64,000 nucleotides of DNA from Salinigranum rubrum. GTDB lineage: Archaea; Halobacteriota; Halobacteria; Halobacteriales; Haloferacaceae. The position numbers were made by a program, and so were the translations under genes. The notes beneath the pieces are model-generated. The model searched no databases, had not been told where the DNA came from, and saw only the letters and a program-made list of their open reading frames with translations. The stretch lies in the NCBI RefSeq assembly GCF_002906575.1, contig NZ_CP026309.1, positions 4,154,001-4,218,000 of the forward strand, read 5' to 3'. Below are positions 1 to 64,000 of the stretch, in pieces; position 1 is the stretch's first letter, and every line of letters begins with the position of its first letter.

Positions 1-404
1 TTTCGGGGAGTTCGGCCGTCCTTAACGGGGAACTAAACCACGCCGGTCGGGCTCGTCGACGGGGACACGGGCTCGTCGGGGAGCGCAGGGTGACGAACTC
101 AGGGAGGTGTGGAGACGGGCAACCGCGTTTCCGCAGGACGGGCTGTCTTCGACGCGTTCGTGCCGGAACCGCGGTTCGGGATTCGACCGCGTCCGCGTGG
201 AGCGGAACGTTCCCCCGTACGAGGAAACGAGCCACGTAACGCGTCGACTAACGGCCTACGGGGCGGCATCGATACCCGATTGAGTGACACTCGCTCTCGT
301 GGTTCCCGCACTCACACCGGCGCCGCTGCCGAGCCTGAGACGGGGATTCTCCCCATGAGTCGCACATAAGAAGGCTTATTCGGCGGGCAGGAACACCGGT
401 GAAC
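1..404. other. left-edge stretch without a recognised gene
   Basis: No reading frame here resembles a known protein. The short open frames on both strands are arginine/proline-rich, as expected of chance frames in GC-rich DNA. An 11-base direct repeat (48-58 and 68-78) is the only repeat I noticed. The right end carries the secF promoter. The end of an upstream gene could lie at the left edge, but nothing identifies it. Confidence 0.5.
375..380 (+). promoter_or_regulatory. TATA-like box of secF-secD
   Basis: The AT-rich hexamer cttatt stands out in GC-rich DNA. It lies 25-30 bases before the ATG at 405, the spacing of archaeal leaderless transcripts, and favours that ATG over the GTG at 399. 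Confidence 0.5.
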
Positions 405-1280
405 ATGGTCGAGTTCGACGTACCGGAGGTCGACTACACCCGGTACACGAATCGTCAGCTCGCGGCGGTTCCGCTCGCGGTTCTCGCTGTCGCCCTCCTC
501 GTCATCGCGGGGTGGACCGTCGTGACTGGCTCGCCGGTCAATCCCGGCTTGGACTTCACGGGCGGGACGGAGCTCCGTATCACCGTGGACGCCCCCGAGG
601 GACAGGCCGAGCAGCAGATCCGCGCGGCGTTCGAGACGCAGCCGGAGTCGATCCGTTCGGTCCCCTCGGACGGAACGTACATCGTCACGTTCCAATCGGG
701 AGCCGCCACGACGTCGGAAATCGAACAGCAGGCGGAGGCGGCCGGCTTCGAGATACGCTCTATCGACGCCGTCTCGGCCGCGTTCGGTTCCGAGACCCAG
801 AGCCAGGCGCTCCTCGGCGTCCTCATCGCCTTCCTCGGGATGAGCGTGCTCGTCTTCTTGATGTTCCGGACGTTCGTTCCCTCCATCGCCGTGGTCATCT
901 CGGCGTTCTCCGACATCGTCATTCCCGTGGCCCTGATGAACCTCCTCGGCATCGAACTCTCGCTCGGGACGGTCGCGGCCCTCCTGATGATCATCGGGTA
1001 CTCCGTCGACTCGGACATCCTCCTGAACAACCACATCCTGCGGCGGTCGGGCGACTTCTACGAATCGACCTACCGCGCGATGCGAACGGGGGTGACGATG
1101 ACGCTCACCTCCATCGCCGCGATGGTCGTGATGACCATCGTCGCCACCCTGTTCGGTATCTCGCTGCTCGCCGCCATCGGCATCGTCCTCGTGTTCGGCC
1201 TCACCGCGGACCTCATGAACACCTACCTGCTGAACCTCTCACTGCTTCGGTGGTACAAGTTCGAGGGGGTGGCTCGCTGA
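405..1280 (+). CDS. secF: protein-export membrane protein SecF
   Basis: SecF works with SecD beside the SecY channel and pulls exported proteins across the membrane using the ion gradient. The 291-residue product has a first membrane helix near residues 20-40. A short outer domain follows with the family motif DFTGGTEL at about 52-59. Five helices fill the C-terminal half, including a loop with GYSVDSDILLNNHI typical of SecF. The start at 405 fits the TATA box; GTG at 399 would add two residues. The stop codon overlaps the secD start (TGATG), so the two are translationally coupled. SecF before SecD is the usual archaeal order. Confidence 0.95.
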   Translation: MVEFDVPEVDYTRYTNRQLAAVPLAVLAVALLVIAGWTVVTGSPVNPGLDFTGGTELRITVDAPEGQAEQQIRAAFETQPESIRSVPSDGTYIVTFQSGAATTSEIEQQAEAAGFEIRSIDAVSAAFGSETQSQALLGVLIAFLGMSVLVFLMFRTFVPSIAVVISAFSDIVIPVALMNLLGIELSLGTVAALLMIIGYSVDSDILLNNHILRRSGDFYESTYRAMRTGVTMTLTSIAAMVVMTIVATLFGISLLAAIGIVLVFGLTADLMNTYLLNLSLLRWYKFEGVAR

Positions 1281-2833
1281 TGAGCGGCCTCCGCGACAAC
1301 TGGCGCATCGTCCTGCTCGTCATCGTCCTCTTGGCGTCGACGTTCGCGCTCTTCTCCCCAACCGTCGGGGGCGCCGAGAGCGGAAACGCCGCGACGGAGG
1401 GTCCGACGAACCTCAAGTACGGCCTCGAACTCTCCGGCGGGACCCGAATCCGCGCGCCGCTCATCGGTATCACGGCCGAGGGCGTCGACATCGGTGACGC
1501 CGACACCCGACAGGTAGCGCGGAACGTCGCAAGCGAGATTCCGGCCGCGGACCCGGGCGACGTCATCGTCCGCCGCACCGCCCAGTCGACCGCGACGGTC
1601 GAGGTGACGGCCGAGAACGTCTCCACCCAGCGGCTGGCGTCGACGCTCGACACGCTCGGGCTATCGTACGAGACGGTCCGCGACGGCGTCACCGAGCCCA
1701 CGCGCGCGGAGGTCGTCCGCGTCCTCCAGAACAAGATCAACGAGGCCGGCCTCTCCGGCGGGACGGTCCAGCAGGTGACGACCGCCACCGGCGCGCACTT
1801 CATCCTCGTGGAGGTTCCGAACGAGGACCGTTCCGAAGTGGTTGACCTCGTCGAGTCGCGCGGGTCGGTCCGCGTCGACATCTACTACCGGCAGAACGGG
1901 ACGTACACGACCCGCGAGGGCGTCCTCACGGGCGAGGACTTCCAGAACATCGGCACCGCTCAGGAGTCCGAGCGCGGGCCGTTCGTCCCGGTGACGGTGC
2001 GTCCGGAGGCCGCGGCGCAGTTCCAGCAGGGCGTCGTCGAGACGGGGGTCGCCCAGCCCGGCGGGGCGGCGTGCACGTACGAGGAGAACCCCAACGCGAC
2101 GCAGCCGTGTCTCCTCGTCGTCGTCGACGACCGGGTCGTCAACTCCTTCGGCATGTCACCCGGCCTCGCCCAGAGCATGCGGGCCGGCGACTGGGCCGAC
2201 GACCCCGCGTTCCAGCTCACCACGCGCAACTTCTCGGAGGCACAGCGCGTCTCGATCAACCTCCGCGCCGGCGAACTCCCGGCGGCGCTCGACCTCGAAG
2301 GGGAAGACGGGGGAACCTCCTCGTTCATCTCGCCGAGTCAGGGTGAGAGCTTCAAAGTCGACTCCGTCATCACCGGCATCATCGCCGTCCTCGCCGTCGC
2401 AGGAGTCGTCTTCGTCCGCTACGGCGAGGCGCGGGTGGCGCTGCCGATGATCGTCACGGCCTTCTCCGAGGTGCTCATCCTCCTCGGCTTTGCCGCCGGC
2501 ATCGGGTACGCGCTCAACCTCCCCGCCATCGCCGGGTTCATCGCCGTCATCGGCACGGGAGTGGACGACCTCATCATCATCGCCGACGAGGTGATGGCCG
2601 AGGGGGACGTCTCCTCGCGGCGGATCTTCCAGTCCCGGTTCAAGAAGGCGTTCTGGGTCATCGGCGCCGCTGCGGCGACGACCGTGATCGCGATGTCGCC
2701 GCTGGCGGTACTCTCGCTCGGGGACCTCCAGGGCTTCGCCATCTTCACCATCCTCGGCGTCCTGGTGGGCGTGCTCCTCACGCGCCCCGCCTACGGTGAC
2801 ATCCTCCGGGTGCTGTTGACCGAAGACCGCTGA
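1280..2833 (+). CDS. secD: protein-export membrane protein SecD
   Basis: SecD is the partner of SecF in the accessory translocation complex. The 517-residue protein has an N-terminal helix (about 7-27), then the motif YGLELSGGTRI, which matches the D/G-rich SecD signature. A large extracytoplasmic P1 region follows (about 60-350). From about residue 355 there is a C-terminal block of five to six helices carrying the GTGVDDLIIIADE segment. The ATG is read from the TGA of secF. The frame stays open far upstream inside secF, but that stretch is an arginine-rich shadow and not part of SecD. About 290 bases of pyrimidine-rich DNA without a gene follow. Confidence 0.95.
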   Translation: MSGLRDNWRIVLLVIVLLASTFALFSPTVGGAESGNAATEGPTNLKYGLELSGGTRIRAPLIGITAEGVDIGDADTRQVARNVASEIPAADPGDVIVRRTAQSTATVEVTAENVSTQRLASTLDTLGLSYETVRDGVTEPTRAEVVRVLQNKINEAGLSGGTVQQVTTATGAHFILVEVPNEDRSEVVDLVESRGSVRVDIYYRQNGTYTTREGVLTGEDFQNIGTAQESERGPFVPVTVRPEAAAQFQQGVVETGVAQPGGAACTYEENPNATQPCLLVVVDDRVVNSFGMSPGLAQSMRAGDWADDPAFQLTTRNFSEAQRVSINLRAGELPAALDLEGEDGGTSSFISPSQGESFKVDSVITGIIAVLAVAGVVFVRYGEARVALPMIVTAFSEVLILLGFAAGIGYALNLPAIAGFIAVIGTGVDDLIIIADEVMAEGDVSSRRIFQSRFKKAFWVIGAAAATTVIAMSPLAVLSLGDLQGFAIFTILGVLVGVLLTRPAYGDILRVLLTEDR

Positions 2834-3126
2834 GGAGGGGTAGAGACGCTCCCCGGCACCGGTCGGCTGCTTCCCCCTCTCCTCGCGCTCCTCCTCGCGT
2901 TCCTCCTTTTCACTTCGCTACCCGGCCCTTCTCCGTCTCTGCGCGCGACAACAGTCCGTCACCGACGCGACCGCCGACCGAGGTGGGACGCGTCGCCAGC
3001 GGGATGGAGGGCGTTCGGGTGCCCACGTGGTGGGCGACTCCCGGTTCGCGCAACCGACAAAAGGCGTTTCTGACTACTGCCTCGAAGAATCAGCGACCCT
3101 GACATCTGTTCGGCGTCGAAACCGCG

Positions 3127-3777
3127 TCACGTCAGACAGCCGAGCCGCGTCAACGCCGCGCGCAGTTCCGCCGGTCCCTCGACGACTTCGTCGGCCGCCG
3201 AGTGGTCGACGTGCTGGTTCTCGGACGTCCGGTAGCCGATGCAGTACGTCCCCGCGCGGGCGGCGGCGAGGACGCCGTTGTACGAGTCCTCGACGACGAC
3301 GCACTCATCGGGTTCGAGGCCGAGTTCGCTCGCCGCGTGTTCGTAGATGTAGGGCTCGGGCTTGCCGGGGTCGTCGATGTCGTCGGCGCTCAGCACCAGG
3401 TCGAGCGGGTCGAGGCCGAACCGCTCGCGGACGACGCCGATCCACGACTGGGGCGCGGAGGAGACGATGGCGATTTTGACGTTCGCGCGGAGGTCGGCGA
3501 ACAGTTCCACCGCACCGTCCATCAGTTCGACGCCGTCGCGGTAGACGACCTCCATCGCGTGCTCGTCGTAGCGGGCGACGAACTCCTCTTTCGAGACCCT
3601 CGTCCCGTAGTTCGCCGTGAGATAGTCGTGTATCTCGCGGTAGTTGCGTCCCGTGATCTCGTCGCGGTCGGGCGTCCCGTCGGTCGCCTCGGCGAAGACC
3701 CACTCGTCTTCGAAGGCGTGCCAGAAGCGCTCGGAGTCGACCAGTACGCCGTCCATGTCGAAGAGTACAGCGTCCAC
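3127..3777 (-). CDS. HAD-superfamily hydrolase, beta-phosphoglucomutase-like
   Basis: This 216-residue cytosolic phosphatase or phosphomutase belongs to HAD subfamily IA. Motif I is DMDGVLVDS at residues 7-15 with both catalytic aspartates. A helical cap follows (about 20-85). Motif II is IAVVSSAP near 107, motif III is the lysine in DPGKPEPYI, and motif IV is VVVEDSYNG. The start is a GTG; no better in-frame start lies close upstream. The substrate cannot be told from sequence: sugar phosphates such as glucose-1-phosphate and phosphoglycolate are both used in this subfamily. It stands alone, with about 290 bases before secD's end and 200 bases before the surface-protein gene. Confidence 0.85.
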   Translation of the reverse strand: MDAVLFDMDGVLVDSERFWHAFEDEWVFAEATDGTPDRDEITGRNYREIHDYLTANYGTRVSKEEFVARYDEHAMEVVYRDGVELMDGAVELFADLRANVKIAIVSSAPQSWIGVVRERFGLDPLDLVLSADDIDDPGKPEPYIYEHAASELGLEPDECVVVEDSYNGVLAAARAGTYCIGYRTSENQHVDHSAADEVVEGPAELRAALTRLGCLT

Positions 3778-3976
3778 ATCCCCTGTCGAACGCCCCCGGC
3801 CAAAGGTCTGCTGACCAGCCGCCGAGTTTAGCCATCACTGACGTTCATTCGACGGTGACTCTCTCTCAGCAGTGAATAAATTGCACGGATACCGAGAGTG
3901 ATTTAAATTGGTAGCGACGTGAATGGCGTACGACTGACCACGGAGGCAACGCAGACGCTTCGTGGCCCCTTGCACC

Positions 3977-5647
3977 ATGAACAGGCACGCCCTCGTCACT
4001 ATCGGACTCGTGGTCGCCCTCGTACTCGCACCCGCCGCGCCCGTCTTTTCCGGCACGGCCTCGGCAGCGACCGGCGCACCGATAGACTCGGCACAGATCG
4101 GCTCTTCCGACACGCTCGAACAACAGACGACCGAGACTGAAGACGAAGAGGAGGAGACGACAGAGGCCGACGACGACGAGGACACGACCGAAACCGACGA
4201 CGAAGAGGAGGAGACGACAGATACGACCGAGACTGAAGACGACGACACGACGGAAACCGAAGACGACGACACGACGGACACAACGGAAACCGAAGAAGAG
4301 ACCACAGAGACTGAAGACGACGACACGACGGACACGCTGGAGCCCACGGATACCGATACGCCAGAGCCCACCGACACGGACACGCCCGAACCAACTGAGA
4401 CTGATACGCCGGAACCGACTGAAACCGATACGCCGGAACCGACTGAAACCGATACGCCAGAGCCCACCGATACGGACACGCCCGAACCCACGGAAACCGA
4501 TACACCGGAACCCACAGATACCGATACAGACACGCCGGAGCCGACTGAAACCGATACACCGGAACCCACCGACACGGACACGCCCGAACCGACAGACACC
4601 GATACACCCGAGCCAACCGAGACTGATACGCCGGAACCCACGGAAACCGATACACCGGAACCATCGCCGGTGCTGCCACTGTTGCCACCGTTCTTCCCAC
4701 AGGAACCGACGGATACGCCGACGGACACGCCAACTGATACACCGACGGACACGCCGACGGACACGCCAACTGATACGCCGACAGACACACCGACCGATAC
4801 GCCGACTGATACACCGACAGACACGCCGACCGATACGCCGACCAACTCCTCGGACAACACCTCGACCGACACGCCGACAGACACGCCGACCGATACACCG
4901 ACCAACTCCTCGGACAACACCTCGACCGACACGCCGACAGACACACCGACTGACTCGCCGAACAACACCTCGACCAGCACACCGACGGACACGCCGACCG
5001 AAGCGCCCGACAACGACGACGACGACGATGACAGTGACAGCGGGGGCGGCGGTGGGGGTGGGGGTGGGGGTGGAGGTGTGCTCGACTTCCTCGGCGGTGA
5101 CGACGACGACGACGATAACGGCGGTGGAGGGCAGCAGACCGATTCGCCGACGGCGACCGGCACCGACACCGACACCTCGACGGTGACGACCCCGAACAAC
5201 TCGAGTGCCATCCTCTCGACGGCCACGAACACGTCGGACGCGTCGCTCCCGGCGGCCAACGACACGGTCGTGACCGACGTCTCGTTCGAGCCCTCGCGGA
5301 TCTCCACGAACGTCCAGGCGACCGTCGTCGTCACCGTGCAGAACCCACAGCCGACGACGGACACACATCCGGTCGAACTGGAGATGTTCGGACAGGTGAT
5401 GAACTCGCGGGAGGTGACCGTCCCGGCGCGTGGGGAGACGACGGTAGAGTTCAGCTTCAGCATCGTCGAGCCGGGGACGTACACCGCGCGCGTCGACTCC
5501 GAGACGGCGACGGTGACCGTCGTCGAACCCGCCGAGTCGACGGGCACTTCGACCCCGTCGACGTCGACGCAGTTCCCCGGCTTCGGCGCGGGCGTCGCGC
5601 TCTCGGCCCTGGCGCTCGCCGCGCTCTTCCTCGCCCGCCGCGACTGA
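3977..5647 (+). CDS. PGF-CTERM surface protein with long TDTPEPT / TPTD repeats
   Basis: The 556-residue protein is secreted and probably lipid-anchored. It has a signal peptide (residues 1 to about 35, ending GTASAATG). Next come a glutamate/aspartate/threonine-rich stalk, about 16 units of TDTPEPT(E/D), a TPTD repeat array broken by NSSDNTS glycosylation-type sequons, an acidic patch and a run of twelve glycines. After these is a folded domain of about 90 residues (from SFEPSRIS) resembling a CARDB/Ig-like fold. The C-terminus has PGFG, a helix and an ARRD tail: the PGF-CTERM signal, which archaeosortase A removes while a lipid is attached. The threonine-rich arrays suit O-glycosylation. 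Start: ATG 3977 opens the signal peptide; the GTG at 3962 would add five residues. The exact function is unknown. Confidence 0.85.
   Translation: MNRHALVTIGLVVALVLAPAAPVFSGTASAATGAPIDSAQIGSSDTLEQQTTETEDEEEETTEADDDEDTTETDDEEEETTDTTETEDDDTTETEDDDTTDTTETEEETTETEDDDTTDTLEPTDTDTPEPTDTDTPEPTETDTPEPTETDTPEPTETDTPEPTDTDTPEPTETDTPEPTDTDTDTPEPTETDTPEPTDTDTPEPTDTDTPEPTETDTPEPTETDTPEPSPVLPLLPPFFPQEPTDTPTDTPTDTPTDTPTDTPTDTPTDTPTDTPTDTPTDTPTDTPTNSSDNTSTDTPTDTPTDTPTNSSDNTSTDTPTDTPTDSPNNTSTSTPTDTPTEAPDNDDDDDDSDSGGGGGGGGGGGGVLDFLGGDDDDDDNGGGGQQTDSPTATGTDTDTSTVTTPNNSSAILSTATNTSDASLPAANDTVVTDVSFEPSRISTNVQATVVVTVQNPQPTTDTHPVELEMFGQVMNSREVTVPARGETTVEFSFSIVEPGTYTARVDSETATVTVVEPAESTGTSTPSTSTQFPGFGAGVALSALALAALFLARRD
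4340..4665 (+). repeat. in-gene tandem array, 18-base unit (ThrAspThrProGluPro)
   Basis: About 16 imperfect copies of a unit encoding TDTPEP, joined by T plus E or D. Synonymous positions vary between copies (acgga/accga/actga), so the array is selected at protein level or is old enough to have drifted. Copy number is likely to vary between strains and to be hard to assemble. Confidence 0.85.
4708..5000 (+). repeat. in-gene tandem array, 12-base unit (ThrProThrAsp)
   Basis: More than 15 imperfect copies of a unit encoding TPTD, twice interrupted by an identical block encoding TNSSDNTSTD. It follows the 18-base array after a short PLLPPFFP spacer. It is a coding repeat, not a CRISPR: there are no spacers and the period is 12 bases. 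Confidence 0.85.
5041..5073 (+). other. potential G-quadruplex in coding strand (polyglycine tract)
   Basis: Four runs of five guanines are separated by one to a few bases, followed by further GG pairs. This meets the simple definition of an intramolecular G-quadruplex. It encodes the twelve-glycine run, so it may be only a by-product of glycine codons. Confidence 0.5.
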
Positions 5648-5708
5648 CGGCCTCCCCGATGAACCTTCGTCCGAGGGTTCAAACCGGAGGCCGCGGCCAC
5701 CCCGCGAC

Positions 5709-6476
5709 ATGGACTCGGCTCGCCTCTTCGCCGGCGACTGCACCACGACCTTCGAGGGGACGCGCGACCGGACTACCCGGGGTCGCGTCGTCGTCCTCGT
5801 CAAGCCCGACCGCACCGTCCTCGTCCACGACGCCGACGGCTACCAGCCGGTGGCGTGGCTCACCCGACCGGACTCGCTCTCCGTCGAGGAGGACGAGTCC
5901 GGCTTCGGCCTCACCGCCCGGGCGGGCGAGCAGACCCTTCGCGTCGTCTCGCACGACCTGAGCGGGCGGGCGACCTACCCGGTTTCGGCGGCCGGCGTAC
6001 CGGTCGGTCACCACCCCGAGACGGGCGAACCGCTCGTCCGCACCGCCGGTCGTATCTCCGGGCTCGACTCGGGCGTCGAGTACCCGCTCGTCGCGGGCGC
6101 ACAGGTCCTCGACGAAACGTGCGAGGACTGCGGCCTCCCGCTGATGCGGGTCGAGCGCGGCACGGTCTTCGAGGTGTGCGTCGACCGCTCGTGTGAGCCC
6201 CTCGACAACGCGGTGAGAGACCGGTTCGACGGCTCGTGGTCGTGTCCCGACTGCGGCGCTCCGCTCAGAATCCTCCGGCGGTCGGGCCTCATCGCCGGCT
6301 GCGACGCCTACCCGACCTGTGAGACGGCCTTCTCGATTCCGGCGGGCGTCGTCCGCGACACCTGTGACTGCGGGCTTCCCGTCTTCGAGACCCCGACGGG
6401 CCGGCGCTGCCTCGACAGCACCTGCGACGAGTTCCGCCTCGACGGGGAAGACTGTGAGAGCGCGGACGGCACCTGA
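5709..6476 (+). CDS. NucS-N-like domain protein with three zinc ribbons
   Basis: The 255-residue soluble protein probably binds nucleic acid. Residues 1 to about 100 resemble the N-terminal DNA-binding beta-barrel of endonuclease NucS (GRVVVLVKPDRTVLVHDADG, followed by QPVAWL). No nuclease domain follows. Instead there are three Cys4 zinc ribbons like those at the C-terminus of topoisomerase I: CEDC with two later cysteines (about 138-160), CPDC with GCDAYPTC (about 181-203), and CDCG with CLDSTC (about 219-237). It lies 57 bases before endA on the same strand. A role in DNA or RNA metabolism is an inference; no active site is visible. Confidence 0.75.
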   Translation: MDSARLFAGDCTTTFEGTRDRTTRGRVVVLVKPDRTVLVHDADGYQPVAWLTRPDSLSVEEDESGFGLTARAGEQTLRVVSHDLSGRATYPVSAAGVPVGHHPETGEPLVRTAGRISGLDSGVEYPLVAGAQVLDETCEDCGLPLMRVERGTVFEVCVDRSCEPLDNAVRDRFDGSWSCPDCGAPLRILRRSGLIAGCDAYPTCETAFSIPAGVVRDTCDCGLPVFETPTGRRCLDSTCDEFRLDGEDCESADGT

Positions 6477-6533
6477 TCGACCGGTACGGATACAATCGGT
6501 GGGGCTTTCACCCCGCCGAACCGCAACCGCCGT

Positions 6534-7585
6534 ATGCACGCGACGCTCGACGCCGACGGGCGGACCGTCCACCTCGGTGACGACGCCCGTCAGCGGTTCT
6601 ACGACTCGCGGGGATACGGTCGGCCGACCGGCGGCAACGGGCTCGAACTGACCGCCGTCGAGGCCGCTCACCTCCTCCAGCGAGGCGACCTCGACGGCGT
6701 CGACGCCGACGGCCGGAAACTGGACTTTCAGGCGTTTCTCGCGACGACGGGCGTCGTCCTCGAGTTCGTCGTCTACAAGGACCTCCGCGACCGCGGCTTC
6801 TACCTCTCGCCGGCCCGGCACGCCGACGAGGCAGGCGACGCCGACTTCGTCGTCTATCCGCGCGGGAGCGGCCCGTGGGACGACGAGGTCGCCCATCGGG
6901 TCCGCGTCGTCGGCGAGCGCGAGTCGATCCCCGCTCGCGAACTCGGTGACGTCGTCCTCGCCGTCGTCGACGAGGACGGCGACCTCACGTACTTCGAGAC
7001 CGCTCGGGACGCGCCCGGCGGCACACTGGACGCCGACCCACCGGACGACCTCACCGGGACGCTCCTCGCCGACCGCGTCCTCGTCTGGAACCCTCCCGAG
7101 GCGCTGTACGAGGGGCACTTCTACGGGCAGCGACTGTACGGTCGAAACGCCGACTCGGGCCCGCTGCAGCTCTCGCTCCTGGAGGCGGCGTCGCTCGTCC
7201 GCCGGGATGCGCTGACGGTCACCGACGCCGACGGCGAACCGATGGACGACGACAGCGCCGTCGTCGCCCGCGGGCGGGAAGTCGAAGGCGAGCGATTCGA
7301 CCGTCGACTCGAAACCTACACGACCCTTCGGGGGAGGGAGGAGTTCCGAAGTCCGGTTTCAAGTTCGGCGCCGACTTCCGGGTGTACGAGTCCTTCGACT
7401 CGGTGTCGGAGCTCTCACACTCGGACTCGCTCGTCCGCGTGCTCTCGCCCGGTCACACGTTCTTCCCGCGTGACCTCTCGCTCGACGTCCGACTCGCCGG
7501 CGGGGTCCGCAAACGAATGGTTTTTGCGCTGACCGACGCCAACGGTGGAGTAGACTGGCTCTCCGTAGCCCGGTTGACCCCATGA
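6534..7585 (+). CDS. endA: tRNA-splicing endonuclease EndA (one-base frameshift)
   Basis: EndA cuts introns out of pre-tRNAs at bulge-helix-bulge sites. With one base restored the protein has 350 residues in two repeats, the size of the haloarchaeal two-repeat enzyme. The first frame runs well to LETYTTLRG; then the family continues in another frame as VPKSGFKFGADFRVYESF. The break is at the five-G run 7330-7334; a sixth G joins the halves. The catalytic Tyr (after DFRV), His (in SPGHTF) and Lys (in GVRKRM) all lie after the break, so a real shift would kill the enzyme. Since splicing is essential, I favour a sequence error. Its TGA overlaps the trpS ATG. Confidence 0.85.
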
Positions 7586-9240
7586 CCGACGACACACCCA
7601 CGGACGCGGACGCCGACGACACCCGAGTCGAGCCCGAGAGTCGACGTCACCTCCCCGACGGCGGGGCGGCCGCCGGCGCGGACGACGTGACGCTCGACCC
7701 GTGGGGCTCGTCGACCATCGCCGACTACCGGAAACTGTTCGAGGAGTTCGGCATCGAGGAGTTCGACGAACTCATCGAGAGTGTGCCGAATCCCCACTAT
7801 CTGATGCGCCGCGGCGTCATCTTCGGACACCGCGATTACGGTCCCGTGGCCGAGGCGCTCCGGAACGACGACCCCGCGGCGGTCCTCTCGGGCTTCATGC
7901 CGACCGGCGACCCCCACATCGGCCACAAACTGGTGTTCGACGAGATCATCTGGCACCAGCAGCAGGGCGCGGAGGCGTACGGCCTCATCGCCGACCTCGA
8001 AGCCCACGCCGCCCGCGGCCTCACCTGGGAGGAAATCGACGAACACGCCCGCGACTACCTCCTCTCGCTCCTGGCGCTCGGGTTCGACCCCGAAGAGGGG
8101 ACGCTCTACCGGCAGTCCGGCAACCGGGAGGTGCAGGACCTCGCCTTCGAACTCGGTTCCAAGGCTCGCTTCGCGGAGTTCGAGGGCATATACGGCTTCG
8201 ACAGTGAGACGTCTATCTCGCACATGCAGAGCGTCGTGACGCAGATGGCGGACATCCTCTACCCGCAGATGGACGAGCCGAAACCGACCGTCATCCCCGT
8301 GGGCCCGGACCAGGACCCCCACGTCCGACTCGCCCGTGACCTCGCGGCGCGGATGCGCTTCTTCAAGGTGACGGAGGCGTACTTCAGCCAGGAACTCGAC
8401 GACGCGGAACGGGCGCTCGTCGCGGAGGCGTACGAGGCGCTCGTCGAGGTGGCAGATGGCGACCAGGACGTCCGCTGCGTCCACGGTGCGCAGCACCTCG
8501 TCGACCCGAATTCGGTGGCGCTCGACGCCGACCGACCCACCGTGGAGGTCCCCGAACTGGACGACCCCGTCAGAGCCTCAGCGGTGAAGAAGCTCCAGAA
8601 CGCCGGGATGGAGCCGCTTCGTCCCCGAGTGCGCTTTCTCGACCGCAACGCCTCCCCCGACGCCTTCGAGGACCTCGTCGAGCGCATCGACGGCGAGAAA
8701 CGACGGTACGACGAACACGTCGACGCCTTCGACCTCTCCCCCGAAGACGCCGAGGAACTCGCCCGCGAGGTGGAAGTCGACAACGGCGGCTACGGCTTCC
8801 AGATGCCCTCCTCTCTCTACCACCGCTTCATGACCGGGCTGACGGGCGGGAAGATGTCCTCGTCGATTCCGGCGAGCCACATCTCGCTGCTCGACGACCC
8901 CGCCGAGGGCTACGAGAAGGTCAAGTCGGCGACCACGGGCGGGCGAGACACCGCCGAGGAGCAGCGCGAACTCGGCGGCGAGGCCGACAAGTGCCCGGTG
9001 TACGAACTGTACGCCTACCTGCTCTCGGGCGACGACGACGACTTCGCCAAGCGGGTCTACGACGAATGCGTCGGCGGCGAGCGCCTCTGTGGCGACTGCA
9101 AGGAGCAGGCCGCCCGGTTGATGCAGGACTTCCTGAGCGAGCACCAGGAGAAGCGCGCGGAGGTCGAGGGGATGCTAGAGGACCTCGACATGGAACTCGA
9201 ATCGCCCAGGCGGCGCGTCGCAGGCGAGGCCGACGACTGA
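7582..9240 (+). CDS. trpS: tryptophanyl-tRNA synthetase
   Basis: This enzyme charges tRNA-Trp with tryptophan in the cytosol. The 552-residue class I synthetase has the HIGH-type motif PTGDPHIGHK (about 106-115) and the KMSSS loop GGKMSSSIP (lysine about 424). An acidic, poorly conserved leader of about 40 residues precedes the body (from about DPWGSS), as is common in haloarchaea. The ATG overlaps the endA stop (ATGA). The coupling makes sense because haloarchaeal tRNA-Trp has an intron that EndA removes. Some haloarchaea carry two trpS genes; which one this is cannot be said from the window. Confidence 0.95.
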   Translation: MTDDTPTDADADDTRVEPESRRHLPDGGAAAGADDVTLDPWGSSTIADYRKLFEEFGIEEFDELIESVPNPHYLMRRGVIFGHRDYGPVAEALRNDDPAAVLSGFMPTGDPHIGHKLVFDEIIWHQQQGAEAYGLIADLEAHAARGLTWEEIDEHARDYLLSLLALGFDPEEGTLYRQSGNREVQDLAFELGSKARFAEFEGIYGFDSETSISHMQSVVTQMADILYPQMDEPKPTVIPVGPDQDPHVRLARDLAARMRFFKVTEAYFSQELDDAERALVAEAYEALVEVADGDQDVRCVHGAQHLVDPNSVALDADRPTVEVPELDDPVRASAVKKLQNAGMEPLRPRVRFLDRNASPDAFEDLVERIDGEKRRYDEHVDAFDLSPEDAEELAREVEVDNGGYGFQMPSSLYHRFMTGLTGGKMSSSIPASHISLLDDPAEGYEKVKSATTGGRDTAEEQRELGGEADKCPVYELYAYLLSGDDDDFAKRVYDECVGGERLCGDCKEQAARLMQDFLSEHQEKRAEVEGMLEDLDMELESPRRRVAGEADD

Positions 9241-9266
9241 CGCTCGCTCCCCTCACCGCTCACTCG

Positions 9267-10226
9267 TCACCCCTCGACGACCGTTCCGACCGCCTGCGCT
9301 TCGGCCCGTTCTAACACGTGTTCGGCGGCGGCCGCGTCGAGCACCGCGCTCCCGACGCTGTCGACGACGAGTATCTCCTCCTTCGACTCTCTGCCCGCAC
9401 GGCCCTCGAACACCTCCGAGAGCGGTATCAGCTCTTCGACCGAGAGGCGGCCCGCGATGTCGCCGGTCTCGACCACCTCTTCCGGCACGTCGGCGAACAC
9501 CCGGGCCGCCCGGTCGACCGTCGTCGCGTCGAGTTCGCACATCTCGGCGGAGTAGGCGCCGACGGCGACGACGAGGGTGCCGGGCGCGAGGTCCGCCCCC
9601 GAGAAGACGGGTTCGGTGGCCGTCGTCGCCGTCACGACCACGGTGGCGTCCTCGACCGCTTTCGAGGGAGTGTCGACCGCCTCGGCGTCGAGTCCCTCCG
9701 TCCGGAGGTCGGCCGCGCACTGGGTTCGGGAGTCGGGCGTCGGCGAGTAGACGCGGACGCGCTCGATTTCGGTCGCGGCCGCGATGGCGCGCGTCTGCCA
9801 GCGCGCCTGTGCGCCGGCGCCGACGACGGCGAGGTCGACAGCGCGTCCAGAAGCGAGTTCCCGCGCGGCGAGACCGCCGATACAGCCCGTCCGGGCGTTC
9901 GTGAGTCGACTGCCGTCCATCGTCGCGCGCGTCTCGCCCGTCGCCGCGTCGGTGACGTGGACCTGTGCGCGAACCGTGGGGAACCCGCGTTCGGGGTTCG
10001 ACGGGTGGACCGTCGCCACCTTCGTCGTGAACGTCGACGCGCCGTGAATCGCGGCGGGCATCACGAGGGCCGTTCCGGTCGTCTCGCCCTCGCTGATGGG
10101 AAAGTGCGGGCGCGGCGGGCGTTCGACCTCGCCGCGGCCCTGTTTCACGAACGCCTCCTCGACGACCGGGAGGAGGTCGGAAAGCGAGAGCACCTGTGTG
10201 AGGTCGCTGTCGGAGAGAACGCGCAT
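9267..10226 (-). CDS. ornithine cyclodeaminase / mu-crystallin family protein
   Basis: The 319-residue NAD(P)-binding enzyme has the family start (SLSDLLPVVEEAFVKQGRGEVERPPRP), the substrate loop MPAAI, and a Rossmann domain with VVGAGAQARWQTRAI (about 137-151). Family members deaminate ornithine to proline, act as alanine dehydrogenase, or reduce cyclic imines such as pyrroline-2-carboxylate. The substrate is not decided by sequence. It is divergent from the FAD oxidoreductase with 106 bases between the starts, which suggests a shared amino-acid or imine pathway (inference). The 3' end converges on trpS with 26 bases between. Confidence 0.85.
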   Translation of the reverse strand: MRVLSDSDLTQVLSLSDLLPVVEEAFVKQGRGEVERPPRPHFPISEGETTGTALVMPAAIHGASTFTTKVATVHPSNPERGFPTVRAQVHVTDAATGETRATMDGSRLTNARTGCIGGLAARELASGRAVDLAVVGAGAQARWQTRAIAAATEIERVRVYSPTPDSRTQCAADLRTEGLDAEAVDTPSKAVEDATVVVTATTATEPVFSGADLAPGTLVVAVGAYSAEMCELDATTVDRAARVFADVPEEVVETGDIAGRLSVEELIPLSEVFEGRAGRESKEEILVVDSVGSAVLDAAAAEHVLERAEAQAVGTVVEG

Positions 10227-10332
10227 ACCTCGTGGTCTCGCGGGCGGATGGTGAACGTTTCTCCCGCCGCCTCGTCTTCACCCCGGCCGCGGGGCACACA
10301 ATCTTCATACCCTCCGCCCGTCGATACGGCCC

Positions 10333-11496
10333 GTGCACGTCGTCGTCTGCGGCGGTGGGGTCATCGGCCTCGCCGCCGCCTACTATCTGGCCCGTCGCGG
10401 TGTGGAGGTGACCGTCTGCGAAGCGGGGTCGCTCGGCAGCGGCAACACCGACCGCTCCGCCGGCGGCATCCGCGCGCAGTTCTCCACGCCCGTGAACGTC
10501 GAACTTTCTCTCGTCTCGATGGAGGTGTGGGACGCCTTCGAGGAGCGCTTCGGCGTCGACATCGCCCACCGTCGGTCGGGCTATCTCTTCCTCGCCCGCT
10601 CCGAGGAAACCGCCGAGGGGTTCCGCGAGCAGGTCGCGATGCAGAACGACCGCGGCGTCCCGAGCGAGTACCTCTCGCCCGCGGAGGCACGCGAGCACTG
10701 TCCCGAACTACGAGCGGAGGAGTTCGTCGGGGCGACGTACTCCCCCACGGACGGCTTCGCCGACCCACACCTCGCGCTACAGGGCTTCTCACAGGCCGCC
10801 AGCGACGCGGGTGCCGACGTCCGGACGAAGACGCCCGTGACCGGCGTCGACGTCGAGGAGACGGGCGACGCCGTGACGGCTACCGTCACCGTCGAGACGC
10901 CCGACGAGTCCCTCGACGCCGACGTGTTCGTCAACGCCGCCGGCGCGTGGGCGCGGCGGGTCGGGTCGCTCGCGGGCGTCGACCTGCCTATCGCCCCGCG
11001 ACGCCGCCAGGTCGCCGTCGCCGCGCCCGAAACGCCGGTTCCCGAATCGGTCCCCCTCACCATCGACCTCGACACGGGGTCGTACTTCCGCCCCGAGCGG
11101 GAGGGACAGGCGCTCGTCGGCGGCCACTTCTCGGCAGAGGACCCCGACGTCGACCCCGACGGCTACGACACGGGGATGGACCTCGACTGGGCGGTCGAGG
11201 CGGTCGAACGTGCCGCGGAGACGGCGCGGTACTTCGGTCCCGAGACCGGTATCGTCCGCGGGTGGGCCGGCCTGTACGCCGTCACGCCCGACCACCATCC
11301 CATCGTGGAAGTCTCACGCCCCGGCGTCGTCACGGCCGGCGGGTTCTCCGGCCACGGCTTCCAGCACTCGCCCGCGACGGGGCAACTGGTGTCCGAACTC
11401 TGCGTCGACGGCGCGGCGTCGCTCCTCGACGTCTCCCCGCTCTCGCGTGCGCGGTTCGACCGCGGCGAAGGCGAAGAGGAGCGCAACGTCGCCTGA
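10333..11496 (+). CDS. FAD-dependent amine/amino-acid oxidoreductase (DAO family)
   Basis: The 387-residue protein belongs to the D-amino-acid oxidase/sarcosine oxidase fold. The FAD-binding GGGVIGLAAAYYLARRG lies at residues 6-22. SLGSGNTDRSAGGIR follows, the usual second flavin contact. Near the C-terminus come GWAGLYAVTPDHHPIVE and GGFSGHGFQHSPATG, the family's closing motifs. It resembles sarcosine oxidase beta subunit and proline/hydroxyproline oxidases. The GTG start directly opens the flavin motif. Together with the divergent cyclodeaminase homologue it may oxidise an amino acid to an imine that the other enzyme reduces (inference). Confidence 0.85.
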   Translation: MHVVVCGGGVIGLAAAYYLARRGVEVTVCEAGSLGSGNTDRSAGGIRAQFSTPVNVELSLVSMEVWDAFEERFGVDIAHRRSGYLFLARSEETAEGFREQVAMQNDRGVPSEYLSPAEAREHCPELRAEEFVGATYSPTDGFADPHLALQGFSQAASDAGADVRTKTPVTGVDVEETGDAVTATVTVETPDESLDADVFVNAAGAWARRVGSLAGVDLPIAPRRRQVAVAAPETPVPESVPLTIDLDTGSYFRPEREGQALVGGHFSAEDPDVDPDGYDTGMDLDWAVEAVERAAETARYFGPETGIVRGWAGLYAVTPDHHPIVEVSRPGVVTAGGFSGHGFQHSPATGQLVSELCVDGAASLLDVSPLSRARFDRGEGEEERNVA

Positions 11497-11558
11497 TTCT
11501 TCGCGTCCAGTCGCGTTCGCTCGTGAACACGTCCGCCTCCGATCGCGCGGACGCACGG

Positions 11559-11565
11559 ATTTATG
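11559..11565 (+). promoter_or_regulatory. TATA-like box of the alcohol dehydrogenase gene
   Basis: The heptamer atttatg lies 28-34 bases before the ATG at 11593, in an AT-rich patch. A short leader or leaderless transcript would fit. Confidence 0.4.
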
Positions 11566-11592
11566 CTGATCGATTGTTAACATAACCAGGCT

Positions 11593-12654
11593 ATGCGTGC
11601 AGCAGTACTCGACGCGTACGGCGAACCGCTCGACATCAGAGACGTCGACGCTCCCTCGGCAGACGGCGCAAGCGCGGTGGTGGCGGTCGAAGCCTGTGGC
11701 ATCTGCCGGAGCGACTGGCACGGCTGGCAGGGCGACTGGGAGTGGCTGGGGCTCAAACCCGAGGCGGGACAGATTCTCGGACACGAACCCGCGGGACGGG
11801 TCCTCTCTGTCGGCGACGACGTCGAGACCATCAGCGAGGGCGACCACGTCGCCATCCCGTTCAACCTCGGCGACGGAAGCTGTCACCAGTGCCGGAACGG
11901 ACACGGCAACACCTGCGAGAGCGTCATGCCGCTCGGTTTCGTCGAGCCGGCACAGGGCGCGTTCGCCGAGGAGGTCCGGGTTCCCGCCGCGGACTACAAC
12001 CTCGTCCACCTCCCGGACGGCGTCTCGTCCACCGACATGGCCGGGCTGGGCTGTCGGTTCATGACCTCGTTTCACGCGCTCGCCCATCGGGCTTCCGTCG
12101 ATGCGGGCGACTGGGTCGTCGTCCACGGCTGCGGCGGCGTCGGTCTCTCGGCCGTTCACATCGCCGACGCCCTAGGTGGGAACGTCGTCGCGGTCGACCT
12201 CCAAGAGGAGAAACTGGCGAAGGCGCGTGACCTCGGCGCGTTCGAGACGGTCAACGCGAGCGAGGTCGAGGACGTCCCACGGGAGGTCATGGGTATCACC
12301 GACGGCGGGGCCGACGTCTCCGTCGACGCGCTCGGCATCGCCCAGACCTGCACCAACTCCGTGATGAGCCTCGGCACGCGCGGCCAACACGTCCAGATCG
12401 GCCTCACGACGCAGGACGAACAGGGCGCGGTCTCGCTGCCGACCGACCTCATGGTGATGCGGGAGATCGAGTTCATCGGCTCGCTCGGCATGCCGCCGAC
12501 GCGGTACGACGAGATATTCGAGATGGTCGCCACTGGTAAGCTCGACCCGAGCGGCGTCATCTCCGAGACGGTGTCGCTCGACGACGTCTCGGATAAGCTC
12601 GCCGCCATGACCGACTTCGAAACCGTGGGCATTCCGGTCATCGACCGGTTCTGA
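11593..12654 (+). CDS. zinc-dependent alcohol dehydrogenase (MDR family)
   Basis: The 353-residue medium-chain dehydrogenase has catalytic zinc ligands in CGICRSDWHGW (Cys about 36) and GHEPAGRV (His-Glu about 62-63). The structural-zinc lobe shows three of the usual four cysteines (CHQCRNGHGNTC). The NAD(P) Rossmann motif is HGCGGVGLSAV (about 176-186), followed by VDLQEEKL; the acid at the end of beta-2 favours NAD(H). The substrate is not identifiable. It is a single gene with its own promoter; the next gene starts 90 bases later. Confidence 0.9.
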   Translation: MRAAVLDAYGEPLDIRDVDAPSADGASAVVAVEACGICRSDWHGWQGDWEWLGLKPEAGQILGHEPAGRVLSVGDDVETISEGDHVAIPFNLGDGSCHQCRNGHGNTCESVMPLGFVEPAQGAFAEEVRVPAADYNLVHLPDGVSSTDMAGLGCRFMTSFHALAHRASVDAGDWVVVHGCGGVGLSAVHIADALGGNVVAVDLQEEKLAKARDLGAFETVNASEVEDVPREVMGITDGGADVSVDALGIAQTCTNSVMSLGTRGQHVQIGLTTQDEQGAVSLPTDLMVMREIEFIGSLGMPPTRYDEIFEMVATGKLDPSGVISETVSLDDVSDKLAAMTDFETVGIPVIDRF

Positions 12655-12744
12655 CTCCCTTCTCTCCGCTTTCGGCTCCCTTCTCGGCTTCCGGGAACGA
12701 CCGTCCGAAGCTATGGCGTCAGCCCGTCGACTCCCCGGTGGACC

Positions 12745-13158
12745 ATGACGCTGAAAGACGTCGCCATCAGAGGGGTCGAGACCGCAGGACCGGACGCCAG
12801 CGTTCCGATGCTGGCGAACACGATGGACGAGAAGGGGGTCGGAAGCGTCGTCATCACCGAGGAGAACCGGGTCGTGGGAATCGTCACCGACCGCGACGTG
12901 GCGCTGACGCTGGCTCGTGAAGCCGACCCGACGACGCTCACCGCCGCGGACGTGATGGCGTCCGAGCCGCTGACGATGCCGCACGACGCCGGCCTCCTCG
13001 AACTCGTGGAGCGGATGGACGTCGAGAGCGTCCGCCGCGTGCCCATCGTCGACGACAACGGCGTCATCGTCGGCATCGTCACCCTCGACGACCTCGTCCG
13101 CCTCCTCTCCGTCGAACTGGAACACCTCGCCTCCATCGTCGAGGCCGAATCACCCTGA
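12745..13158 (+). CDS. tandem CBS-domain protein
   Basis: The 137-residue cytosolic protein consists of two CBS domains (about 10-62 and 70-128), each ending with the family pattern VGIVTDRDV or VGIVTLDDL. Such stand-alone pairs bind adenosine nucleotides and regulate partner proteins. No partner is evident; the next gene is aspartate kinase, 194 bases on and with its own promoter. It resembles IMP-dehydrogenase-type CBS pairs, but no enzyme domain is present. Confidence 0.85.
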   Translation: MTLKDVAIRGVETAGPDASVPMLANTMDEKGVGSVVITEENRVVGIVTDRDVALTLAREADPTTLTAADVMASEPLTMPHDAGLLELVERMDVESVRRVPIVDDNGVIVGIVTLDDLVRLLSVELEHLASIVEAESP

Positions 13159-13267
13159 GACGGGCTGCTGTCCGTCCGTCTCTCGCACCGGTATCGACCG
13201 TCACGGGGTGCCTCCGCGCCGACGCAGTACGCCCCGGTCAGCACGGCAGCCACCGATTTGGACACAG

Positions 13268-13272
13268 TTATA
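13268..13272 (+). promoter_or_regulatory. TATA-like box upstream of lysC
   Basis: The sequence ttata lies 25-29 bases before the ATG at 13297 and about 80 bases before the lysC GTG. The transcript probably starts at or near 13297 and so contains the short open frame. Confidence 0.5.
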
Positions 13273-13296
13273 CCGGCCCCTGTGTTAGTCGCCGGC

Positions 13297-13362
13297 ATGT
13301 CTGAGAAGCCTGTTTCCAACGGCGCGATGCAGCGAGCGACGGAGGCCCGACCGTGCGCGTAG
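13297..13362 (+). CDS. short upstream ORF overlapping the lysC start (possible leader peptide)
   Basis: It encodes 21 residues beginning MSEKPVSNGAMQ and ending at a TAG inside lysC, so it overlaps the first ten bases of aspartate kinase in another frame. The ATG sits at leaderless distance from a TATA box. It could be a regulatory uORF. Alternatively it is the true N-terminus of LysC separated by a missing base, since such errors occur elsewhere in the window. The peptide shows no run of Lys, Thr or Met codons, so classical attenuation is not suggested. Confidence 0.4.
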   Translation: MSEKPVSNGAMQRATEARPCA

Positions 13363-14537
13363 TCGCGAAGTTCGGGGGGACCTCCCTCGGGAGCGGTGAC
13401 CGTATCAACCGGGCCGCGGACTCCATCGCGGGGGCCGTCGAGCAGGGTCACGAGATCGCCGTCGTGGCGAGCGCCATGGGGTCGACGACGGACGACCTCC
13501 TCGACGAGATCAAGTTCGACGCCGACGACCGCGACAAGGCGGAGATCGTCTCGATGGGCGAGCGCACCTCCGTGCGGATGCTGAAGGCCGCGCTCTCTTC
13601 CCGAGGTGTGAAGGCGAAGTTCCTCGAACCCGGCAGCGACGACTGGCCCGTCGTCACCGACGAGTACGGCGAGGTCGACGTCGAGGAGACGACGAAGCGC
13701 GCGGGGAAACTCGCCGCCGAACTCGACGACGTCGTGCCGGTCATCACGGGCTTCCTCGCACAGACGCTCGACGGCACCGTCACCACCCTGGGGCGGGGTG
13801 GCTCCGACACGACCGCCGTGATGATGGGCAAGTACATGGACGCCGACGAGGTCGTCATCGTCACCGACGTCGAGGGCGTCATGACGGGCGACCCCCACGT
13901 CGTCGAGGGGGCGAGAAACGTCGGGCGCATCACCGTCGACGAACTCCGGAACCTCTCGTTCCGCGGGGCCGAAGTCGTCGCGCCCTCGGCGCTGTCGTAC
14001 AAGGACGCCGGCCTCAACGTCCGCGTCGTCCACTACCAGCACGGCGACCTGCTGACGGGAGGCACGCTCATCGAGGGCGAGTTCCAGAACCTCATCGACA
14101 TGGAGGACGGCCCGCTGGCGTGCATCACCATCGCCGGGCGCGCCATCCGGAACCGTCCCGGTATCCTCGCCGAACTCGCCCAGGCGCTCCGCGAGGCCGA
14201 GGTCAACATCGACTCCGTCGCCAGCGGGATGGACTCCATCACCTTCTACGTGAGAGAGGACGACGCCGAACTCGCCGAGACGGTCCTCCACGAGCGGGTC
14301 GTCTCCGACGAGACGCTCTCCTCGGTCACGGTTGATGACGACATCGCCGTCATCCGCGTCACGGGCGGCGAACTCCCCAATCGCCCGGGCATCATCCTCG
14401 ACATCGTCCAGCCCATCTCCGACGGCGGCATCAACATCCACGACCTCATCACCTCTGCCACCTCCGTCGCCATCTTCGTCGCCTGGGGCGACCGCGAGGA
14501 CACGCTCCGCATCATCCAAGAAGAGTTCCAGGGCTGA
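13353..14537 (+). CDS. lysC: aspartate kinase
   Basis: It phosphorylates aspartate, the first step to threonine, methionine and lysine. The 394-residue product has the amino-acid-kinase motif VAKFGGTSLGSG (residues 3-14), a later nucleotide-binding stretch TLGRGGSDTTAV, and two C-terminal ACT domains (about 263-330 and 340-394) that should give feedback control. The GTG start gives an N-terminus that begins directly with the first beta strand, as in homologues. Whether the upstream short frame is part of the protein is open. Confidence 0.92.
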   Translation: MRVVAKFGGTSLGSGDRINRAADSIAGAVEQGHEIAVVASAMGSTTDDLLDEIKFDADDRDKAEIVSMGERTSVRMLKAALSSRGVKAKFLEPGSDDWPVVTDEYGEVDVEETTKRAGKLAAELDDVVPVITGFLAQTLDGTVTTLGRGGSDTTAVMMGKYMDADEVVIVTDVEGVMTGDPHVVEGARNVGRITVDELRNLSFRGAEVVAPSALSYKDAGLNVRVVHYQHGDLLTGGTLIEGEFQNLIDMEDGPLACITIAGRAIRNRPGILAELAQALREAEVNIDSVASGMDSITFYVREDDAELAETVLHERVVSDETLSSVTVDDDIAVIRVTGGELPNRPGIILDIVQPISDGGINIHDLITSATSVAIFVAWGDREDTLRIIQEEFQG

Positions 14538-14583
14538 GTCCGTCGGTCGCGTTTCCCCCGTTTCGACTCGGGCGGCCGTCCCG

Positions 14584-15242
14584 TTACCGACCCTCGTACA
14601 GCCGCTGTCCCAGTCGTGCGGGAAGCCCCGCCTCGTCGATGGCCGCCGCGACCCGGTCGATGTCGTACGACACCCGGTGTTCGGTGACTTCTCTCTCGTC
14701 CAGGTCGACGATAGCGTAGGCCGCGTCGGGGTCGCCGTCGCGCGGTTGCCCGACGCTCCCGGGGTTGACGAGCATCCCCTCCGAGAAGACGGCGTGGTGC
14801 TGGACGTGCGTGTGTCCCATCACGAGCAGTTCCTCGCCGTCGAGCATCCCCGGCGCGAAGTCGGCCGGGTAGGTGTAGCGGTCGGGGTCGTCGGGGTGAC
14901 CGTGGACGACTTTGACGCGGCCGTCGAGGAGCGTCCGCTCGTCGGGTAGCCCCCGAGCCACGCGAGGGCGTCCTCGTCGAGGTGGTCGCGGGCGTATTCG
15001 ACGCCCGCCTGCGCCATGCTGTTGAACGCGAAGCCGGTGTCAGAAGCGACCGCGCGGTCGTGGTTCCCCCTCACCGTCGGGACCGCTCGGTCGCGAATCG
15101 TGGCGACGCACTCGGCGGGCCAGGGGTTGTAGCCGACGACGTCGCCGGCACAGACGAGGTGGTCGACGGGGGGCATCTGATCCAAGACGGCGTCCAGTGC
15201 GACCCGATTCCCGTGGATATCCGAGATGAGTCCGAGGCGCAT
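14584..15242 (-). CDS. YfcE/MJ0936-type metallophosphoesterase (one-base frameshift)
   Basis: This small calcineurin-like phosphodiesterase would be 219 residues if repaired. The first part has the metal motifs ISDIHGN, AGDVVGY and GNHDRAV. The second, in another frame, supplies VHGHPD, MGHTHVQHH and NPGSVGQPRDGD. The frame is lost at the five-C run 14950-14954 (plus strand); a sixth base gives DALAWLGGLPDERTLL with no gap. All metal ligands are present across the two halves. The family hydrolyses phosphodiesters such as bis-p-nitrophenyl phosphate in vitro; the natural substrate is unknown. Confidence 0.85.
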
Positions 15243-15318
15243 GTACGGGGGGAGACGCGCCGGCCGTTTATACTGTCGGCCGACTGGTCGTCCGGTCCGT
15301 CGTGACGGTGTCTCGGTC

Positions 15319-15340
15319 GTCGCCGCCCGGGGGCGGCGAC
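15319..15340. terminator. perfect 9-bp hairpin downstream of purO
   Basis: The arms gtcgccgcc and ggcggcgac (15319-15327, 15332-15340) enclose a four-base loop. The hairpin is 29 bases beyond the purO stop and about 75 bases before the next gene on the same strand. It may slow or end transcription or protect the purO 3' end. No T-run follows, so a terminator role is only possible. Confidence 0.4.
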
Positions 15341-15368
15341 AGCCGGGACCGACTCACGACGGGCCGTA

Positions 15369-15947
15369 TCACTCCTCGCCGTTCTCGATGGCCGTCTCGA
15401 CCCCGTCTTCGGTCACCCGGGCGGCCGCCGCGCAGACCGGGTGTTCGAAGTCGAGGTCGTACGCCTCCCGGGCGGCGGCGTCGGCGGTCGTCGACCCGAA
15501 CTCGAACGCCCGCGGCGAGTCCTCCTCGTACGTCGCGACGAGCGTCGGCTCGTCGACTTCCTCGACCAAGAGCGCGTCGCGTCGGACGGTGCCGACGAAC
15601 GCGGTCTCGGCGGTGACGACGCCGGCGACCCGGGGCGTGTCGTAGTCGTCCTTCTCGAAGTCGAGCGCCAAGAGTGCGAGCGCGAGCGCGTCGCGCGCCG
15701 GATACCCCATGTCGACCTTCTCGGCGACCGGGTCGACGTGCGAGCCGTTGCCGAGGACGACGCCGTCTCCCGCGGGACGGAGACAGTTGTACGAGACGTA
15801 CGGGTTGTCCGTCTCCTCGGCCGCGTCGGTGGGACCGACCGTGAGCGTCCCCGCTCTGTCGACGATGCGGCGGTTCGGGAACGACCGCGACGAGACGCGA
15901 TACGCTCCGAGTCCGGGCCCGACGACGACGAACCTCCCGATGTACAT
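15369..15947 (-). CDS. purO: archaeal IMP cyclohydrolase PurO
   Basis: PurO closes the purine ring of FAICAR to give IMP, replacing the bacterial PurH domain in many archaea. The 192-residue protein starts [11 protein letters not shown], the family N-terminus, and continues with [12 protein letters not shown] and DNPYVSYNC, all typical of PurO. The frame is open for 45 codons further upstream, but that stretch lacks family similarity and would leave little room for a promoter. The gene stands next to tRNA-Gln on the opposite strand. Confidence 0.9.
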
Positions 15948-16088
15948 GCACGACAGTGGCCATCTCGGGGTGAAGTAGGTGACGATGTATGCACGTTCTC
16001 CTGTTCTCTCTCCCGCTCCGTGTGAGCGGATTCCACCCCCGAAATGAAGCGACAGCGTTTTGTTTCGCTGTCTCGTCGTCACGAGTGC

Positions 16089-16161
16089 AGTCCCATGGGG
16101 TAGTGGCCAATCCTGTTGCCTTCTGGGGGCAACGACCCAGGTTCGAATCCTGGTGGGACTA
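16089..16161 (+). tRNA. tRNA-Gln (anticodon CTG)
   Basis: The 73-base cloverleaf has acceptor arms AGTCCCA/TGGGACT, a D arm with GGG pairing to TCC, a T arm CCAGG-TTCGAAT-CCTGG and discriminator A. The anticodon stem TTGCC/GGCAA encloses the loop TTCTGGG, which puts CTG at positions 34-36. It decodes CAG, the main glutamine codon in GC-rich haloarchaea. No intron is seen and CCA is not encoded. Confidence 0.9.
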
Positions 16162-16376
16162 CTTCTCCTCGTTCGTCTCCGTCTCCGGAGTGTTCACCAT
16201 CGCGTCTGACGGACAGCGCCGTCGGAGCAGCGCCTCCGCGTTCGTGTCCCGGAAGTCGTCGGTACCCCGTGCGTCCCGTACCGTCTGTTCCGCCCGTAGC
16301 GGGTCACCGCAGCGACCACAGCCCCCGGTCCTTCCAGCGAGAGAATCCGCAGTAGCCGAACGAGGCTTCGGAACAC
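16159..16376 (-). CDS. small basic protein, probable one-base frameshift
   Basis: Two overlapping frames make sense only together. The first reads [18 protein letters not shown] and, about 20 residues on, RRYGTHG; the second continues [17 protein letters not shown] and ends [11 protein letters not shown]. One extra base in the four-C run 16265-16268 joins them into 72 residues. A TATA-like tattac element lies about 35 bases before the GTG start. The stop codon overlaps the last three bases of tRNA-Gln on the other strand. I cannot assign a family; the sequence has the look of a small conserved haloarchaeal protein. The 210 bases upstream hold no other gene. Confidence 0.45.
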
Positions 16377-16586
16377 TGCTCCAGTATCCCGGCTCCGACA
16401 AGGTTAGTAATACACTCGCTTCTGCGAGCGTCCGCGGGCCCCCGCCCTCGACGAGATAATGACGTCGCAGGCGGGGCAACTGACCCGGGACGTGGTAACC
16501 TGCGCCGTCCGGTTCGCGGAGTAGTCGGTCCTGACGTCCCGTTGGCTCACCGAACCCGACCCCACAGCGTGGACGAAGTGGTCCGG

Positions 16587-16769
16587 TCAGATCACGGAGG
16601 GCTCGGTCTCGTCGTCGTCGAACCCCGCCTCGTCGATGATCGCGTGGAGGTTCGAGTAGGGGATGAACGCCACCATCTCGTCGTCCTCGTCGTAGAGGTC
16701 GGCGCCGTACTCGGTTCGCTCGTAGTGCGCACACTCGAGCTGTCCTTCGGGGAACAGGACTCGGTACAT
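16587..16769 (-). CDS. small acidic haloarchaeal protein
   Basis: This soluble protein of 60 residues begins MYRVLFPEGQLECAHYE and ends in an acidic tail (DDDETEPSVI). The composition is typical of halophilic cytosolic proteins. No motif identifies a function. The GTG two codons upstream is an alternative start. Confidence 0.6.
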   Translation of the reverse strand: MYRVLFPEGQLECAHYERTEYGADLYDEDDEMVAFIPYSNLHAIIDEAGFDDDETEPSVI

Positions 16770-16811
16770 ACCCACCCTTGGCTCGTCAGTCGGTTGAATG
16801 TTCCGCGGCGC

Positions 16812-17243
16812 TCACGCTAACCGCCGCCGGAGCGCCCACGTGTACTCCGTCCGGTCGAGAAAAGCGTCGACGCTCTCCTCGCGCACCTCGCCGCTCGAGT
16901 ACACCCGGTCGCGGTCGTACGCGATGGCGTGTCTCGGCACCGGCAGCCGCGACGTGAAGCAAAAGCCCAGTCCGACCGGCGTCCGTCCCCGAGCGAGCGC
17001 CCACGACGCCGCGACGAGCGCGTAGTCCTCGCAGTCGCCGGTTTCGGCCTCGACCGTCTCGCCCGGGGTCCGCGCGACGTCGAACCAGCCGTTCCACTCG
17101 TCCTCGCGCCACTCGTACCGCTCGGTCCACGACTCGAAGTCGAACGTCCCCCACTTCGTCCCCCTCCCGACGTATCGCCGCGGGGCGACGAACACCCACG
17201 GCGTCCATCGCGCGACGGCCGACCACAGCGTTCGAAGGTTCAT
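16812..17243 (-). CDS. transglutaminase-like / cysteine-peptidase-like protein
   Basis: The 143-residue product contains ETGDCEDYALVAASWALA (Cys about 77) and later RHAIAYDRD. This Cys...His...Asp order is that of the transglutaminase-like fold (bacterial transglutaminase-like cysteine proteinases share the GDCEDYA motif). The ATG at 17243 follows an AT-rich patch; the frame is open further upstream without similarity. The substrate is unknown. The assignment rests on the short motif only. Confidence 0.6.
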   Translation of the reverse strand: MNLRTLWSAVARWTPWVFVAPRRYVGRGTKWGTFDFESWTERYEWREDEWNGWFDVARTPGETVEAETGDCEDYALVAASWALARGRTPVGLGFCFTSRLPVPRHAIAYDRDRVYSSGEVREESVDAFLDRTEYTWALRRRLA

Positions 17244-17341
17244 AACCCTACAGAGGCGCTCTATCGACCAGAACGTGTCGGTCCGACGAAACCATCGAAC
17301 GGGAGACACATACGAATCTGCAGACGAAACGAAGGGGTTCC

Positions 17342-17845
17342 TCACTTCTCGACGTCGAGCAGCGCCACGCGTTCGAGGACGACGTCCTCCAGCGTGCCCG
17401 CGACGGCGTCGAGTTCCCGGTCGCTCACGTCGAAGTACGTTCTGACCCGCTCCTCGTCGAACGTCCCGAGCGTCTCCTCCGGGGCCAGTCCCTCCTCGAC
17501 GGAACCGGCCGCTTCCCGCTCTGCCGCCTCGTCACCGGCGTCGGAGTCGACGAGCACGACGACTGGCTGGGTGCCCGGCGAGACGCCGAGGGTGAGCGCC
17601 CGGTCGATCTGTCGGCGGCCGGCCGCGTAGAGGAGTATCTCGACGCCGCGGTCGCGGGCGACGTTCTCCCCGCGTTCGAACGCGCGGTCGGCGAGTTCGA
17701 CGGCCCGTTCGAGGTGCGCGCGCGAGACGACGTACCGCGCGTCGAACGCCTGGACGGTCACGCCGTGGGACTCGCCGATTCCGCTCAGTCGCTCGACGAA
17801 CGCGTCGACGTCGTCGATATCCACGCTCCCTTCGACGAGTCTCAC
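17342..17845 (-). CDS. cgi121: KEOPS complex subunit Cgi121
   Basis: Cgi121 binds the 3' end of tRNA and activates Bud32 in the KEOPS complex, which makes the t6A modification of ANN-decoding tRNAs. The 167-residue product matches the family from the N-terminal strand ([15 protein letters not shown]), through [27 protein letters not shown], to the [13 protein letters not shown] core. An acidic insert of about 25 residues ([14 protein letters not shown]) is a halophilic feature. The GTG start overlaps the hel308 stop (GTGA), so the two are co-translated; this pairing recurs in haloarchaea. Confidence 0.88.
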
Positions 17846-20334
17846 CCGAAATCACCCAGGCTCGCCTGGTCGCTCTCCGCCTCGCGTTCTCCGCCGGCCC
17901 CCGACGCCGACTTCGGTCCCGACTCGCCCCCCTCGTCGACTGCCTCCCGCGTCGACTCGTCGGCCGCGACGTCGTCCATCGACGGGTCCTGGCGCCCGAC
18001 GTTCTCCAGAATCGATTCTGCGGTCTTCCGCCGGCCGCGCAGCGCGCCGAGCACGACCGGCTTGTCCGCCTCGCGCAGGTCCGCGCGGGTCTCGATACCG
18101 GCTTCGTACAGCCGCCGCGCACGCTTCCGCCCGACGTTTCGAACCCCGGCGAGGTCGAGCAGTTCGTCGCGGACGCCGTGCTCGACGCGTTTCTTCGCCT
18201 CGCGCACCGCGACGGCGTCGAAGCCCCGGTCGCCGGCGATGCGTTCGGTCGCGCCGAGCAGCCACGTCGCCGTCTCGACCTTCCCACGGATGTCGCCCGG
18301 GCCGACGCCGTATCTGTCGGTGATGCGGTCCTCGTCGACCTCGTTCGCCCAGTCTTCGAGGAGGCGGGCCGTTTTCAATGCGGAGAGCCACGACTCGAAC
18401 TGCGTGTCGCTGTACTCCGACGGCGTCCGCCCCAGGAGTTCGGCTTCCCGTTCGTAACACTCCTCGGTGTACCGCTCTCGGTCCCCCGATTTCAAGTAGA
18501 GTTCGTACATGTCGGGGGTGCGCGAGACGAGGTGGTAGAGGCCGAGCGGCGTGGGGTACGTCCGGTCGCTTTCGTACGCCTCCCCGTCACCCTCACCCTC
18601 GTCGCCGTCCCCGTCGCCGCTGTCGGTGTCGGCGACCATCTCGCTCGCCGTCCGGAAACCGCTCGGTTCCTCCCGCTCGCTCGCCCCCGCCGCCTCTGCT
18701 GTCGACGCCGACCCGTCGAGCCTCCGGCGCATCTCGCGCTCGTTCTCGTCGGCCCACGCCAGACCGTCGACGATTTCGGCGGCGCTCATCGGGTCGAGGT
18801 AGAGTCGGGAGACGGTGTGGCCCAGCCCCGTCGCCTTCAGCCGCACGTCGCCGTCCTCGCGCTCGCGCGTGAGGAAGTCGTTCCGTTCCAAGTAGTCGAG
18901 CACCGTGTCGGCCTTCCCCGCCAGGTAGTCGGGGTCGTCGGTCTGGGTCGCGTAGAGCGTCCGGTCGAGGAAGTCGAGGAGCCCCGAGCGGGTGTGGGCA
19001 AAGCCCGACGCGATGGTGGCGAGGAGGTGGGTTCGGAGGGCGGGTTCGGCGGCGAGTTTCGACCGGACGGCCTCGGGTTCGGCCCAGACGTACCGCTCGA
19101 ACAGTTCGTCGCGCGTGTCGTAGTCCTTCGCCAGCAACACGGCTTCGCCGTAGGGGTCGAGGCCGGGGCGGCCCGCCCGCCCCATCATCTGGTGGACTTC
19201 GAGCACGTCCAGCGGCTTCATCCCGCCGAACTCGCCGTCGTACCGCTGCCAGTCGCGGACGATGACTCGACGGGAGGGCGTGTTGACGCCCGCGGCGAGC
19301 GTGGGCGTGGCACAGACGCACTTGACGAGACGCGCGCGGAAGGCGTCCTCGACGAGCGCGCGATGCTCGGCCGCCAGCCCCGCGTGGTGAAACGCCGCGC
19401 CCTTCCTGACCGCGCGGGCGAGGTCCCGCGACGTCTCCGTGTCCGAGACGCCTTCTATCTCGTCGGCGAGGTCGTTCAACTCCCCTCGCTCCTCGCCCGT
19501 GAGGTGGTTCGAGGTCACGTCGCCCAGTCGCTTGGCCGCCGCCTCGGCGTTCCGTCGGGAGTTGACGAACACCAGCGACGAGCCCTGTCCGTGGTCGGCG
19601 TCGCCCGCGAGCGCGTCGTCGACGAGCGCCGGTGTCTGTCGCTTTCCTTCGACTTTTACCTCCCGCTGTGAGCCGTCGGCGAACGTGATGGCGTTGCCGT
19701 AGTGGACACCCGTCCGGAGGTCGATGGGGCGCCAGTCGGAGTCGACGAGCGCGGCGTCGAGCCACGCGGCTATCTCGTCGGCGTTGCCGACCGTCGCCGA
19801 GAGCGCGACCACCTGCAGACCTGGGTTTATCCGCCGGAGTTTCGCGAGGGTCACCTCCAGTGTCGGCCCCCGATTGCGGTCGTCGACGAGGTGGACCTCG
19901 TCGGCGACCACACAGGTGAGTTGGTCGATCCACGGCGCGTCGTTTCGAACGAGGGAGTCGACCTTCTCCGAGGTGGCGACGATGATGTCGCGGGAGGCGA
20001 GCCACTCGCCGCTGGACTCGTAGTTCCCGGTGGACACTCCCACCGTGAATCCGAGTTCCTCCCAGCGCTCGAACTCGCTCTTCTTCTCGGAGGCGAGCGC
20101 GCGCAGGGGGACGATGTAGAGCGCCTTCCCGCCTCGCTTGACCGCAGAGAGCATCGCGAGTTCGGCGACGAGCGTTTTTCCCGACGCGGTCGGCACCGAC
20201 GCGACGACGCTCTCGCCGGTGGTGACGCCCGCGTCGACCGCCTCGGCCTGCGGCGGGTACAACTCCTCGATACCCTCGCTCAGGAGGCGGTCTGCGACCC
20301 CCTCGGGCAGGCCGGGGACGTCGGCGGGGTTCAT
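17842..20334 (-). CDS. hel308: ATP-dependent DNA helicase Hel308
   Basis: Hel308 is a 3'-5' superfamily 2 helicase acting at stalled replication forks. The 830-residue protein has Walker A PTASGKT (48-54), DEVH (145-148), [10 protein letters not shown], and the C-terminal helicase motif [16 protein letters not shown] helix-hairpin-helix near the end ([20 protein letters not shown]) fits domain 4. An acidic insert near residues 590-625 ([15 protein letters not shown]) is halophile-specific. The ATG at 20334 begins the conserved N-terminus; the open stretch upstream is arginine-rich shadow. Confidence 0.95.
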
Positions 20335-20537
20335 CTGTCGCTCGCTTGGTTCCGTCTCCGGTTTTAAGTTTCGGGTCGAGCCACGAACCGCGTACGGAGT
20401 CAGAGCGGTCGCAGTCGGTTCCGCGACCGACTCGTCGGTCCCGTCGAGAGTTCGTCGATGCCGGTGAGGACGACCGAAACGCTCGGCACACCGGACGCCA
20501 GCACCACACCTAAGACCTCTGCCGAAGAGTCGAATCC

Positions 20538-20786
20538 ATGGAAGACGCGCCCGGCGGGAACGACCGCCACCGCCCCGACGGGGGGCGCCCGGAGGTCCCG
20601 TGCGAGGACTGCGGGGAGTCCGTCGCCGAGGCACTCACGCGCCGCGTACAGGTGACGGTCGACGGAAGCGAGATACACAGCCACCGGCTCTGTCCGGACT
20701 GCTTCGCCGCGTGGGTCGACCGCTACGACCGCCGGATGTCGACCGGAGAGGGGGACACGGAGGACTCCGAAATAATCGTCGACTGA
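20538..20786 (+). CDS. small zinc-ribbon protein
   Basis: The 82-residue product has CEDC (about 23-26) and LCPDC (about 52-55), a Cys4 zinc site, and a short acidic C-terminus. No DNA-binding or enzymatic motif is visible. It is divergent from hel308 (203 bases between starts). It ends three bases before the end of the convergent S9 peptidase gene. Confidence 0.65.
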
Positions 20787-20789
20787 GCG

Positions 20790-22955
20790 TCACTCGCGTT
20801 CGTCTCCGTCGTGGTCGTCCATCAGACTTCCAGTCAGGCCCTCGTCGCCGCGGTCCAGCGCGCGCGGGGCGTCGTGGTAATCGGAGTAGCCGTCGAACCA
20901 GCGGGCGATGCGTTCGAGTCGGTCGACGACGTGGCCGGGTTCGCCCGACCGCGAGAGTTCGTGCCCCTCGCGGGGGTACCGCACCAGCCTCGTGTCGACC
21001 CCGCCCTTCTTCAACAGGAGGTAGAGGAGTTCGGCGTTGTTCACCGGGACGCGGAAGTCCTCGGTGGCGTGGAGGACGAGCGTCGGGGTCGTCACCTCAT
21101 GGGCCACCGAGGCGGGCGAGTGCTCCCAGAGGAACGCCGCGTCCTCGGAGGGAGTGGTCTCGAAATCCCACTCGACGAGTTTGAACGCGTCCGAAGAGCC
21201 GTAAAAGGAGGTGAGGTCGTAGACGCCGCGCTGGGCGACGGCGGCGCGGAACCGGTCGTCGTGCCCGACGAGCCACGCGGTCATGTAGCCGCCGAAGCTC
21301 CCGCCGGTGAGAAAGAGGTGTGACTCGTCTATCTCGTCGCGGGCGCACACGGTGTCGACGCCGGCGAGGACGTCCCGGGCCGTGACGGCACCCCAGTCGC
21401 GCTGGATGGCGGTCGTGAACGTCTCGCCGTAGCCGAGAGAGCCCCGGGGGTTGCACCAGAACACCGCGTACCCCCGCGCCGCGAGCGTCTGGAACTCGTG
21501 CCACATGCTCCCCGACGTGGTCCACATCGCGTGCGGCCCGCCGTGGATTTCGACGACGAGCGGGACCTGCTCAGCCCCGTCCGGACCCGGGCGCACGCCC
21601 TCGGGCGGGAGCACGAGCCAGCCCTGCACCGGACCCGCCTCGGACTCGAACCACACCTCCTCCGGGGTGGCGAGCGTCCGGTCGGAGAGGAAGTCGGCGT
21701 TCACGGTCGTGAGCCGCTGTTCGCTCCCGTCGGCGGCGTCGACGACGAAGACGTCGCCCGGGTGGTCGCTGGCGCTCTTCGTGACGGCGACGAAGTCGGA
21801 GCCGACGGCGAGGCCGTCGACCGCTCCGTCCCCGACGACGACTGCGTGTTCGACCGGTCCGGGCGACTCATCCGACCCAGCCGAGTCGGCCGTCTCGTCC
21901 TCGGCGGCACGGAACCGCCGGACGACGAAGTCGCCCTCGTCGGGGGTCACGGCGTAGAACGACTCGAATGCGGGGCCCCACGAGAACCCCCGGTCGGGGA
22001 GGACGGTTCGGTCGAGGTCGGCGGTGAGGACGGTTTCCTCGCCGGTCCCGCACGCGACGACGACCACGTCGGCGTGAACCGGGGGGCCGTCGTCGGTCGG
22101 GGTGTCGAGGTACGCCACGCGGCCGTCGTCGGTCGCCGCGAGCGCAGGCGTCCACGACTCACCCCAGGCTACGTGTCGGACCGAATCGTCGTGTCCGGGT
22201 CCGGCCTCGCGGTCGACCGCGCCAACTCCGTCCGCGCGCGAGACGTCGTGTGCGACCAGTTCGAACTCGATGGCGTCGTTGGGGTCGCCGCCGTCGCGTC
22301 GGCGGGAGACGGCGTAGTAGAGCGTCCCGTCGTCGCCCCAGGTCGGTGAGGCGTGGTCGCGGTCGCCGTCGGTGAGTCGGGTGACCGCGCCAAGGGTCTC
22401 CCGAACGCCGTCGTCGCCCGAACCGACGTCGACGAGGTAGACGTGTCGGCGTGTCCCGTCGAGGTACGCGGCCGCCCGCCGGTAGACGAGGCGGTCGACG
22501 ACGCGAGGGTCGGGCGTGGAACGCTCGTAGTCGGTCGCGTCGCAGTCGACGCCGCGGTCGCGTTCCTCCTGTGTGGACTCGCTCACGAACGCGAGACGAG
22601 TGCCGTCGGGCGACCAGCGCGGGTTTCGGACGCCGCCGGGGACGGTCGTGACCTGCCGGGCCTCGCCGCCGTCGGTCGGGACGACCCACAACTGCACGCG
22701 GTCGTCGTCGCCGCGCGTGCTGGTGAACGCGAGGCGGTCGCCCGACGGGGAGAAGGCCGGCCCGGCGTCGACGCCCTCCCGGGCGGTGAACCGGCGCGGG
22801 TCGCCACCGGCGCGGTCGACGACGGAGACGCTCGACTCGGTCGTCTCGTCGTCGCGCGGTCGGTGAGAGACGTACGCGACGGTCGCCCCGTCGGGGGAAA
22901 CGGCCGGCGAGTCGACCCGGGTGAGGTCGAGGTAGTCCACAGCCGAGAGGTGCAT
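20790..22955 (-). CDS. S9-family serine peptidase (acylaminoacyl-peptidase-like)
   Basis: This 721-residue cytosolic peptidase has an N-terminal beta-propeller of WD-like blades (about 1-430; for example SPSGDRLAFTS and WSPDGTRLAFVS). A C-terminal alpha/beta-hydrolase domain follows. The catalytic triad is visible: Ser553 in GGSFGGYM, Asp633 in ATEDFRVP and His665 in REGHE. Family members remove short peptides or acyl amino acids from N-termini, so a role in peptide turnover is expected. There is no signal peptide. Confidence 0.92.
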   Translation of the reverse strand: MHLSAVDYLDLTRVDSPAVSPDGATVAYVSHRPRDDETTESSVSVVDRAGGDPRRFTAREGVDAGPAFSPSGDRLAFTSTRGDDDRVQLWVVPTDGGEARQVTTVPGGVRNPRWSPDGTRLAFVSESTQEERDRGVDCDATDYERSTPDPRVVDRLVYRRAAAYLDGTRRHVYLVDVGSGDDGVRETLGAVTRLTDGDRDHASPTWGDDGTLYYAVSRRRDGGDPNDAIEFELVAHDVSRADGVGAVDREAGPGHDDSVRHVAWGESWTPALAATDDGRVAYLDTPTDDGPPVHADVVVVACGTGEETVLTADLDRTVLPDRGFSWGPAFESFYAVTPDEGDFVVRRFRAAEDETADSAGSDESPGPVEHAVVVGDGAVDGLAVGSDFVAVTKSASDHPGDVFVVDAADGSEQRLTTVNADFLSDRTLATPEEVWFESEAGPVQGWLVLPPEGVRPGPDGAEQVPLVVEIHGGPHAMWTTSGSMWHEFQTLAARGYAVFWCNPRGSLGYGETFTTAIQRDWGAVTARDVLAGVDTVCARDEIDESHLFLTGGSFGGYMTAWLVGHDDRFRAAVAQRGVYDLTSFYGSSDAFKLVEWDFETTPSEDAAFLWEHSPASVAHEVTTPTLVLHATEDFRVPVNNAELLYLLLKKGGVDTRLVRYPREGHELSRSGEPGHVVDRLERIARWFDGYSDYHDAPRALDRGDEGLTGSLMDDHDGDERE

Positions 22956-23095
22956 GCGAGCGTCTCGGCAGGCGGACGAAAGAACGTTCTGATGGTGAAA
23001 CTCCGGGCTCGACGCACAGTTGAAAAATGAAGATTAATTCACAATATCTAATATTATCATGTGTATATAACGATACTCAGATACAAACATGGGTA

Positions 23096-23106
23096 ACCAT
23101 ATATAT
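23096..23106 (+). promoter_or_regulatory. TATA box of the TRAP operon
   Basis: An AT-only patch (accatatatat) lies 22-32 bases before the ATG at 23128. The preceding 100 bases are also unusually AT-rich and contain a second TATA-like run (tgtatataa, 23062-23070). Confidence 0.55.
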
Positions 23107-23127
23107 CTCCCGCCACCCCTTTTGGGT

Positions 23128-24207
23128 ATGGTCCAGAAGAAGTTCGACCGACGCAGTTTCCTCGCAGCGACAGGAACGGCAGCCCTCGCCGGCCTCGCCG
23201 GTTGTTCCGGCGGCGGCGGCGGGTCCGGTGGAGACAGCGGTTCGGGCGACAGCGGTTCCGGTGGGTCCGGTGGCGATAGCGGCTCCGGCGACAGCGGTTC
23301 GGGCGATTCCGGTGGCGACAGCGGCTCCGGCGACTCCGGGGGCTCCGGGTCGGGCAGCACGCGTCTCTCGTGGCACGCGGGCGGCACCGGTGGGACGTAC
23401 TTCCCGCTCTCGAACGAGTTCAAGGACGTCATCGAGTCCAACACCGACGGCATCACGGTGCAGGTCCAGTCGACCGGCGCCTCCGTCGAGAACGTCGGGT
23501 CGCTCGCGAGCGGCGACGCCGACTTCGCGCTCATCCAGAACGACGTCGCGTACTTCGCGGCCAACGGCAGTGGGATAGAGGCGTTCCAGGGTAACGCCGT
23601 CGACAGCCTCCGCGGCGTCGCCACCCTCTACCCCGAGACCATCCACATCGTGACGCTCGCCGACACGGGCGTGGAAACGCCTTCCGACCTCTCGGGCGCG
23701 ACCATCAACACCGGCGACCTCGGCTCCGGGACGCAGGTGAACGCGAACCAGATCCTCGAAGCGCTCGGTATCTCCGACTTCACCGAGCAGAACACCGGCT
23801 TCTCGCAGGCGTCCGACCAACTGAAGAACGGCGACATCGACGCCGCGTTCGTCGTCGGCGGCTACCCGGTCGGTGCCATCGAGGAACTCGCCGCGACCGA
23901 GGACGTCCGCATCGTCCCCATCGAGGGCGACGCTCGGCAGGCCGTCAAGGACGCCGCGCCGTTCTACGCGGACGACGAGGTGCCGTCCGGCACGTACGGG
24001 CTCGAAGAGGCCGCCCCGACCGTCGCCGTGCAGGCGATGATCGCGACGAACGCCGAACAGCCCGAGGACATCGTCCAGACGGTCACCGCGGCCATCTTCG
24101 ACAACACCGACTCGCTCACCATCAAGACGGACTTCATCTCCGCGGAGTCCGCACAGGACGGCATGTCCATCGACTTACACCCCGGCGCGCAGGCGTACTT
24201 CGGCTGA
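23128..24207 (+). CDS. TAXI-family TRAP transporter substrate-binding lipoprotein
   Basis: It is the extracellular binding component of a TRAP uptake system. The 359-residue product has a Tat signal (DRRSFLAATG) and lipobox LAGC at about residue 20. A Gly/Ser/Asp linker of about 50 residues follows, then the TAXI domain starting at SWHAGGTGGTYFPLS. Later motifs DADFALIQNDVAYFA and GSGTQVNANQIL fit the family. TAXI proteins typically bind glutamate or other dicarboxylates; the ligand is not resolved here. Start 23128 is set by the Tat motif and TATA spacing. DUF1850 and permease genes follow. Confidence 0.92.
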   Translation: MVQKKFDRRSFLAATGTAALAGLAGCSGGGGGSGGDSGSGDSGSGGSGGDSGSGDSGSGDSGGDSGSGDSGGSGSGSTRLSWHAGGTGGTYFPLSNEFKDVIESNTDGITVQVQSTGASVENVGSLASGDADFALIQNDVAYFAANGSGIEAFQGNAVDSLRGVATLYPETIHIVTLADTGVETPSDLSGATINTGDLGSGTQVNANQILEALGISDFTEQNTGFSQASDQLKNGDIDAAFVVGGYPVGAIEELAATEDVRIVPIEGDARQAVKDAAPFYADDEVPSGTYGLEEAAPTVAVQAMIATNAEQPEDIVQTVTAAIFDNTDSLTIKTDFISAESAQDGMSIDLHPGAQAYFG

Positions 24208-24264
24208 GGAGCGGAAGCGACCACGCGGACGATCGGGGACGGACACTCGACGTTCTTTGACACG

Positions 24265-24771
24265 ATGGACGACCGACGCAGACTGCTCGCTCTGGCCGCC
24301 GTCGTCGTAGCGACGCTGCTCGCGGTCAGCGGTGCCGCGGCCGCGTCGCTCCCGGCCGGGCAGGCGCTCGTCGTCGAGACGGCCGACACCGGCGAAGAAC
24401 TCCTTCGCGTGCCCGTCGAGGAGAACACGACCGTCGCGCTCGAGTACACCCACAGCGTCGAGAAGACTCGCGTGCTCGACGCGTACGCCGTGCGCGACGG
24501 CGAACTCGTGATGACGCGCATGGAGTTCCAGTCGTACGGCTGGGGCCTCCCGGCGCGAGTGAACGTCACCCAGGAGAACGGGTCGTTCGTCTTCGACCCC
24601 GAGGGCTCCTACGACGAACTGTACGTGAAGCCCGGCCGCATCGCCGGCCACGAACTCCACGTCGGCGAGGAGACGTACGACCTCGTCGCGCTCTCGGACG
24701 CGGAGTCCGTGCGCATCTATATCACGGAACGAACCCTCATTGACCTCGCACGCTCGATGACACGACCATGA
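24265..24771 (+). CDS. DUF1850 protein of the TRAP cluster
   Basis: The 168-residue protein has a single N-terminal helix (about 7-27) that works as signal or anchor. The DUF1850 domain follows, with VALEYTHSVEKTRVLDAY near its start and GWGLPARVN in the middle. DUF1850 proteins regularly sit between TAXI binding proteins and their permeases, so an accessory role in uptake is likely, but its mechanism is unknown. The stop overlaps the permease ATG (ATGA). Confidence 0.8.
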   Translation: MDDRRRLLALAAVVVATLLAVSGAAAASLPAGQALVVETADTGEELLRVPVEENTTVALEYTHSVEKTRVLDAYAVRDGELVMTRMEFQSYGWGLPARVNVTQENGSFVFDPEGSYDELYVKPGRIAGHELHVGEETYDLVALSDAESVRIYITERTLIDLARSMTRP

Positions 24772-27629
24772 CAGATTCAGACCCGGAACGACCAGCACGA
24801 GACGGTCCCGACGACGGAGACGCCGTCCGCAGGACCGACGGAGGCACCGATGACCGGACCGATCCGAGAGAACCCGAAGGGGGCTCGGACCCGAACGCCG
24901 ACACCGACGAGGATGTCGACGGCGCGGGCGACGAACTGAGCGACGCCGAAGCCGAAGAGATCCTCGAAGGGATCGAGCGGAAGCGGACCCTGTCGGCCGG
25001 GGCCGCGGTCGCCGTCTCCGCCATCGGCATCGTCTTCTCGCTCTTTCAGATCTGGCTCGCCGCCCGCGGGTTCATCTTCGAGGTCTCCCTTCCCTTTGTG
25101 GGCGAGGTCAGACTCGCCGCCCTGCAACTGTTGCAGGTGAACGCCATCCACGTCGCGTTCGCGCTCGTCCTCGCATTCCTGCTCTTTCCCCCGACCGACG
25201 GAGGCGGGAGGGTCGCGACCCGACTGTCGCGGGTCGTGCCCGCGCTCGAAGAACGGGCCGGCACCTCGCATCCGCTGACGAACGCCGCGAAGGGACTCCG
25301 ACGCGGCGTGCGCTGGTTGGTCGTCGACGACGAACGCGACCGTGTGACGCCCGTCGACGTCGTCTGCATCGTGCTGGCGACGCTCACCGCCGTCTACATG
25401 GTCACCGAGTTCAGCGAAATCCAACAGCTCCGGGTGCTGGGTCTCGACTCCGGACGCACTATCGCCGAGTACGTCGCCGGACTGTTCGTCGGTCCGCTCG
25501 GGGTCCTCTCGGGCCCCGTCGCCGCCGTGCTGGGTGCGGTTCCGTTCACCGGCGTCTCGTACGCCTTCTTCCTCGGAGCGGTCGGGACCCTCCTGGTGCT
25601 CGAAGCGACCCGACGCGCGCTCGGCCTCTACCTCATGCTCATCGTCGCGTCGTTCATCGTCTACGCCCGCTGGGGCTTCATCATCACGCCCGACACGCCG
25701 CTCATCGGCGTCCTCTCCATCCCGGAGGGGAGTTGGGCGAACATCGTCCAGAACCTCTGGTACAACACCGAGAACGGGGTGTTCGGGATTCCGGTCACCG
25801 TCTCCGTGCAGTTCATCTACATCTTCATCCTGTTCGGTGCCTTTCTGGAGATGTCCGGCGCCGGTCAGTGGTTCATCGAACTCGCGTACTCCGCGACGGG
25901 AACCAGAAAGGGCGGCCCGGCGAAGGCGAGCATCCTCGCCTCGGGCTTCATGGGAACCATCTCGGGGTCGTCCATCGCCAACACGGTGACGACGGGCGCC
26001 TTTACCATCCCGCTCATGAAACGCTCCGGCTACCGACCGGAGTTCGCGGGCGCGGTTGAGGCGAGCGCCTCTTCGGGCGGACAGATCCTCCCGCCGGTGA
26101 TGGGTGCCGCGGCGTTCCTGATGATCGAGTTCATCGGCGTCCCCTTCTCGGACATCATCATCGCCGCGACCATCCCCGCCATCGTGTTCTTCTTCGGCGT
26201 CTGGGTGATGGTCCACCTGGAGGCGTCCAGAGCGGGCATCGGCGGCCTCTCTCGGGACGACGTCGTCGACATCAAGAGCCACCTGTCGAGAGGGTGGTTC
26301 TACCTCGTTCCCCTCGTCTTGCTGCTGTACTACCTCCTCGTCGAACGCCTCACCGTCGCGCGGTCGGCGTGGTTCACGCTCGTCGCCATCATGGCGCTCA
26401 TCGCGTTCGTCGCCGCCTACAACGAACGGACGCGCGTCCCCCTCGTCGCGACCATCGCCGTGCTGTTCCTCGCCGAACTCGGCGCGTTCCTCACGAGCGG
26501 CGTCGGCATCGTCGGCCTGCTCACGGGCGCGAGCGGCGAGTCCCGGACGTTCGTCGAGGCGCTCTTCGCCGCCGGCGGCACGCTGGGGACCATCATCGTC
26601 CTCGTGAGTCTCGTCTTCATGCTCCTCCGGCCGCGGGGCGAGTCGCCGCTTCTGAACTTCGACGACGCCGTCGACACCGCGAGCGAACGCCTCGCCGAGG
26701 GTATCTCGCGGCCGCGTCTCGCCGAGACGCGCCCCTTCCGCTACGTCACGTTCATCGGGAAGTCGATGGATTCGGGGGCGCGCACCTCGACCGAAGTCGT
26801 GGTCGCCGTCGCCGCCGCCGGCATCATCCCCGGCGTCGTGAGCGCGACCGGGTTAGGACCGAACCTGACGGCGCTCATCAAGGCCGTCGCGGGCGGCTCT
26901 ATCGTCCTCTTGCTCCTCTTTACGGCCATCGCCTCCATCATCCTCGGGATGGGGATGCCGACGACGGTGACGTACATCATCCTCGTCTCGCTGCTCGGAC
27001 CCGCAATCGCGCAGTCGTCGAACATTCCGCTGCTCGCGGCGCACCTGTTCATCCTCTACTTCGGCGTCATCGCCGACATCACACCTCCCGTGGCGGTGGC
27101 CGCCTACGCCGCGTCGGGGGTGGCCAAATCCGACCCGTTCAGGACGGGAACGAAGGCGTTCTCGCTGTCGCTCAACAAGGCCATCGTCCCCTTCGCGTTC
27201 GCGCTCACGCCGGGCATCCTGCTCCTGCGCGGGCAGAACGAGGACTTCCGGGTGCTGAACTTCGCCGACGTCACGGAGGTGACGTACTTCCTCCCCGAGG
27301 TGGTCATCCCCATCATCGGGGTGTTCGTCGGCGTCGTCGCGCTCGGGGCGACCGTCATCGGCTACTTCTACTCGCCCGTCGGCCGGACCGAACGGGCGCT
27401 GTTCGTCGTCAGCGCCTTCCTGCTCATGGCGCCGCTGCTCGTGCTCAACGCCGCGACCGACATCCTCTCGTTCGTCGGCATCGTCGGGAACGTGGGCGAA
27501 CCGCTCGTCGTCGACCTCGGCCTTCGGGCCGCCGGTGCGGTGCTGTTCGGCGCGCTCACGCTGAAGAACCGCGCGGCGAGCGAGAAGCAGCCGCCACGAC
27601 CCGCCGGGCGCGCCGAGGCGACCGACTGA
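24768..27629 (+). CDS. fused TRAP transporter permease (small plus large subunit)
   Basis: The 953-residue membrane protein joins the small (DctQ-like, 4 helices, about 80-290) and large (DctM-like, 12 or more helices) permease parts, as is usual for TAXI systems. DctM motifs are visible: GTISGSSIANTVTTGAFTIP, SGGQILPPVMGAAAFLM and GMGMPTTVTYIIL. The first 75 residues are an acidic cytoplasmic extension (DPREPEGGSDPNADTDED). It imports the ligand of the upstream binding protein with Na+ or H+. It is translationally coupled to the DUF1850 gene. Confidence 0.92.
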   Translation: MTDSDPERPARDGPDDGDAVRRTDGGTDDRTDPREPEGGSDPNADTDEDVDGAGDELSDAEAEEILEGIERKRTLSAGAAVAVSAIGIVFSLFQIWLAARGFIFEVSLPFVGEVRLAALQLLQVNAIHVAFALVLAFLLFPPTDGGGRVATRLSRVVPALEERAGTSHPLTNAAKGLRRGVRWLVVDDERDRVTPVDVVCIVLATLTAVYMVTEFSEIQQLRVLGLDSGRTIAEYVAGLFVGPLGVLSGPVAAVLGAVPFTGVSYAFFLGAVGTLLVLEATRRALGLYLMLIVASFIVYARWGFIITPDTPLIGVLSIPEGSWANIVQNLWYNTENGVFGIPVTVSVQFIYIFILFGAFLEMSGAGQWFIELAYSATGTRKGGPAKASILASGFMGTISGSSIANTVTTGAFTIPLMKRSGYRPEFAGAVEASASSGGQILPPVMGAAAFLMIEFIGVPFSDIIIAATIPAIVFFFGVWVMVHLEASRAGIGGLSRDDVVDIKSHLSRGWFYLVPLVLLLYYLLVERLTVARSAWFTLVAIMALIAFVAAYNERTRVPLVATIAVLFLAELGAFLTSGVGIVGLLTGASGESRTFVEALFAAGGTLGTIIVLVSLVFMLLRPRGESPLLNFDDAVDTASERLAEGISRPRLAETRPFRYVTFIGKSMDSGARTSTEVVVAVAAAGIIPGVVSATGLGPNLTALIKAVAGGSIVLLLLFTAIASIILGMGMPTTVTYIILVSLLGPAIAQSSNIPLLAAHLFILYFGVIADITPPVAVAAYAASGVAKSDPFRTGTKAFSLSLNKAIVPFAFALTPGILLLRGQNEDFRVLNFADVTEVTYFLPEVVIPIIGVFVGVVALGATVIGYFYSPVGRTERALFVVSAFLLMAPLLVLNAATDILSFVGIVGNVGEPLVVDLGLRAAGAVLFGALTLKNRAASEKQPPRPAGRAEATD

Positions 27630-27655
27630 GCCCTGTTTCCGTTTCCCCTCGCGTT

Positions 27656-28294
27656 CTACGACAGTTCGACCCGGCCGCTCGTCGCACTCCTGAGGCGGTC
27701 TCTGAGTTCGGCCGCCTCCTCGACGGGCACCCGAACCGAGAAGGAGACCCGCTCGTCGTAGTCGGCGTCGAACTCGACACCCGCGGATTCGAGGATGCCC
27801 CGGACGGTTCCGGAGTCGTCGTACGCGACGACGGCCGAGAACCGCTCGTGTGGGCGTTCCTCGACGACGCCGGCATCGTCGACGGCCTCTTTCACGGCGC
27901 GGGAGTACGCCCGGGCCAACCCACCCACTCCCAGGTTCGTCCCGCCGTAGTAGCGCGTGACCACCGCGACCAGGTTCCGAAGGTCGCGCTGGACGAGGAC
28001 GTTCAGCGCCGGTTTTCCCGAGGAGCCCGCCGGTTCGCCGTCGTCCGAACACCACTCTCGCAGCATGACGTCGACTTTCGAAGGGTCCGTCGGCACGCGG
28101 TAGGCCGGGACGTTGTGGGTCGCGTCGGGGTGTTCCGATTCGACCGTCTCGATGAAGGCCTCCGCGTCGGCGACCGTCTCCGCGGGCGAGACGTAGCCGA
28201 TGAACTCCGAGCCGCGCACCTCGAACTCGGCCCGGCCGGGACCGGCGACGGTGCGGTAGGTGTCCCGGGCTTCGTCGGCGTCGCCTGCGGTCAT
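27656..28294 (-). CDS. YigZ / IMPACT family protein
   Basis: The 212-residue product starts with RTVAGPGRAEFEVRGSEFIGYV, the IMPACT N-terminus. It holds the core AYRVPTDPSKVD, DDGEPAGSSGKPAL, then YYGGTNLGVGGLARAYS. The C-terminal part (VVAYDDSGTVRG onward) is the extra YigZ domain of unknown role. In eukaryotes the family competes in Gcn2 signalling; the archaeal function is unknown. ATG 28294 is preferred over upstream ATG 28324, because the extra residues are only basic. Confidence 0.85.
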   Translation of the reverse strand: MTAGDADEARDTYRTVAGPGRAEFEVRGSEFIGYVSPAETVADAEAFIETVESEHPDATHNVPAYRVPTDPSKVDVMLREWCSDDGEPAGSSGKPALNVLVQRDLRNLVAVVTRYYGGTNLGVGGLARAYSRAVKEAVDDAGVVEERPHERFSAVVAYDDSGTVRGILESAGVEFDADYDERVSFSVRVPVEEAAELRDRLRSATSGRVELS

Positions 28295-28487
28295 CTCGGC
28301 TCTTCGTCGCCGGGGGGCGGACAAAAGGATGGCGACGACGAGAGAGAACGGGGACGGAAAACCGCAGGGCGCACGGTGGCGTGACGGGTCCGGCCTCCGT
28401 GCCGGACCGACACGCGAGGGACGAGCACCGCAGCCGCGAACGAACGTGAGCGGTGAGGAGCACAGTCGGCTGGGGAGGGCTGTGGTT

Positions 28488-28814
28488 TCACCGCTCTAGA
28501 GACCGCTCGCCTGCCTCCGAAAGACTGGCCGTCCGAAGGCCGTCCCGACACCGATCCGAATACCGGAAGGAAAAACCAGAACAGCGTACGAGTCCCCGAT
28601 CAGGACGGGTTCCCGGCCGTTCTGCGTTCGACGAAGCGGCGAAGACGAGGTGCCAGAACGTCCCAACGACGAAGGCCGGAGCCAGTTCCCCGGTTCCGGT
28701 GACGCCCCAGACACCCACAGAGAGACCCAGAGCGAAGAGGAGTGCTGCCCCGCCCCGGAGCGTCACCACGACCAGTCGGACGAGCGAGTTCGGTCGTGTC
28801 GAGGCGCTCGGCAT
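28488..28814 (-). CDS. small membrane protein, two predicted helices
   Basis: The 108-residue frame starts MPSASTRPNSLVRLVVV, with hydrophobic stretches at about 10-35 and 45-60. The last 40 residues are polar and arginine-rich. The neighbouring frame there reads EPVLIGDSYAVLVFPSG and looks more protein-like, so the tail may be another missing-base frameshift. No family was recognised. Confidence 0.45.
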   Translation of the reverse strand: MPSASTRPNSLVRLVVVTLRGGAALLFALGLSVGVWGVTGTGELAPAFVVGTFWHLVFAASSNAERPGTRPDRGLVRCSGFSFRYSDRCRDGLRTASLSEAGERSLER

Positions 28815-28877
28815 ACGAGGACCGATACTCGGGTCGGAAAGTGCCTTGTGGGCTTGTGAGGTCGAGTGCGTCACCGA

Positions 28878-29381
28878 TTACGCGATGCTCACGCGCCGCA
28901 CGAACGCCAGGTCGGACAGTTCGGTCAACAGGTCCCCGGGGATGTCGCCGTCGGTGACGAGATACAGCTTCGGGTCGTCGGTGAACTCGGGGTCCTCGCT
29001 GACGGTCTGGCGGATGGAGATGTCGCGGTCGGCGATGAGCGTCGTGACCTGCGCGACGATGCCCGGCGCGTCGGCGTCGTCCACCTCGACGGTGAGAACG
29101 GTGAGGTCGAGGACGGGCGCGAGGTCCATCAGGCTCGGAATCGACGAGATGTTCTGGAAGATTCGCCGAAGCTGGGGATCCGCGAGGATGGCGTCGGTCG
29201 TCGAGTCGACGACGCGGCGGTCGACGCCGATCTCGCGCGCGATACCCGTGTTGGGGATCTCGATGCCGCCCGAGACGACCCGACCGTCGTCGTTCACGGA
29301 GAACCCCCGTTCGAGCAGGAGTCGAATAACCGCCTGCTGGCTCGGGCTCCCCTCGAACTTCTGCATGATCTCGTCGAACAT
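28878..29381 (-). CDS. ACT-domain regulator of amino-acid metabolism
   Basis: The 167-residue protein has an N-terminal winged-helix-like region (residues 1-75: SPSQQAVIRLLLERGFSVN, then NTGIAREIGVDRRVVDST). A C-terminal ACT domain follows (about 90-165), starting DLTVLTVEVDDADAPGIVAQ. The arrangement suggests a transcription regulator that senses an amino acid; this family is common in archaea. No target is visible; the neighbouring genes are unrelated. Confidence 0.8.
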   Translation of the reverse strand: MFDEIMQKFEGSPSQQAVIRLLLERGFSVNDDGRVVSGGIEIPNTGIAREIGVDRRVVDSTTDAILADPQLRRIFQNISSIPSLMDLAPVLDLTVLTVEVDDADAPGIVAQVTTLIADRDISIRQTVSEDPEFTDDPKLYLVTDGDIPGDLLTELSDLAFVRRVSIA

Positions 29382-29515
29382 CTACGCTGATGTACGACAG
29401 CGGGCCGTTTAGTCGTTTTCTGTGACCCGATGAGCAGTTCCGCTATCGTGTGAGGGGCGCACGCTCCGCCGGCGTTCCGTCGAACGTCGACGCAGTGAAA
29501 CAGACGCGGCGGCGG

Positions 29516-30178
29516 TCAGTGGTCGTCGCCGTCGTCTCCGTCGCGGTCGTTCTGGTCTCCGTTTTCGTCCCTCTCGTGCTCGCTCCGGTCGCCGTCCTCG
29601 TCGTGGTTGTGGTCTTCGGGGTCGCCCTGCTCGTCTCTGTCCCTCCATCGGTCGTCTTCGTCCCCGTTGCCGTCTCCGTGATTCTCGCCTCGATCACCCT
29701 CGTTCGAGTCACGGCCGCAGTGACCGCTCTCGCCGCTCTTCCCGTGGACACCGCTGTTGCTACACTGGCCGTTGTTCGTCGGGCCGTCCGACGAGTCCCC
29801 GTCACCGGAGTGTTCGCAGGCGACCGAGCGCGTCGCGTCGATTTCGGTGGTCGGTCCGACGGCCGAGACGTGTGCCTCCTCGCCACACGCGACGTCGAAC
29901 GCGGCGAATTCACCGGGGCCGAGCGTCTGCAACTCCGTCGTGTCGCCGTCCTCGACAGTGACGTCGAGCGCCTCCGTCGAGATTCGGTTCGTGACCGTGA
30001 GGGTCGCCGTCCCGTTTTCGACCGCGCCGAACTCGATACCGAGATACGCCTCGCTGTCGTCGGCCACGGCGACAGAGATGTCGCGGTCGGCACTGACGGA
30101 ACTCACGCTCCCGACGCCCGTCACCGACGAGAGGCCGACGGCCACGAGTGCGACGAAGAGGAGGTGGCGTCGGTTCAC
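29516..30178 (-). CDS. exported DUF1102-like protein with charged tail
   Basis: This is the first of two related exported proteins in the locus. The 220-residue product has a signal (NRRHLLFVALVAVGL, ending SSVSA). The mature start DRDISVAVADDSEAYLGI aligns residue by residue with SRTLSVNIAGDRQAYLGL of the protein at 31155. A beta-rich domain of about 90 residues follows, then a tail of about 95 residues rich in Asp, Glu, His, Arg, Gly and Asn with two cysteines. The GTG start overlaps the DUF7344 stop (GTGA), so the two are coupled. The tail could bind cations or interact electrostatically at high salt (inference). Confidence 0.75.
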   Translation of the reverse strand: MNRRHLLFVALVAVGLSSVTGVGSVSSVSADRDISVAVADDSEAYLGIEFGAVENGTATLTVTNRISTEALDVTVEDGDTTELQTLGPGEFAAFDVACGEEAHVSAVGPTTEIDATRSVACEHSGDGDSSDGPTNNGQCSNSGVHGKSGESGHCGRDSNEGDRGENHGDGNGDEDDRWRDRDEQGDPEDHNHDEDGDRSEHERDENGDQNDRDGDDGDDH

Positions 30179-30887
30179 TCCTCCACCCCCGGCGGCGGGC
30201 CGACGGAACCGAACCGCATCGCCGTGCGGGTGTCGTACGCGAAGACGAGCGACGAGACGAGGAAAACCGAGACGACGAAGCCGGCGCAGGCGGCCGTCGG
30301 CAGCCCCGCAAGCGGGGGAATCGGCAGTACCGCCGCGCCGACGAACGCCGCCGAGAACACCGAGAGCAAGAGGAAGTACGACGCCCACGGCATCTCCCTC
30401 CCCGAACGGCTTCGAGGTAGAGGTCGACGTCCGACCCCGCGTCGGTGAGGGTGACGACGCCGCCGCGGGAGTCGTACTCGACCAGCCCGGTCTTGTCGAG
30501 TTTGGGCGCGTGATACTGGTACAACGATGTGTGAACGGACTTCCGCTGGTCGTACGTCACCGCCTCCGGGTCGACGCCCTCCTCCCACGCGGCGACCTGC
30601 GTCGAGAGGTCGCCCATCGCCACCTGCTCGCCGGGTCGCTGCATGAGGTAGTGCAGCGCGTACCGCCTGCGCCGGTTGCTCAACACCTCGAAGACGTCTG
30701 CGTCCGTGATTCGCGTGGTGTCGTCCTGGTCAGTCGTGTTCGATTTATCCACATCCTCCTGGCTCTCCGTCTGCTGAACCGTGTTGGCCGTCGTGCTGTG
30801 CCCCCCCGTGACGTCGGTTTGCGTCCCCACGTTTTGCTCCCATGGTGTGACAGTAGGGTGGAAATATAATTCTTTCTGTAATTTCAT
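30175..30887 (-). CDS. DUF7344-type winged-helix membrane protein (one-base frameshift)
   Basis: Repaired length is 237 residues. The winged-helix domain is at about 65-155 (DADVFEVLSNRRRRYALHYLM to TLTDAGSDVDLYLEAV); two membrane helices then lie in the other frame (WASYFLLLSVFSAAFVG and CAGFVVSVFLVSSLVFA). A base missing in the C-runs 30396-30403 (plus strand) explains the shift. Such proteins are likely membrane-tied transcription regulators. Start uncertain: ATG 30887 puts a TATA-like ttatat inside the gene; GTG 30830, 39 bases behind that TATA, would give 218 residues. Confidence 0.75.
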
Positions 30888-31154
30888 TTCTAAGAATTAG
30901 AGACGATTCGAAAGGGAGCTAAATTCGAGAATTGGGGCTATAACCAGCGGTTTAGCTGATTTTAACGGAAGGTTCAGCCCGACATGGGAATGTTTGTGGA
31001 CCGACATAGTTCGGGTATACAGGTGACTGTGGAGAAATGTCGGCGTGACAGTGCAACGAATTACCATGAAGGTAGCTACACACGGGAGACGTGTGCACCG
31101 TCGGCCGGGCCGCTGTGATGATCGGCCGATGGTGTGAAAAAGGAACCCAATACT
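30888..31154. promoter_or_regulatory. AT-rich divergent intergenic region of the secretion locus
   Basis: The 267 bases between the divergent DUF7344 and DUF1102 genes are much richer in A/T than the rest. They contain an interrupted palindrome AACC-N3-GGTT (30942-30952). A frame of 87 codons on the minus strand has no protein-like composition. The region probably holds both promoters and operator sites, perhaps for the DUF7344 protein itself (inference). Confidence 0.45.
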
Positions 31155-31781
31155 ATGCAACGACGCAAGTATCTCGCGGCGCTCGGATCGCTCGCTGCCG
31201 GCGGGGCAGCGATTGGTGGCACTGGTGCGTTCTCGATTGTGAGCGCGAGTCGTACACTGTCAGTCAACATCGCCGGCGACCGACAAGCGTATCTCGGTCT
31301 TGACCCGACAATCAGTCAGTACGCAAGTATCAACTCGGACGGCCTGATGGAACTGCAGTTCGACGGGTCGAACGGACAAAACGGGAACGGGTTAAACGAC
31401 GAGGCAAACACCCTATTCCAGAACGTCTTCAGAATTGTCAACAACGCAACTGATAGCATAAACGTCGTTATCACTGGACTGGATACGAGTACGACCGACG
31501 GAGACGGCGTCGACCCGTTAACGGTGTACTACACCGATGAAATGGTCGACGAGAACTCACCCGGTTACGGGGAAATGACCGTGATGACCGGTTCACCGAA
31601 TCCACTCGGTGACGAGACTTACGGGACGTCAAGCGCTCTTCTGGAACTTGGTGAAGGAGAGGACGCATACATTCACTTAGAATTCTATCTGAGCGACTCC
31701 TCCACGCTCTCGGACGTCAAGACGTATCCAGCAGCAATACCCAACGAGCTGGGACTCTACGCACAGGGCTACAACCGGTAA
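31155..31781 (+). CDS. exported DUF1102 protein (TasA/AbpA-like candidate)
   Basis: The 208-residue product has the signal MQRRKYLAALGSLAAGGA, with GGTGAFS just before the mature part. This resembles both a Tat signal (RRKYLAAL) and the SipW-type signal of camelysin/TasA proteins (GTxAxFSD). The mature part is beta-rich with many Asn/Thr and one long domain; there is no anchor helix. Base composition is clearly less GC-rich than in neighbouring genes (many aat, act, gta codons). A SipW-type signal peptidase gene follows 171 bases later. A structural fibre subunit is plausible but unproven. Confidence 0.75.
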   Translation: MQRRKYLAALGSLAAGGAAIGGTGAFSIVSASRTLSVNIAGDRQAYLGLDPTISQYASINSDGLMELQFDGSNGQNGNGLNDEANTLFQNVFRIVNNATDSINVVITGLDTSTTDGDGVDPLTVYYTDEMVDENSPGYGEMTVMTGSPNPLGDETYGTSSALLELGEGEDAYIHLEFYLSDSSTLSDVKTYPAAIPNELGLYAQGYNR

Positions 31782-31952
31782 CAGGATGACTGAGATCTCT
31801 GGTGAAATTGGTTCCACCTTGGAAACGTGAAACCAAGAGTGGACTCGATTTTATTCAAAGCTCGAATACTGAACCAGTCATAGGTAGCACACCTACCTCA
31901 CAGACGCCAGAGTGTTTTGTTCGGCCACACCAACAACTAATTAATTTAATAG

Positions 31953-33118
31953 ATGCCCATTCGCCGAACGGTCGTCCGCAGCGGTGAACTCCTCGTCGTC
32001 CTCGTAGTCCTCGCGCTCCTCGCCGGCCAGTTCCTCGGCCAACCCGTCCTCCTCGCGTTCGTCGAAACCGGCAGCATGGCTCCGACGATGGAACCCGGCG
32101 ACGGCTTCGTCGCCGTTCCGGCCCAACTCACCGGCCCGCCCGAGGCGGGCGACGTCGTCACCTTCCGCGCCGAAGAGTTGCAGGGCGGCGGCCTCACGAC
32201 CCACCGAATCGTCGGCGAGACTGAGCGCGGCTACATCACGCAGGGCGACGCCAACCCGTTCACCGACCAAGACGGTGAGGAACCTCCTGTAAAAAGAGCG
32301 CAAATCGTCGCCGTCGCGTGGGCACCGGGCGGCGAGGTGGTCGTCGTTCCGGCGCTCGGTACCGTCGTCCAAGCCGTGCAAGGGAGCCTCGACTTCGTCC
32401 AGCGGAACCTCGCCTCGCTCACAGGCACCCGAGCGCTCCTCGGCACGCAGGGCATCGCGTACCTCCTCTTCGCCGTCACTGGTCTCTACTACCTCGTCGG
32501 CGAACTCCGTTCGTCGGGGAAGCGGGAAAGAAGTCGCGACCGGAGTCGAAGCCGAACGTCCGGCCTCGACCCGCGCCTCGTCACGCTCGCGCTCACGTTG
32601 CTCCTCGTCGGAGGGATGACCGCCGCGATGGTCGGGCCGGCGGGCCAACAGCAGTACGGCGTCGTCAGCGCCGAGTTCGAGTCCGAGCGGCCGACGGTCA
32701 TCCCGATGGGCGAGTCGAAGACGATACCCTACCCCGTCGGCAACGGCGGTCTGGTTCCAGTGTACGCCTACGTCGAACCCGCGAGCGAGGGCGTGAGCGT
32801 TACCCCGAACGACTCTACGTCGAGCGAGGCGAGGTACGGAACGCCTCCGTGACGCTCTCCGCGCCGCCGCAGACCGGCTACTACCGCCGGTTCGTGGTCG
32901 AACACCGCTACCTCGCCCTCCTACCGGTCTCCGTCATCGACGCGCTGCACGACGTCCACCCGTGGGCACCCATCGTCGCCGTCGACCTCACGGTCGCCGT
33001 CCCGTACTACCTCCTCAGCATCGGACTCCTGGGGAGAGGGAGAATTCGTCAGCGTACCCGAGAGACGAAAACGAGAGGGTCGCTTTCGGGGCGCGTACGG
33101 CGGCTGCTGGGCCTCTAA
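31953..33118 (+). CDS. SipW/ER-type signal peptidase I (one-base frameshift)
   Basis: It removes signal peptides, probably those of the neighbouring DUF1102 proteins. Repaired length is 388 residues. An N-terminal helix (10-30) is followed by catalytic Ser41 in ETGSMAPTM, His84 in LTTHRIVGE (His replaces the bacterial Lys, as in SipW and eukaryotic Sec11) and Asp99 in QGDANPF. Further helices lie near 153-170 and 200-220. The frame breaks at the four-C run 32803-32806; with five C it reads GVSVTPERLYVERG. The repaired C-terminal part holds an Ig-like region and a last helix (VAVPYYLLSIGLLG). This long C-terminal extension is not found in ordinary archaeal SPase I. Confidence 0.85.
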
Positions 33119-33188
33119 ACCCGTTCCAGAGGAATTCCATCCGACAGGCAGAATGTTCATATAGCCTAACTCACTATGTGATTCATAC

Positions 33189-34448
33189 GTGTCTCGACGA
33201 ACGCTCCGTCTCCGTCGACTGCTGAACGAGCAGTTCGACCTGCTTCTCGTCGTCCTCGCCGTCCTCGCACTCGTCGGCGGGGCCGTCACGTACACGACGC
33301 ACGTCTCTCCGGAGACGACCACCGAGGAGCGGGTCGTCGAGACGTGGCAGACGTCGGGGTCGTTCGACCACAGCGCGACGGTGACCGAGGAGAACCCGCT
33401 CTTCCCCGTGGGGAGTCGTCTCCAGAACAGAAGCGTCTACTTCTCCAGCATCTCGCCCGTGTTGAACGGCAGTTACGTCTTCAGCTACCGAGCGAGCGGG
33501 GGTGGAGAGTTGACGACGTCCGTCGACGTCGTGCTCGTCACGCGGAACGTCATCAGCGAGGGGGAGGAGCAACAGACCGTCCTCTGGGAGACGAGCCGAC
33601 CCCTCAGGGAGACGGGAACCGCGACCATCGCCCCGGGGACCACCGCGCGGGTCCGGTTCGGGTTCAACGTCTCCGAGGTCGCAGGGGAACGCGACCGGAT
33701 CGAGGAGGAACTGGGCGGAACCACGGGAACCACGGAGACGTTCGTCCGGGCGACCGTCGACGTTGAGGGGACGGTCAACGGGCGGGCGGTCGACACACAG
33801 CAGGTCCACACGCTCCCCGTCACGCTCGAAGGGGGGACCTACCGCGTCGGGCCGGCGGAGGCGGGGACGAACCGGTTCGAGACGACGCGACAGGTCACGA
33901 CGACGCGGACGTACGGTCCGCTCAGGAGCGTCGGTGCGCCGGTACTCCTGTTCGTCTCCCTCGTCGGCCTCGCGGGACTCGTCGTCGCCCGCTCACAGCA
34001 TCGGTTCGAACTCACGGATGCCGAACGAGAGTGGCTCACCTACCGGGAACACCGCGCGGAGTTCGACGAGTGGATCACGACGTTCACGCTCCCGGCGGAG
34101 GTGTTCGACCGATCACGGGCGGAGGCGTCGTCGCTCGCCGACCTCGTCGACCTCGCCATCGACACCAACAACGCTGTCATCGAATCGCCGGACGGAACGG
34201 AGTACTCGGTTCTCGACGGGGGGTTCCGCTACGTGTACACCGCACCGCAGCCAGCGACGGCCGAGGCGGAGCCGTCGACGTTCGATTTCGGGTCGGGAGA
34301 GAGCGACGGCCCGGCACGGCCGGCGGACGCGAAGTCGGAAGGGAACGACGATGCGATGGACGGCAACGGCACGATGGGCGGCGACGGCGCAATGGACGAT
34401 GACGGCGCGACCGGTCAGGGCGACGGGACTTCGAAGTCGAACGAGTAG
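33189..34448 (+). CDS. DUF5305 membrane protein
   Basis: The 419-residue protein has an N-terminal helix (about 18-36). An extracytoplasmic beta-rich domain follows (about 45-240, from VSPETTTEERVVETW to YRVGPAEAG), then a second helix (about 248-270, PVLLFVSLVGLAGLVVA). A cytoplasmic domain (WLTYREHRAEFDEWIT, then ASSLADLVDLAIDTNNAVI) ends in an acidic Gly/Asp/Met repeat tail. DUF5305 genes regularly accompany SipW-type peptidases in haloarchaea. The function is unknown; assembly or anchoring of the exported proteins is my guess. The start is GTG, 70 bases after the peptidase gene. Confidence 0.75.
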   Translation: MSRRTLRLRRLLNEQFDLLLVVLAVLALVGGAVTYTTHVSPETTTEERVVETWQTSGSFDHSATVTEENPLFPVGSRLQNRSVYFSSISPVLNGSYVFSYRASGGGELTTSVDVVLVTRNVISEGEEQQTVLWETSRPLRETGTATIAPGTTARVRFGFNVSEVAGERDRIEEELGGTTGTTETFVRATVDVEGTVNGRAVDTQQVHTLPVTLEGGTYRVGPAEAGTNRFETTRQVTTTRTYGPLRSVGAPVLLFVSLVGLAGLVVARSQHRFELTDAEREWLTYREHRAEFDEWITTFTLPAEVFDRSRAEASSLADLVDLAIDTNNAVIESPDGTEYSVLDGGFRYVYTAPQPATAEAEPSTFDFGSGESDGPARPADAKSEGNDDAMDGNGTMGGDGAMDDDGATGQGDGTSKSNE

Positions 34449-34456
34449 GCCTCGGA

Positions 34457-35041
34457 TTAGAGGTCGCCCTTCGTGCTCGGCGTGTCGCTTCGTCGCTCGT
34501 CCAGTCTCGTCGCGTCGTCCAGCGTCCGCGCGAGCGACTTGAACAGCGCCTCGACCTCGTGGTGAGCATTTTCACCCTCGACCGACGCGTGGAGGGTGAG
34601 ACCGGCGTTCATCGCGAGCGAGAGCGCGAAGTGTCGCGCCATGTCGCTCGTGAACTCGCCGACCGTCGACTGGGAGAACGCCCCGTCGAACTCGAAGTGG
34701 GGACGACCCGAGACGTCGACGACCACCGAGGCGACGGCCTCGTCCAGCGGGACCGTGCGGTCGGCGAAGCGGCGGATACCGCGCTTGTCGCCGAGCGCCT
34801 CGGTGAACGCCTCGCCGAGGACGATGGCGACGTCCTCGACGGTGTGGTGGTCGTCGACGTGGAGGTCACCGTCGCACTGGACGGTGAGGTCGAACAGGCC
34901 GTGCTTGGCGAACGCTTCGAGCATGTGGTCGAAGAAGCCCACGCCCGTGTCGACAGTCGCGTCACCGTCGCCGTCGACGTCGAGCGTGAGGTCGATGTTC
35001 GTCTCGCTCGTCTCGCGGGAGCGTGCGGCGGTCCGTGTCAT
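34457..35041 (-). CDS. hisB: imidazoleglycerol-phosphate dehydratase
   Basis: It dehydrates imidazole glycerol phosphate in histidine synthesis. The 194-residue protein shows [17 protein letters not shown] (about 40-56), the metal-binding [16 protein letters not shown] and SGRPHFEF, then [18 protein letters not shown] near the end. All metal-binding histidines are present. It converges with the DUF5305 gene (8 bases between stops). hisA lies 258 bases upstream on the same strand. Confidence 0.95.
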
Positions 35042-35299
35042 ACCCCGGCGGACGGGAGCGACGGATAAAGAAGGTTCGTCCCGCGCGCCCGGTGCGGTGT
35101 CGGCGGGGGACGAGTCCGAAATTCGAACCCCTTGGTTTCCGGTCGAAGCTGGTGAATGAGAACTCACGACACGGACGGGAAACGCCGGACAGCAGACGGG
35201 CGTCAGACACGTGGCTGACGGATGACGGACCGGAGCAGGTCGACGAGAGCCGGGGGGTTCGAGATGAAACGGACCTTCGTGGGGGGCGGCGCGCTCGGC

Positions 35300-36022
35300 T
35301 CACCGGACGGCGGCCATCGCCGCTTCGAGCGTGAACCGCCCCTCGTAGAGGGCGGTTCCGACGACGACCGCCGCCGCACCGGCGTCGTGGAGCGCTTCGA
35401 CGTCCGAGAGGGTCGCCACGCCACCGCTGGCGACGACGGGGATGTCGACGGCGTCGACGACAGCCTCGACCGCGTCGGTGTTGACGCCCTCCAGTTGCCC
35501 CTCGACGTCGACGTCGGTGAACAGGATACCCGCCGCGCCGAGGTCCTCGTAGCGGCCGGCGGCCTCGGCGGGACGGAGGCCCGTCCCCTCGGTCCACCCC
35601 TCGATGACCACCTCACCCTCCCGCGCGTCGAGCGAGACGACGACGCTCCCCGGGTGCGTCTCGGAGATGTCGGCGACGACCTCGGGGTCGTTCACCGCGG
35701 CCGTGCCGAGAATGACGCGGTCGACGCCGCTGTCGAGGAGGGTACGGGCGTCCGCGGCGGTCCGGATGCCGCCGCCGAGCTGGACCGGCACGTCGACGGC
35801 GTCGACGACCGCCTCGACGGCGGCGGCGTTCTTCCGCTCGCCCTCGAACGCGCCGTCGAGGTCGACGAGGTGGAGCGTCTTCGCCCCCGCGTCGACCCAC
35901 CGGCGGGCGGCCTCGACCGGGTCGCCGTATCTGGTTTCAGTACCGCGCTCGCCCTGGACGAGCTGGACCACCTCGCCGTCCTGCATGTCGACCGCGGGGA
36001 CGACCTCGAACGTCGGGAACAT
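35300..36022 (-). CDS. hisA: phosphoribosylformimino-AICAR-phosphate isomerase
   Basis: HisA isomerises ProFAR to PRFAR in histidine synthesis. The 240-residue TIM barrel starts FPTFEVVPAVDMQDGEVVQL with the catalytic Asp in AVDM. It holds LGGGIRTAADA (phosphate binding), then the second catalytic Asp in FTDVDVEGQLEG and ASGGVATLSDV at the end. It belongs with hisB (258 bases downstream) and hisI (2.9 kb upstream on the same strand). Confidence 0.95.
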   Translation of the reverse strand: MFPTFEVVPAVDMQDGEVVQLVQGERGTETRYGDPVEAARRWVDAGAKTLHLVDLDGAFEGERKNAAAVEAVVDAVDVPVQLGGGIRTAADARTLLDSGVDRVILGTAAVNDPEVVADISETHPGSVVVSLDAREGEVVIEGWTEGTGLRPAEAAGRYEDLGAAGILFTDVDVEGQLEGVNTDAVEAVVDAVDIPVVASGGVATLSDVEALHDAGAAAVVVGTALYEGRFTLEAAMAAVR

Positions 36023-36148
36023 ACGGGAGCGGAGGAGGAGCGAGGCCGTAAACGCACCGACACACGGGGAGAAACCGCCCGCCGGAACGGGGGGTCTCAC
36101 AGCATCCGTTCGGAACGGCTTTGGGGCCGGGCCGCACAGGGTCAACAA

Positions 36149-37513
36149 ATGAAGATTTTCGGGTCCAGCGGGACACGTGGGGTGGTCACAGAGGAGTTGA
36201 CTCCCGCGTTCGTCCTGCGGGTGGCACAGGCCGCCGGGACGGTCTGGGACGCCGACCGGGCCGTCGTCTCGCGGGACACCCGGACCTCCGGCGAGATGTT
36301 CACGAACGCCGCAGCCTCCGGGCTGGCGAGCGCCGGACTCGACGTCGACCGGCTCGGCGTGACGCCGACTCCGGCCGTGGTTCGCTACTGTGAGGTCGAG
36401 GAGGTCCCCGCGGTCCACATCACCGCCTCGCACAACCCGCCGGAGTACAACGGCGTCAAGCTCGTCGGAAGCGACGGCGTCGAACTCACCGTGGACGTCC
36501 TCGAAGAGGTGGAAGACCACGTGCTGAGCGAGGAGTTCGACCTGAAGCCGTGGGACGGAATCGGGGAGGTCCGACGCGTCGACTCGGCGAACCGGGCGTA
36601 CGTCGACGATTTGCTCGCGTCGGTCGACCGGAAAACCATCTCCGAAGCCGGACTGACGGTGGCGCTCGACCCGGGCCACGGCGCCGGCGCGCTCACCAGC
36701 CCCGAGTTCTTCCGGCGGCTGGGCTGTGAGGTCGTGACCGTGAACGCGACGCCCGACGGACGCTTCCCGGGGCGACAGCCCGAACCCGTCGGGAGCCACC
36801 TGACCAGTCTCTCGCGGCTGGTCCGCGCGACGGACGCGGACCTCGGCATCGCTCACGACGGCGACGCCGACCGCGCGGTGTTCGTCGACGAGCGGGGGGA
36901 GTTCGTCGACGGCGAGTCGTCGATGGCGGCGCTCGCGGGGGCACACCTCGACGCGGGCGACACGTTCGTCTCCGCCGTCAACGTCTCACAGCGGGTCGTC
37001 GACGCCGTCTCCGAGGCGGACGCGACGCTCGAACTCACGCCCATCGGGTCGACGAACATCATCACGCACATCCGCACGCTCCAGGCGAAGGGAGCGACGG
37101 TGCCGGTCGCCGGCGAGGGTAACGGCGGCGTCTTCTTCCCCGACTATCGACTGGTCCGCGACGGCGCGTACACCGGCGCGAAGTTCCTCGAACTCGTCGC
37201 CGACCGACCCGCGAGCGAGGTGGTCGCCCCGTTCTCGGCGTATCACGCGGCACGGGTGAACATCCACTACGAATCGGAGGGTGAACTGACGGCGATGCTC
37301 GAAGCTGCCGAGACGTACGCCGAAACCGCGGACGTCGAGCCCAACACCATCGACGGCTACCGGCTCGACTACGGCGACGCGTGGGTGCTCGTCCGTCCCT
37401 CCGGGACCGAACCGGTCGTCCGAATCTACGCCGAAGCGCGGGACGCCGACCGTGCCGAATCGCTGGCCGAAGAGGTCGAAGGGGTACTCCTCGACAGCCG
37501 CGACGACTCGTAA
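36149..37513 (+). CDS. glmM: phosphoglucosamine mutase / phosphohexomutase
   Basis: The 454-residue protein interconverts hexosamine 6- and 1-phosphates (or hexose phosphates) on the way to UDP-sugars for surface glycans. Motifs: FGSSGTRGVV at the start, TASHNPPEYNG with the phosphoserine (about 94), HDGDADRAVF for the metal, GEGNGGVFFPDY for sugar recognition and RPSGTEPVVRIYAEA for phosphate. The length is that of archaeal GlmM. Sugar specificity (glucosamine versus glucose/mannose) cannot be fixed by sequence alone. The ATG at 36149 begins at the conserved KIFGSSG. Confidence 0.88.
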   Translation: MKIFGSSGTRGVVTEELTPAFVLRVAQAAGTVWDADRAVVSRDTRTSGEMFTNAAASGLASAGLDVDRLGVTPTPAVVRYCEVEEVPAVHITASHNPPEYNGVKLVGSDGVELTVDVLEEVEDHVLSEEFDLKPWDGIGEVRRVDSANRAYVDDLLASVDRKTISEAGLTVALDPGHGAGALTSPEFFRRLGCEVVTVNATPDGRFPGRQPEPVGSHLTSLSRLVRATDADLGIAHDGDADRAVFVDERGEFVDGESSMAALAGAHLDAGDTFVSAVNVSQRVVDAVSEADATLELTPIGSTNIITHIRTLQAKGATVPVAGEGNGGVFFPDYRLVRDGAYTGAKFLELVADRPASEVVAPFSAYHAARVNIHYESEGELTAMLEAAETYAETADVEPNTIDGYRLDYGDAWVLVRPSGTEPVVRIYAEARDADRAESLAEEVEGVLLDSRDDS

Positions 37514-37523
37514 ACGCGCACGC

Positions 37524-37748
37524 TCAGACCGAGAGAACGACGAACAGCAGACAGAGACAGCCGAGGACGACCAGCGCGAACCCGCGGGGGAGCGCCCCCC
37601 GGCGCACGGTCGACTGGTCACGGGGCGTGGAGCCGAGGTACCGCACCTGCAGACGGTGAACCCGCTCGGGCTCGCGGAGCCACGCGACACCGACGAGCAC
37701 CGTCACGAGACCGACGACCGTCGCGATGCCCGTGACCGGCGTGAACAT
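37524..37748 (-). CDS. small membrane protein
   Basis: The 74-residue product has two helices (about 5-22 and 55-72) joined by a basic loop (REPERVHRLQVRYLGSTPRD). The ATG overlaps the stop of the upstream coiled-coil gene (TGATG), so it is co-translated with it. No known family. Confidence 0.6.
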   Translation of the reverse strand: MFTPVTGIATVVGLVTVLVGVAWLREPERVHRLQVRYLGSTPRDQSTVRRGALPRGFALVVLGCLCLLFVVLSV

Positions 37749-38878
37749 CACGCGCCTCCGTCGTCGAGCGCCGACCGGAGGCCGTCACGCTCCGCGCGCA
37801 GGTCGTCGAGTTCTTCTCTGACCGTGCCGGAGGCGAGTCGGTCGCGCTCCGTGTCGGAGAGTTCGTCGCGGGCGACGGCCGACTGGCGGAGGCGGTCGTA
37901 GTCGTCGCGGAGTGCGAGGTCACGGACGCGACGGACTCGCGCGACGACCGACTCGTCGGCGAATCGAGCGACGACGGCGACCAACTCCTCGGCGAAGCGC
38001 CGGAGTTCGCCGGCCTCCGGCGGCGGCCACCCGACGGTCAACGGCGTCGCGTCGAGGCGCGTGAGGTACGTCTCGTGCGTCGCGGCCTGCGTCCGGAAGC
38101 GGCCGGGGTCGTCGACGTAGTGGTCGAGTTTCGACCGCGAGTAGCCGGCGTACTCCAGGAGCGTCGGGAGGGGCTCGGTCCCGAGGGAGGCCTCGTCGAG
38201 ATACGCACGGAGCGACTCGGGCGGGCGGGCGAAGTCGACGAGCGGGTACGCGGTCGTGGTCGCGATCAGGTCGAGCAGGTCGCGTGCGGGCGCTTCGCGG
38301 CGGAACCGGTCGAACGCGTCCGTGACGTCCGCGTTGTATGCCTCGATGGGGTCACGGAGCCGTTCGGTGGGCGCGTCGAGGTCGGCCGCAGCGAGGTCGA
38401 GCAGGCGTTCGCGGTGGGCGATCTCCTCGTCGAGGGTCGAGAGCCGCCGTCGGACCGCCTGCCTCGTCTCGCGGAGGTGTTCGTGGGCGGCCTCGCGCTC
38501 TTCGAGGGCGTCGACGGCTTCCCGGGCGGGGGCGAGCAGGTCGCGGGCCTGCTCGAAGTGTTTCTCGGAGAGGCGTCGTCGGTCGAGCAGGTCGTTGGCC
38601 TCCTCGAACGACTCGCGGGTCGGGAGGTCGTCGGGGAGGTCCTCGACGAGGGTCACGAACCGCTCCTGGAACTCGACGTAGGCGGCGAAGTCGCCGCTGC
38701 CCGTCGCGGAGTCCTCGTACGCCGCGAGGAGGTCTGTCGCGTCCCCGTACGCCTCGGCCACCCGGTGGGCCTCGTCTTCGCCGTAATCGTCGATCGCAGC
38801 CTCGGCCTGTCGGAGGCGCTCGCGGGCGGCCGCGAGGTCGTCGACAGTGACGTCGGTGGCGGAAACGGTCTCGGCCAT
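37748..38878 (-). CDS. coiled-coil haloarchaeal protein (DUF7118-like)
   Basis: The 376-residue cytosolic protein is almost wholly alpha-helical. It has long Glu/Arg/Leu-rich coiled-coil stretches (about 10-170 and 330-372) around a middle segment (ATTTAYPLVDFARPPESL). It is conserved only in haloarchaea as far as I know, and its function is unknown. It follows hisI at a distance of five bases, so it may be in the hisI transcript. The small membrane protein overlaps its end. Confidence 0.65.
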   Translation of the reverse strand: MAETVSATDVTVDDLAAARERLRQAEAAIDDYGEDEAHRVAEAYGDATDLLAAYEDSATGSGDFAAYVEFQERFVTLVEDLPDDLPTRESFEEANDLLDRRRLSEKHFEQARDLLAPAREAVDALEEREAAHEHLRETRQAVRRRLSTLDEEIAHRERLLDLAAADLDAPTERLRDPIEAYNADVTDAFDRFRREAPARDLLDLIATTTAYPLVDFARPPESLRAYLDEASLGTEPLPTLLEYAGYSRSKLDHYVDDPGRFRTQAATHETYLTRLDATPLTVGWPPPEAGELRRFAEELVAVVARFADESVVARVRRVRDLALRDDYDRLRQSAVARDELSDTERDRLASGTVREELDDLRAERDGLRSALDDGGA

Positions 38879-38883
38879 CGGTC

Positions 38884-39276
38884 TCAGTAGACGTCGTCGG
38901 GGTCGAACACCTGGTCGCCGACGACGCTACCGTCGGCCCGGCGGTAGAAACACGAGCGGTAGCCAGTGTGGCACGCCCCACCGGACTGGTCGACGAGGTA
39001 GAGAAGCGCGTCGCCGTCACAGTCGACGCGAACCTCTCTGAGTTCCTGGGTGTGTCCGCTGGTCGCTCCCTTCTCCCAGAGTTCGTCGCGGCTCCGCGAG
39101 TAGTAGTGGGCGCGACCGGTTTCGAGACTCCGAGAGAGCGCCTCGCGCGTCGCGTACGCGAGCATCAACACCTCGCCCGTCTCCGCGTCCTGGGCGACCG
39201 CCGGCACGAGGCCATCGTCGCCGAAGTCGAGGTCGACGTCGACCTCGGCACCGACAGCGGCGTCTGCATCACTCAT
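38884..39276 (-). CDS. hisI: phosphoribosyl-AMP cyclohydrolase
   Basis: It opens the adenine ring of PR-AMP, the third step of histidine synthesis. The 130-residue single-domain archaeal form shows [34 protein letters not shown]-like [11 protein letters not shown] and TSGHTQEL. The metal cysteines and aspartate lie in [11 protein letters not shown] and [14 protein letters not shown]. The phosphatase half (HisE) is not fused and not in the window. Confidence 0.95.
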
Positions 39277-39445
39277 GAACTCAACGAGGAACGTACGGCC
39301 GATATGTCTTGTGACGTCCGAGGATTCAAGTGCGGAACGGCGGCCAACCGGGGCGATGCGGTGAGAAGCACCGGTCGACGGACCGCGACGTGACGGCACA
39401 CCGTCGGCCGCGAGGGAGCGTGCCGTCCGTTCGCCACAGCGTGTC

Positions 39446-40477
39446 TCATCCGAGACCCAGCGCCGCGAGGAGACCGAACAGCACGTCCCCGTACGCGAAC
39501 GCGAGGAGGAGGCCGACGAACATGGGGACGAGGAACGGGATGCCGGGTGAGATCCAGACCCGCTCGCGGGCGGAGACGAGTTCGAGGCCGTCACGCAGCG
39601 TCTCGGGTGTGGTTCCGTAGGCGGTCCCCTCGATACTGTCGAGGAACTGCTCGGCCGCCCAGGGGTCGTCGAACGCGTCCACGTCAACATCGGCGTCGGG
39701 AACGGTGATCGACGGGTTCTGGTGGTCGGTCGCTTCGGCGTCGTGAGCCATGCCGCCGTCGGTGACGACTCCGGGAGGGTCGACGCGGCCGTCGGTCGGG
39801 TCGAACGTCTCGTCGACGGTCGCAGGGTCACGGAGCGCTTCGGGGGCGCCGAAAAGGGTCTCGAACGAACTGCCCCGCCACCGGAGGTACATCCGGAGGG
39901 CGTCGAGGTCGAGGCCGCCGCGAGTGTAGCCGTCGAGCGTCTCGAACAGTCGGCCGTGCTCGCTCGGAAGGTCGGTCACGTCGACCCGTCGACCGAAGAG
40001 CATGGTGGGGGCGATGTCACCCGCGAGGAGGTTCCGCGCGCCGATAGCGAGCGGGTAGACGACGGCGACGACGACGGTGTTCGTCAGGACCGTGAACGAG
40101 AACACGCCGAGCGGAGCCTCGACGAGGGGGAGCGCCATCGAGGGGAGGAAGTACACCGGGTAGGTGGGGAGGAGGAGTGCGAGCGCGATGAGCGCCTTCG
40201 CGTCGGCACCGCCGAAGCCGCCCAGCCGCCAGAACAGATACGAGAAGGGGACGACGAAGAGGACGCTCACGCCGACCTGGACGAGGAAGAGCCGGTCGTC
40301 GAACGTCGCGGGGGGCAGGTGCGTGATGAGGTCCCACACCAAGAGGAGGACGCCGAGGCCGGCGAGTGGGAGCCAGAGTCGATTGGGGACCCGGCGCGTC
40401 CGGATGTCGGAGAACGCCGCCCAGCCCAGCACGGGAATAGCGACGAGACGCAGGAGGTCGGGTACCGATGCGAACAT
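39446..40477 (-). CDS. pibD: archaeal prepilin/preflagellin peptidase (A24 family)
   Basis: This membrane aspartic protease cuts class III signal peptides of pilins and archaellins. The 343-residue product has the two catalytic aspartates in [14 protein letters not shown] (about residue 23) and [14 protein letters not shown] (about 92). Six or more helices are present, plus a large cytoplasmic insert (about 175-300) between helices, a haloarchaeal feature. No pilin genes lie nearby. It supports biogenesis of type IV pili elsewhere in the genome. Confidence 0.88.
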
Positions 40478-40597
40478 ACAGACGGCGGGGGAGGGGAGGG
40501 AGTTAGCCCTTTGGGTGGGAGAATCAGCGACGAGAACGCCAGTCACTGCTGCGGCTGGTGAGAGAATAAAGCGAAGAAGGGTGGTGGACGACCGGGC

Positions 40598-40987
40598 TCA
40601 GATGACGCGGTTCTGGAGGTAGTCGAGGTGCTTGGCGTTGTAGACGATCTGGACCTCGTCCTCCGTCGGCGTGCCGATGCAGGTCAGGCGGACCATCTTC
40701 TCGTCGACTTCCTCGTCCGAGAGGATCTGCTGCATGTCCATGTCGATGCCGCCCTTCGTCAGGATGGCAGCACAGTTTGCACAGGCGCCTGCACGGCACG
40801 AGAAGGGCCAGTCGTAGCCCTGTGCCTCGGCGGCCTCGAGAATGTACTCGCCCTGATTGACGTCCAGGGTGCCGTAATCCTCGTCGTCGAGGCCGGCGTC
40901 GGCGGCCTTGTCGAAGAGGTCGTCGTCGTCCATATCCCAGCCCTGATCGTCGAGCACTTCGTAGTTGAGGTATTCTACCGTAGGCAT
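40598..40987 (-). CDS. halophilic 2Fe-2S ferredoxin
   Basis: This soluble electron carrier serves oxoacid dehydrogenases and other haloarchaeal redox enzymes. The 129-residue product has cluster ligands CRAGACANC with a fourth cysteine in RLTCIGTP, in the plant-type fold. A very acidic insert near the N-terminus ([20 protein letters not shown]) is the hallmark of the halophilic form. The start at 40987 fits the TATA-like box about 30 bases upstream. Confidence 0.95.
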
Positions 40988-41013
40988 CTCGGTCGGCGAT
41001 TTGAACCGCACAT

Positions 41014-41021
41014 CATTATGC
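41014..41021 (-). promoter_or_regulatory. TATA-like box of the ferredoxin gene
   Basis: The plus strand reads cattatgc, so the gene's strand reads gcataatg. It lies 27-34 bases before the ferredoxin ATG at 40987. Confidence 0.4.
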
Positions 41022-41119
41022 TTTGCTGTTCTGCCCGGGTTTCCCCGCGCCGTCACTGGTTTTGGTCGGCCAAAACCCGTCGGATTGGACGGGTGACCAC
41101 GCGGAGGGTCGACGGGCGT

Positions 41120-42271
41120 TCAGAGCGCCACCGTAGAGAACAGCAGGTAGGAAGTGACGGCCGACACCGAGGGGGTGAGCAACCAGAAGAAGATGATCCG
41201 CCCCGTCGTACCCGGGTTGAACAGTTCGTGTGCGGTGAGCGTGTCGTCCGGTTCGCCGATGGGGGCGACTTCGTCGGCCGAGTCGGCGGCGAGGGCGTTG
41301 ACCGACAGCTCTGGCGAGGCACCACGGACAGCCTCGCCGAGCGTCACGGTACGGGTCGCCCGACCCCAGCCCAGACCGACGATACACATCGTCGCCGACA
41401 CGGCCAGGCTCGCAGGGATACCGATAGCCGAGAGGAAGGCGATGAACGTCGCGCTCACCGTCTCGACGACGAGCGCCGCCAGCAGGGGGAGTTCGGTAAG
41501 GTCGTTGCCGACGGTGTCGAGCGTCCGCCGGGCGATGGTGAACGCGCCGAGGCCGATGGCTCCGCCGGCGAGGAGGATACCCACGTCGATGCTCAGTACG
41601 CCCGAGCCGACGAGCGGCGCGACGGCGTTGGCGACGTTCGACGCCCCCGCCGAGAACGCCATGTAACAGGCGATACCGACGACGAGGAGGACGGTGCCGA
41701 GTTCCTGGACGGTGGTCCCCGGGCCGAGTCTGGGCGTCGGAACCCCGGAGCGGTCGAGAGTCAGGAGCGGCCCGTTCGAGCGGCCGAGCTGGAGGCGGGC
41801 GTCGAGGTAGGGGTAGAGGTAGCGTCCGATGACCGCACAGACCCAGAAGGCGAGGACGGGGGCGACGATCCACCACGAGACGATTTCGAGCATGACGGCC
41901 TCGTTGAGGGTTCCCGTCGCGACGCCGAGGCCCGCGATGGCTCCCACGGCGGTCATCGACGTCGACGCCGGCACCCCGAAGACGTTCGAGATGAGCAGCG
42001 CGATGCCGACGAAGAAGAGCACCCCGACGCTCGCGGCGAGGGTGAACTCGTCGCGCGGGACGATCTGTCCGCCCATAGTCTCGACGACCTCCCGACCGAC
42101 GGTCCACCCACCGAGGAGGGCGAAGCCGGTCATCAGCCCGGCGGCGGCGAGTTTCGAGACGACGTCGCTCCCGACGGCCGGGCCGAACGCGACACCCGTC
42201 GAGGAGCCGCCGATGTTGAAACCGACGAAGACCGCCACGCCGAGTCCAACGATGAGGAGGAGTTCGACCAC
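41120..42271 (-). CDS. PiT-family inorganic phosphate transporter (copy 1)
   Basis: The 383-residue membrane protein imports phosphate with a cation. It has about ten helices. The duplicated family motif appears as GFNIGGSSTGVAFGPAVGS near the N-terminus and FSAGASNVANAVAPLVGSG in the middle. ASTSMTAVGAIAGLGVA and IPASLAVSATM are typical of the family too. A second copy lies 115 bases upstream on the same strand. No PhoU-like partner is seen. Confidence 0.9.
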   Translation of the reverse strand: MVELLLIVGLGVAVFVGFNIGGSSTGVAFGPAVGSDVVSKLAAAGLMTGFALLGGWTVGREVVETMGGQIVPRDEFTLAASVGVLFFVGIALLISNVFGVPASTSMTAVGAIAGLGVATGTLNEAVMLEIVSWWIVAPVLAFWVCAVIGRYLYPYLDARLQLGRSNGPLLTLDRSGVPTPRLGPGTTVQELGTVLLVVGIACYMAFSAGASNVANAVAPLVGSGVLSIDVGILLAGGAIGLGAFTIARRTLDTVGNDLTELPLLAALVVETVSATFIAFLSAIGIPASLAVSATMCIVGLGWGRATRTVTLGEAVRGASPELSVNALAADSADEVAPIGEPDDTLTAHELFNPGTTGRIIFFWLLTPSVSAVTSYLLFSTVAL

Positions 42272-42386
42272 GGCGAGGGGTTGTCCCTCACGGCCTTAGT
42301 GCCTGCTGTTCAGGGTGGGTCACCGAGCGGGGGCGAAGACGTGGGTGCCGTGGCGACGGATGCGCGTCGCGGGCGGACAGGCCACG

Positions 42387-43481
42387 CTACCAGACCGAGA
42401 ACAGGACGTACGCGCCAGCCGTCGCGACGGCGGGCACGGCGTTCTGAAGCACCACCACGCGCAACGTCGTCCACGGCCGATAGAGGTCGTCGATAGCGAC
42501 GTCCTGGTCGGTCACCTCCTCGACCACGTCGTCGGCGTCGACCACGAGCGCCCCCTCGGCACGGGTCGCCCGGCCCCACCCGAGTCCGACGGTACTCATC
42601 GTGGCGATGACGACGAAGCTCGCGGGGATGCCGATGGCCGACAGTGCCGTCACGAGCGTCGCGCTCACGAGGGCGACGACGAGCGCCGCGGTCAGCGGCA
42701 GTTCGGTGAGCCCCTCGCCCATCGTGTCGAGCGTCCGCCGGGCGATGGTGAACGCGCCGAGGCCGATGGCTCCGCCGGCGAGGATGATGCCCGCGTTCAT
42801 CGAGAGCTGCCCCGAGCCGACGAGCGGCGCGACGGCGTTGGCGACGTTCGACGCCCCCGCCGAGAACGCCATGAAGCAGGCGATGGCGACGACCAGGAAG
42901 ACACCGGTCGCCTCCCGTGGCGTGGTCTCGTCGGCGAGTTGGGGCGTCGGAATCCCGGAGCGGTCGAGTTCGAGTAACGACCCGTCGCTCGTGTCGACCG
43001 CGAGGCGTTCCTCGATGGCGTCGTAGCCGTACCGACCGACGACGCCGCTCACCCAGAACGCGATGAGCGGGGCGACGATCCACCACGAGACGATTTCGAG
43101 GACGACGTCGGTCGCCAGCGCGTTCCGCGCGAGGCCGAGGCCGGCGATGGCTCCCACGGCGGTCATCGACGTCGACGCCGGCACTCCGAGGACGTTCGAG
43201 ACGAAGAGCGCCCCACCGATGAAGAAGAGCACGCCGATGCTCACCGGGAGGGTGAAGGGGTCACCGAGGACGAGGTTCGAGCCGAGCGTCGTGACGACCC
43301 GGCGACCGACAGTCCATCCGCCGAGGAAAGCGAAGCCGGTCATGAGGGCTCCGGCGGCGAGTTTCGAGACCGCACCGCTCCCGACGGCGGGACCGAACGC
43401 GACACCGGTGTTCGAACCGCCGACGTTGAAGCCGACGAAGACGGCGACACCGAGTCCGACGAGAAGGAGGAGCGAGGTCAC
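42387..43481 (-). CDS. PiT-family inorganic phosphate transporter (copy 2)
   Basis: The 364-residue membrane protein is a close paralogue of the next gene, with the same motifs (GFNVGGSNTGVAFGPAVGS; FSAGASNVANAVAPLVGSG). The DNA is nearly identical over short stretches around the second motif, which suggests a recent duplication or gene conversion. The start is GTG 43481, matching the N-terminus of copy 1; an upstream GTG at 43514 would add eleven residues. The two copies may differ in affinity or expression. Confidence 0.9.
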   Translation of the reverse strand: MTSLLLLVGLGVAVFVGFNVGGSNTGVAFGPAVGSGAVSKLAAGALMTGFAFLGGWTVGRRVVTTLGSNLVLGDPFTLPVSIGVLFFIGGALFVSNVLGVPASTSMTAVGAIAGLGLARNALATDVVLEIVSWWIVAPLIAFWVSGVVGRYGYDAIEERLAVDTSDGSLLELDRSGIPTPQLADETTPREATGVFLVVAIACFMAFSAGASNVANAVAPLVGSGQLSMNAGIILAGGAIGLGAFTIARRTLDTMGEGLTELPLTAALVVALVSATLVTALSAIGIPASFVVIATMSTVGLGWGRATRAEGALVVDADDVVEEVTDQDVAIDDLYRPWTTLRVVVLQNAVPAVATAGAYVLFSVW

Positions 43482-43564
43482 GAGGGAAGCTTTCGCGCCA
43501 CCGTACAAAAACACCGGGTCGTGCGGTCGAGCACCGTCCGTGACGGGGCGCCGACGAGAGAGGG

Positions 43565-44863
43565 TTACTTCGTCGCCTCGGCGATGGCCCCGTCGAGGTC
43601 GGCGAGGATGTCTTCGGGGTCCTCGATGCCGACCGACAGACGGACCATGTCGGGCGTGACGCCCGCGGCCTCCTGTTCTTCCTCGGTGAGTTGCTGGTGG
43701 GTCGTCGAAGCGGGGTGGATCACCAGGGTCTTCGCGTCGCCGACGTTCGCGAGCAACGAGGCGACTTCGACGCCGTTGACGGTGCCCTTCGCCGCGTCGT
43801 ACCCGTCGTCGAGACCGAAGGTGATCATGCCGCCGTACCCGCCGTCGAGATACTTCGAGGCGTTGTCGTGGGTCGGGTGGCTCTCCAGTCCAGGGTAGTT
43901 GACCCAGGCCACCTCGGGATGGTCGTCGAGGAACTCCGCGACGATCATCGCGTTCTCGCAGTGTTTCTCCATCCGGAGCGGGAACGACTCCAGTTTCTGG
44001 AGGACGACCCAGGCGTCGAACGGCGACTGCTGGTTGCCTAAATCCCTGAGCCCGCGGGCGATGGCGGCGTAGGTGAAGGCGGCGTCACCAAAGGTTTCAG
44101 CGAAGTTGACGCCGTGGTAGGCGGGGTTGGGTTTGGCGATTTCGGAGTACTTCTCGGCGTGCTCGGCCCAGGGGAAGGAGCCACCGTCGACGAGCGCCCC
44201 GCCCACGGTCGACCCGGCGCCGTGGAGCCACTTCGTCGTCGAGTCCCAGACGAGGTCGGCGCCGTGGTCGAGCGGCGTGCAGAGATACGGCGTGGCGAAC
44301 GTGTTGTCGACGAACAGCGGCGCGCCGTTCTCGTGGGCGATGTCGGCAATACGCTCGATGTCCGGCGTGTCCAGCGCGGGGTTGCCGATGGTTTCGAGGT
44401 GGACGTACGCGGTGTCCTCGTCGATGGCCTCCGCGTACGCGTCGTAGTCGAGGGTGTCGACGAACCGCGTCGTGACGCCGCGGCGCTCGACGGTGTGGGT
44501 GAGGTAGGTGTACGTCCCCCCATAGAGGGAGGAGGCGGTGACGATGTTGTCGCCGGCCTCCGCGAGGAGGAACGTCGCGAGGTCGAACGAGGCCATGCCG
44601 GAGGCGGTGACGGCGGCACCGATGCCGTTTTCGAGCGAGGCGATGCGACCCTGCAGCATCTCCAGGGTGGGGTTCATCAACCGCGAGTAGATGTACCCCT
44701 CCGCTTCGAGCGCGAACTGGGCGGCGGCGTCGTCGGCGTCGTCGAAGACGTACGAGGTGGTCTGGTAGATGGGCGGCGCGCGCGAACCCGTCGCGGCGTC
44801 TGGTTCCTGTCCGGCGTGGAGACTTCGCGTGTTGAATCCCGGCTGTGAGTCGTCGTCTGACAT
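43565..44863 (-). CDS. metY: O-acetylhomoserine sulfhydrylase family (Cys/Met metabolism PLP enzyme)
   Basis: It makes homocysteine from O-acetylhomoserine and sulfide, a step of methionine synthesis. The 432-residue product is of MetY length. The PLP lysine is Lys211 in DSTTKWLHGAG, with YSRLMNPTLEMLQGRIASLE, ASSLYGGTYTYL and VDNTFATPYLC before it and PASTTHQQL near the end. The start follows from the N-terminus GFNTRSLHAGQEP. No O-acetyltransferase gene (metX) is in the window. A TATA-like tttaca lies 28-33 bases before the start. Confidence 0.9.
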   Translation of the reverse strand: MSDDDSQPGFNTRSLHAGQEPDAATGSRAPPIYQTTSYVFDDADDAAAQFALEAEGYIYSRLMNPTLEMLQGRIASLENGIGAAVTASGMASFDLATFLLAEAGDNIVTASSLYGGTYTYLTHTVERRGVTTRFVDTLDYDAYAEAIDEDTAYVHLETIGNPALDTPDIERIADIAHENGAPLFVDNTFATPYLCTPLDHGADLVWDSTTKWLHGAGSTVGGALVDGGSFPWAEHAEKYSEIAKPNPAYHGVNFAETFGDAAFTYAAIARGLRDLGNQQSPFDAWVVLQKLESFPLRMEKHCENAMIVAEFLDDHPEVAWVNYPGLESHPTHDNASKYLDGGYGGMITFGLDDGYDAAKGTVNGVEVASLLANVGDAKTLVIHPASTTHQQLTEEEQEAAGVTPDMVRLSVGIEDPEDILADLDGAIAEATK

Positions 44864-45062
44864 GCGTGGGTTGCGTTCAGATGGTGTGGATGTAAAGATA
44901 GGTGTGCGAGGCGGGGACTGCCGGTGACTACGACGGTCGTTCGGGACGCTTCTCTGGGTGGCTGTGTTCTGTGTGGATTCGGGGCTGGGTTCGATGAGCG
45001 ATGACAGCTCGATGGTGGGCGGTGCGGAGAGAACCGCGCGGTCGTCTTGCTGAATCCCGAAG

Positions 45063-45103
45063 CTTCGTCGACGCGTTAAATTCCGGAAACTTCGTCGACG
45101 CGT
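45063..45103. repeat. pair of 14-base direct repeats
   Basis: The sequence cttcgtcgacgcgt occurs at 45063-45076 and 45090-45103, 27 bases apart (start to start), which is between two and three DNA turns. Each copy holds the palindromes GTCGAC and ACGCGT. They could be a tandem operator upstream of the promoter at 45169. Confidence 0.45.
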
Positions 45104-45168
45104 CCGCGACCGACCGTCACCGGAGACCGTATCCACACTCCCCGCGCGCTCACGACCGTCTCGCAACG

Positions 45169-45173
45169 TTTTA
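45169..45173 (+). promoter_or_regulatory. TATA-like box before the short ORF at 45201
   Basis: The sequence tttta lies 28-32 bases before ATG 45201 and is followed by an A/T-rich stretch. This is the leaderless layout. Confidence 0.4.
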
Positions 45174-45200
45174 GTAGCGCGAAGAATCAATGAACAACTA

Positions 45201-45302
45201 ATGACGCGGATCTCCCCCTCTCGGCACGCTTCTCCGGGAGTCCGTACTGTCCTCGTCGCGCCCACCGACGGCGTCCGACGACCGCGACGACCGGGCCGCT
45301 AG
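45201..45302 (+). CDS. possible leaderless micro-ORF, 33 residues
   Basis: It begins MTRISPSRHASPGVRTV and ends in arginine/proline-rich residues at TAG. The only support is the TATA box at leaderless distance and the ATG. It may be a leader peptide or a short RNA start for the arginine operon 134 bases downstream; the arginine-rich tail (seven Arg in 33) would suit arginine sensing. It may also be chance. Confidence 0.3.
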   Translation: MTRISPSRHASPGVRTVLVAPTDGVRRPRRPGR

Positions 45303-45406
45303 GCCCACTACTATCCACTCACCCCGCGACTTGCTCACACGACTTCAACGACGCTTGTGTCGGCTATAGGCGTCTCTGTGCATTTCTTTCATAATCTAAA
45401 ACAACA

Positions 45407-45413
45407 AATTTAA
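45407..45413 (+). promoter_or_regulatory. TATA-like box of argG
   Basis: The AT-rich heptamer aatttaa lies 23-29 bases before the ATG at 45436. It follows a stretch of about 20 A/T-rich bases, as in strong haloarchaeal promoters. Confidence 0.5.
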
Positions 45414-45435
45414 GCCCGTGAGCGGTGCTACATCG

Positions 45436-46670
45436 ATGTATATGACACGCGTCGCACTCGCGTTCTCCGGCGGGCTGGACACGACCGTCTGTGTCCCGCT
45501 CCTGGAGGAAGAGTACGGACACGACGAAGTAATCGGCGTCACGGTCGACGTCGGACAGCCCGAATCGGAGTTCGAAGAGGCCGAAGAGACGGCGGAAGCC
45601 CTGGGGTTAGAACACTACGTCGTCGACGCCAAGGCGGAGTTCGCGGAGACGTGTTTCCGCGGCGTGAAGGCGAACGCCACGTACCAGGGCTACCCCCTGG
45701 GCACCGCGCTCGCCCGCCCCGTCATCGCACAGGCCATCCTCGACGTCGCGGAGGAGCACGACTGCGACGCGCTCGCACACGGCTGTACCGGGAAGGGCAA
45801 CGACCAACTCCGGTTCGAGGCCGTCTGGCGCGCCTCCGACTTGGAGGTCATCGCGCCCGTCCGCGAACTCGGGCTCACCCGCGAGTGGGAGATCGAGTAC
45901 GCCGCGGAGAAGGACCTGCCTGTCGAGGCGGGTAACGAGGGCGTCTGGAGCATCGACACGAACCTCTGGTCCCGCGCCGTCGAGGGCGGCGAACTGGAGA
46001 ACCCCAACTACGTCCCCCCGAGGACATCTACGAGTGGACGAGCGCGCCGACGGGCGACACCGAACTGGTGGAAATCGAGTTCGACAACGGGATTCCCGTG
46101 GCCGTCGACGGCGAGGAGTTAGCGCCCGTCTCGCTCATCCAGCACCTCAACACCCTCGCAGGGGAGTACGGCGTCGGTCGCACGGACGTGATGGAAGACC
46201 GGATGCTCGGCCTGAAGGTGAGAGAGAACTACGAGCACCCCGCCGCGACCGTCCTCCTGAACGCGCACAGAGCGTTGGAAGACCTCGTCCTCACGAAGGA
46301 AGAGCGCTCGTTCAAGACGCAGGTCGACCACCGCTGGTCGGAGAAGGCCTACGAGGGCCTGATCTCCGGACCGCTCGTGCAGGCGCTCGAAGGGTTCATC
46401 GAGGTCACCCAGGAGAAGGTCACCGGTACCGCGACGGTCAAACTCGAAGGCGGGCAGGCCCGCGCCGTCGGGCGTCAGTCCGACTACGCCGTCTACTCCG
46501 AGTCGCACGCCTCGTTCAACTCCGCGGACATCGAGGCGGGTATCGAACAGAGCGACGCGACGGGCGTCGCAAAGTACCACGGGTTCCAGGAGCGCCTCGC
46601 GAAGCGGGCGTACGACTCGGCGACGAAGAAGAAGACGGAAGCCGTGACCGACGGCGGCGACGACGAGTAA
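45436..46670 (+). CDS. argG: argininosuccinate synthase (one-base frameshift)
   Basis: It condenses citrulline and aspartate. Repaired length is 411 residues. The first frame has the ATP loop ALAFSGGLDTTV and GCTGKGNDQLRFE, and ends properly at ENPNYVPP. The family continues EDIYEWTSAPTGDTELVEIE in the other frame. The six-C run 46014-46019 needs a seventh C. The second part then runs intact to the stop (QVDHRWSEKAYEGL, YSESHASFNSAD). ATG 45436 fits the TATA box; ATG 45442 is an alternative. It heads the arginine genes and is followed by argH after four bases. Confidence 0.92.
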
Positions 46671-46674
46671 CGAG

Positions 46675-48147
46675 ATGACGGAGGACGTCCCCGAGAGCGC
46701 CGTCCGCCGCGACCGCTTCAGCGGCGGCCCCGCGCGGGGGTTCCTCTCCTCGCTCGCGGGCGACGCGCGCATCTTCGACGCCGACCTCGCGGTCGACCGC
46801 GCACACGTGGTGATGCTCGCCGAGCAGGGCATCGTCGAGGACGCGGTCGCCGGCGAGATACTCGCCGCGCTCGACGACGTCGAGGCGGCGGGCCACGGCG
46901 CACTCCCCGAGGGCGAGGACGTTCACGAGGCCATCGAGACGGCCGTCATCGACATCGTCGGCGACGAGGGTGGGAAGATGCACACCGCCCGGTCGCGTAA
47001 CGACGAGGTGGCGACCTGCCTCCGCTATCGGCTCCGCGAGGACCTCCTCGACGCCGCGGAGACGACTCTCAGGCTCAGAGAGGTGCTGGCCGAGGAAGCC
47101 GAGAAACACACCGAGACGCTGATGCCCGGCTACACGCACCTCCAGCCGGCCCAGCCGACGACGGTGGCACACTACCTGCTGTCGTACGAGTCGGCGGTCG
47201 CCCGCGACACCGAGCGACTGCTCGACACGTATTCGAGAATCAACGTCTCCCCCCTGGGCGCGGCGGCCTTCGCGGGCACGCCGTTCGACGTCGACCGCGA
47301 GCGCACGGCCGAACTGCTCGGGTTCGACGCCCTCGTCGAAAACTCGATGGACGCCTCGTCGGCGCGGGACTTCCTCCTCGAAGCGACGAGCGCGCTCGCG
47401 ACCCACGCGGTGACGCTCTCGGGCCTCGCGGAGGACCTGATCCTCTTCGCCAACAGGGGGTACGTCGACCTCTCGGACGACTACTCCTCTACCTCCTCGA
47501 TCATGCCGCAGAAGAAGAACCCCGACACGCTCGAACTCGTCCGCTCGGTGGCGGGCGAGGCGGTCGGCGACCTCACTGCACTGCTCACGACGCTCAAGGG
47601 TCTCCCTCGGGCGTACAACCGTGACCTGCAGAACGCCCATCCACACACGTTCGACGCCGTCGATTCGGTCGTCGAAGCGTCGGACGTGGCCGCGGGCGCG
47701 GTTGCGACGGCGACGTGGGAGGAGGCGAGATTGAAGAAGGCCGCAGGCGAGGGCTTCTCGACGGCGACGGGGGTCGCAGACCGGTTGGCGATGGCGGGCA
47801 TCCCCTTCCGGACGGCCCACGAGATACTCGCCGAGGCCGCGGCGGTCGCCGAGGAAGAGGGGAGAGATACGCCCGACGTCGCGACGCTCGACGCGGTCAC
47901 GACGGACGTGCTCGGAGGGTCGCTCTTCGAGTACGTGAGCCGCGAGGCGGTCGAGGCCGCACTCGACCCCGCCGCGAGCGTCGCGAGTCGCGACTCGACC
48001 GGCGGGCCCGCATCCGAGGCGGTCGAAGCCGCGCTCGCGAGCGTCGAGGAGGGCCTCGACGGGGACGCCGAAGCCATCGAAACCAGCCGGCACCGACTCG
48101 AAGACGCGCAGGCGACGCTCGAAGAACGGGTGGCGACGTATGTCTGA
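46675..48147 (+). CDS. argH: argininosuccinate lyase
   Basis: It splits argininosuccinate to arginine and fumarate. The 490-residue protein of the fumarase/aspartase superfamily has GGKMHTARSRNDEVAT, MPGYTHLQPAQPTTVAHY (the general-acid histidine region) and the signature SSIMPQKKNPDTLELVRS. The catalytic serine lies in STSSIMP. It is four bases after argG, in one transcript. Confidence 0.95.
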   Translation: MTEDVPESAVRRDRFSGGPARGFLSSLAGDARIFDADLAVDRAHVVMLAEQGIVEDAVAGEILAALDDVEAAGHGALPEGEDVHEAIETAVIDIVGDEGGKMHTARSRNDEVATCLRYRLREDLLDAAETTLRLREVLAEEAEKHTETLMPGYTHLQPAQPTTVAHYLLSYESAVARDTERLLDTYSRINVSPLGAAAFAGTPFDVDRERTAELLGFDALVENSMDASSARDFLLEATSALATHAVTLSGLAEDLILFANRGYVDLSDDYSSTSSIMPQKKNPDTLELVRSVAGEAVGDLTALLTTLKGLPRAYNRDLQNAHPHTFDAVDSVVEASDVAAGAVATATWEEARLKKAAGEGFSTATGVADRLAMAGIPFRTAHEILAEAAAVAEEEGRDTPDVATLDAVTTDVLGGSLFEYVSREAVEAALDPAASVASRDSTGGPASEAVEAALASVEEGLDGDAEAIETSRHRLEDAQATLEERVATYV

Positions 48148-48298
48148 ACACGACGACGAGCACGAGTACGAACGCGAACGCGAGACTGCGCGTGTCGTCG
48201 GCGCGGGGGCCGCCGTGTCCCTCCCGCCGTTCGCAGACGCTCCAGTCCGGGGACGAGCAGGACCGGCGGTCCCGCCGCCGTCCCCGTCAGGGGACTAA
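48140..48298 (+). CDS. small ORF overlapping the argH end
   Basis: The 52-codon frame starts at an ATG inside the last codons of argH and encodes an acidic N-terminus (MSEHDDEHEYERERE) and a proline/alanine-rich end. The overlapping start suggests coupling, and a stop codon ends it just before the AT-rich lysW promoter region. No family known; it could be a chance frame. Confidence 0.4.
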   Translation: MSEHDDEHEYERERETARVVGAGAAVSLPPFADAPVRGRAGPAVPPPSPSGD

Positions 48299-48436
48299 TT
48301 AACATATTACTGATACGGAACGGGTTTGAAACCTCTAAATTGCCCGACTTCGCTCGATTAGTCGATACTTCGTTATTGTATTATTCCCGATAAGTTCGAT
48401 GGTTTTAAGGTCTCTCACGGGTGAGAAGGAGACACG

Positions 48437-48616
48437 ATGCCAGAAGAGCTCACTGCGGAAGACCCGGTGACCGGCGAACAGATCACGCTCCCGGCCGACG
48501 TCGAGGTCGGCGAGATCATCGACAGTCCCGTGAGCGGCGCCGAACTGGAGGTCGTCTCCTTGGACCCCGTGGTCCTAGAGGAGGCGCCCGAACTCGAAGA
48601 GGACTGGGGAGAGTAG
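48437..48616 (+). CDS. lysW: amino-group carrier protein LysW/ArgW, cysteine-free variant
   Basis: It carries the growing amino acid on its C-terminal glutamate during arginine (or lysine) synthesis. The 59-residue protein ends in EDWGE, the defining carrier tail, after ELEVVSLDPV. Typical LysW has two zinc knuckles (CPxC ... CPxCG). Here the equivalent places read EDPVTGEQ and DSPVSGAEL, so there is no cysteine at all and zinc cannot be bound in the usual way. A TATA-like gttttaa (48402-48408) and an AGGAG-like sequence precede the ATG. lysX follows after two bases. Confidence 0.9.
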   Translation: MPEELTAEDPVTGEQITLPADVEVGEIIDSPVSGAELEVVSLDPVVLEEAPELEEDWGE

Positions 48617-48618
48617 CG

Positions 48619-49494
48619 GTGCACGTTGGACTGCTGTACTCCCGGATCCGCCGCGACGAGAAACTCCTCCTCTCCGAGCTCCGCGACCGCGGGCACGACG
48701 TGACGAAGATCGACGTCCGGAAGGAGCAGTTCAACATCTCGGAAATTCCGGCGGTGTTCGACGACCTCGACGTCGTGCTCGACCGGTGTCTGGCGACGAG
48801 TCGGAGCCTCTACATCACGGAGTTCCTCGATTCCTACGACATCGCGGTCGTCAACAGCGCGGAGACCGCGGAGCTGTGCGCCGACAAGGTGAAGAACAGC
48901 CTCGCGCTCGAAGCGGCGGGCGTCCCGACGCCGAACACGACGGTCACCTTTACGACCGACGCGGCGCTCGAAGCCATCGAGGAGTTCGGCTATCCCTGCG
49001 TGCTGAAGCCCGTCGTCGGCTCGTGGGGGCGGCTCATGGCGAAGATCGACACGCGCGATGCGGCCGAAGCCATCCTCGAACACAAGGCGACGCTCGGCCA
49101 CTACGAGCACAAGGTGTTCTACGTCCAGGAGTTCGTCGAGAAGCCCGGCCGCGACATCCGTGTGCTCGCGGTCGACGGCGACCCCGTCGCCGCGATGACG
49201 CGCTCGTCGGAGCACTGGCTCACGAACGCCGCAAAGGGCGGCACCACAGCCGAATTCGAACTCGACGACCGCGCGCTCGAACTGGTCGAGAAGGCCTCCG
49301 CCGCCGTGGGCGGCGGCCTCCTCGGCGTCGACCTGATGGAGGTCGGCGAGGATGGGTACACCGTCCACGAGGTGAATCACACCGTCGAGTTCAAGGCGCT
49401 GAACGACGCGGTCGGCGACACCGTCGACGTGCCCAGCCGGGTCGTCGACTGGCTGGAGACGAAAGCCCAGGCCGAAACGGAGGCGACGGTATGA
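48619..49494 (+). CDS. lysX: glutamate/aminoadipate-LysW ligase
   Basis: This ATP-grasp ligase joins the amino group of glutamate to the C-terminal glutamate of LysW, opening the pathway. The 291-residue product has LLYSRIRRDEKLLLSEL at the N-terminus, CVLKPVVGSWGRLMAKI (ATP grasp) and VLAVDGDPVAAMTR. The metal-binding end reads GVDLMEVGEDGYTVHEVNHTVEFK. In the arginine-type setting (with argG, argH, argF) glutamate is the expected substrate. The GTG start is two bases after lysW; the stop overlaps argC (ATGA). Confidence 0.92.
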   Translation: MHVGLLYSRIRRDEKLLLSELRDRGHDVTKIDVRKEQFNISEIPAVFDDLDVVLDRCLATSRSLYITEFLDSYDIAVVNSAETAELCADKVKNSLALEAAGVPTPNTTVTFTTDAALEAIEEFGYPCVLKPVVGSWGRLMAKIDTRDAAEAILEHKATLGHYEHKVFYVQEFVEKPGRDIRVLAVDGDPVAAMTRSSEHWLTNAAKGGTTAEFELDDRALELVEKASAAVGGGLLGVDLMEVGEDGYTVHEVNHTVEFKALNDAVGDTVDVPSRVVDWLETKAQAETEATV

Positions 49495-50527
49495 CGCTGC
49501 GCGCCAGCGTCGTCGGCGGCTCCGGCTTCACCGGGGGGAGCTGCTCCGGCTTCTCTCTCAGCATCCGGAGTTCGAGGTCGTTCAGGCGACGAGTCGGTCG
49601 TACGACCGCAAAACAGTGGGGAGGGTCCACCCGAACCTGCGGGAACTCGACCTGCGCTTCAGTTCGCCAGAGGACCTAGAGAGCGTGGACGTGCTGTTCG
49701 CGGCGACGCCCCACGGCGTCTCGATGCAGCAAATCGACGACTTCTTCGACAGCGCGGACACGGTCGTCGACCTCTCGGCGGACTTCCGCCTCTCCACCGA
49801 AGAACAGTACGACGAGTGGTACGACGGCCACGTCTGCCCCGAGTACCTCGACCGCGCGGAGTACGCCCTCCCCGAACTCAACCGGGAGAACCTCCCCGGA
49901 GCGGACCTTCTCGCGTCGGGCGGATGTAACGCCACGGCGACCATCCTCGGACTGAAGCCGCTGTTCGACGCCGGCGTTCTGAAAGGGGACGAACAGGTCG
50001 TCGTCGACGTGAAAGTCGGCTCTTCGGAGGGGGGCGCGGGCGGCGGCGACGCCTCCTCGCACACCGAGCGGTCGGGCATCGTCCGACCCTACGCGCCGAC
50101 CGGCCACCGCCACGAGGCCGAAATCGAGGAGTTCCTGGGACTGTCCGTGTCGTTTACCGTCCACGCCGTGGACATGGTCCGCGGCGCGAGCGCGACCTGC
50201 CACACGTTCCCGTCGTCGAAGGTGACGACGAGCGACCTCTGGAGCGCGTATCGGGACGCGTACTCGGACGAGCCGTTCATGCGGACGGTCGCGGGCGGGG
50301 GCGGCGTCTACCGCTACCCCGAACCGAAGGTCGTCGCCGGCACCAACATGGGCGAAGTCGGCTTCGAGGTCGACGCGAAGAACCGCCGACTGGTGGTGTT
50401 CTCGGCCATCGACAACATGATGAAAGGGTCGGCCGGGCAGGCCGTCCACGGCGCGAACGTCGCGCTCGGCCTGGAGGAGACCGCCGGCTTGGAGGCGACG
50501 GGCTTTCACCCCGTGGGGGCTCCATAG
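49491..50527 (+). CDS. argC: LysW-glutamyl-phosphate reductase ArgC/LysY (one-base frameshift)
   Basis: It reduces the carrier-bound acyl phosphate to the semialdehyde. Repaired length is 345 residues. The start MTLRASVVGGSGFTGG is the NAD(P)-binding motif, then the frame is lost at the six-G run 49533-49538. With one more G it reads ELLRLLSQHPEFEVVQA and joins the long intact part. Catalytic Cys is in LASGGCNATATILGL; HRHEAEIEEF and ATCHTFPSS are typical. The ATG overlaps the lysX stop; argB starts directly after. Confidence 0.92.
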
Positions 50528-51430
50528 ATGTCGGTCGTCGTCAAAATCGGCGGCGCGCGCGCGGTCAACCCCGAAGGCGCGCTCGCCGACATCGCCTCGC
50601 TCGTCGGAGCGGACGGGGGAGGAAGCGAGGACGTCGTCGTCGTCCACGGCGGGTCGACCAAAGTGGACGAGACGCTCGAACGCATGGGTATCGAGCCGAC
50701 GTACGTCGACACGCCCGAGGGCGTCACGGGACGCTTTACCGACGAAGAGACGATGGAGGTGTTCACGATGGCGATGTCGTGGATAAACACCGACCTCGTC
50801 GCGGGGCTGAGAGCGCAGGGCGTCGACGCGCTCGGCCTCTCCGGCGTCGACGGCGGCCTCCTCACCGGCCCGCGCAAGTCTGCCGTGCGAGTCGTCGAAG
50901 ACGGGAAGAAGAAGATCAAACGCGGCGAGCACTCGGGCCGCATCGACGCGGTGAACGCCGGTCTGCTGGAGACGCTCATCGGCGACGGGTACACCGTCGT
51001 CACCGGCCCGCCGATGCTCGGTGTCGAGGGAGGCGCGGCGTCGGAGACGCCGCGAGGTGAAGGCGGTGTCACCGCCGGCACGCCCGTGAACACCGACGCC
51101 GACCGGGCCGCCGCGGCCGTCGCGGGCGCGCTCGACGCGACGCTCGTCCTGCTCACCGACGTCGAAGGGGTGTACGAAGACCCCGACGACCCCTCGACGC
51201 TCATCTCGCGCGTCGAGACGAGCGCGGACTGGGACGGCCTCGAAGCCGCCGCCGAGGGGTTCATGACCAAGAAAGTCATGGCCGCGAAGGAAGCGCTCGA
51301 CGGGGGCGCGTCCGAGGTGGTCGTCGCGAGCGCGAACGCCGACGACCCGGTGAGCAGCGCCCTGCAGTCCGGAGGCACCCACATCCAGCGCAGCGCCGTC
51401 GGGACCGAGACACAGGGAGACACAGCATGA
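50528..51430 (+). CDS. argB: LysW-glutamate kinase ArgB/LysZ
   Basis: It phosphorylates the carrier-bound glutamate. The 300-residue amino-acid kinase has VVVKIGGARAVNPEGAL at the N-terminus, VVVHGGSTKVDETLERMG, GVDALGLSGVDGGLLTG and the nucleotide-binding LVLLTDVEGVYEDPDDP. The sequence is closer to the LysW-dependent kinases than to bacterial N-acetylglutamate kinase. The start is directly after argC and the stop overlaps argD (ATGA). Confidence 0.9.
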   Translation: MSVVVKIGGARAVNPEGALADIASLVGADGGGSEDVVVVHGGSTKVDETLERMGIEPTYVDTPEGVTGRFTDEETMEVFTMAMSWINTDLVAGLRAQGVDALGLSGVDGGLLTGPRKSAVRVVEDGKKKIKRGEHSGRIDAVNAGLLETLIGDGYTVVTGPPMLGVEGGAASETPRGEGGVTAGTPVNTDADRAAAAVAGALDATLVLLTDVEGVYEDPDDPSTLISRVETSADWDGLEAAAEGFMTKKVMAAKEALDGGASEVVVASANADDPVSSALQSGGTHIQRSAVGTETQGDTA

Positions 51431-52575
51431 GCGGATTCGTCTTCTCGGAGAAACCCATTCAGATCGAGCGCGGCGAGGGACCGTACCTCTACACCGACGA
51501 CGGCACCGAGTACCTGGACTTCGGCGCCTCCTACGCGGTGGCGGCGCTCGGGCACGCCCACCCACGGGTGACCGAAGCCGTCCAAGAGCAGGTCGCGAAG
51601 CTCCTGTACGTGCAGGCGTCGTACCCGAACTCGACGCGGACGGAACTGTACGGGAAGCTCGCGGCGCTCGGGCCCACGGACGAGACGCGCTCGCTCGACA
51701 ACGTCTGGCTCTGTAACTCGGGAACCGAGGCGAACGAGGCGGCGATGAAGTTCGCCCGGAACGCGACGGGGCGGTCGAAAATCGTCGCCACCCGTCGGGG
51801 CTTTCACGGCCGGACGATGGGCGCGCTGGCGATGACGTGGAAGGAGAAGTACAAGAAGCCGTTCGAGCCGCTCGCCGGCGGCATCGAGTTCGTCACCTAC
51901 GGGGACGAAGAGGAACTCGAAGAGGCGGTCGACGACGACACCGCCGCGGTGTTCCTCGAACCCGTCCAGGGCGAGGGTGGAATCCACCCCGCGTCGGCCG
52001 AGTACCTGCGGGCGGCGCGCGACTACACCGAAGAGGCGGGCGCGGCGCTCGTCTTCGACGAGATTCAGACGGGCGTCGGGCGGACGGGGACGCTGTGGGC
52101 CTGCGAGGGAGCCGGTGTGGTTCCGGACCTGCTCACGGCCGCGAAGGGCATCGCGAACGGCCTCCCGCTGGGCGCGACGCTCTGTGCGGACTGGATCGCC
52201 GACGCGGAGCCCGAACACGGCTCGACGTTCAGCGGCGGCCCCGTCGTCTGTGCGGCGGCGAACGCCACCCTCGACACCATCGTCGAGGAGGACGTCCCCG
52301 GAAACGCCGCGCAGATCGGCGAGTACCTCAGGGGAGAGATCGAAGCGGCGACCGAGGAACACGACCTCCCCATCCGGGACGTGCGCGGCCTCGGGCTGAT
52401 GATCGGCATCGAGGTCAAGCGCGGTTCGAACCGCCTGCTGAGAGACCTCGCGCTGAACGAGGGGATCCTCGCACTCCCCGCGGGACGGACCGTCCTCAGG
52501 CTCCTCCCGCCCCTCACGATCGAAGAGGAACACGCGGACCGGATGGTCGACGCACTGATCGAGGTGATGACGTGA
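51427..52575 (+). CDS. argD: LysW-ornithine aminotransferase ArgD/LysJ
   Basis: It transfers an amino group from glutamate to the carrier-bound semialdehyde. The 382-residue class III aminotransferase has NSGTEANEAAMKFAR, GFHGRTMGALAMTW, LVFDEIQTGVGRTG and the PLP lysine in TAAKGIANGLPLGA. It overlaps argB by four bases and argE by one. Confidence 0.93.
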   Translation: MSGFVFSEKPIQIERGEGPYLYTDDGTEYLDFGASYAVAALGHAHPRVTEAVQEQVAKLLYVQASYPNSTRTELYGKLAALGPTDETRSLDNVWLCNSGTEANEAAMKFARNATGRSKIVATRRGFHGRTMGALAMTWKEKYKKPFEPLAGGIEFVTYGDEEELEEAVDDDTAAVFLEPVQGEGGIHPASAEYLRAARDYTEEAGAALVFDEIQTGVGRTGTLWACEGAGVVPDLLTAAKGIANGLPLGATLCADWIADAEPEHGSTFSGGPVVCAAANATLDTIVEEDVPGNAAQIGEYLRGEIEAATEEHDLPIRDVRGLGLMIGIEVKRGSNRLLRDLALNEGILALPAGRTVLRLLPPLTIEEEHADRMVDALIEVMT

Positions 52576-53624
52576 TGAGCACGAAACCCCAGACACGGAC
52601 GACGGAACTGGACGCACAGGAACTCCTGGTCGACCTCGTATCGACCCCGTCGCCGTCGGGCGAAGAGGAGGAAGCGGCGGCGGTCCTCGTCGACTTCTTC
52701 GAGGCGCACGACCGGGACGTGTACGTCGACGAGGCGGGGAACGTCCGCGCGCCGGCCGACGACGCCCTCCTCCTCACGTCGCACATCGACACCGTTCCGG
52801 GGAACATCCCGGTCGAGGTTCGCGAGGGAGAACTGTGGGGCCGCGGGAGCGTCGACGCCACCGGCCCGCTCGCGGCGATGGCCGTCGCCGCAGTGGAGAC
52901 GGGCGTCTCGTTCGCCGGCGTCGTCGAGGAGGAGACCACCTCCTCGGGGGCGCGCTTCCTCTGTGAGGACCGCGCCGAACCCGACGCGGTGGTGAACGGC
53001 GAGCCCTCCGGCTGGGAGGGAATCACCCTCGGCTACCGCGGGTTTCTCGACGGAACGTACGTCGCCACGTCGGAGTCGGGACACTCCTCCCGGCCGGACA
53101 TGAACGCCATCGAGGAGGCGATGGACTGGTGGCAGAAGGTCGAAAGCGCCTTCGAGGCCGACGAGTGGCGGCCCATCTTCGAGCAGGTCACCACCAAGCC
53201 GGTGGGGTTCGACGGCGGCCTCGGGGCCGACGGGCTGTCGGTGGAGGCGACGATGGAGGTACAGTTCCGCATCCCGCCCGCGCTGTCGGCCGACGAACTG
53301 CGCGAACTCGCCGACTCGAAGCTGGTGGAGGGAACCGTCCACTGGAACGAGCCCATCCCGCCGGTGATGGAGTCGTCCCGGACCGAAGCGGCCCGCGCCT
53401 TCCGCGTCGCCATCCGACAGGTCGGCGGGAACCCGCGACTGCTCCGGAAGACGGGGACGAGCGACATGAACCTCTACGCGAACGCCTGGAACTGCCCGAT
53501 GGTCACGTACGGCCCGGGCGACTCCGACCTCGACCACGCGCCGGACGAACACATCTCCCTCGACGAGTTCGACACCTCCGTGGAGGTCCTCGTCGACGTC
53601 GCCCGGCGGCTGCAGGGAGCGTAA
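52575..53624 (+). CDS. argE: LysW-ornithine hydrolase ArgE/LysK
   Basis: This zinc peptidase of the M20 family releases ornithine from LysW. The 349-residue product has TSHIDTVPGNIPV (His and Asp metal ligands), then GRGSVDATGPLAAM with a further Asp and EEETTSSGAR with the catalytic Glu. ESGHSSRP lies in the lid and DLDHAPDEHISL carries the last metal His. Start: ATG 52575 overlaps the argD stop (TGATG); a GTG lies one codon before. Confidence 0.92.
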   Translation: MSTKPQTRTTELDAQELLVDLVSTPSPSGEEEEAAAVLVDFFEAHDRDVYVDEAGNVRAPADDALLLTSHIDTVPGNIPVEVREGELWGRGSVDATGPLAAMAVAAVETGVSFAGVVEEETTSSGARFLCEDRAEPDAVVNGEPSGWEGITLGYRGFLDGTYVATSESGHSSRPDMNAIEEAMDWWQKVESAFEADEWRPIFEQVTTKPVGFDGGLGADGLSVEATMEVQFRIPPALSADELRELADSKLVEGTVHWNEPIPPVMESSRTEAARAFRVAIRQVGGNPRLLRKTGTSDMNLYANAWNCPMVTYGPGDSDLDHAPDEHISLDEFDTSVEVLVDVARRLQGA

Positions 53625-53625
53625 G

Positions 53626-54528
53626 ATGCTCTCGACGACGCACCTGCTCGACATCGACGACCTCTCGACCGAGGACGTCCACACCGTCCTCGACCGTGCG
53701 GCGGCGCTGAAGGCGGGCGAGGACGACACGCGGCTCGCACAGCAGACGCTGGGGATGATCTTCGAGAAACCCTCGACTCGAACCCGGACGTCGTTCGAGA
53801 CGGGGATGACGAAGCTGGGTGGACACGCCGTCTACCTCGGCCCCGACGACATCCACCTCGGCCACGGCGAGCCCATCAAGGACACCTCGCGGGCGCTGTC
53901 TCGCTACGTGGACGCGGTGATGGCGCGGCTGTTCGACCACGCCGACTGCGAGGAGTTGGCGGAGTACGCCGACGTCCCCGTCATCAACGGGCTGACCGAC
54001 GAGGCACACCCCTGTCAGACGCTCGCGGACCTCCTGACCATCCGCGAGGAGTTCGGGTTCGACACCCGAGTCGCGTGGGTCGGCGACGGCAACAACGTCG
54101 GGCAGTCGTTCGTGCTCGGCTGTGCGCTCGTCGGCATCGACCTCACCGTCGCGACGCCCGAGGGGTACGGGATGGACGCGTCGGTGCTCGACCGGGCGGC
54201 CGAGTTGGGGAGCGCCCCCGAACTCGCCGAGAGCCCCGAGGCCGCCGTCGCGGACGCCGACGTCGTCTACACCGACGTCTTCGTCAGCATGGGCGAGGAG
54301 GACGAGCGCGAGGAGAAACTCGCGGCGTTCGACGGCTACCAGGTGAACGCGGACCTCCTCTCGTACGTGAGCGAGGAGACGAAGGTGATGCACTGCCTGC
54401 CCGCTCACCGGGGAGAGGAGATAACCGACGAGGTGCTCGAATCCGACCGGGCCGTCGTCTGGGAGCAGGCGGAGAACCGCATGCACGCGCAGAACGGCCT
54501 CTTGGTCGAACTCCTGACGGACGACTGA
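53626..54528 (+). CDS. argF: ornithine carbamoyltransferase
   Basis: It converts ornithine and carbamoyl phosphate to citrulline. The 300-residue product has the carbamoyl-phosphate loop EKPSTRTRTSFE (about 46-57), then HPCQTLADLLT and the ornithine site WVGDGNNVGQSF. The loop MHCLPAHRGEEITDEV is near the C-terminus. It closes the operon, two bases after argE; carbamoyl-phosphate synthetase genes are not in the window. Confidence 0.95.
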   Translation: MLSTTHLLDIDDLSTEDVHTVLDRAAALKAGEDDTRLAQQTLGMIFEKPSTRTRTSFETGMTKLGGHAVYLGPDDIHLGHGEPIKDTSRALSRYVDAVMARLFDHADCEELAEYADVPVINGLTDEAHPCQTLADLLTIREEFGFDTRVAWVGDGNNVGQSFVLGCALVGIDLTVATPEGYGMDASVLDRAAELGSAPELAESPEAAVADADVVYTDVFVSMGEEDEREEKLAAFDGYQVNADLLSYVSEETKVMHCLPAHRGEEITDEVLESDRAVVWEQAENRMHAQNGLLVELLTDD

Positions 54529-54636
54529 GAGCGACTGACTCGACGGGTCCGGTCTCCCGTCGCGGTCGCTGCACCGGACGGCGACGGGACACGACGGTTC
54601 GGAAGACCCGAGTGGCTACTCACCGAACGGAGGGTG

Positions 54637-55287
54637 ATGTCACCGCTCGTCGCTTCGCGCCGCCGTCGCCTCCGACTCGGGACCGTCGGACTCGGCGTCG
54701 CCGTCGCCGCCCTCTCGGGGGCAGTGATGACGAACCTCGACGTGCTCACGGGAACCACCCGCCGCGCGGTCGAGGCGACCGCCGCGACCTACGGCACCAC
54801 TCCCGAAGTCGCCTTCGTCACCGTCCACGCCCCGCTCGTGTTCGGCGTGCTCATGGGTGCGGTCGGCTCGGTGTACGTCGGCCTGCTGCCACCGAACGAA
54901 GAGGTCGAGAGCGTCCAGGGGACGCTCACGGCGTCGGTCCGATTCTACGCCGAGGCGGGCGACATCGCCACGGCCGTCGCACTGGGCGTCCCGCTGGCGG
55001 TCGTCACCGGAAGCGGAACCGCGTTACCGGGGACGCTCGCGCTCGCGTTCGTCGCCGGTCTCCCACTCGGCGTGCTCGCGCTCTGCGGAGCGACGGTCGG
55101 AACCGCCCTCGCGCGGGAGACGGGACGGCGCTGGGCGACCCTGCTCGGATCGGTCGCGCCCGTCGTCGGCATCGTCCTCGCACACGCGGCGCCGACCGGG
55201 CCGGTCTGGACCGCCTCCGCGGGCGCGACGTTCACCGCGCTCGCCGTCGTGGGGGGTGGGTGGTCGATGGTCGGCCGCCGACCGTGA
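54637..55287 (+). CDS. multi-spanning membrane protein, haloarchaeal
   Basis: The 216-residue product has five to six helices (for example LGVAVAALSGAVM, APLVFGVLMGAVGSVYVGLL, LPGTLALAFVAGLPLGVLAL, GSVAPVVGIVLAH) and short loops. A cytosolic basic start (ASRRRRLRLG) fits positive-inside. No transporter motif. ATG 54637 directly follows an in-frame GTG at 54634. Confidence 0.65.
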   Translation: MSPLVASRRRRLRLGTVGLGVAVAALSGAVMTNLDVLTGTTRRAVEATAATYGTTPEVAFVTVHAPLVFGVLMGAVGSVYVGLLPPNEEVESVQGTLTASVRFYAEAGDIATAVALGVPLAVVTGSGTALPGTLALAFVAGLPLGVLALCGATVGTALARETGRRWATLLGSVAPVVGIVLAHAAPTGPVWTASAGATFTALAVVGGGWSMVGRRP

Positions 55288-55333
55288 GCGAGCGCGCCAC
55301 CAGACACTTACCGTGGTTCGTCCGACGTGAGGT

Positions 55334-55477
55334 ATGGACTCGAACAGCCTCCCGCTTCCCGTCCGCCTAGAGGTGTTCCCCCCGCTCGTCCGGAAACTGT
55401 TCCTCTGGGCGGTCGCCCTGTTCGTCGGGTTCTGCGTCCTCCTCGTCGTCATCGGGTTGCTCGGCGTGTGGACGTGA
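55334..55477 (+). CDS. 47-residue single-helix membrane protein
   Basis: The product starts MDSNSLPLPVRLEVFPPL and has one helix (about 23-45, LFLWAVALFVGFCVLLVV). Composition and codon use look like a real small haloarchaeal gene. It starts 46 bases after the preceding membrane-protein gene. Function unknown. Confidence 0.55.
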   Translation: MDSNSLPLPVRLEVFPPLVRKLFLWAVALFVGFCVLLVVIGLLGVWT

Positions 55478-55603
55478 CGAAGTCGGGGTACAACTCTCAA
55501 CCGAGTGAACAGTTAGTTCCACCGGAAATGAAGGGGTTCGTGAACGAGTGCTACCGCGTAGCAGGGGCGAGCGTTTTTTGCCCATCGCGGCGCGAGAGCG
55601 GGT

Positions 55604-57793
55604 GTGGCAGCATCACGTGACTCGTCGGACGGGCGGGACCACTGGCGGTTCTTCCCGTACGACGAGCCGTACCCGAACCAGGCCGAGGCGATGTCGCGCA
55701 TCGCCGAGGCGCTCGACGAGGAGCGGAACGTCCTCTTAGAGGGCGCGCCGGGGACGGGCAAGACGCTCTCGGCGCTCGTGCCGGCGCTCGAACACGCCCG
55801 GGAGACGGACAAGACGGTCGTCATCACGACGAACGTCCACCAACAGATGCGCCAGTTCGTCGCCGACGCCCGCGCCATCACCCGAACGGAGCCCATCCGC
55901 GCCGTGGTGTTCAAGGGGAAAGCGTCGATGTGCCATATAGACGTAGATTACCGCGAGTGTCAGACCCTCCGCGACACGACGCGCGACCTGGTCGAGAAAC
56001 GTGAGGAGATGGAGGAACTCCGTGACCGTGCCGACACGCTCCTCGACGACATGCGCGAGGGGGGCCAGGGCGCGGGTGACGCGTACCAGGCGGTGACCGA
56101 CGAACTCGACGCGCTCGAATCCGAAGTAGAAGGGTTCGAGTCGACCAACGTCTGCGACCACTACCGGGCGAACCTCACCCGCGACACCGGCGCGTTCTTC
56201 TCGTGGCTGTTCGACGACGTTCGAACCCCCGAAGACGTGTACGACTACGCGGACCGGGAGGGGCTGTGCGGGTACGAACTGCTGAAAGAGGGAATGGAGG
56301 GCGTCGACCTCGTCGTCTGCAACTACCACCACCTGCTCGACCCGCTGATTCGAGAGCAGTTCTTCCGGTGGCTCGGCCGCGAGCCCGAGGACGTGATCAC
56401 GGTGTTCGACGAGGCGCACAACGTCGAGTCGGCCGCCAGGGACCACGCGACGCGGACGCTGACGGAGAACACGCTCGCCTCCGCGCTCACCGAGTTAGAG
56501 GACGTCGACGACTCGCGGGCGGCGGCGGCGGAGAACGTCCTCCGCGCCTTTCACGACGCGCTCTGTGAGACGTACGACGGGGCGCTGGCGTTCGGCGAGC
56601 GCGAGCAGGTCGGCGAGAACTGGTACGACCTCTCGGTCTCGAACCCCGACCGCCGCGACGACCTCACGCTCTCGTTCCTCGACCGGTACGAGGGCCGCGG
56701 CATCTCGACGGAGGTCGAACTCGCACTCCAACTCGGCGAGAGTCTGGACGAGGAGTACGAAGAGCAGTACAAGCGCGGGGAGACCACCTCGCGCAAGGAG
56801 TGTCAGACGCTGCAGGCGGCGGCGTTCGTCGCCACGTGGATGGACGAGGGCGGCGAACTGGGCCAGCACCCGATGTGCTCGGTTCGGCGCGACAGCGGCA
56901 CCGACGAACTGTACGGCCGGGCGGAGCTGTACACGTGCATCCCGCGGGAGGTGACGAAGGAACTGTTCGACGAGGTGTCGGCGACGGTGCTGATGAGCGC
57001 GACGCTCCGCCCCTTCGACGTGACGCAGGACGTGCTGGGACTGGACGACCCGGAGACAATGGCGTACGGCCTCGCCTACCCGGAAGCGAACCGCCGGACG
57101 CTCGCCGTCGACGTGCCGCCGCTTTTCAGTTCCGAGCGGAGCAACCCCGAGACGCAGGCGGTGGTCGCGGACACGCTGCGGGACGTCCTTCGGTTCACGC
57201 CGGGGAACACGCTCTGTTTCTTCCCCTCGTACGCCGAGGCGGAGCGATACTACGAGCGGTTACGGGGAACGGGAGTCGGGACGGACCTGTGGCTCGACGG
57301 CTCCGACGTCGACACCGAGGCGGCTCGAAAGGAGTTCGTCGCGGGCGACGACGGCGCGCTGTTCACCTCGCTGTGGGGGACGCTGAGCGAGGGCGTGAGC
57401 TTCGACGCGGACGACGCGCGGACGGTCGCCGTCGTCGGCGTTCCCTACCCGCATCTCTCCGAGCGGATGGAGGCGGTCCAGGACGCGTACGACCGGGCGT
57501 ACCCGGGGAAAGAGGCGGGGTGGCGCTACGGCGTCGAGATTCCGACCATCCGGAAGACGCGGCAGGCGCTCGGGCGAGTCATCCGCTCGCCGGACGACTT
57601 CGGGGTTCGACTCCTGCTGGACCGCCGGTACACGCGGGAGAGCCGCGACATGGGGCGGTACGGCGTCCGCGGCTCGTTTCCGACGGAGGAGCGGACGGAG
57701 TTCGTCGACGTCGCCCCCGAGAAGGCGAAGTTCGCGATGCTGAACTTCTTCACCGACCACGACGCGTACGCGGGCGACCCGCCGCGGCCCTGA
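55604..57793 (+). CDS. XPD/Rad3-family DNA helicase
   Basis: This superfamily 2 helicase (5'-3' polarity in the family) is likely to act in DNA repair. The 729-residue protein has Walker A EGAPGTGKT (46-54) and VFDEAHNVES (about 267-276). The C-terminal motifs are MSATLRPFDVT, FFPSYAEAERYY and TRQALGRVIRSPDDFG. Four cysteines (about 110, 120, 183, 222) lie where XPD holds its 4Fe-4S cluster. A helical stretch (VEKREEMEELRDRADTLLDDM) sits in the same region. The start is GTG. No repair genes adjoin it. Confidence 0.88.
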   Translation: MAASRDSSDGRDHWRFFPYDEPYPNQAEAMSRIAEALDEERNVLLEGAPGTGKTLSALVPALEHARETDKTVVITTNVHQQMRQFVADARAITRTEPIRAVVFKGKASMCHIDVDYRECQTLRDTTRDLVEKREEMEELRDRADTLLDDMREGGQGAGDAYQAVTDELDALESEVEGFESTNVCDHYRANLTRDTGAFFSWLFDDVRTPEDVYDYADREGLCGYELLKEGMEGVDLVVCNYHHLLDPLIREQFFRWLGREPEDVITVFDEAHNVESAARDHATRTLTENTLASALTELEDVDDSRAAAAENVLRAFHDALCETYDGALAFGEREQVGENWYDLSVSNPDRRDDLTLSFLDRYEGRGISTEVELALQLGESLDEEYEEQYKRGETTSRKECQTLQAAAFVATWMDEGGELGQHPMCSVRRDSGTDELYGRAELYTCIPREVTKELFDEVSATVLMSATLRPFDVTQDVLGLDDPETMAYGLAYPEANRRTLAVDVPPLFSSERSNPETQAVVADTLRDVLRFTPGNTLCFFPSYAEAERYYERLRGTGVGTDLWLDGSDVDTEAARKEFVAGDDGALFTSLWGTLSEGVSFDADDARTVAVVGVPYPHLSERMEAVQDAYDRAYPGKEAGWRYGVEIPTIRKTRQALGRVIRSPDDFGVRLLLDRRYTRESRDMGRYGVRGSFPTEERTEFVDVAPEKAKFAMLNFFTDHDAYAGDPPRP

Positions 57794-57898
57794 AGCGGGT
57801 CACGCGCGAGACACCGTCGACGATGCTGGTAGTTCCGCGTCGGGGGACGAGTCCATCAACGGTTATTACACGGCGACCAAAATCAGGTACTACTACCG

Positions 57899-58543
57899 AT
57901 GAATACCTCGTTCGGGACGTATCTCGTCACACAGTCGAACCACACGAACGGGCGGTCGACGGTCGACGTCGTCCGGGCCGCACTGGCCGGCGGCGTCGAC
58001 GTCGTCCAGTTGCGCGAGAAGCACGTCACGGCCCGCGAACGGTTGGCCGTCGGCCGGGAACTCAGGCGGTTGACTGCCGAGGCCGAGGTCCCGCTCGTGG
58101 TCAACGACCGCATCGACCTCGCATCTGCGGTAACGGCCGACGGCGTCCACCTCGGTGACGACGACCTCCCCGTCGACGTCGCGCGCGAGCAACTCGGCCC
58201 CGAGGCGCTCATCGGCCGGTCCGTGTCGACCGTCGAGGGCGCGACGCGCGCCGAAGACGCCGGTGCGGACTACCTCGGTGTCGGCGCGGTGTACGAAACA
58301 GGCTCGAAGGAGACGAAGCCCGAACAGACCGAAATCGGCCTCGACCGGGTTCGAGCGGTGTGCGAGGCGGTCTCCATCCCGGTCGTCGGCATCGGCGGCG
58401 TGACGCACGAACGGGCGGGCGATATCGTCGAAGCAGGGGCCGACGGCGTCGCCGTCGTCTCCGAGATTACGGGAGCTGACGACCCCGAGGCGGCCACCAG
58501 ACGGCTGGCCGAGGCAGTGGCGGCAGGGAGGAACCGACGATGA
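57899..58543 (+). CDS. thiE: thiamine-phosphate synthase
   Basis: It joins the pyrimidine and thiazole moieties to thiamine phosphate. The 214-residue TIM barrel has VDVVQLREKHVTARERLAV, VPLVVNDRIDLA, ADGVHLGDDDLP, GADYLGVGAVYETGSKE and VVGIGGVTHERA, all family motifs. The stop overlaps the thiM start (ATGA). The 105 bases upstream contain no room for a large riboswitch; a TATA-like gttatta lies 40 bases before the start. Confidence 0.95.
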   Translation: MNTSFGTYLVTQSNHTNGRSTVDVVRAALAGGVDVVQLREKHVTARERLAVGRELRRLTAEAEVPLVVNDRIDLASAVTADGVHLGDDDLPVDVAREQLGPEALIGRSVSTVEGATRAEDAGADYLGVGAVYETGSKETKPEQTEIGLDRVRAVCEAVSIPVVGIGGVTHERAGDIVEAGADGVAVVSEITGADDPEAATRRLAEAVAAGRNRR

Positions 58544-59364
58544 CGGCGAGAGAAATCGACCTCGACGCGGCGTTGACGGCAGTGGAGGCGGACCAGCCAC
58601 TGGTGAACGCCCTGACGAACGAGGTGACGGTCAATCAGGTGGCGAACGTGATTCTCCACTGGGGCGCGTTGCCGGTGATGTCCGACGACACCCGGGAGGT
58701 CGCCGACATGGTGAGCATCGCCGACGCCCTCCTGTTGAACATGGGGACCGTGAGCGAACGCGGCGAGGAGGCGATGGTCACGGCCGGCGAGGCGGCGAAC
58801 GACCACGGCGTTCCGGTCGTCGTCGACCCCGTCGGCGTCGGTGCCACGCCGACGCGGTCACGGGTCGCCGAACGACTCGTCACCGAACTCGACGTCGCCG
58901 TCGTGAAGGGGAACTACGGCGAGGTGACGGCGCTCGTCGGCGACGACGCCGAGGTGCGCGGCGTCGAATCGGTGGGCGAGTACGCCGACATCGCCGAGAC
59001 GGCCATCGCGTGCGCCCGAAAGGTCGACGCCGTCGTCGTCGCCTCCGGTGAGGTCGACATCGTCGCGACGGCCGACGCCGCCTTCGAGGTCGACGCGGGG
59101 CACCCGATGATGGGGCAGGTCGTCGGAACGGGCTGTATGCTCGGCGGGACGCTGGCGGCGTTCGCCGCGGCCCTCCCGAACGAGGAGGCCGCGCTCGCCG
59201 GGACCGCCGCGTTCGGTCTCGCCGGGGAACTCGCGGCCGACGGCGCGTTCGGCGAGTACTTCGGGCCGGCGAGCTACGAGACGGCGTTTCTGGACGCCGT
59301 CGCGGGACTCTCGGAAGCTGACCTCCCGGACGCGACAGGTCGAATCGACCAGGTCGTCGAGTAA
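58540..59364 (+). CDS. thiM: hydroxyethylthiazole kinase
   Basis: It phosphorylates hydroxyethylthiazole for ThiE, allowing thiazole salvage. The 274-residue product has LVNALTNEVTVNQVANV at the substrate site, MSDDTREVADM, VVVDPVGVGATPTR, VVKGNYGEV and GQVVGTGCMLGGTLAAF with the catalytic Cys. It is paired with thiE; the hairpin element follows after about 80 bases. Confidence 0.95.
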   Translation: MTAREIDLDAALTAVEADQPLVNALTNEVTVNQVANVILHWGALPVMSDDTREVADMVSIADALLLNMGTVSERGEEAMVTAGEAANDHGVPVVVDPVGVGATPTRSRVAERLVTELDVAVVKGNYGEVTALVGDDAEVRGVESVGEYADIAETAIACARKVDAVVVASGEVDIVATADAAFEVDAGHPMMGQVVGTGCMLGGTLAAFAAALPNEEAALAGTAAFGLAGELAADGAFGEYFGPASYETAFLDAVAGLSEADLPDATGRIDQVVE

Positions 59365-59443
59365 CCGACCACGAGGCGGGGCGGTCGTCGAGCACACCGA
59401 CCGGCGGAGAGCGGCCGAAGACCGCGAACCGCCGGGGGTTTTT

Positions 59444-59520
59444 GACCCACCTTTTTGCGAGGTGGGTCCCCGCAGGCCGCCGGAGGCGGCCGAGGAGACC
59501 CGCCGACGTAAAAAGGTGGG
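59444..59520. repeat. nested inverted-repeat element between thiM and the P450 gene
   Basis: Outer arms CCCACCTTTTT (59446-59456) and AAAAAGGTGGG (59510-59520) are perfect and 53 bases apart. An inner perfect hairpin GGCCGCC/GGCGGCC (59475-59481, 59485-59491) lies between. The left arm can instead pair locally: GACCCACC (59444-59451) with GGTGGGTC (59461-59468). Thus two RNA folds exclude each other. It ends 38 bases before the P450 ATG. It may be a terminator, an attenuator-like switch, or a dispersed haloarchaeal repeat; I recall similar stretches in other haloarchaeal intergenic regions but cannot check. Confidence 0.65.
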
Positions 59521-59558
59521 GCCGAACGCTTCATGTCTCTCCAGTCGAAGGAGGGGTA

Positions 59559-60896
59559 ATGAGCACCGAACCGCCCGGTCCGAAGGGGGTGCCACTCATC
59601 GGGAACAGCGGCCAGTACGCGAAGAACCCGTTCGAGTTCATCACGGCGGTCGAAGAGGCGTACGGCGACGTCGCCCACTTCGAACTCGGCCCCATCGACA
59701 CGTACATGATCACGAACCCCGCGGACATCGAGCGGGTGCTCGTGACCGACGACGCCAAGTACCGGAAACCGAAGTTCCAGGACGACGCCATCGGCGACCT
59801 GCTCGGCGATGGACTCCTCATGAGCGAGGGGGAGACGTGGCGGACACAACGCGAGTTGGCGCAGCCGTCGTTCCTGATGTCGCGACTTTCCGGCCTGTCG
59901 GATCTGATGGTCGACTACACCGAGGAGATGCTCGCGGACTGGCGCGAGGGAGGGGTGATCAACGTCCACCTGGAGATGGCCCGGCTGACGGTGAAGATCA
60001 TCGTCGAGGCGATGTTCGGGGCGACCATCGACGACGACCGAGTCAGGACGGTACAGGAGAACCTCGAACCGCTCGGGTCGCGCTTCGAGCCGAACCCGTT
60101 CCGCTTTGCCATCCCCGACTGGGCGCCCACCCGCGAGAACCGCGAGTACAAGAAGGCGCTGTCGACCATCGAGGAGGTCGTCTGGGACCTCATCGACGAG
60201 CGGGAGGGGACCCAGTACGGGGACGGAGAGGAGCCGATGGACCTCCTCTCGGTCCTCCTGCGCGCCCGCGACCGGGGCGAGCAGACGGACGAGAACCTCC
60301 GCGACGAGATGGTGACGATGCTGCTCGCGGGCCACGACACGACGGCGCTCACCCTCACGTACACCTGGTACCTGCTCTCACAGCACCCCGAGGTCGAATC
60401 GCGCGTCCACGACGAACTCGACGGGCTTCTGGAGGGACAGCGCCCGACGTTCGCCGACGTTCGGGCGATGGAGTACACCGAAGCCGTTCTGAACGAGGCG
60501 ATGCGGCTCTATCCCCCCGTATACACCATCTTCCGCGAACCGCAGGTCGACGTGCGACTGGGAGGGTATCGCGTTCCCGCGGGGAGCGCGGTCATGCTCT
60601 CGCAGTGGGCCGTCCACCGCTCGTCGCGGTACTGGGACGCGCCCCTGGAGTTCGACCCCGACCGCTGGCTGGACGAACGGGCCGACGCGAGACACCGGTT
60701 CGCGTACTTCCCGTTCGGCGGGGGTCCCCGCTTCTGCATCGGCAAACAGCTCTCGCTGCTCGAAGCGCGACTCATCATGGGGACCGTCTGCCAGCAGTAC
60801 CGCCTCGAATACACCCGCGACGAGCCGTTCGACCTCCGCGGGTCGCTGACGATGCACCCTCGGCAGCCGATGGAGATGCGGCTGGTCGAACGGTAA
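59559..60896 (+). CDS. cytochrome P450
   Basis: This haem monooxygenase of 445 residues has the I-helix AGHDTTALTLTYTW (Thr about 262), ExxR in NEAMRLYPPVYTIFRE, the PERF-like FDPDRWLDERA, and the haem loop FPFGGGPRFCIGKQLSLLEA with Cys393. The N-terminus is GPKGVPLIGN, proline-rich, without a membrane anchor, as in soluble prokaryotic P450s (it resembles CYP174/CYP102-like sequences). Substrate unknown; carotenoids or fatty acids are possible. The 2Fe-2S ferredoxin at 40.6 kb is one possible electron donor. Confidence 0.92.
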   Translation: MSTEPPGPKGVPLIGNSGQYAKNPFEFITAVEEAYGDVAHFELGPIDTYMITNPADIERVLVTDDAKYRKPKFQDDAIGDLLGDGLLMSEGETWRTQRELAQPSFLMSRLSGLSDLMVDYTEEMLADWREGGVINVHLEMARLTVKIIVEAMFGATIDDDRVRTVQENLEPLGSRFEPNPFRFAIPDWAPTRENREYKKALSTIEEVVWDLIDEREGTQYGDGEEPMDLLSVLLRARDRGEQTDENLRDEMVTMLLAGHDTTALTLTYTWYLLSQHPEVESRVHDELDGLLEGQRPTFADVRAMEYTEAVLNEAMRLYPPVYTIFREPQVDVRLGGYRVPAGSAVMLSQWAVHRSSRYWDAPLEFDPDRWLDERADARHRFAYFPFGGGPRFCIGKQLSLLEARLIMGTVCQQYRLEYTRDEPFDLRGSLTMHPRQPMEMRLVER

Positions 60897-60933
60897 CGGG
60901 AGCGCCCTCTCTGTCCTCATCGGCTCCGACACC

Positions 60934-61556
60934 GTGACCCGCCTCACCGCGCTCGTCCACGGTGTCGTCCTCGCCGTTGGACTCATCGTCGCACTCGGCC
61001 CGCAGAACGTCTTCGTCTTTCAGCAAGGGGCCACCCAGCCGCGCTTTCGCCGGGCGCTCCCGACAGTCGTCACCGCGTCGCTGTCGGACACGCTCCTCGT
61101 CTCGCTCGCGGTGTTTGGCGTCTCCGTCGCCGTTCTCGGGAACGCGTGGCTTCAGCAGGGGTTGTTCGGAATCGGCGCGGTGTTTCTCGTCTACGTCGGC
61201 TGGCAGGTGTACCGGAGTCCGGCGCTCTCCGTTTCGGGCGGCGAGGCGCTCTCCCCCGGAGGCAGGTCGGCTTCACCGCCGCCGTCTCGCTCTTCAACCC
61301 CCACGCGATTCTCGACACCGTCGGCGTCATCGGGACGAGCGCGCTCGCGTACGAGGGCGAGCAGCGGTGGGTGTTCGCCGGGAGCGTCGTCACCGTCTCG
61401 TGGCTCTGGTTCGTCTCGCTCGCCGCGAGCGGGCGACTGCTCGGTCGTACCGAATCGGACGCCGCGGACGCGGTGCTCGGCAAACTCGATGCGGCCGCCG
61501 CGCTCGTCATCTGGGGCGTCGCGGGCTACATGGCCTATCGATTCCTCACCCTCTAG
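60934..61556 (+). CDS. LysE/ArgO-type amino-acid exporter (one-base frameshift)
   Basis: It exports basic amino acids. Repaired length is 207 residues with six helices. The first frame has ALGPQNVFVFQQG, the family signature, and TASLSDTLLVSLAVFGVSV. After the five-C run 61253-61257 the family continues in another frame as PRRQVGFTAAVSLFNPHAI and ends with WGVAGYMAYRFLTL. One more C joins the halves. The start is GTG 60934. The stop overlaps the convergent 2H gene by four bases. Confidence 0.85.
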
Positions 61557-62086
61557 GCCGGCAACGACACCCGCGCGGCCGTCTCCCGACTCGCGGCGTC
61601 GTAGACGACGAGTTCGGAGACGGTCCAGGTCAGGGGTTCGACCCGCGCCGAGAGGTCGGCGAGTACGTCGGCGTCGAACCTCCCGCCGCGGCCGAGCGTC
61701 ACGTGCGGGGTGTAGTCGTCGCCCTCCAGCCCCTCGACGGCTCCGAACGCGTCGACGAGTCGGTCGTGCAGCGCGGAGAGTCCGGGGCTCTCGACCGCGA
61801 GGTAGACGACCGGTCCCGGCCCTCGTGGCGGGTTCTCGAAGACGTCGACGCCGGTTACGCTCGTCTCGAACGCCGGCTGTCCCCGGAGGACCGTCCGGAG
61901 TCGCTCACGGAGTCTGGGGAGCACCACGTGCCGTTCCTCGTGCGCGTCCTCGAACCGCTTGACGACGAGCGAGTGTCGGTCGCGGAAGCGGGTGACGCCC
62001 GCGCCGGACAGGGCGGGGCGGAGCTCCGCCGCCTCCCGCGAGACGACGCCGGGAACGGGGACGTTGAGACTGAACACGGTCGACAC
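61553..62086 (-). CDS. 2H phosphoesterase / 2'-5' RNA ligase-like protein
   Basis: The 177-residue product has one clear HxT motif (TPHVTLGRGG, about 130-139). The first is only HxLV (RHSLVVKRFED, about 35-45), so the two-histidine active site is partly changed. GPVVYLAVESPGLSALHDRL is typical of the fold. The enzymes act on 2'-5' or cyclic phosphodiester RNA ends; the target here is unknown. The start is GTG 62086; the frame is open further upstream without similarity. Confidence 0.75.
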   Translation of the reverse strand: MSTVFSLNVPVPGVVSREAAELRPALSGAGVTRFRDRHSLVVKRFEDAHEERHVVLPRLRERLRTVLRGQPAFETSVTGVDVFENPPRGPGPVVYLAVESPGLSALHDRLVDAFGAVEGLEGDDYTPHVTLGRGGRFDADVLADLSARVEPLTWTVSELVVYDAASRETAARVSLPA

Positions 62087-62145
62087 TGGTCGGGGAGTCG
62101 CTTCAGTGTCTCGTCTCGGAGGTGGGCCGGCGGGCGTCCGAGCGG

Positions 62146-62325
62146 TCAGAGATAGTCGAGGAACCAGAGGACGATGACGACGACGATGACGACACCGACG
62201 AGGGGACCGAGCAACGCGGTGAACAGCCCGACGACCTCGCCCACGATTTCGAGGACGAGCCAGACCACCACGAGCACGAGAACGAGCTTCAGCAGGTCTT
62301 CGACGTCGATGGATGCGCGTGTCAT
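62146..62325 (-). CDS. small membrane protein
   Basis: The 59-residue product begins MTRASIDVEDLLKLV and is nearly all hydrophobic: two helices (about 10-30 and 36-56, LGPLVGVVIVVVIVLWFLDY). Such DUF7554-like proteins are common beside other membrane genes in haloarchaea. The start is ATG 62325. It is divergent from the SPFH gene. Confidence 0.65.
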   Translation of the reverse strand: MTRASIDVEDLLKLVLVLVVVWLVLEIVGEVVGLFTALLGPLVGVVIVVVIVLWFLDYL

Positions 62326-62456
62326 CAACGAGAGGGAGGAGAGAACGGTACGAGTGTCTTGTGCATCGTGTGGTCCCGCTCACCCCTCACGGCGTCCGTC
62401 TCGTTCGTCGCGTCGTCCACGTCAACCCTTATCACGACCACGCCCCTAGGTCCGGT

Positions 62457-63626
62457 ATGAGCTTCTTCCGCTGGCTCGGCCGGACGGTCGGCCGACTCAC
62501 CTCCGGAGAGTCGCCCGACACCGTCTACGAACGCGGCGGGCTCTCCAGCGCGCTCAAGACGGGAGTGGTCGCCGCGGTCCTCGTCGGGCTCGCCCTCCTC
62601 GTGGTCCCGATCACGCCCGTGACGGTCATCGGGCTGGCCGTGTTGGCGCTCGCCGTCTCGGCCGTGTACAGCGCCGTCGAGATCGTCGAGGCGTACGAGA
62701 CCCGCGCGCTCACCGTCTTCGGCGAGTACCAGGGCCTTCTCGGACCCGGCCTGAACTTCGTCCCGCCGTTCGTCTCGCGGACGTACGCGTTCGACATGCG
62801 GACCCAGACGTTCGACGTCCCCTCACAGGAGGCCATCACCGAGGACAACTCGCCCGTCACGGCCGACGCGGTGGTGTACATCAGGGTGATGGACGCCGAG
62901 CGCGCCTTCCTCGAAGTCGACGACTACCGGCGGGCCGTCTCGCTGCTCGCGCAGACGACGCTTCGGGCGGCGCTGGGCGATATGGAACTCGACCAGACGC
63001 TCTCTCGGCGCGACCAGATCAACAGTCGAATTCGAAGAGAGCTGGACGAACCCACCGACCGGTGGGGTATCCGCGTCGAGTCGGTGGAGGTGCGCGAGGT
63101 GACCCCGAGCGCCGACGTGGTGAACGCGATGGAAGAACAGACCTCCGCCGAGCGACACCGCCGTGCCATGATCCTCGAAGCGCAGGGCGAGCGCCGGAGC
63201 GCCATCGAGCGTGCGGAGGGGGAGAAACAGGCGGCCATCATCGAGTCCCACGGGAAGAAACAGGCGGCGGTCCTCGAAGCACAGGGTGACGCCGTCGCGA
63301 CCGTCCTCCAGGCCAGAGCGGCGGAGTCGATGGGCGAGCGCGCCATCGTCGACAAGGGGATGGAGACGCTGGCGAGAATCGGCCAGGCGCCGTCGACGAC
63401 GTACGTCCTCCCGCAGGAACTCACCTCGCTCCTCGGGAGATACGGCCGGCAGTTGACCGGGAGCGACGTTCAGGAATCCGCCGGCCTCGAAAGCAGGGAG
63501 TTCGACGCCGAGACGCGCGAACTGCTCGACCTCGACAGCGTGGACGAACTCGTCGCGGAGGCGGCGGACGTGACGAACGGGAGTCGGGAAGAAGTGGAGT
63601 TCGAGTACGAGGAAGCCGAGAACTGA
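62457..63626 (+). CDS. SPFH/band-7 (stomatin-like) membrane protein
   Basis: The 389-residue product has two N-terminal helices (about 35-80). The SPFH domain (about 83-260) starts TRALTVFGEYQGLLGPGLNFVPPF and holds VTADAVVYIRVMD and LRAALGDMELDQTLSRRDQIN. A coiled-coil of AQGER/AEGEKQA repeats follows (about 230-300), then PSTTYVLPQELTSLLGRYG, then an acidic tail. Stomatins form membrane rings and often work with an NfeD protease, which is not seen here. Confidence 0.9.
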   Translation: MSFFRWLGRTVGRLTSGESPDTVYERGGLSSALKTGVVAAVLVGLALLVVPITPVTVIGLAVLALAVSAVYSAVEIVEAYETRALTVFGEYQGLLGPGLNFVPPFVSRTYAFDMRTQTFDVPSQEAITEDNSPVTADAVVYIRVMDAERAFLEVDDYRRAVSLLAQTTLRAALGDMELDQTLSRRDQINSRIRRELDEPTDRWGIRVESVEVREVTPSADVVNAMEEQTSAERHRRAMILEAQGERRSAIERAEGEKQAAIIESHGKKQAAVLEAQGDAVATVLQARAAESMGERAIVDKGMETLARIGQAPSTTYVLPQELTSLLGRYGRQLTGSDVQESAGLESREFDAETRELLDLDSVDELVAEAADVTNGSREEVEFEYEEAEN

Positions 63627-63783
63627 GGAGGACGAGCCCGCGGTTTCACCGCATCCGTGTGTCCTGTGCAGCCTCCGTGCTGGACGTCTAGTTCCGACAG
63701 CGGGTCCTCACAGACCGAGTCACACCCCACTCGTACCGTTGGATCTCGCCCGTACCGAGTCACACGGTACCGACCGACGGAGA

Positions 63784-63790
63784 TTTATAT
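63784..63790 (+). promoter_or_regulatory. TATA box of the last gene
   Basis: The heptamer tttatat lies 23-29 bases before ATG 63813: the classic leaderless layout. Confidence 0.55.
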
Positions 63791-63812
63791 CGGGTCGGTG
63801 GCTAGGAGGGGC

Positions 63813-64000
63813 ATGGAGGTGCGTGACGCCGTCGAAGCGGACGCCGAAGCCCTGGCGGCCATCGTCGACGCGCCGGCGGACGTGATGCGCAACGTCGTCC
63901 ACGACCGGACGGTGCGCGTCGCGGTTCGACAGAACGACCCCGGGCCGAACGCCGATGTCGAGATGGACACCGGCGTCGACGTCGAGAACGGGAGCGACGC
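63813..64000 (+). CDS. acetyltransferase-like protein, N-terminal part (cut by window)
   Basis: Only 62 codons are present. They start MEVRDAVEADAEALAAIVD, the usual GNAT beginning (strand, then helix with acidic/alanine residues), followed by DVMRNVVHDRTVRVAV. The sequence then becomes acidic and the gene runs off the window. GNAT is a tentative call. Confidence 0.55.
   Translation, partial: MEVRDAVEADAEALAAIVDAPADVMRNVVHDRTVRVAVRQNDPGPNADVEMDTGVDVENGSD

Follow-up and report, generated by a model that had tools for sequence, protein, structure and literature searches.

The window analysed here, a 64,000-nt stretch of the Salinigranum rubrum genome, contains a 79-nt imperfect palindrome (59444-59522) between two plus-strand genes, which we take to be thiM (ORF at 58540..59364) and a cytochrome P450 gene (59559..60896). 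This raises the question of whether the palindrome is a regulatory switch of the P450 gene, a dispersed repeat, or a signal of another kind. The P450 ORF is listed from an upstream TTG, its start being read from the sequence, and five relatives of it were found. Together with a thiE-like gene, thiM forms a pair (57899-59364) that is located between a helicase-like gene and the P450 gene, all of these names being our own assumption. In congener G003, the P450 gene is apparently directly behind the end of the helicase gene. A search of 40 genomes gave thiM matches in 19, including its own genome (three weak and partial), and none in three congeners. Behind the P450 gene, the frame 60934-61556 starts like a presumed LysE-type exporter and apparently continues in another frame at 61146, a possible frameshift.

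The palindrome between thiM and the P450 gene

The sequence-only reading had proposed that the left arm CCCACC (59446-59451) pairs either with a nearby GGTGGG (59461-59466) or with a distant partner, around a perfect inner hairpin, and we observe all three pairings. The near one is part of an 8-bp local hairpin, GACCCACC/GGTGGGTC (59444..59468 on the plus strand, 59444-59451 with 59461-59468), which is rare in the family described below. In the distant one, the left outer arm CCCACCTTTTT (59446..59456, plus strand) matches the right outer arm AAAAAGGTGGG (59510..59520) perfectly in the minimum free energy (MFE) fold, in which the apical hairpin GGCCGCC-GGA-GGCGGCC occupies 59475..59491. The two hairpins are thus both present, as had been claimed, but they are unbalanced as mutually exclusive alternatives: the single long hairpin of 59444-59522 reaches -60.9 kcal/mol, compared to -46.7 kcal/mol when the local hairpin is forced, a cost of about 14 kcal/mol. 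RNA folding, which had been suggested as a check, places the long hairpin beyond chance on both strands. For the 111-nt stretch 59430-59540, the MFE of the plus strand is -68.2 kcal/mol, compared to a shuffle mean of -45.7 kcal/mol (z -6.17, none of 200 shuffles equal), and the minus strand gives a z of -3.77 (none of 200 shuffles as good).

The 77-base unit originally delimited (59444-59520) corresponds to a real element that was drawn too small. On the minus strand, the family core, as defined by our covariance model R1, spans 59437..59520 and reads XX-ACC-TTTTT, hairpin, AAAAA-GGT-GG-GTC-AAAAA (cmsearch 72 bits, E 6.6e-12, model positions 1-83 of 83, this copy being itself among the 40 sequences building R1). 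In addition, folding predicts a second hairpin at 59401..59435, which on the thiM strand precedes both T-tracts. That first T5 tract (59439..59443, plus strand) is a candidate termination point of thiM transcripts, judging by the T-stretch terminators of Haloferax as described in an excerpt of the source (PMC7237163). The second T5 tract of the thiM strand is at 59452..59456, and the T5 tract of the minus strand (AAAAA on the plus strand) is at 59510..59514, where about half of the relatives have the equivalent tract behind a stop codon. The whole 64 kb contains 11 runs of at least five T or five A, three of them inside the element.

The downstream end of the element meets a promoter-like block, GGCCGAACGCTTCATG (59520..59535, plus strand), which is identical before the P450 start in congener loci L024 and L038, carries one substitution in L008, and has a related block, CCGAACGTTTAA, ahead of the P450 gene in three Halorubrum loci. 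This conservation, together with what we take to be the form of haloarchaeal promoters, suggests that GGCCGAACGCTTCATG is the P450 promoter. Because the block is downstream of the element, the element is probably outside the P450 leader.

Distribution and structure of the family

The existence of a family around this element, its structure and its bias toward gene ends are well supported. The search for further copies in the same genome, also suggested earlier, found none by plain DNA similarity, which matched the window copy as the only place (on both strands, as expected of a palindrome). Model R1 gave five candidates in this genome at E ≤ 1, three of them at E ≤ 0.001: the window copy at 5.1e-10, two others at 6.8e-5 and 9.0e-4, and two weaker ones. 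By eye, three of the four candidates other than the window copy start directly behind a stop triplet.

Among 60 genomes, plain similarity gave matches in 21, several with the full anatomy and some partial, the partial ones (flank or GC-rich hairpin alone) not being counted as copies. A strict pattern matched 147 of 195 Halobacteriales genomes, compared to no match for the reversed control pattern, and R1, built on 40 copies and used at E ≤ 0.001 with at most 23 candidates scored per genome and stricter filters, matched 166 of 195. In 294 genomes of the phylum (15 candidates scored in each, the share of genomes outside the order not being stated), the 42 genomes matched by R1 were all Halobacteriales. 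What stands of the dispersed, mobile-like repeat proposed in the sequence-only reading is therefore its dispersal at many different genes; mobility in the strict sense, as transposition by an identified enzyme that leaves clean empty sites, is not supported by these data. In a plasmid search, the window copy gave one match only, in Deinococcus, which we take as chance, and a composite family sequence matched five haloarchaeal plasmids, four of which were examined. A loose pattern found at least 120 stretches in viral sequences; among 80 listed loci, those with a GC content above 50% or a paired XX did not look like the element, which says nothing on viral carriage either way. When 12 loci were compared with Rfam, the one hit above its gathering score was a flanking tRNA, and among the papers listed in literature searches, including one on sequence letters, there was no description of the element.

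On the family strand, which is the minus strand of the window, the anatomy is XX-ACC-T5, a hairpin whose internal mismatches are conserved, and A5-nnT-X'X'-nnn-A5, frequently followed by a second hairpin; by eye, a hairpin occurs at the position of this second hairpin in many of 67 right flanks. The 132-133 copies counted here are strict-pattern finds with their flanks, mostly picked from listed places, with 20 each from genomes G114 and G133. Since the strict pattern demands T5 and A5, both are present in all 133 copies by construction. XX and X'X' are Watson-Crick partners in 127 of the 133 copies, through seven pair combinations, whereas 2000 shuffles average 48 such copies and never exceed 65.

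Conserved pairing is also seen in an alignment of 40 sequences, scored on a structure that was drawn by hand from those same 40. Its covariation score is 0.237, compared to 0.094 when shuffled and 0.046-0.073 when slid; 83.2% of the cells pair, compared to 73.9% and 43-52%, respectively; and 14 of 22 pairs have changes on both sides, compared to 9.9 when shuffled. The pair counts of the outer helix are lowered because MAFFT shifts the register of the T-tract in part of the rows. RNAalifold gave no structure on a first, mixed alignment.

By eye, the hairpin arms appear to be made of two words, CTTCGTCGGGT and CGAGGAGYGGT, each with near variants, and many copies combine both. In a few copies the arms look symmetric or turned around, which would suit a core that flips; the loci noted for this arrangement of words are L144, L145, L148, L141 and L090. 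A subfamily, ACCTTTTTAT(T/C)GCGAGC..GCTCGATAAAAAGCTCGA(C/T)C, flanked by CTCGCATA(C/G)G, recurs in several genomes of genus g44 (L067, L070, L075, L079).

Gene ends, proposed termination and the alternative readings

With gene neighbours assigned by our own simple codon-composition gene caller, the ACC motif lies 0-5 nt behind a stop codon of the family strand in 46 of 132 copies and within 19 nt in 67, compared to 1.2% and 3.9%, respectively, of the intergenic strand-positions in 400 kb of G133. The corresponding fractions are 35/86 and 46/86 when G114, G133, the plasmids and the S. rubrum genome are excluded, 3/20 and 5/20 in G114, 7/20 and 15/20 in G133, and 1/2 and 1/2 in S. rubrum; none of the four plasmid copies is within 19 nt of a stop. 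Five of the 132 copies are inside a called ORF and 127 outside. The neighbour pairs that were classified (122) comprise 54 convergent, 59 tandem and 9 divergent ones, compared to 22% convergent and 23% divergent among all G133 gaps, or 17% and 29% among those of at least 80 bp. T5 runs in general are hardly enriched at gene ends in the 400 kb of G133: of 354 called stops, 24 have such a run in the next 60 nt, and 20 starts have one in the preceding 60 nt. The element itself is behind four of these 354 stops.

We tentatively favor, at a confidence slightly short of even, the reading of the element as a two-sided T-tract terminator and insulator that also spreads as a repeat. In Haloferax, T stretches ending at C terminate transcription, T5C reaching 95% in a reporter, according to an excerpt of that study (PMC7237163). 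An RNA polymerase moving along the family strand would end at the T5 tract just behind the stop codon, and a polymerase coming from the opposite side would meet the second hairpin and two T-tracts. The window copy would then be both a thiM terminator, ending transcripts at about 59439-59457, and a P450 insulator, shielding the promoter at 59520-59535. The long hairpin might act behind both T-tracts as a cruciform or protein-bound block, which is the least certain step. Stop-codon proximity, the small number of divergent sites, the paired XX/X'X' and the persistence of some orthologous sites between species all support termination. Against it, roughly every second copy has no stop directly before it, nine of 122 are nevertheless between divergent genes, and T5 is hardly enriched at the gene ends of G133. 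In addition, no minus-strand gene ends at the window copy. The thiM stop is 74 nt before the first T5 of this copy.

One orthologous site, Salinigranum L005, has the palindrome at the same stop in G000, G002 and G003, and lacks it in G001. Its XX/X'X' pair is CC/GG in G000 and CG/CG in G002. The T-tract is GCTTT, with AAAGC opposite, at this site in G003, and GTTTT in another S. rubrum copy (L368), which suggests that pairing may matter more than the T-tract.

The stronger of the two main rivals, although we consider it somewhat unlikely, is a REP- or MITE-like non-autonomous mobile repeat, whose hairpin, as single-stranded DNA or cruciform, would be a substrate of a host nuclease or recombinase, gene ends being tolerated or preferred. 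Similar cores are indeed found at different genes, and the plasmid copies are away from stops. Within G133, alignments between copies mostly extend over 120-270 bp (72-88% identity), compared to mostly 70-100 bp for copies of other genomes aligned with the G133 element, which suggests that the family also spreads or homogenises within genomes, something that a plain terminator does not need. Closely spaced copies on the same strand, with starts 142-201 bp apart (G085:C1:2763329-2763679, G046:C1:466658-466923, G115:C21:14581-14794), point the same way. So does one gene end of genus g44, where by eye four of 17 orthologous loci carry the element, which in two of the four lacks part of its right side (an 18th genome, G199, is without a full orthologue). 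At the Salinigranum site L362/L363, common to G001 and G002, the cores are in opposite orientation by eye, again as a mobile repeat might leave them.

Nevertheless, a search for Y1_Tnp (PF01797) at E ≤ 0.001 found none in 12 element-rich genomes (G039, G059, G063, G068, G072, G080, G093, G144, G150, G154, G164 and G170, each with at least 15-23 R1 matches, some assemblies being incomplete), and G008 and G188 show the reverse, with 10 and 9 Y1_Tnp matches and no R1 match. An enzyme of the IS200/RAYT type thus seems not to be required, and we rejected dependence on it on this co-occurrence pattern. Neither a target duplication nor a clean empty site was observed, among species too far apart for such a test. 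Moreover, the stop-codon proximity, the orientation and the kept mismatches exceed what mere tolerance would give. Separately, we observe a second repeat of about 80 bp (L135, around 1702-1790), approximately 190 bp downstream of the element start, which has dozens of matches in g44 genomes.

A broader hypothesis, unlikely in our estimation, would see in the family an ancient haloarchaeal module that spreads by itself, without need of IS200-type enzymes, sits behind stops and provides transcript-end signals for both flanking genes. Its core would turn over and invert while the paired arms and the fixed mismatches stay, and the repeat would have been domesticated as an order-wide terminator system.

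The other main rival, which we consider quite unlikely, is that the element instead acts in the 3'-UTR as an RNA, with hairpins that shield the 3' ends of mRNAs, undergo processing or are protein-bound, and with selection on the family-strand transcript. This would account for the covariation and for the half of the copies that start near a stop codon. It would also account for the U-G combination that 26 of the 40 sequences have at columns 26-55, which would be a wobble on the family strand and a mismatch on the other strand. Nevertheless, if T stretches act as in the excerpted Haloferax study (PMC7237163), transcription may already end at the T5 tract behind the stop, ahead of the hairpin. 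The Rfam result for 12 loci, with only the flanking tRNA above the gathering score, also speaks against an RNA element of this kind.

Quasi-palindromes can undergo template-switch correction, and the covariation might come from such switching, one arm being copied onto the other, with no structural selection. The symmetric copies L144, L145 and L148 (by eye) are what this would produce. Opposite the CC of ACC, however, the 133 copies have TC (69), GC (23), CG (18), TG (15), CC (4), GG (3) and TT (1). The family is thus characterised by one or more mismatches at this place, since full GG occurs in only three copies, including that of the window. Mismatches are therefore kept where correction should erase them, and we consider this explanation highly improbable.

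Finally, an attenuator or riboswitch-like switch of the P450 gene, which the sequence-only reading had seen in the geometry of two exclusive pairings, is hardly credible and was rejected: both pairings exist in the window copy, but the promoter-like block lies 3' of the element, local pairing in runs of at least 6 bp is found in just 7 of 133 copies (the window copy included) and gives the far weaker fold, many copies are at unrelated genes, and R1 matches none of the six haloarchaeal P450 loci that carry the promoter-like or the related block (the bacterial locus L012 set aside), so that neither a transcribed leader nor conservation before the gene was found. At thiM loci of relatives, R1 likewise matches 0 of 15, the weak matches L057-L059 being left out.

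Implications and comparison with known systems

Should the terminator and insulator reading hold, the ends of many haloarchaeal genes would share a homologous, structured and two-sided signal that was found neither in Rfam (12 loci) nor in the literature searched. Archaeal termination beyond bare T-tracts would become testable, and haloarchaeal genetics would gain candidate insulators. The spread of such a module in the absence of an IS200-type enzyme would also call for an explanation.

Bacterial REP sequences are mobilised by the REP-associated Y1 transposase (RAYT), and details of their placement at gene ends are part of the general background on them. The 12 element-rich genomes without PF01797 at E ≤ 0.001 do not fit a REP mobilised in this way, whereas the presence of a short palindrome in many extragenic copies per genome, with 29 strict-pattern matches in G133 as opposed to just five R1 candidates in the S. 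rubrum genome, does fit a REP in the wider sense. As described in an excerpt of the source (PMC12306157), REPs resemble the element in being short extragenic palindromes with internal mismatches and many copies. The element differs from them in having no visible dependence on a Y1-type enzyme, in its T5/A5 flanks, and in being confined to one archaeal order in the genomes searched.

The PATEs and SMRs of Haloquadratum, in the excerpted account of PMC3119063, are also short, non-coding haloarchaeal elements bearing palindromes or repeats. According to the same excerpt, PATEs derive from IS605 ends and have near-terminal palindromes. For the element, co-occurrence with Y1_Tnp gave no sign of an IS605 link or of TnpA dependence, which would tend to set it apart from PATEs, and it is biased toward stop codons.

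A possible functional parallel is provided by the T-stretch terminators of Haloferax volcanii. In the part of that study considered here (PMC7237163), these have a T stretch followed by C, as the element does, and some hairpins are found near termination sites. A T stretch soon behind the stop would be expected of haloarchaeal T-stretch terminators; for the ACC-T5 of the element, the distance to a family-strand stop is at most 19 nt in 67 of 132 copies, with T5 itself imposed by the pattern. Whereas the Haloferax terminators, in the same excerpt (PMC7237163), are simple T stretches or upstream hairpins, the element is a conserved 80-nt palindrome between two T-tracts, repeated from gene to gene.
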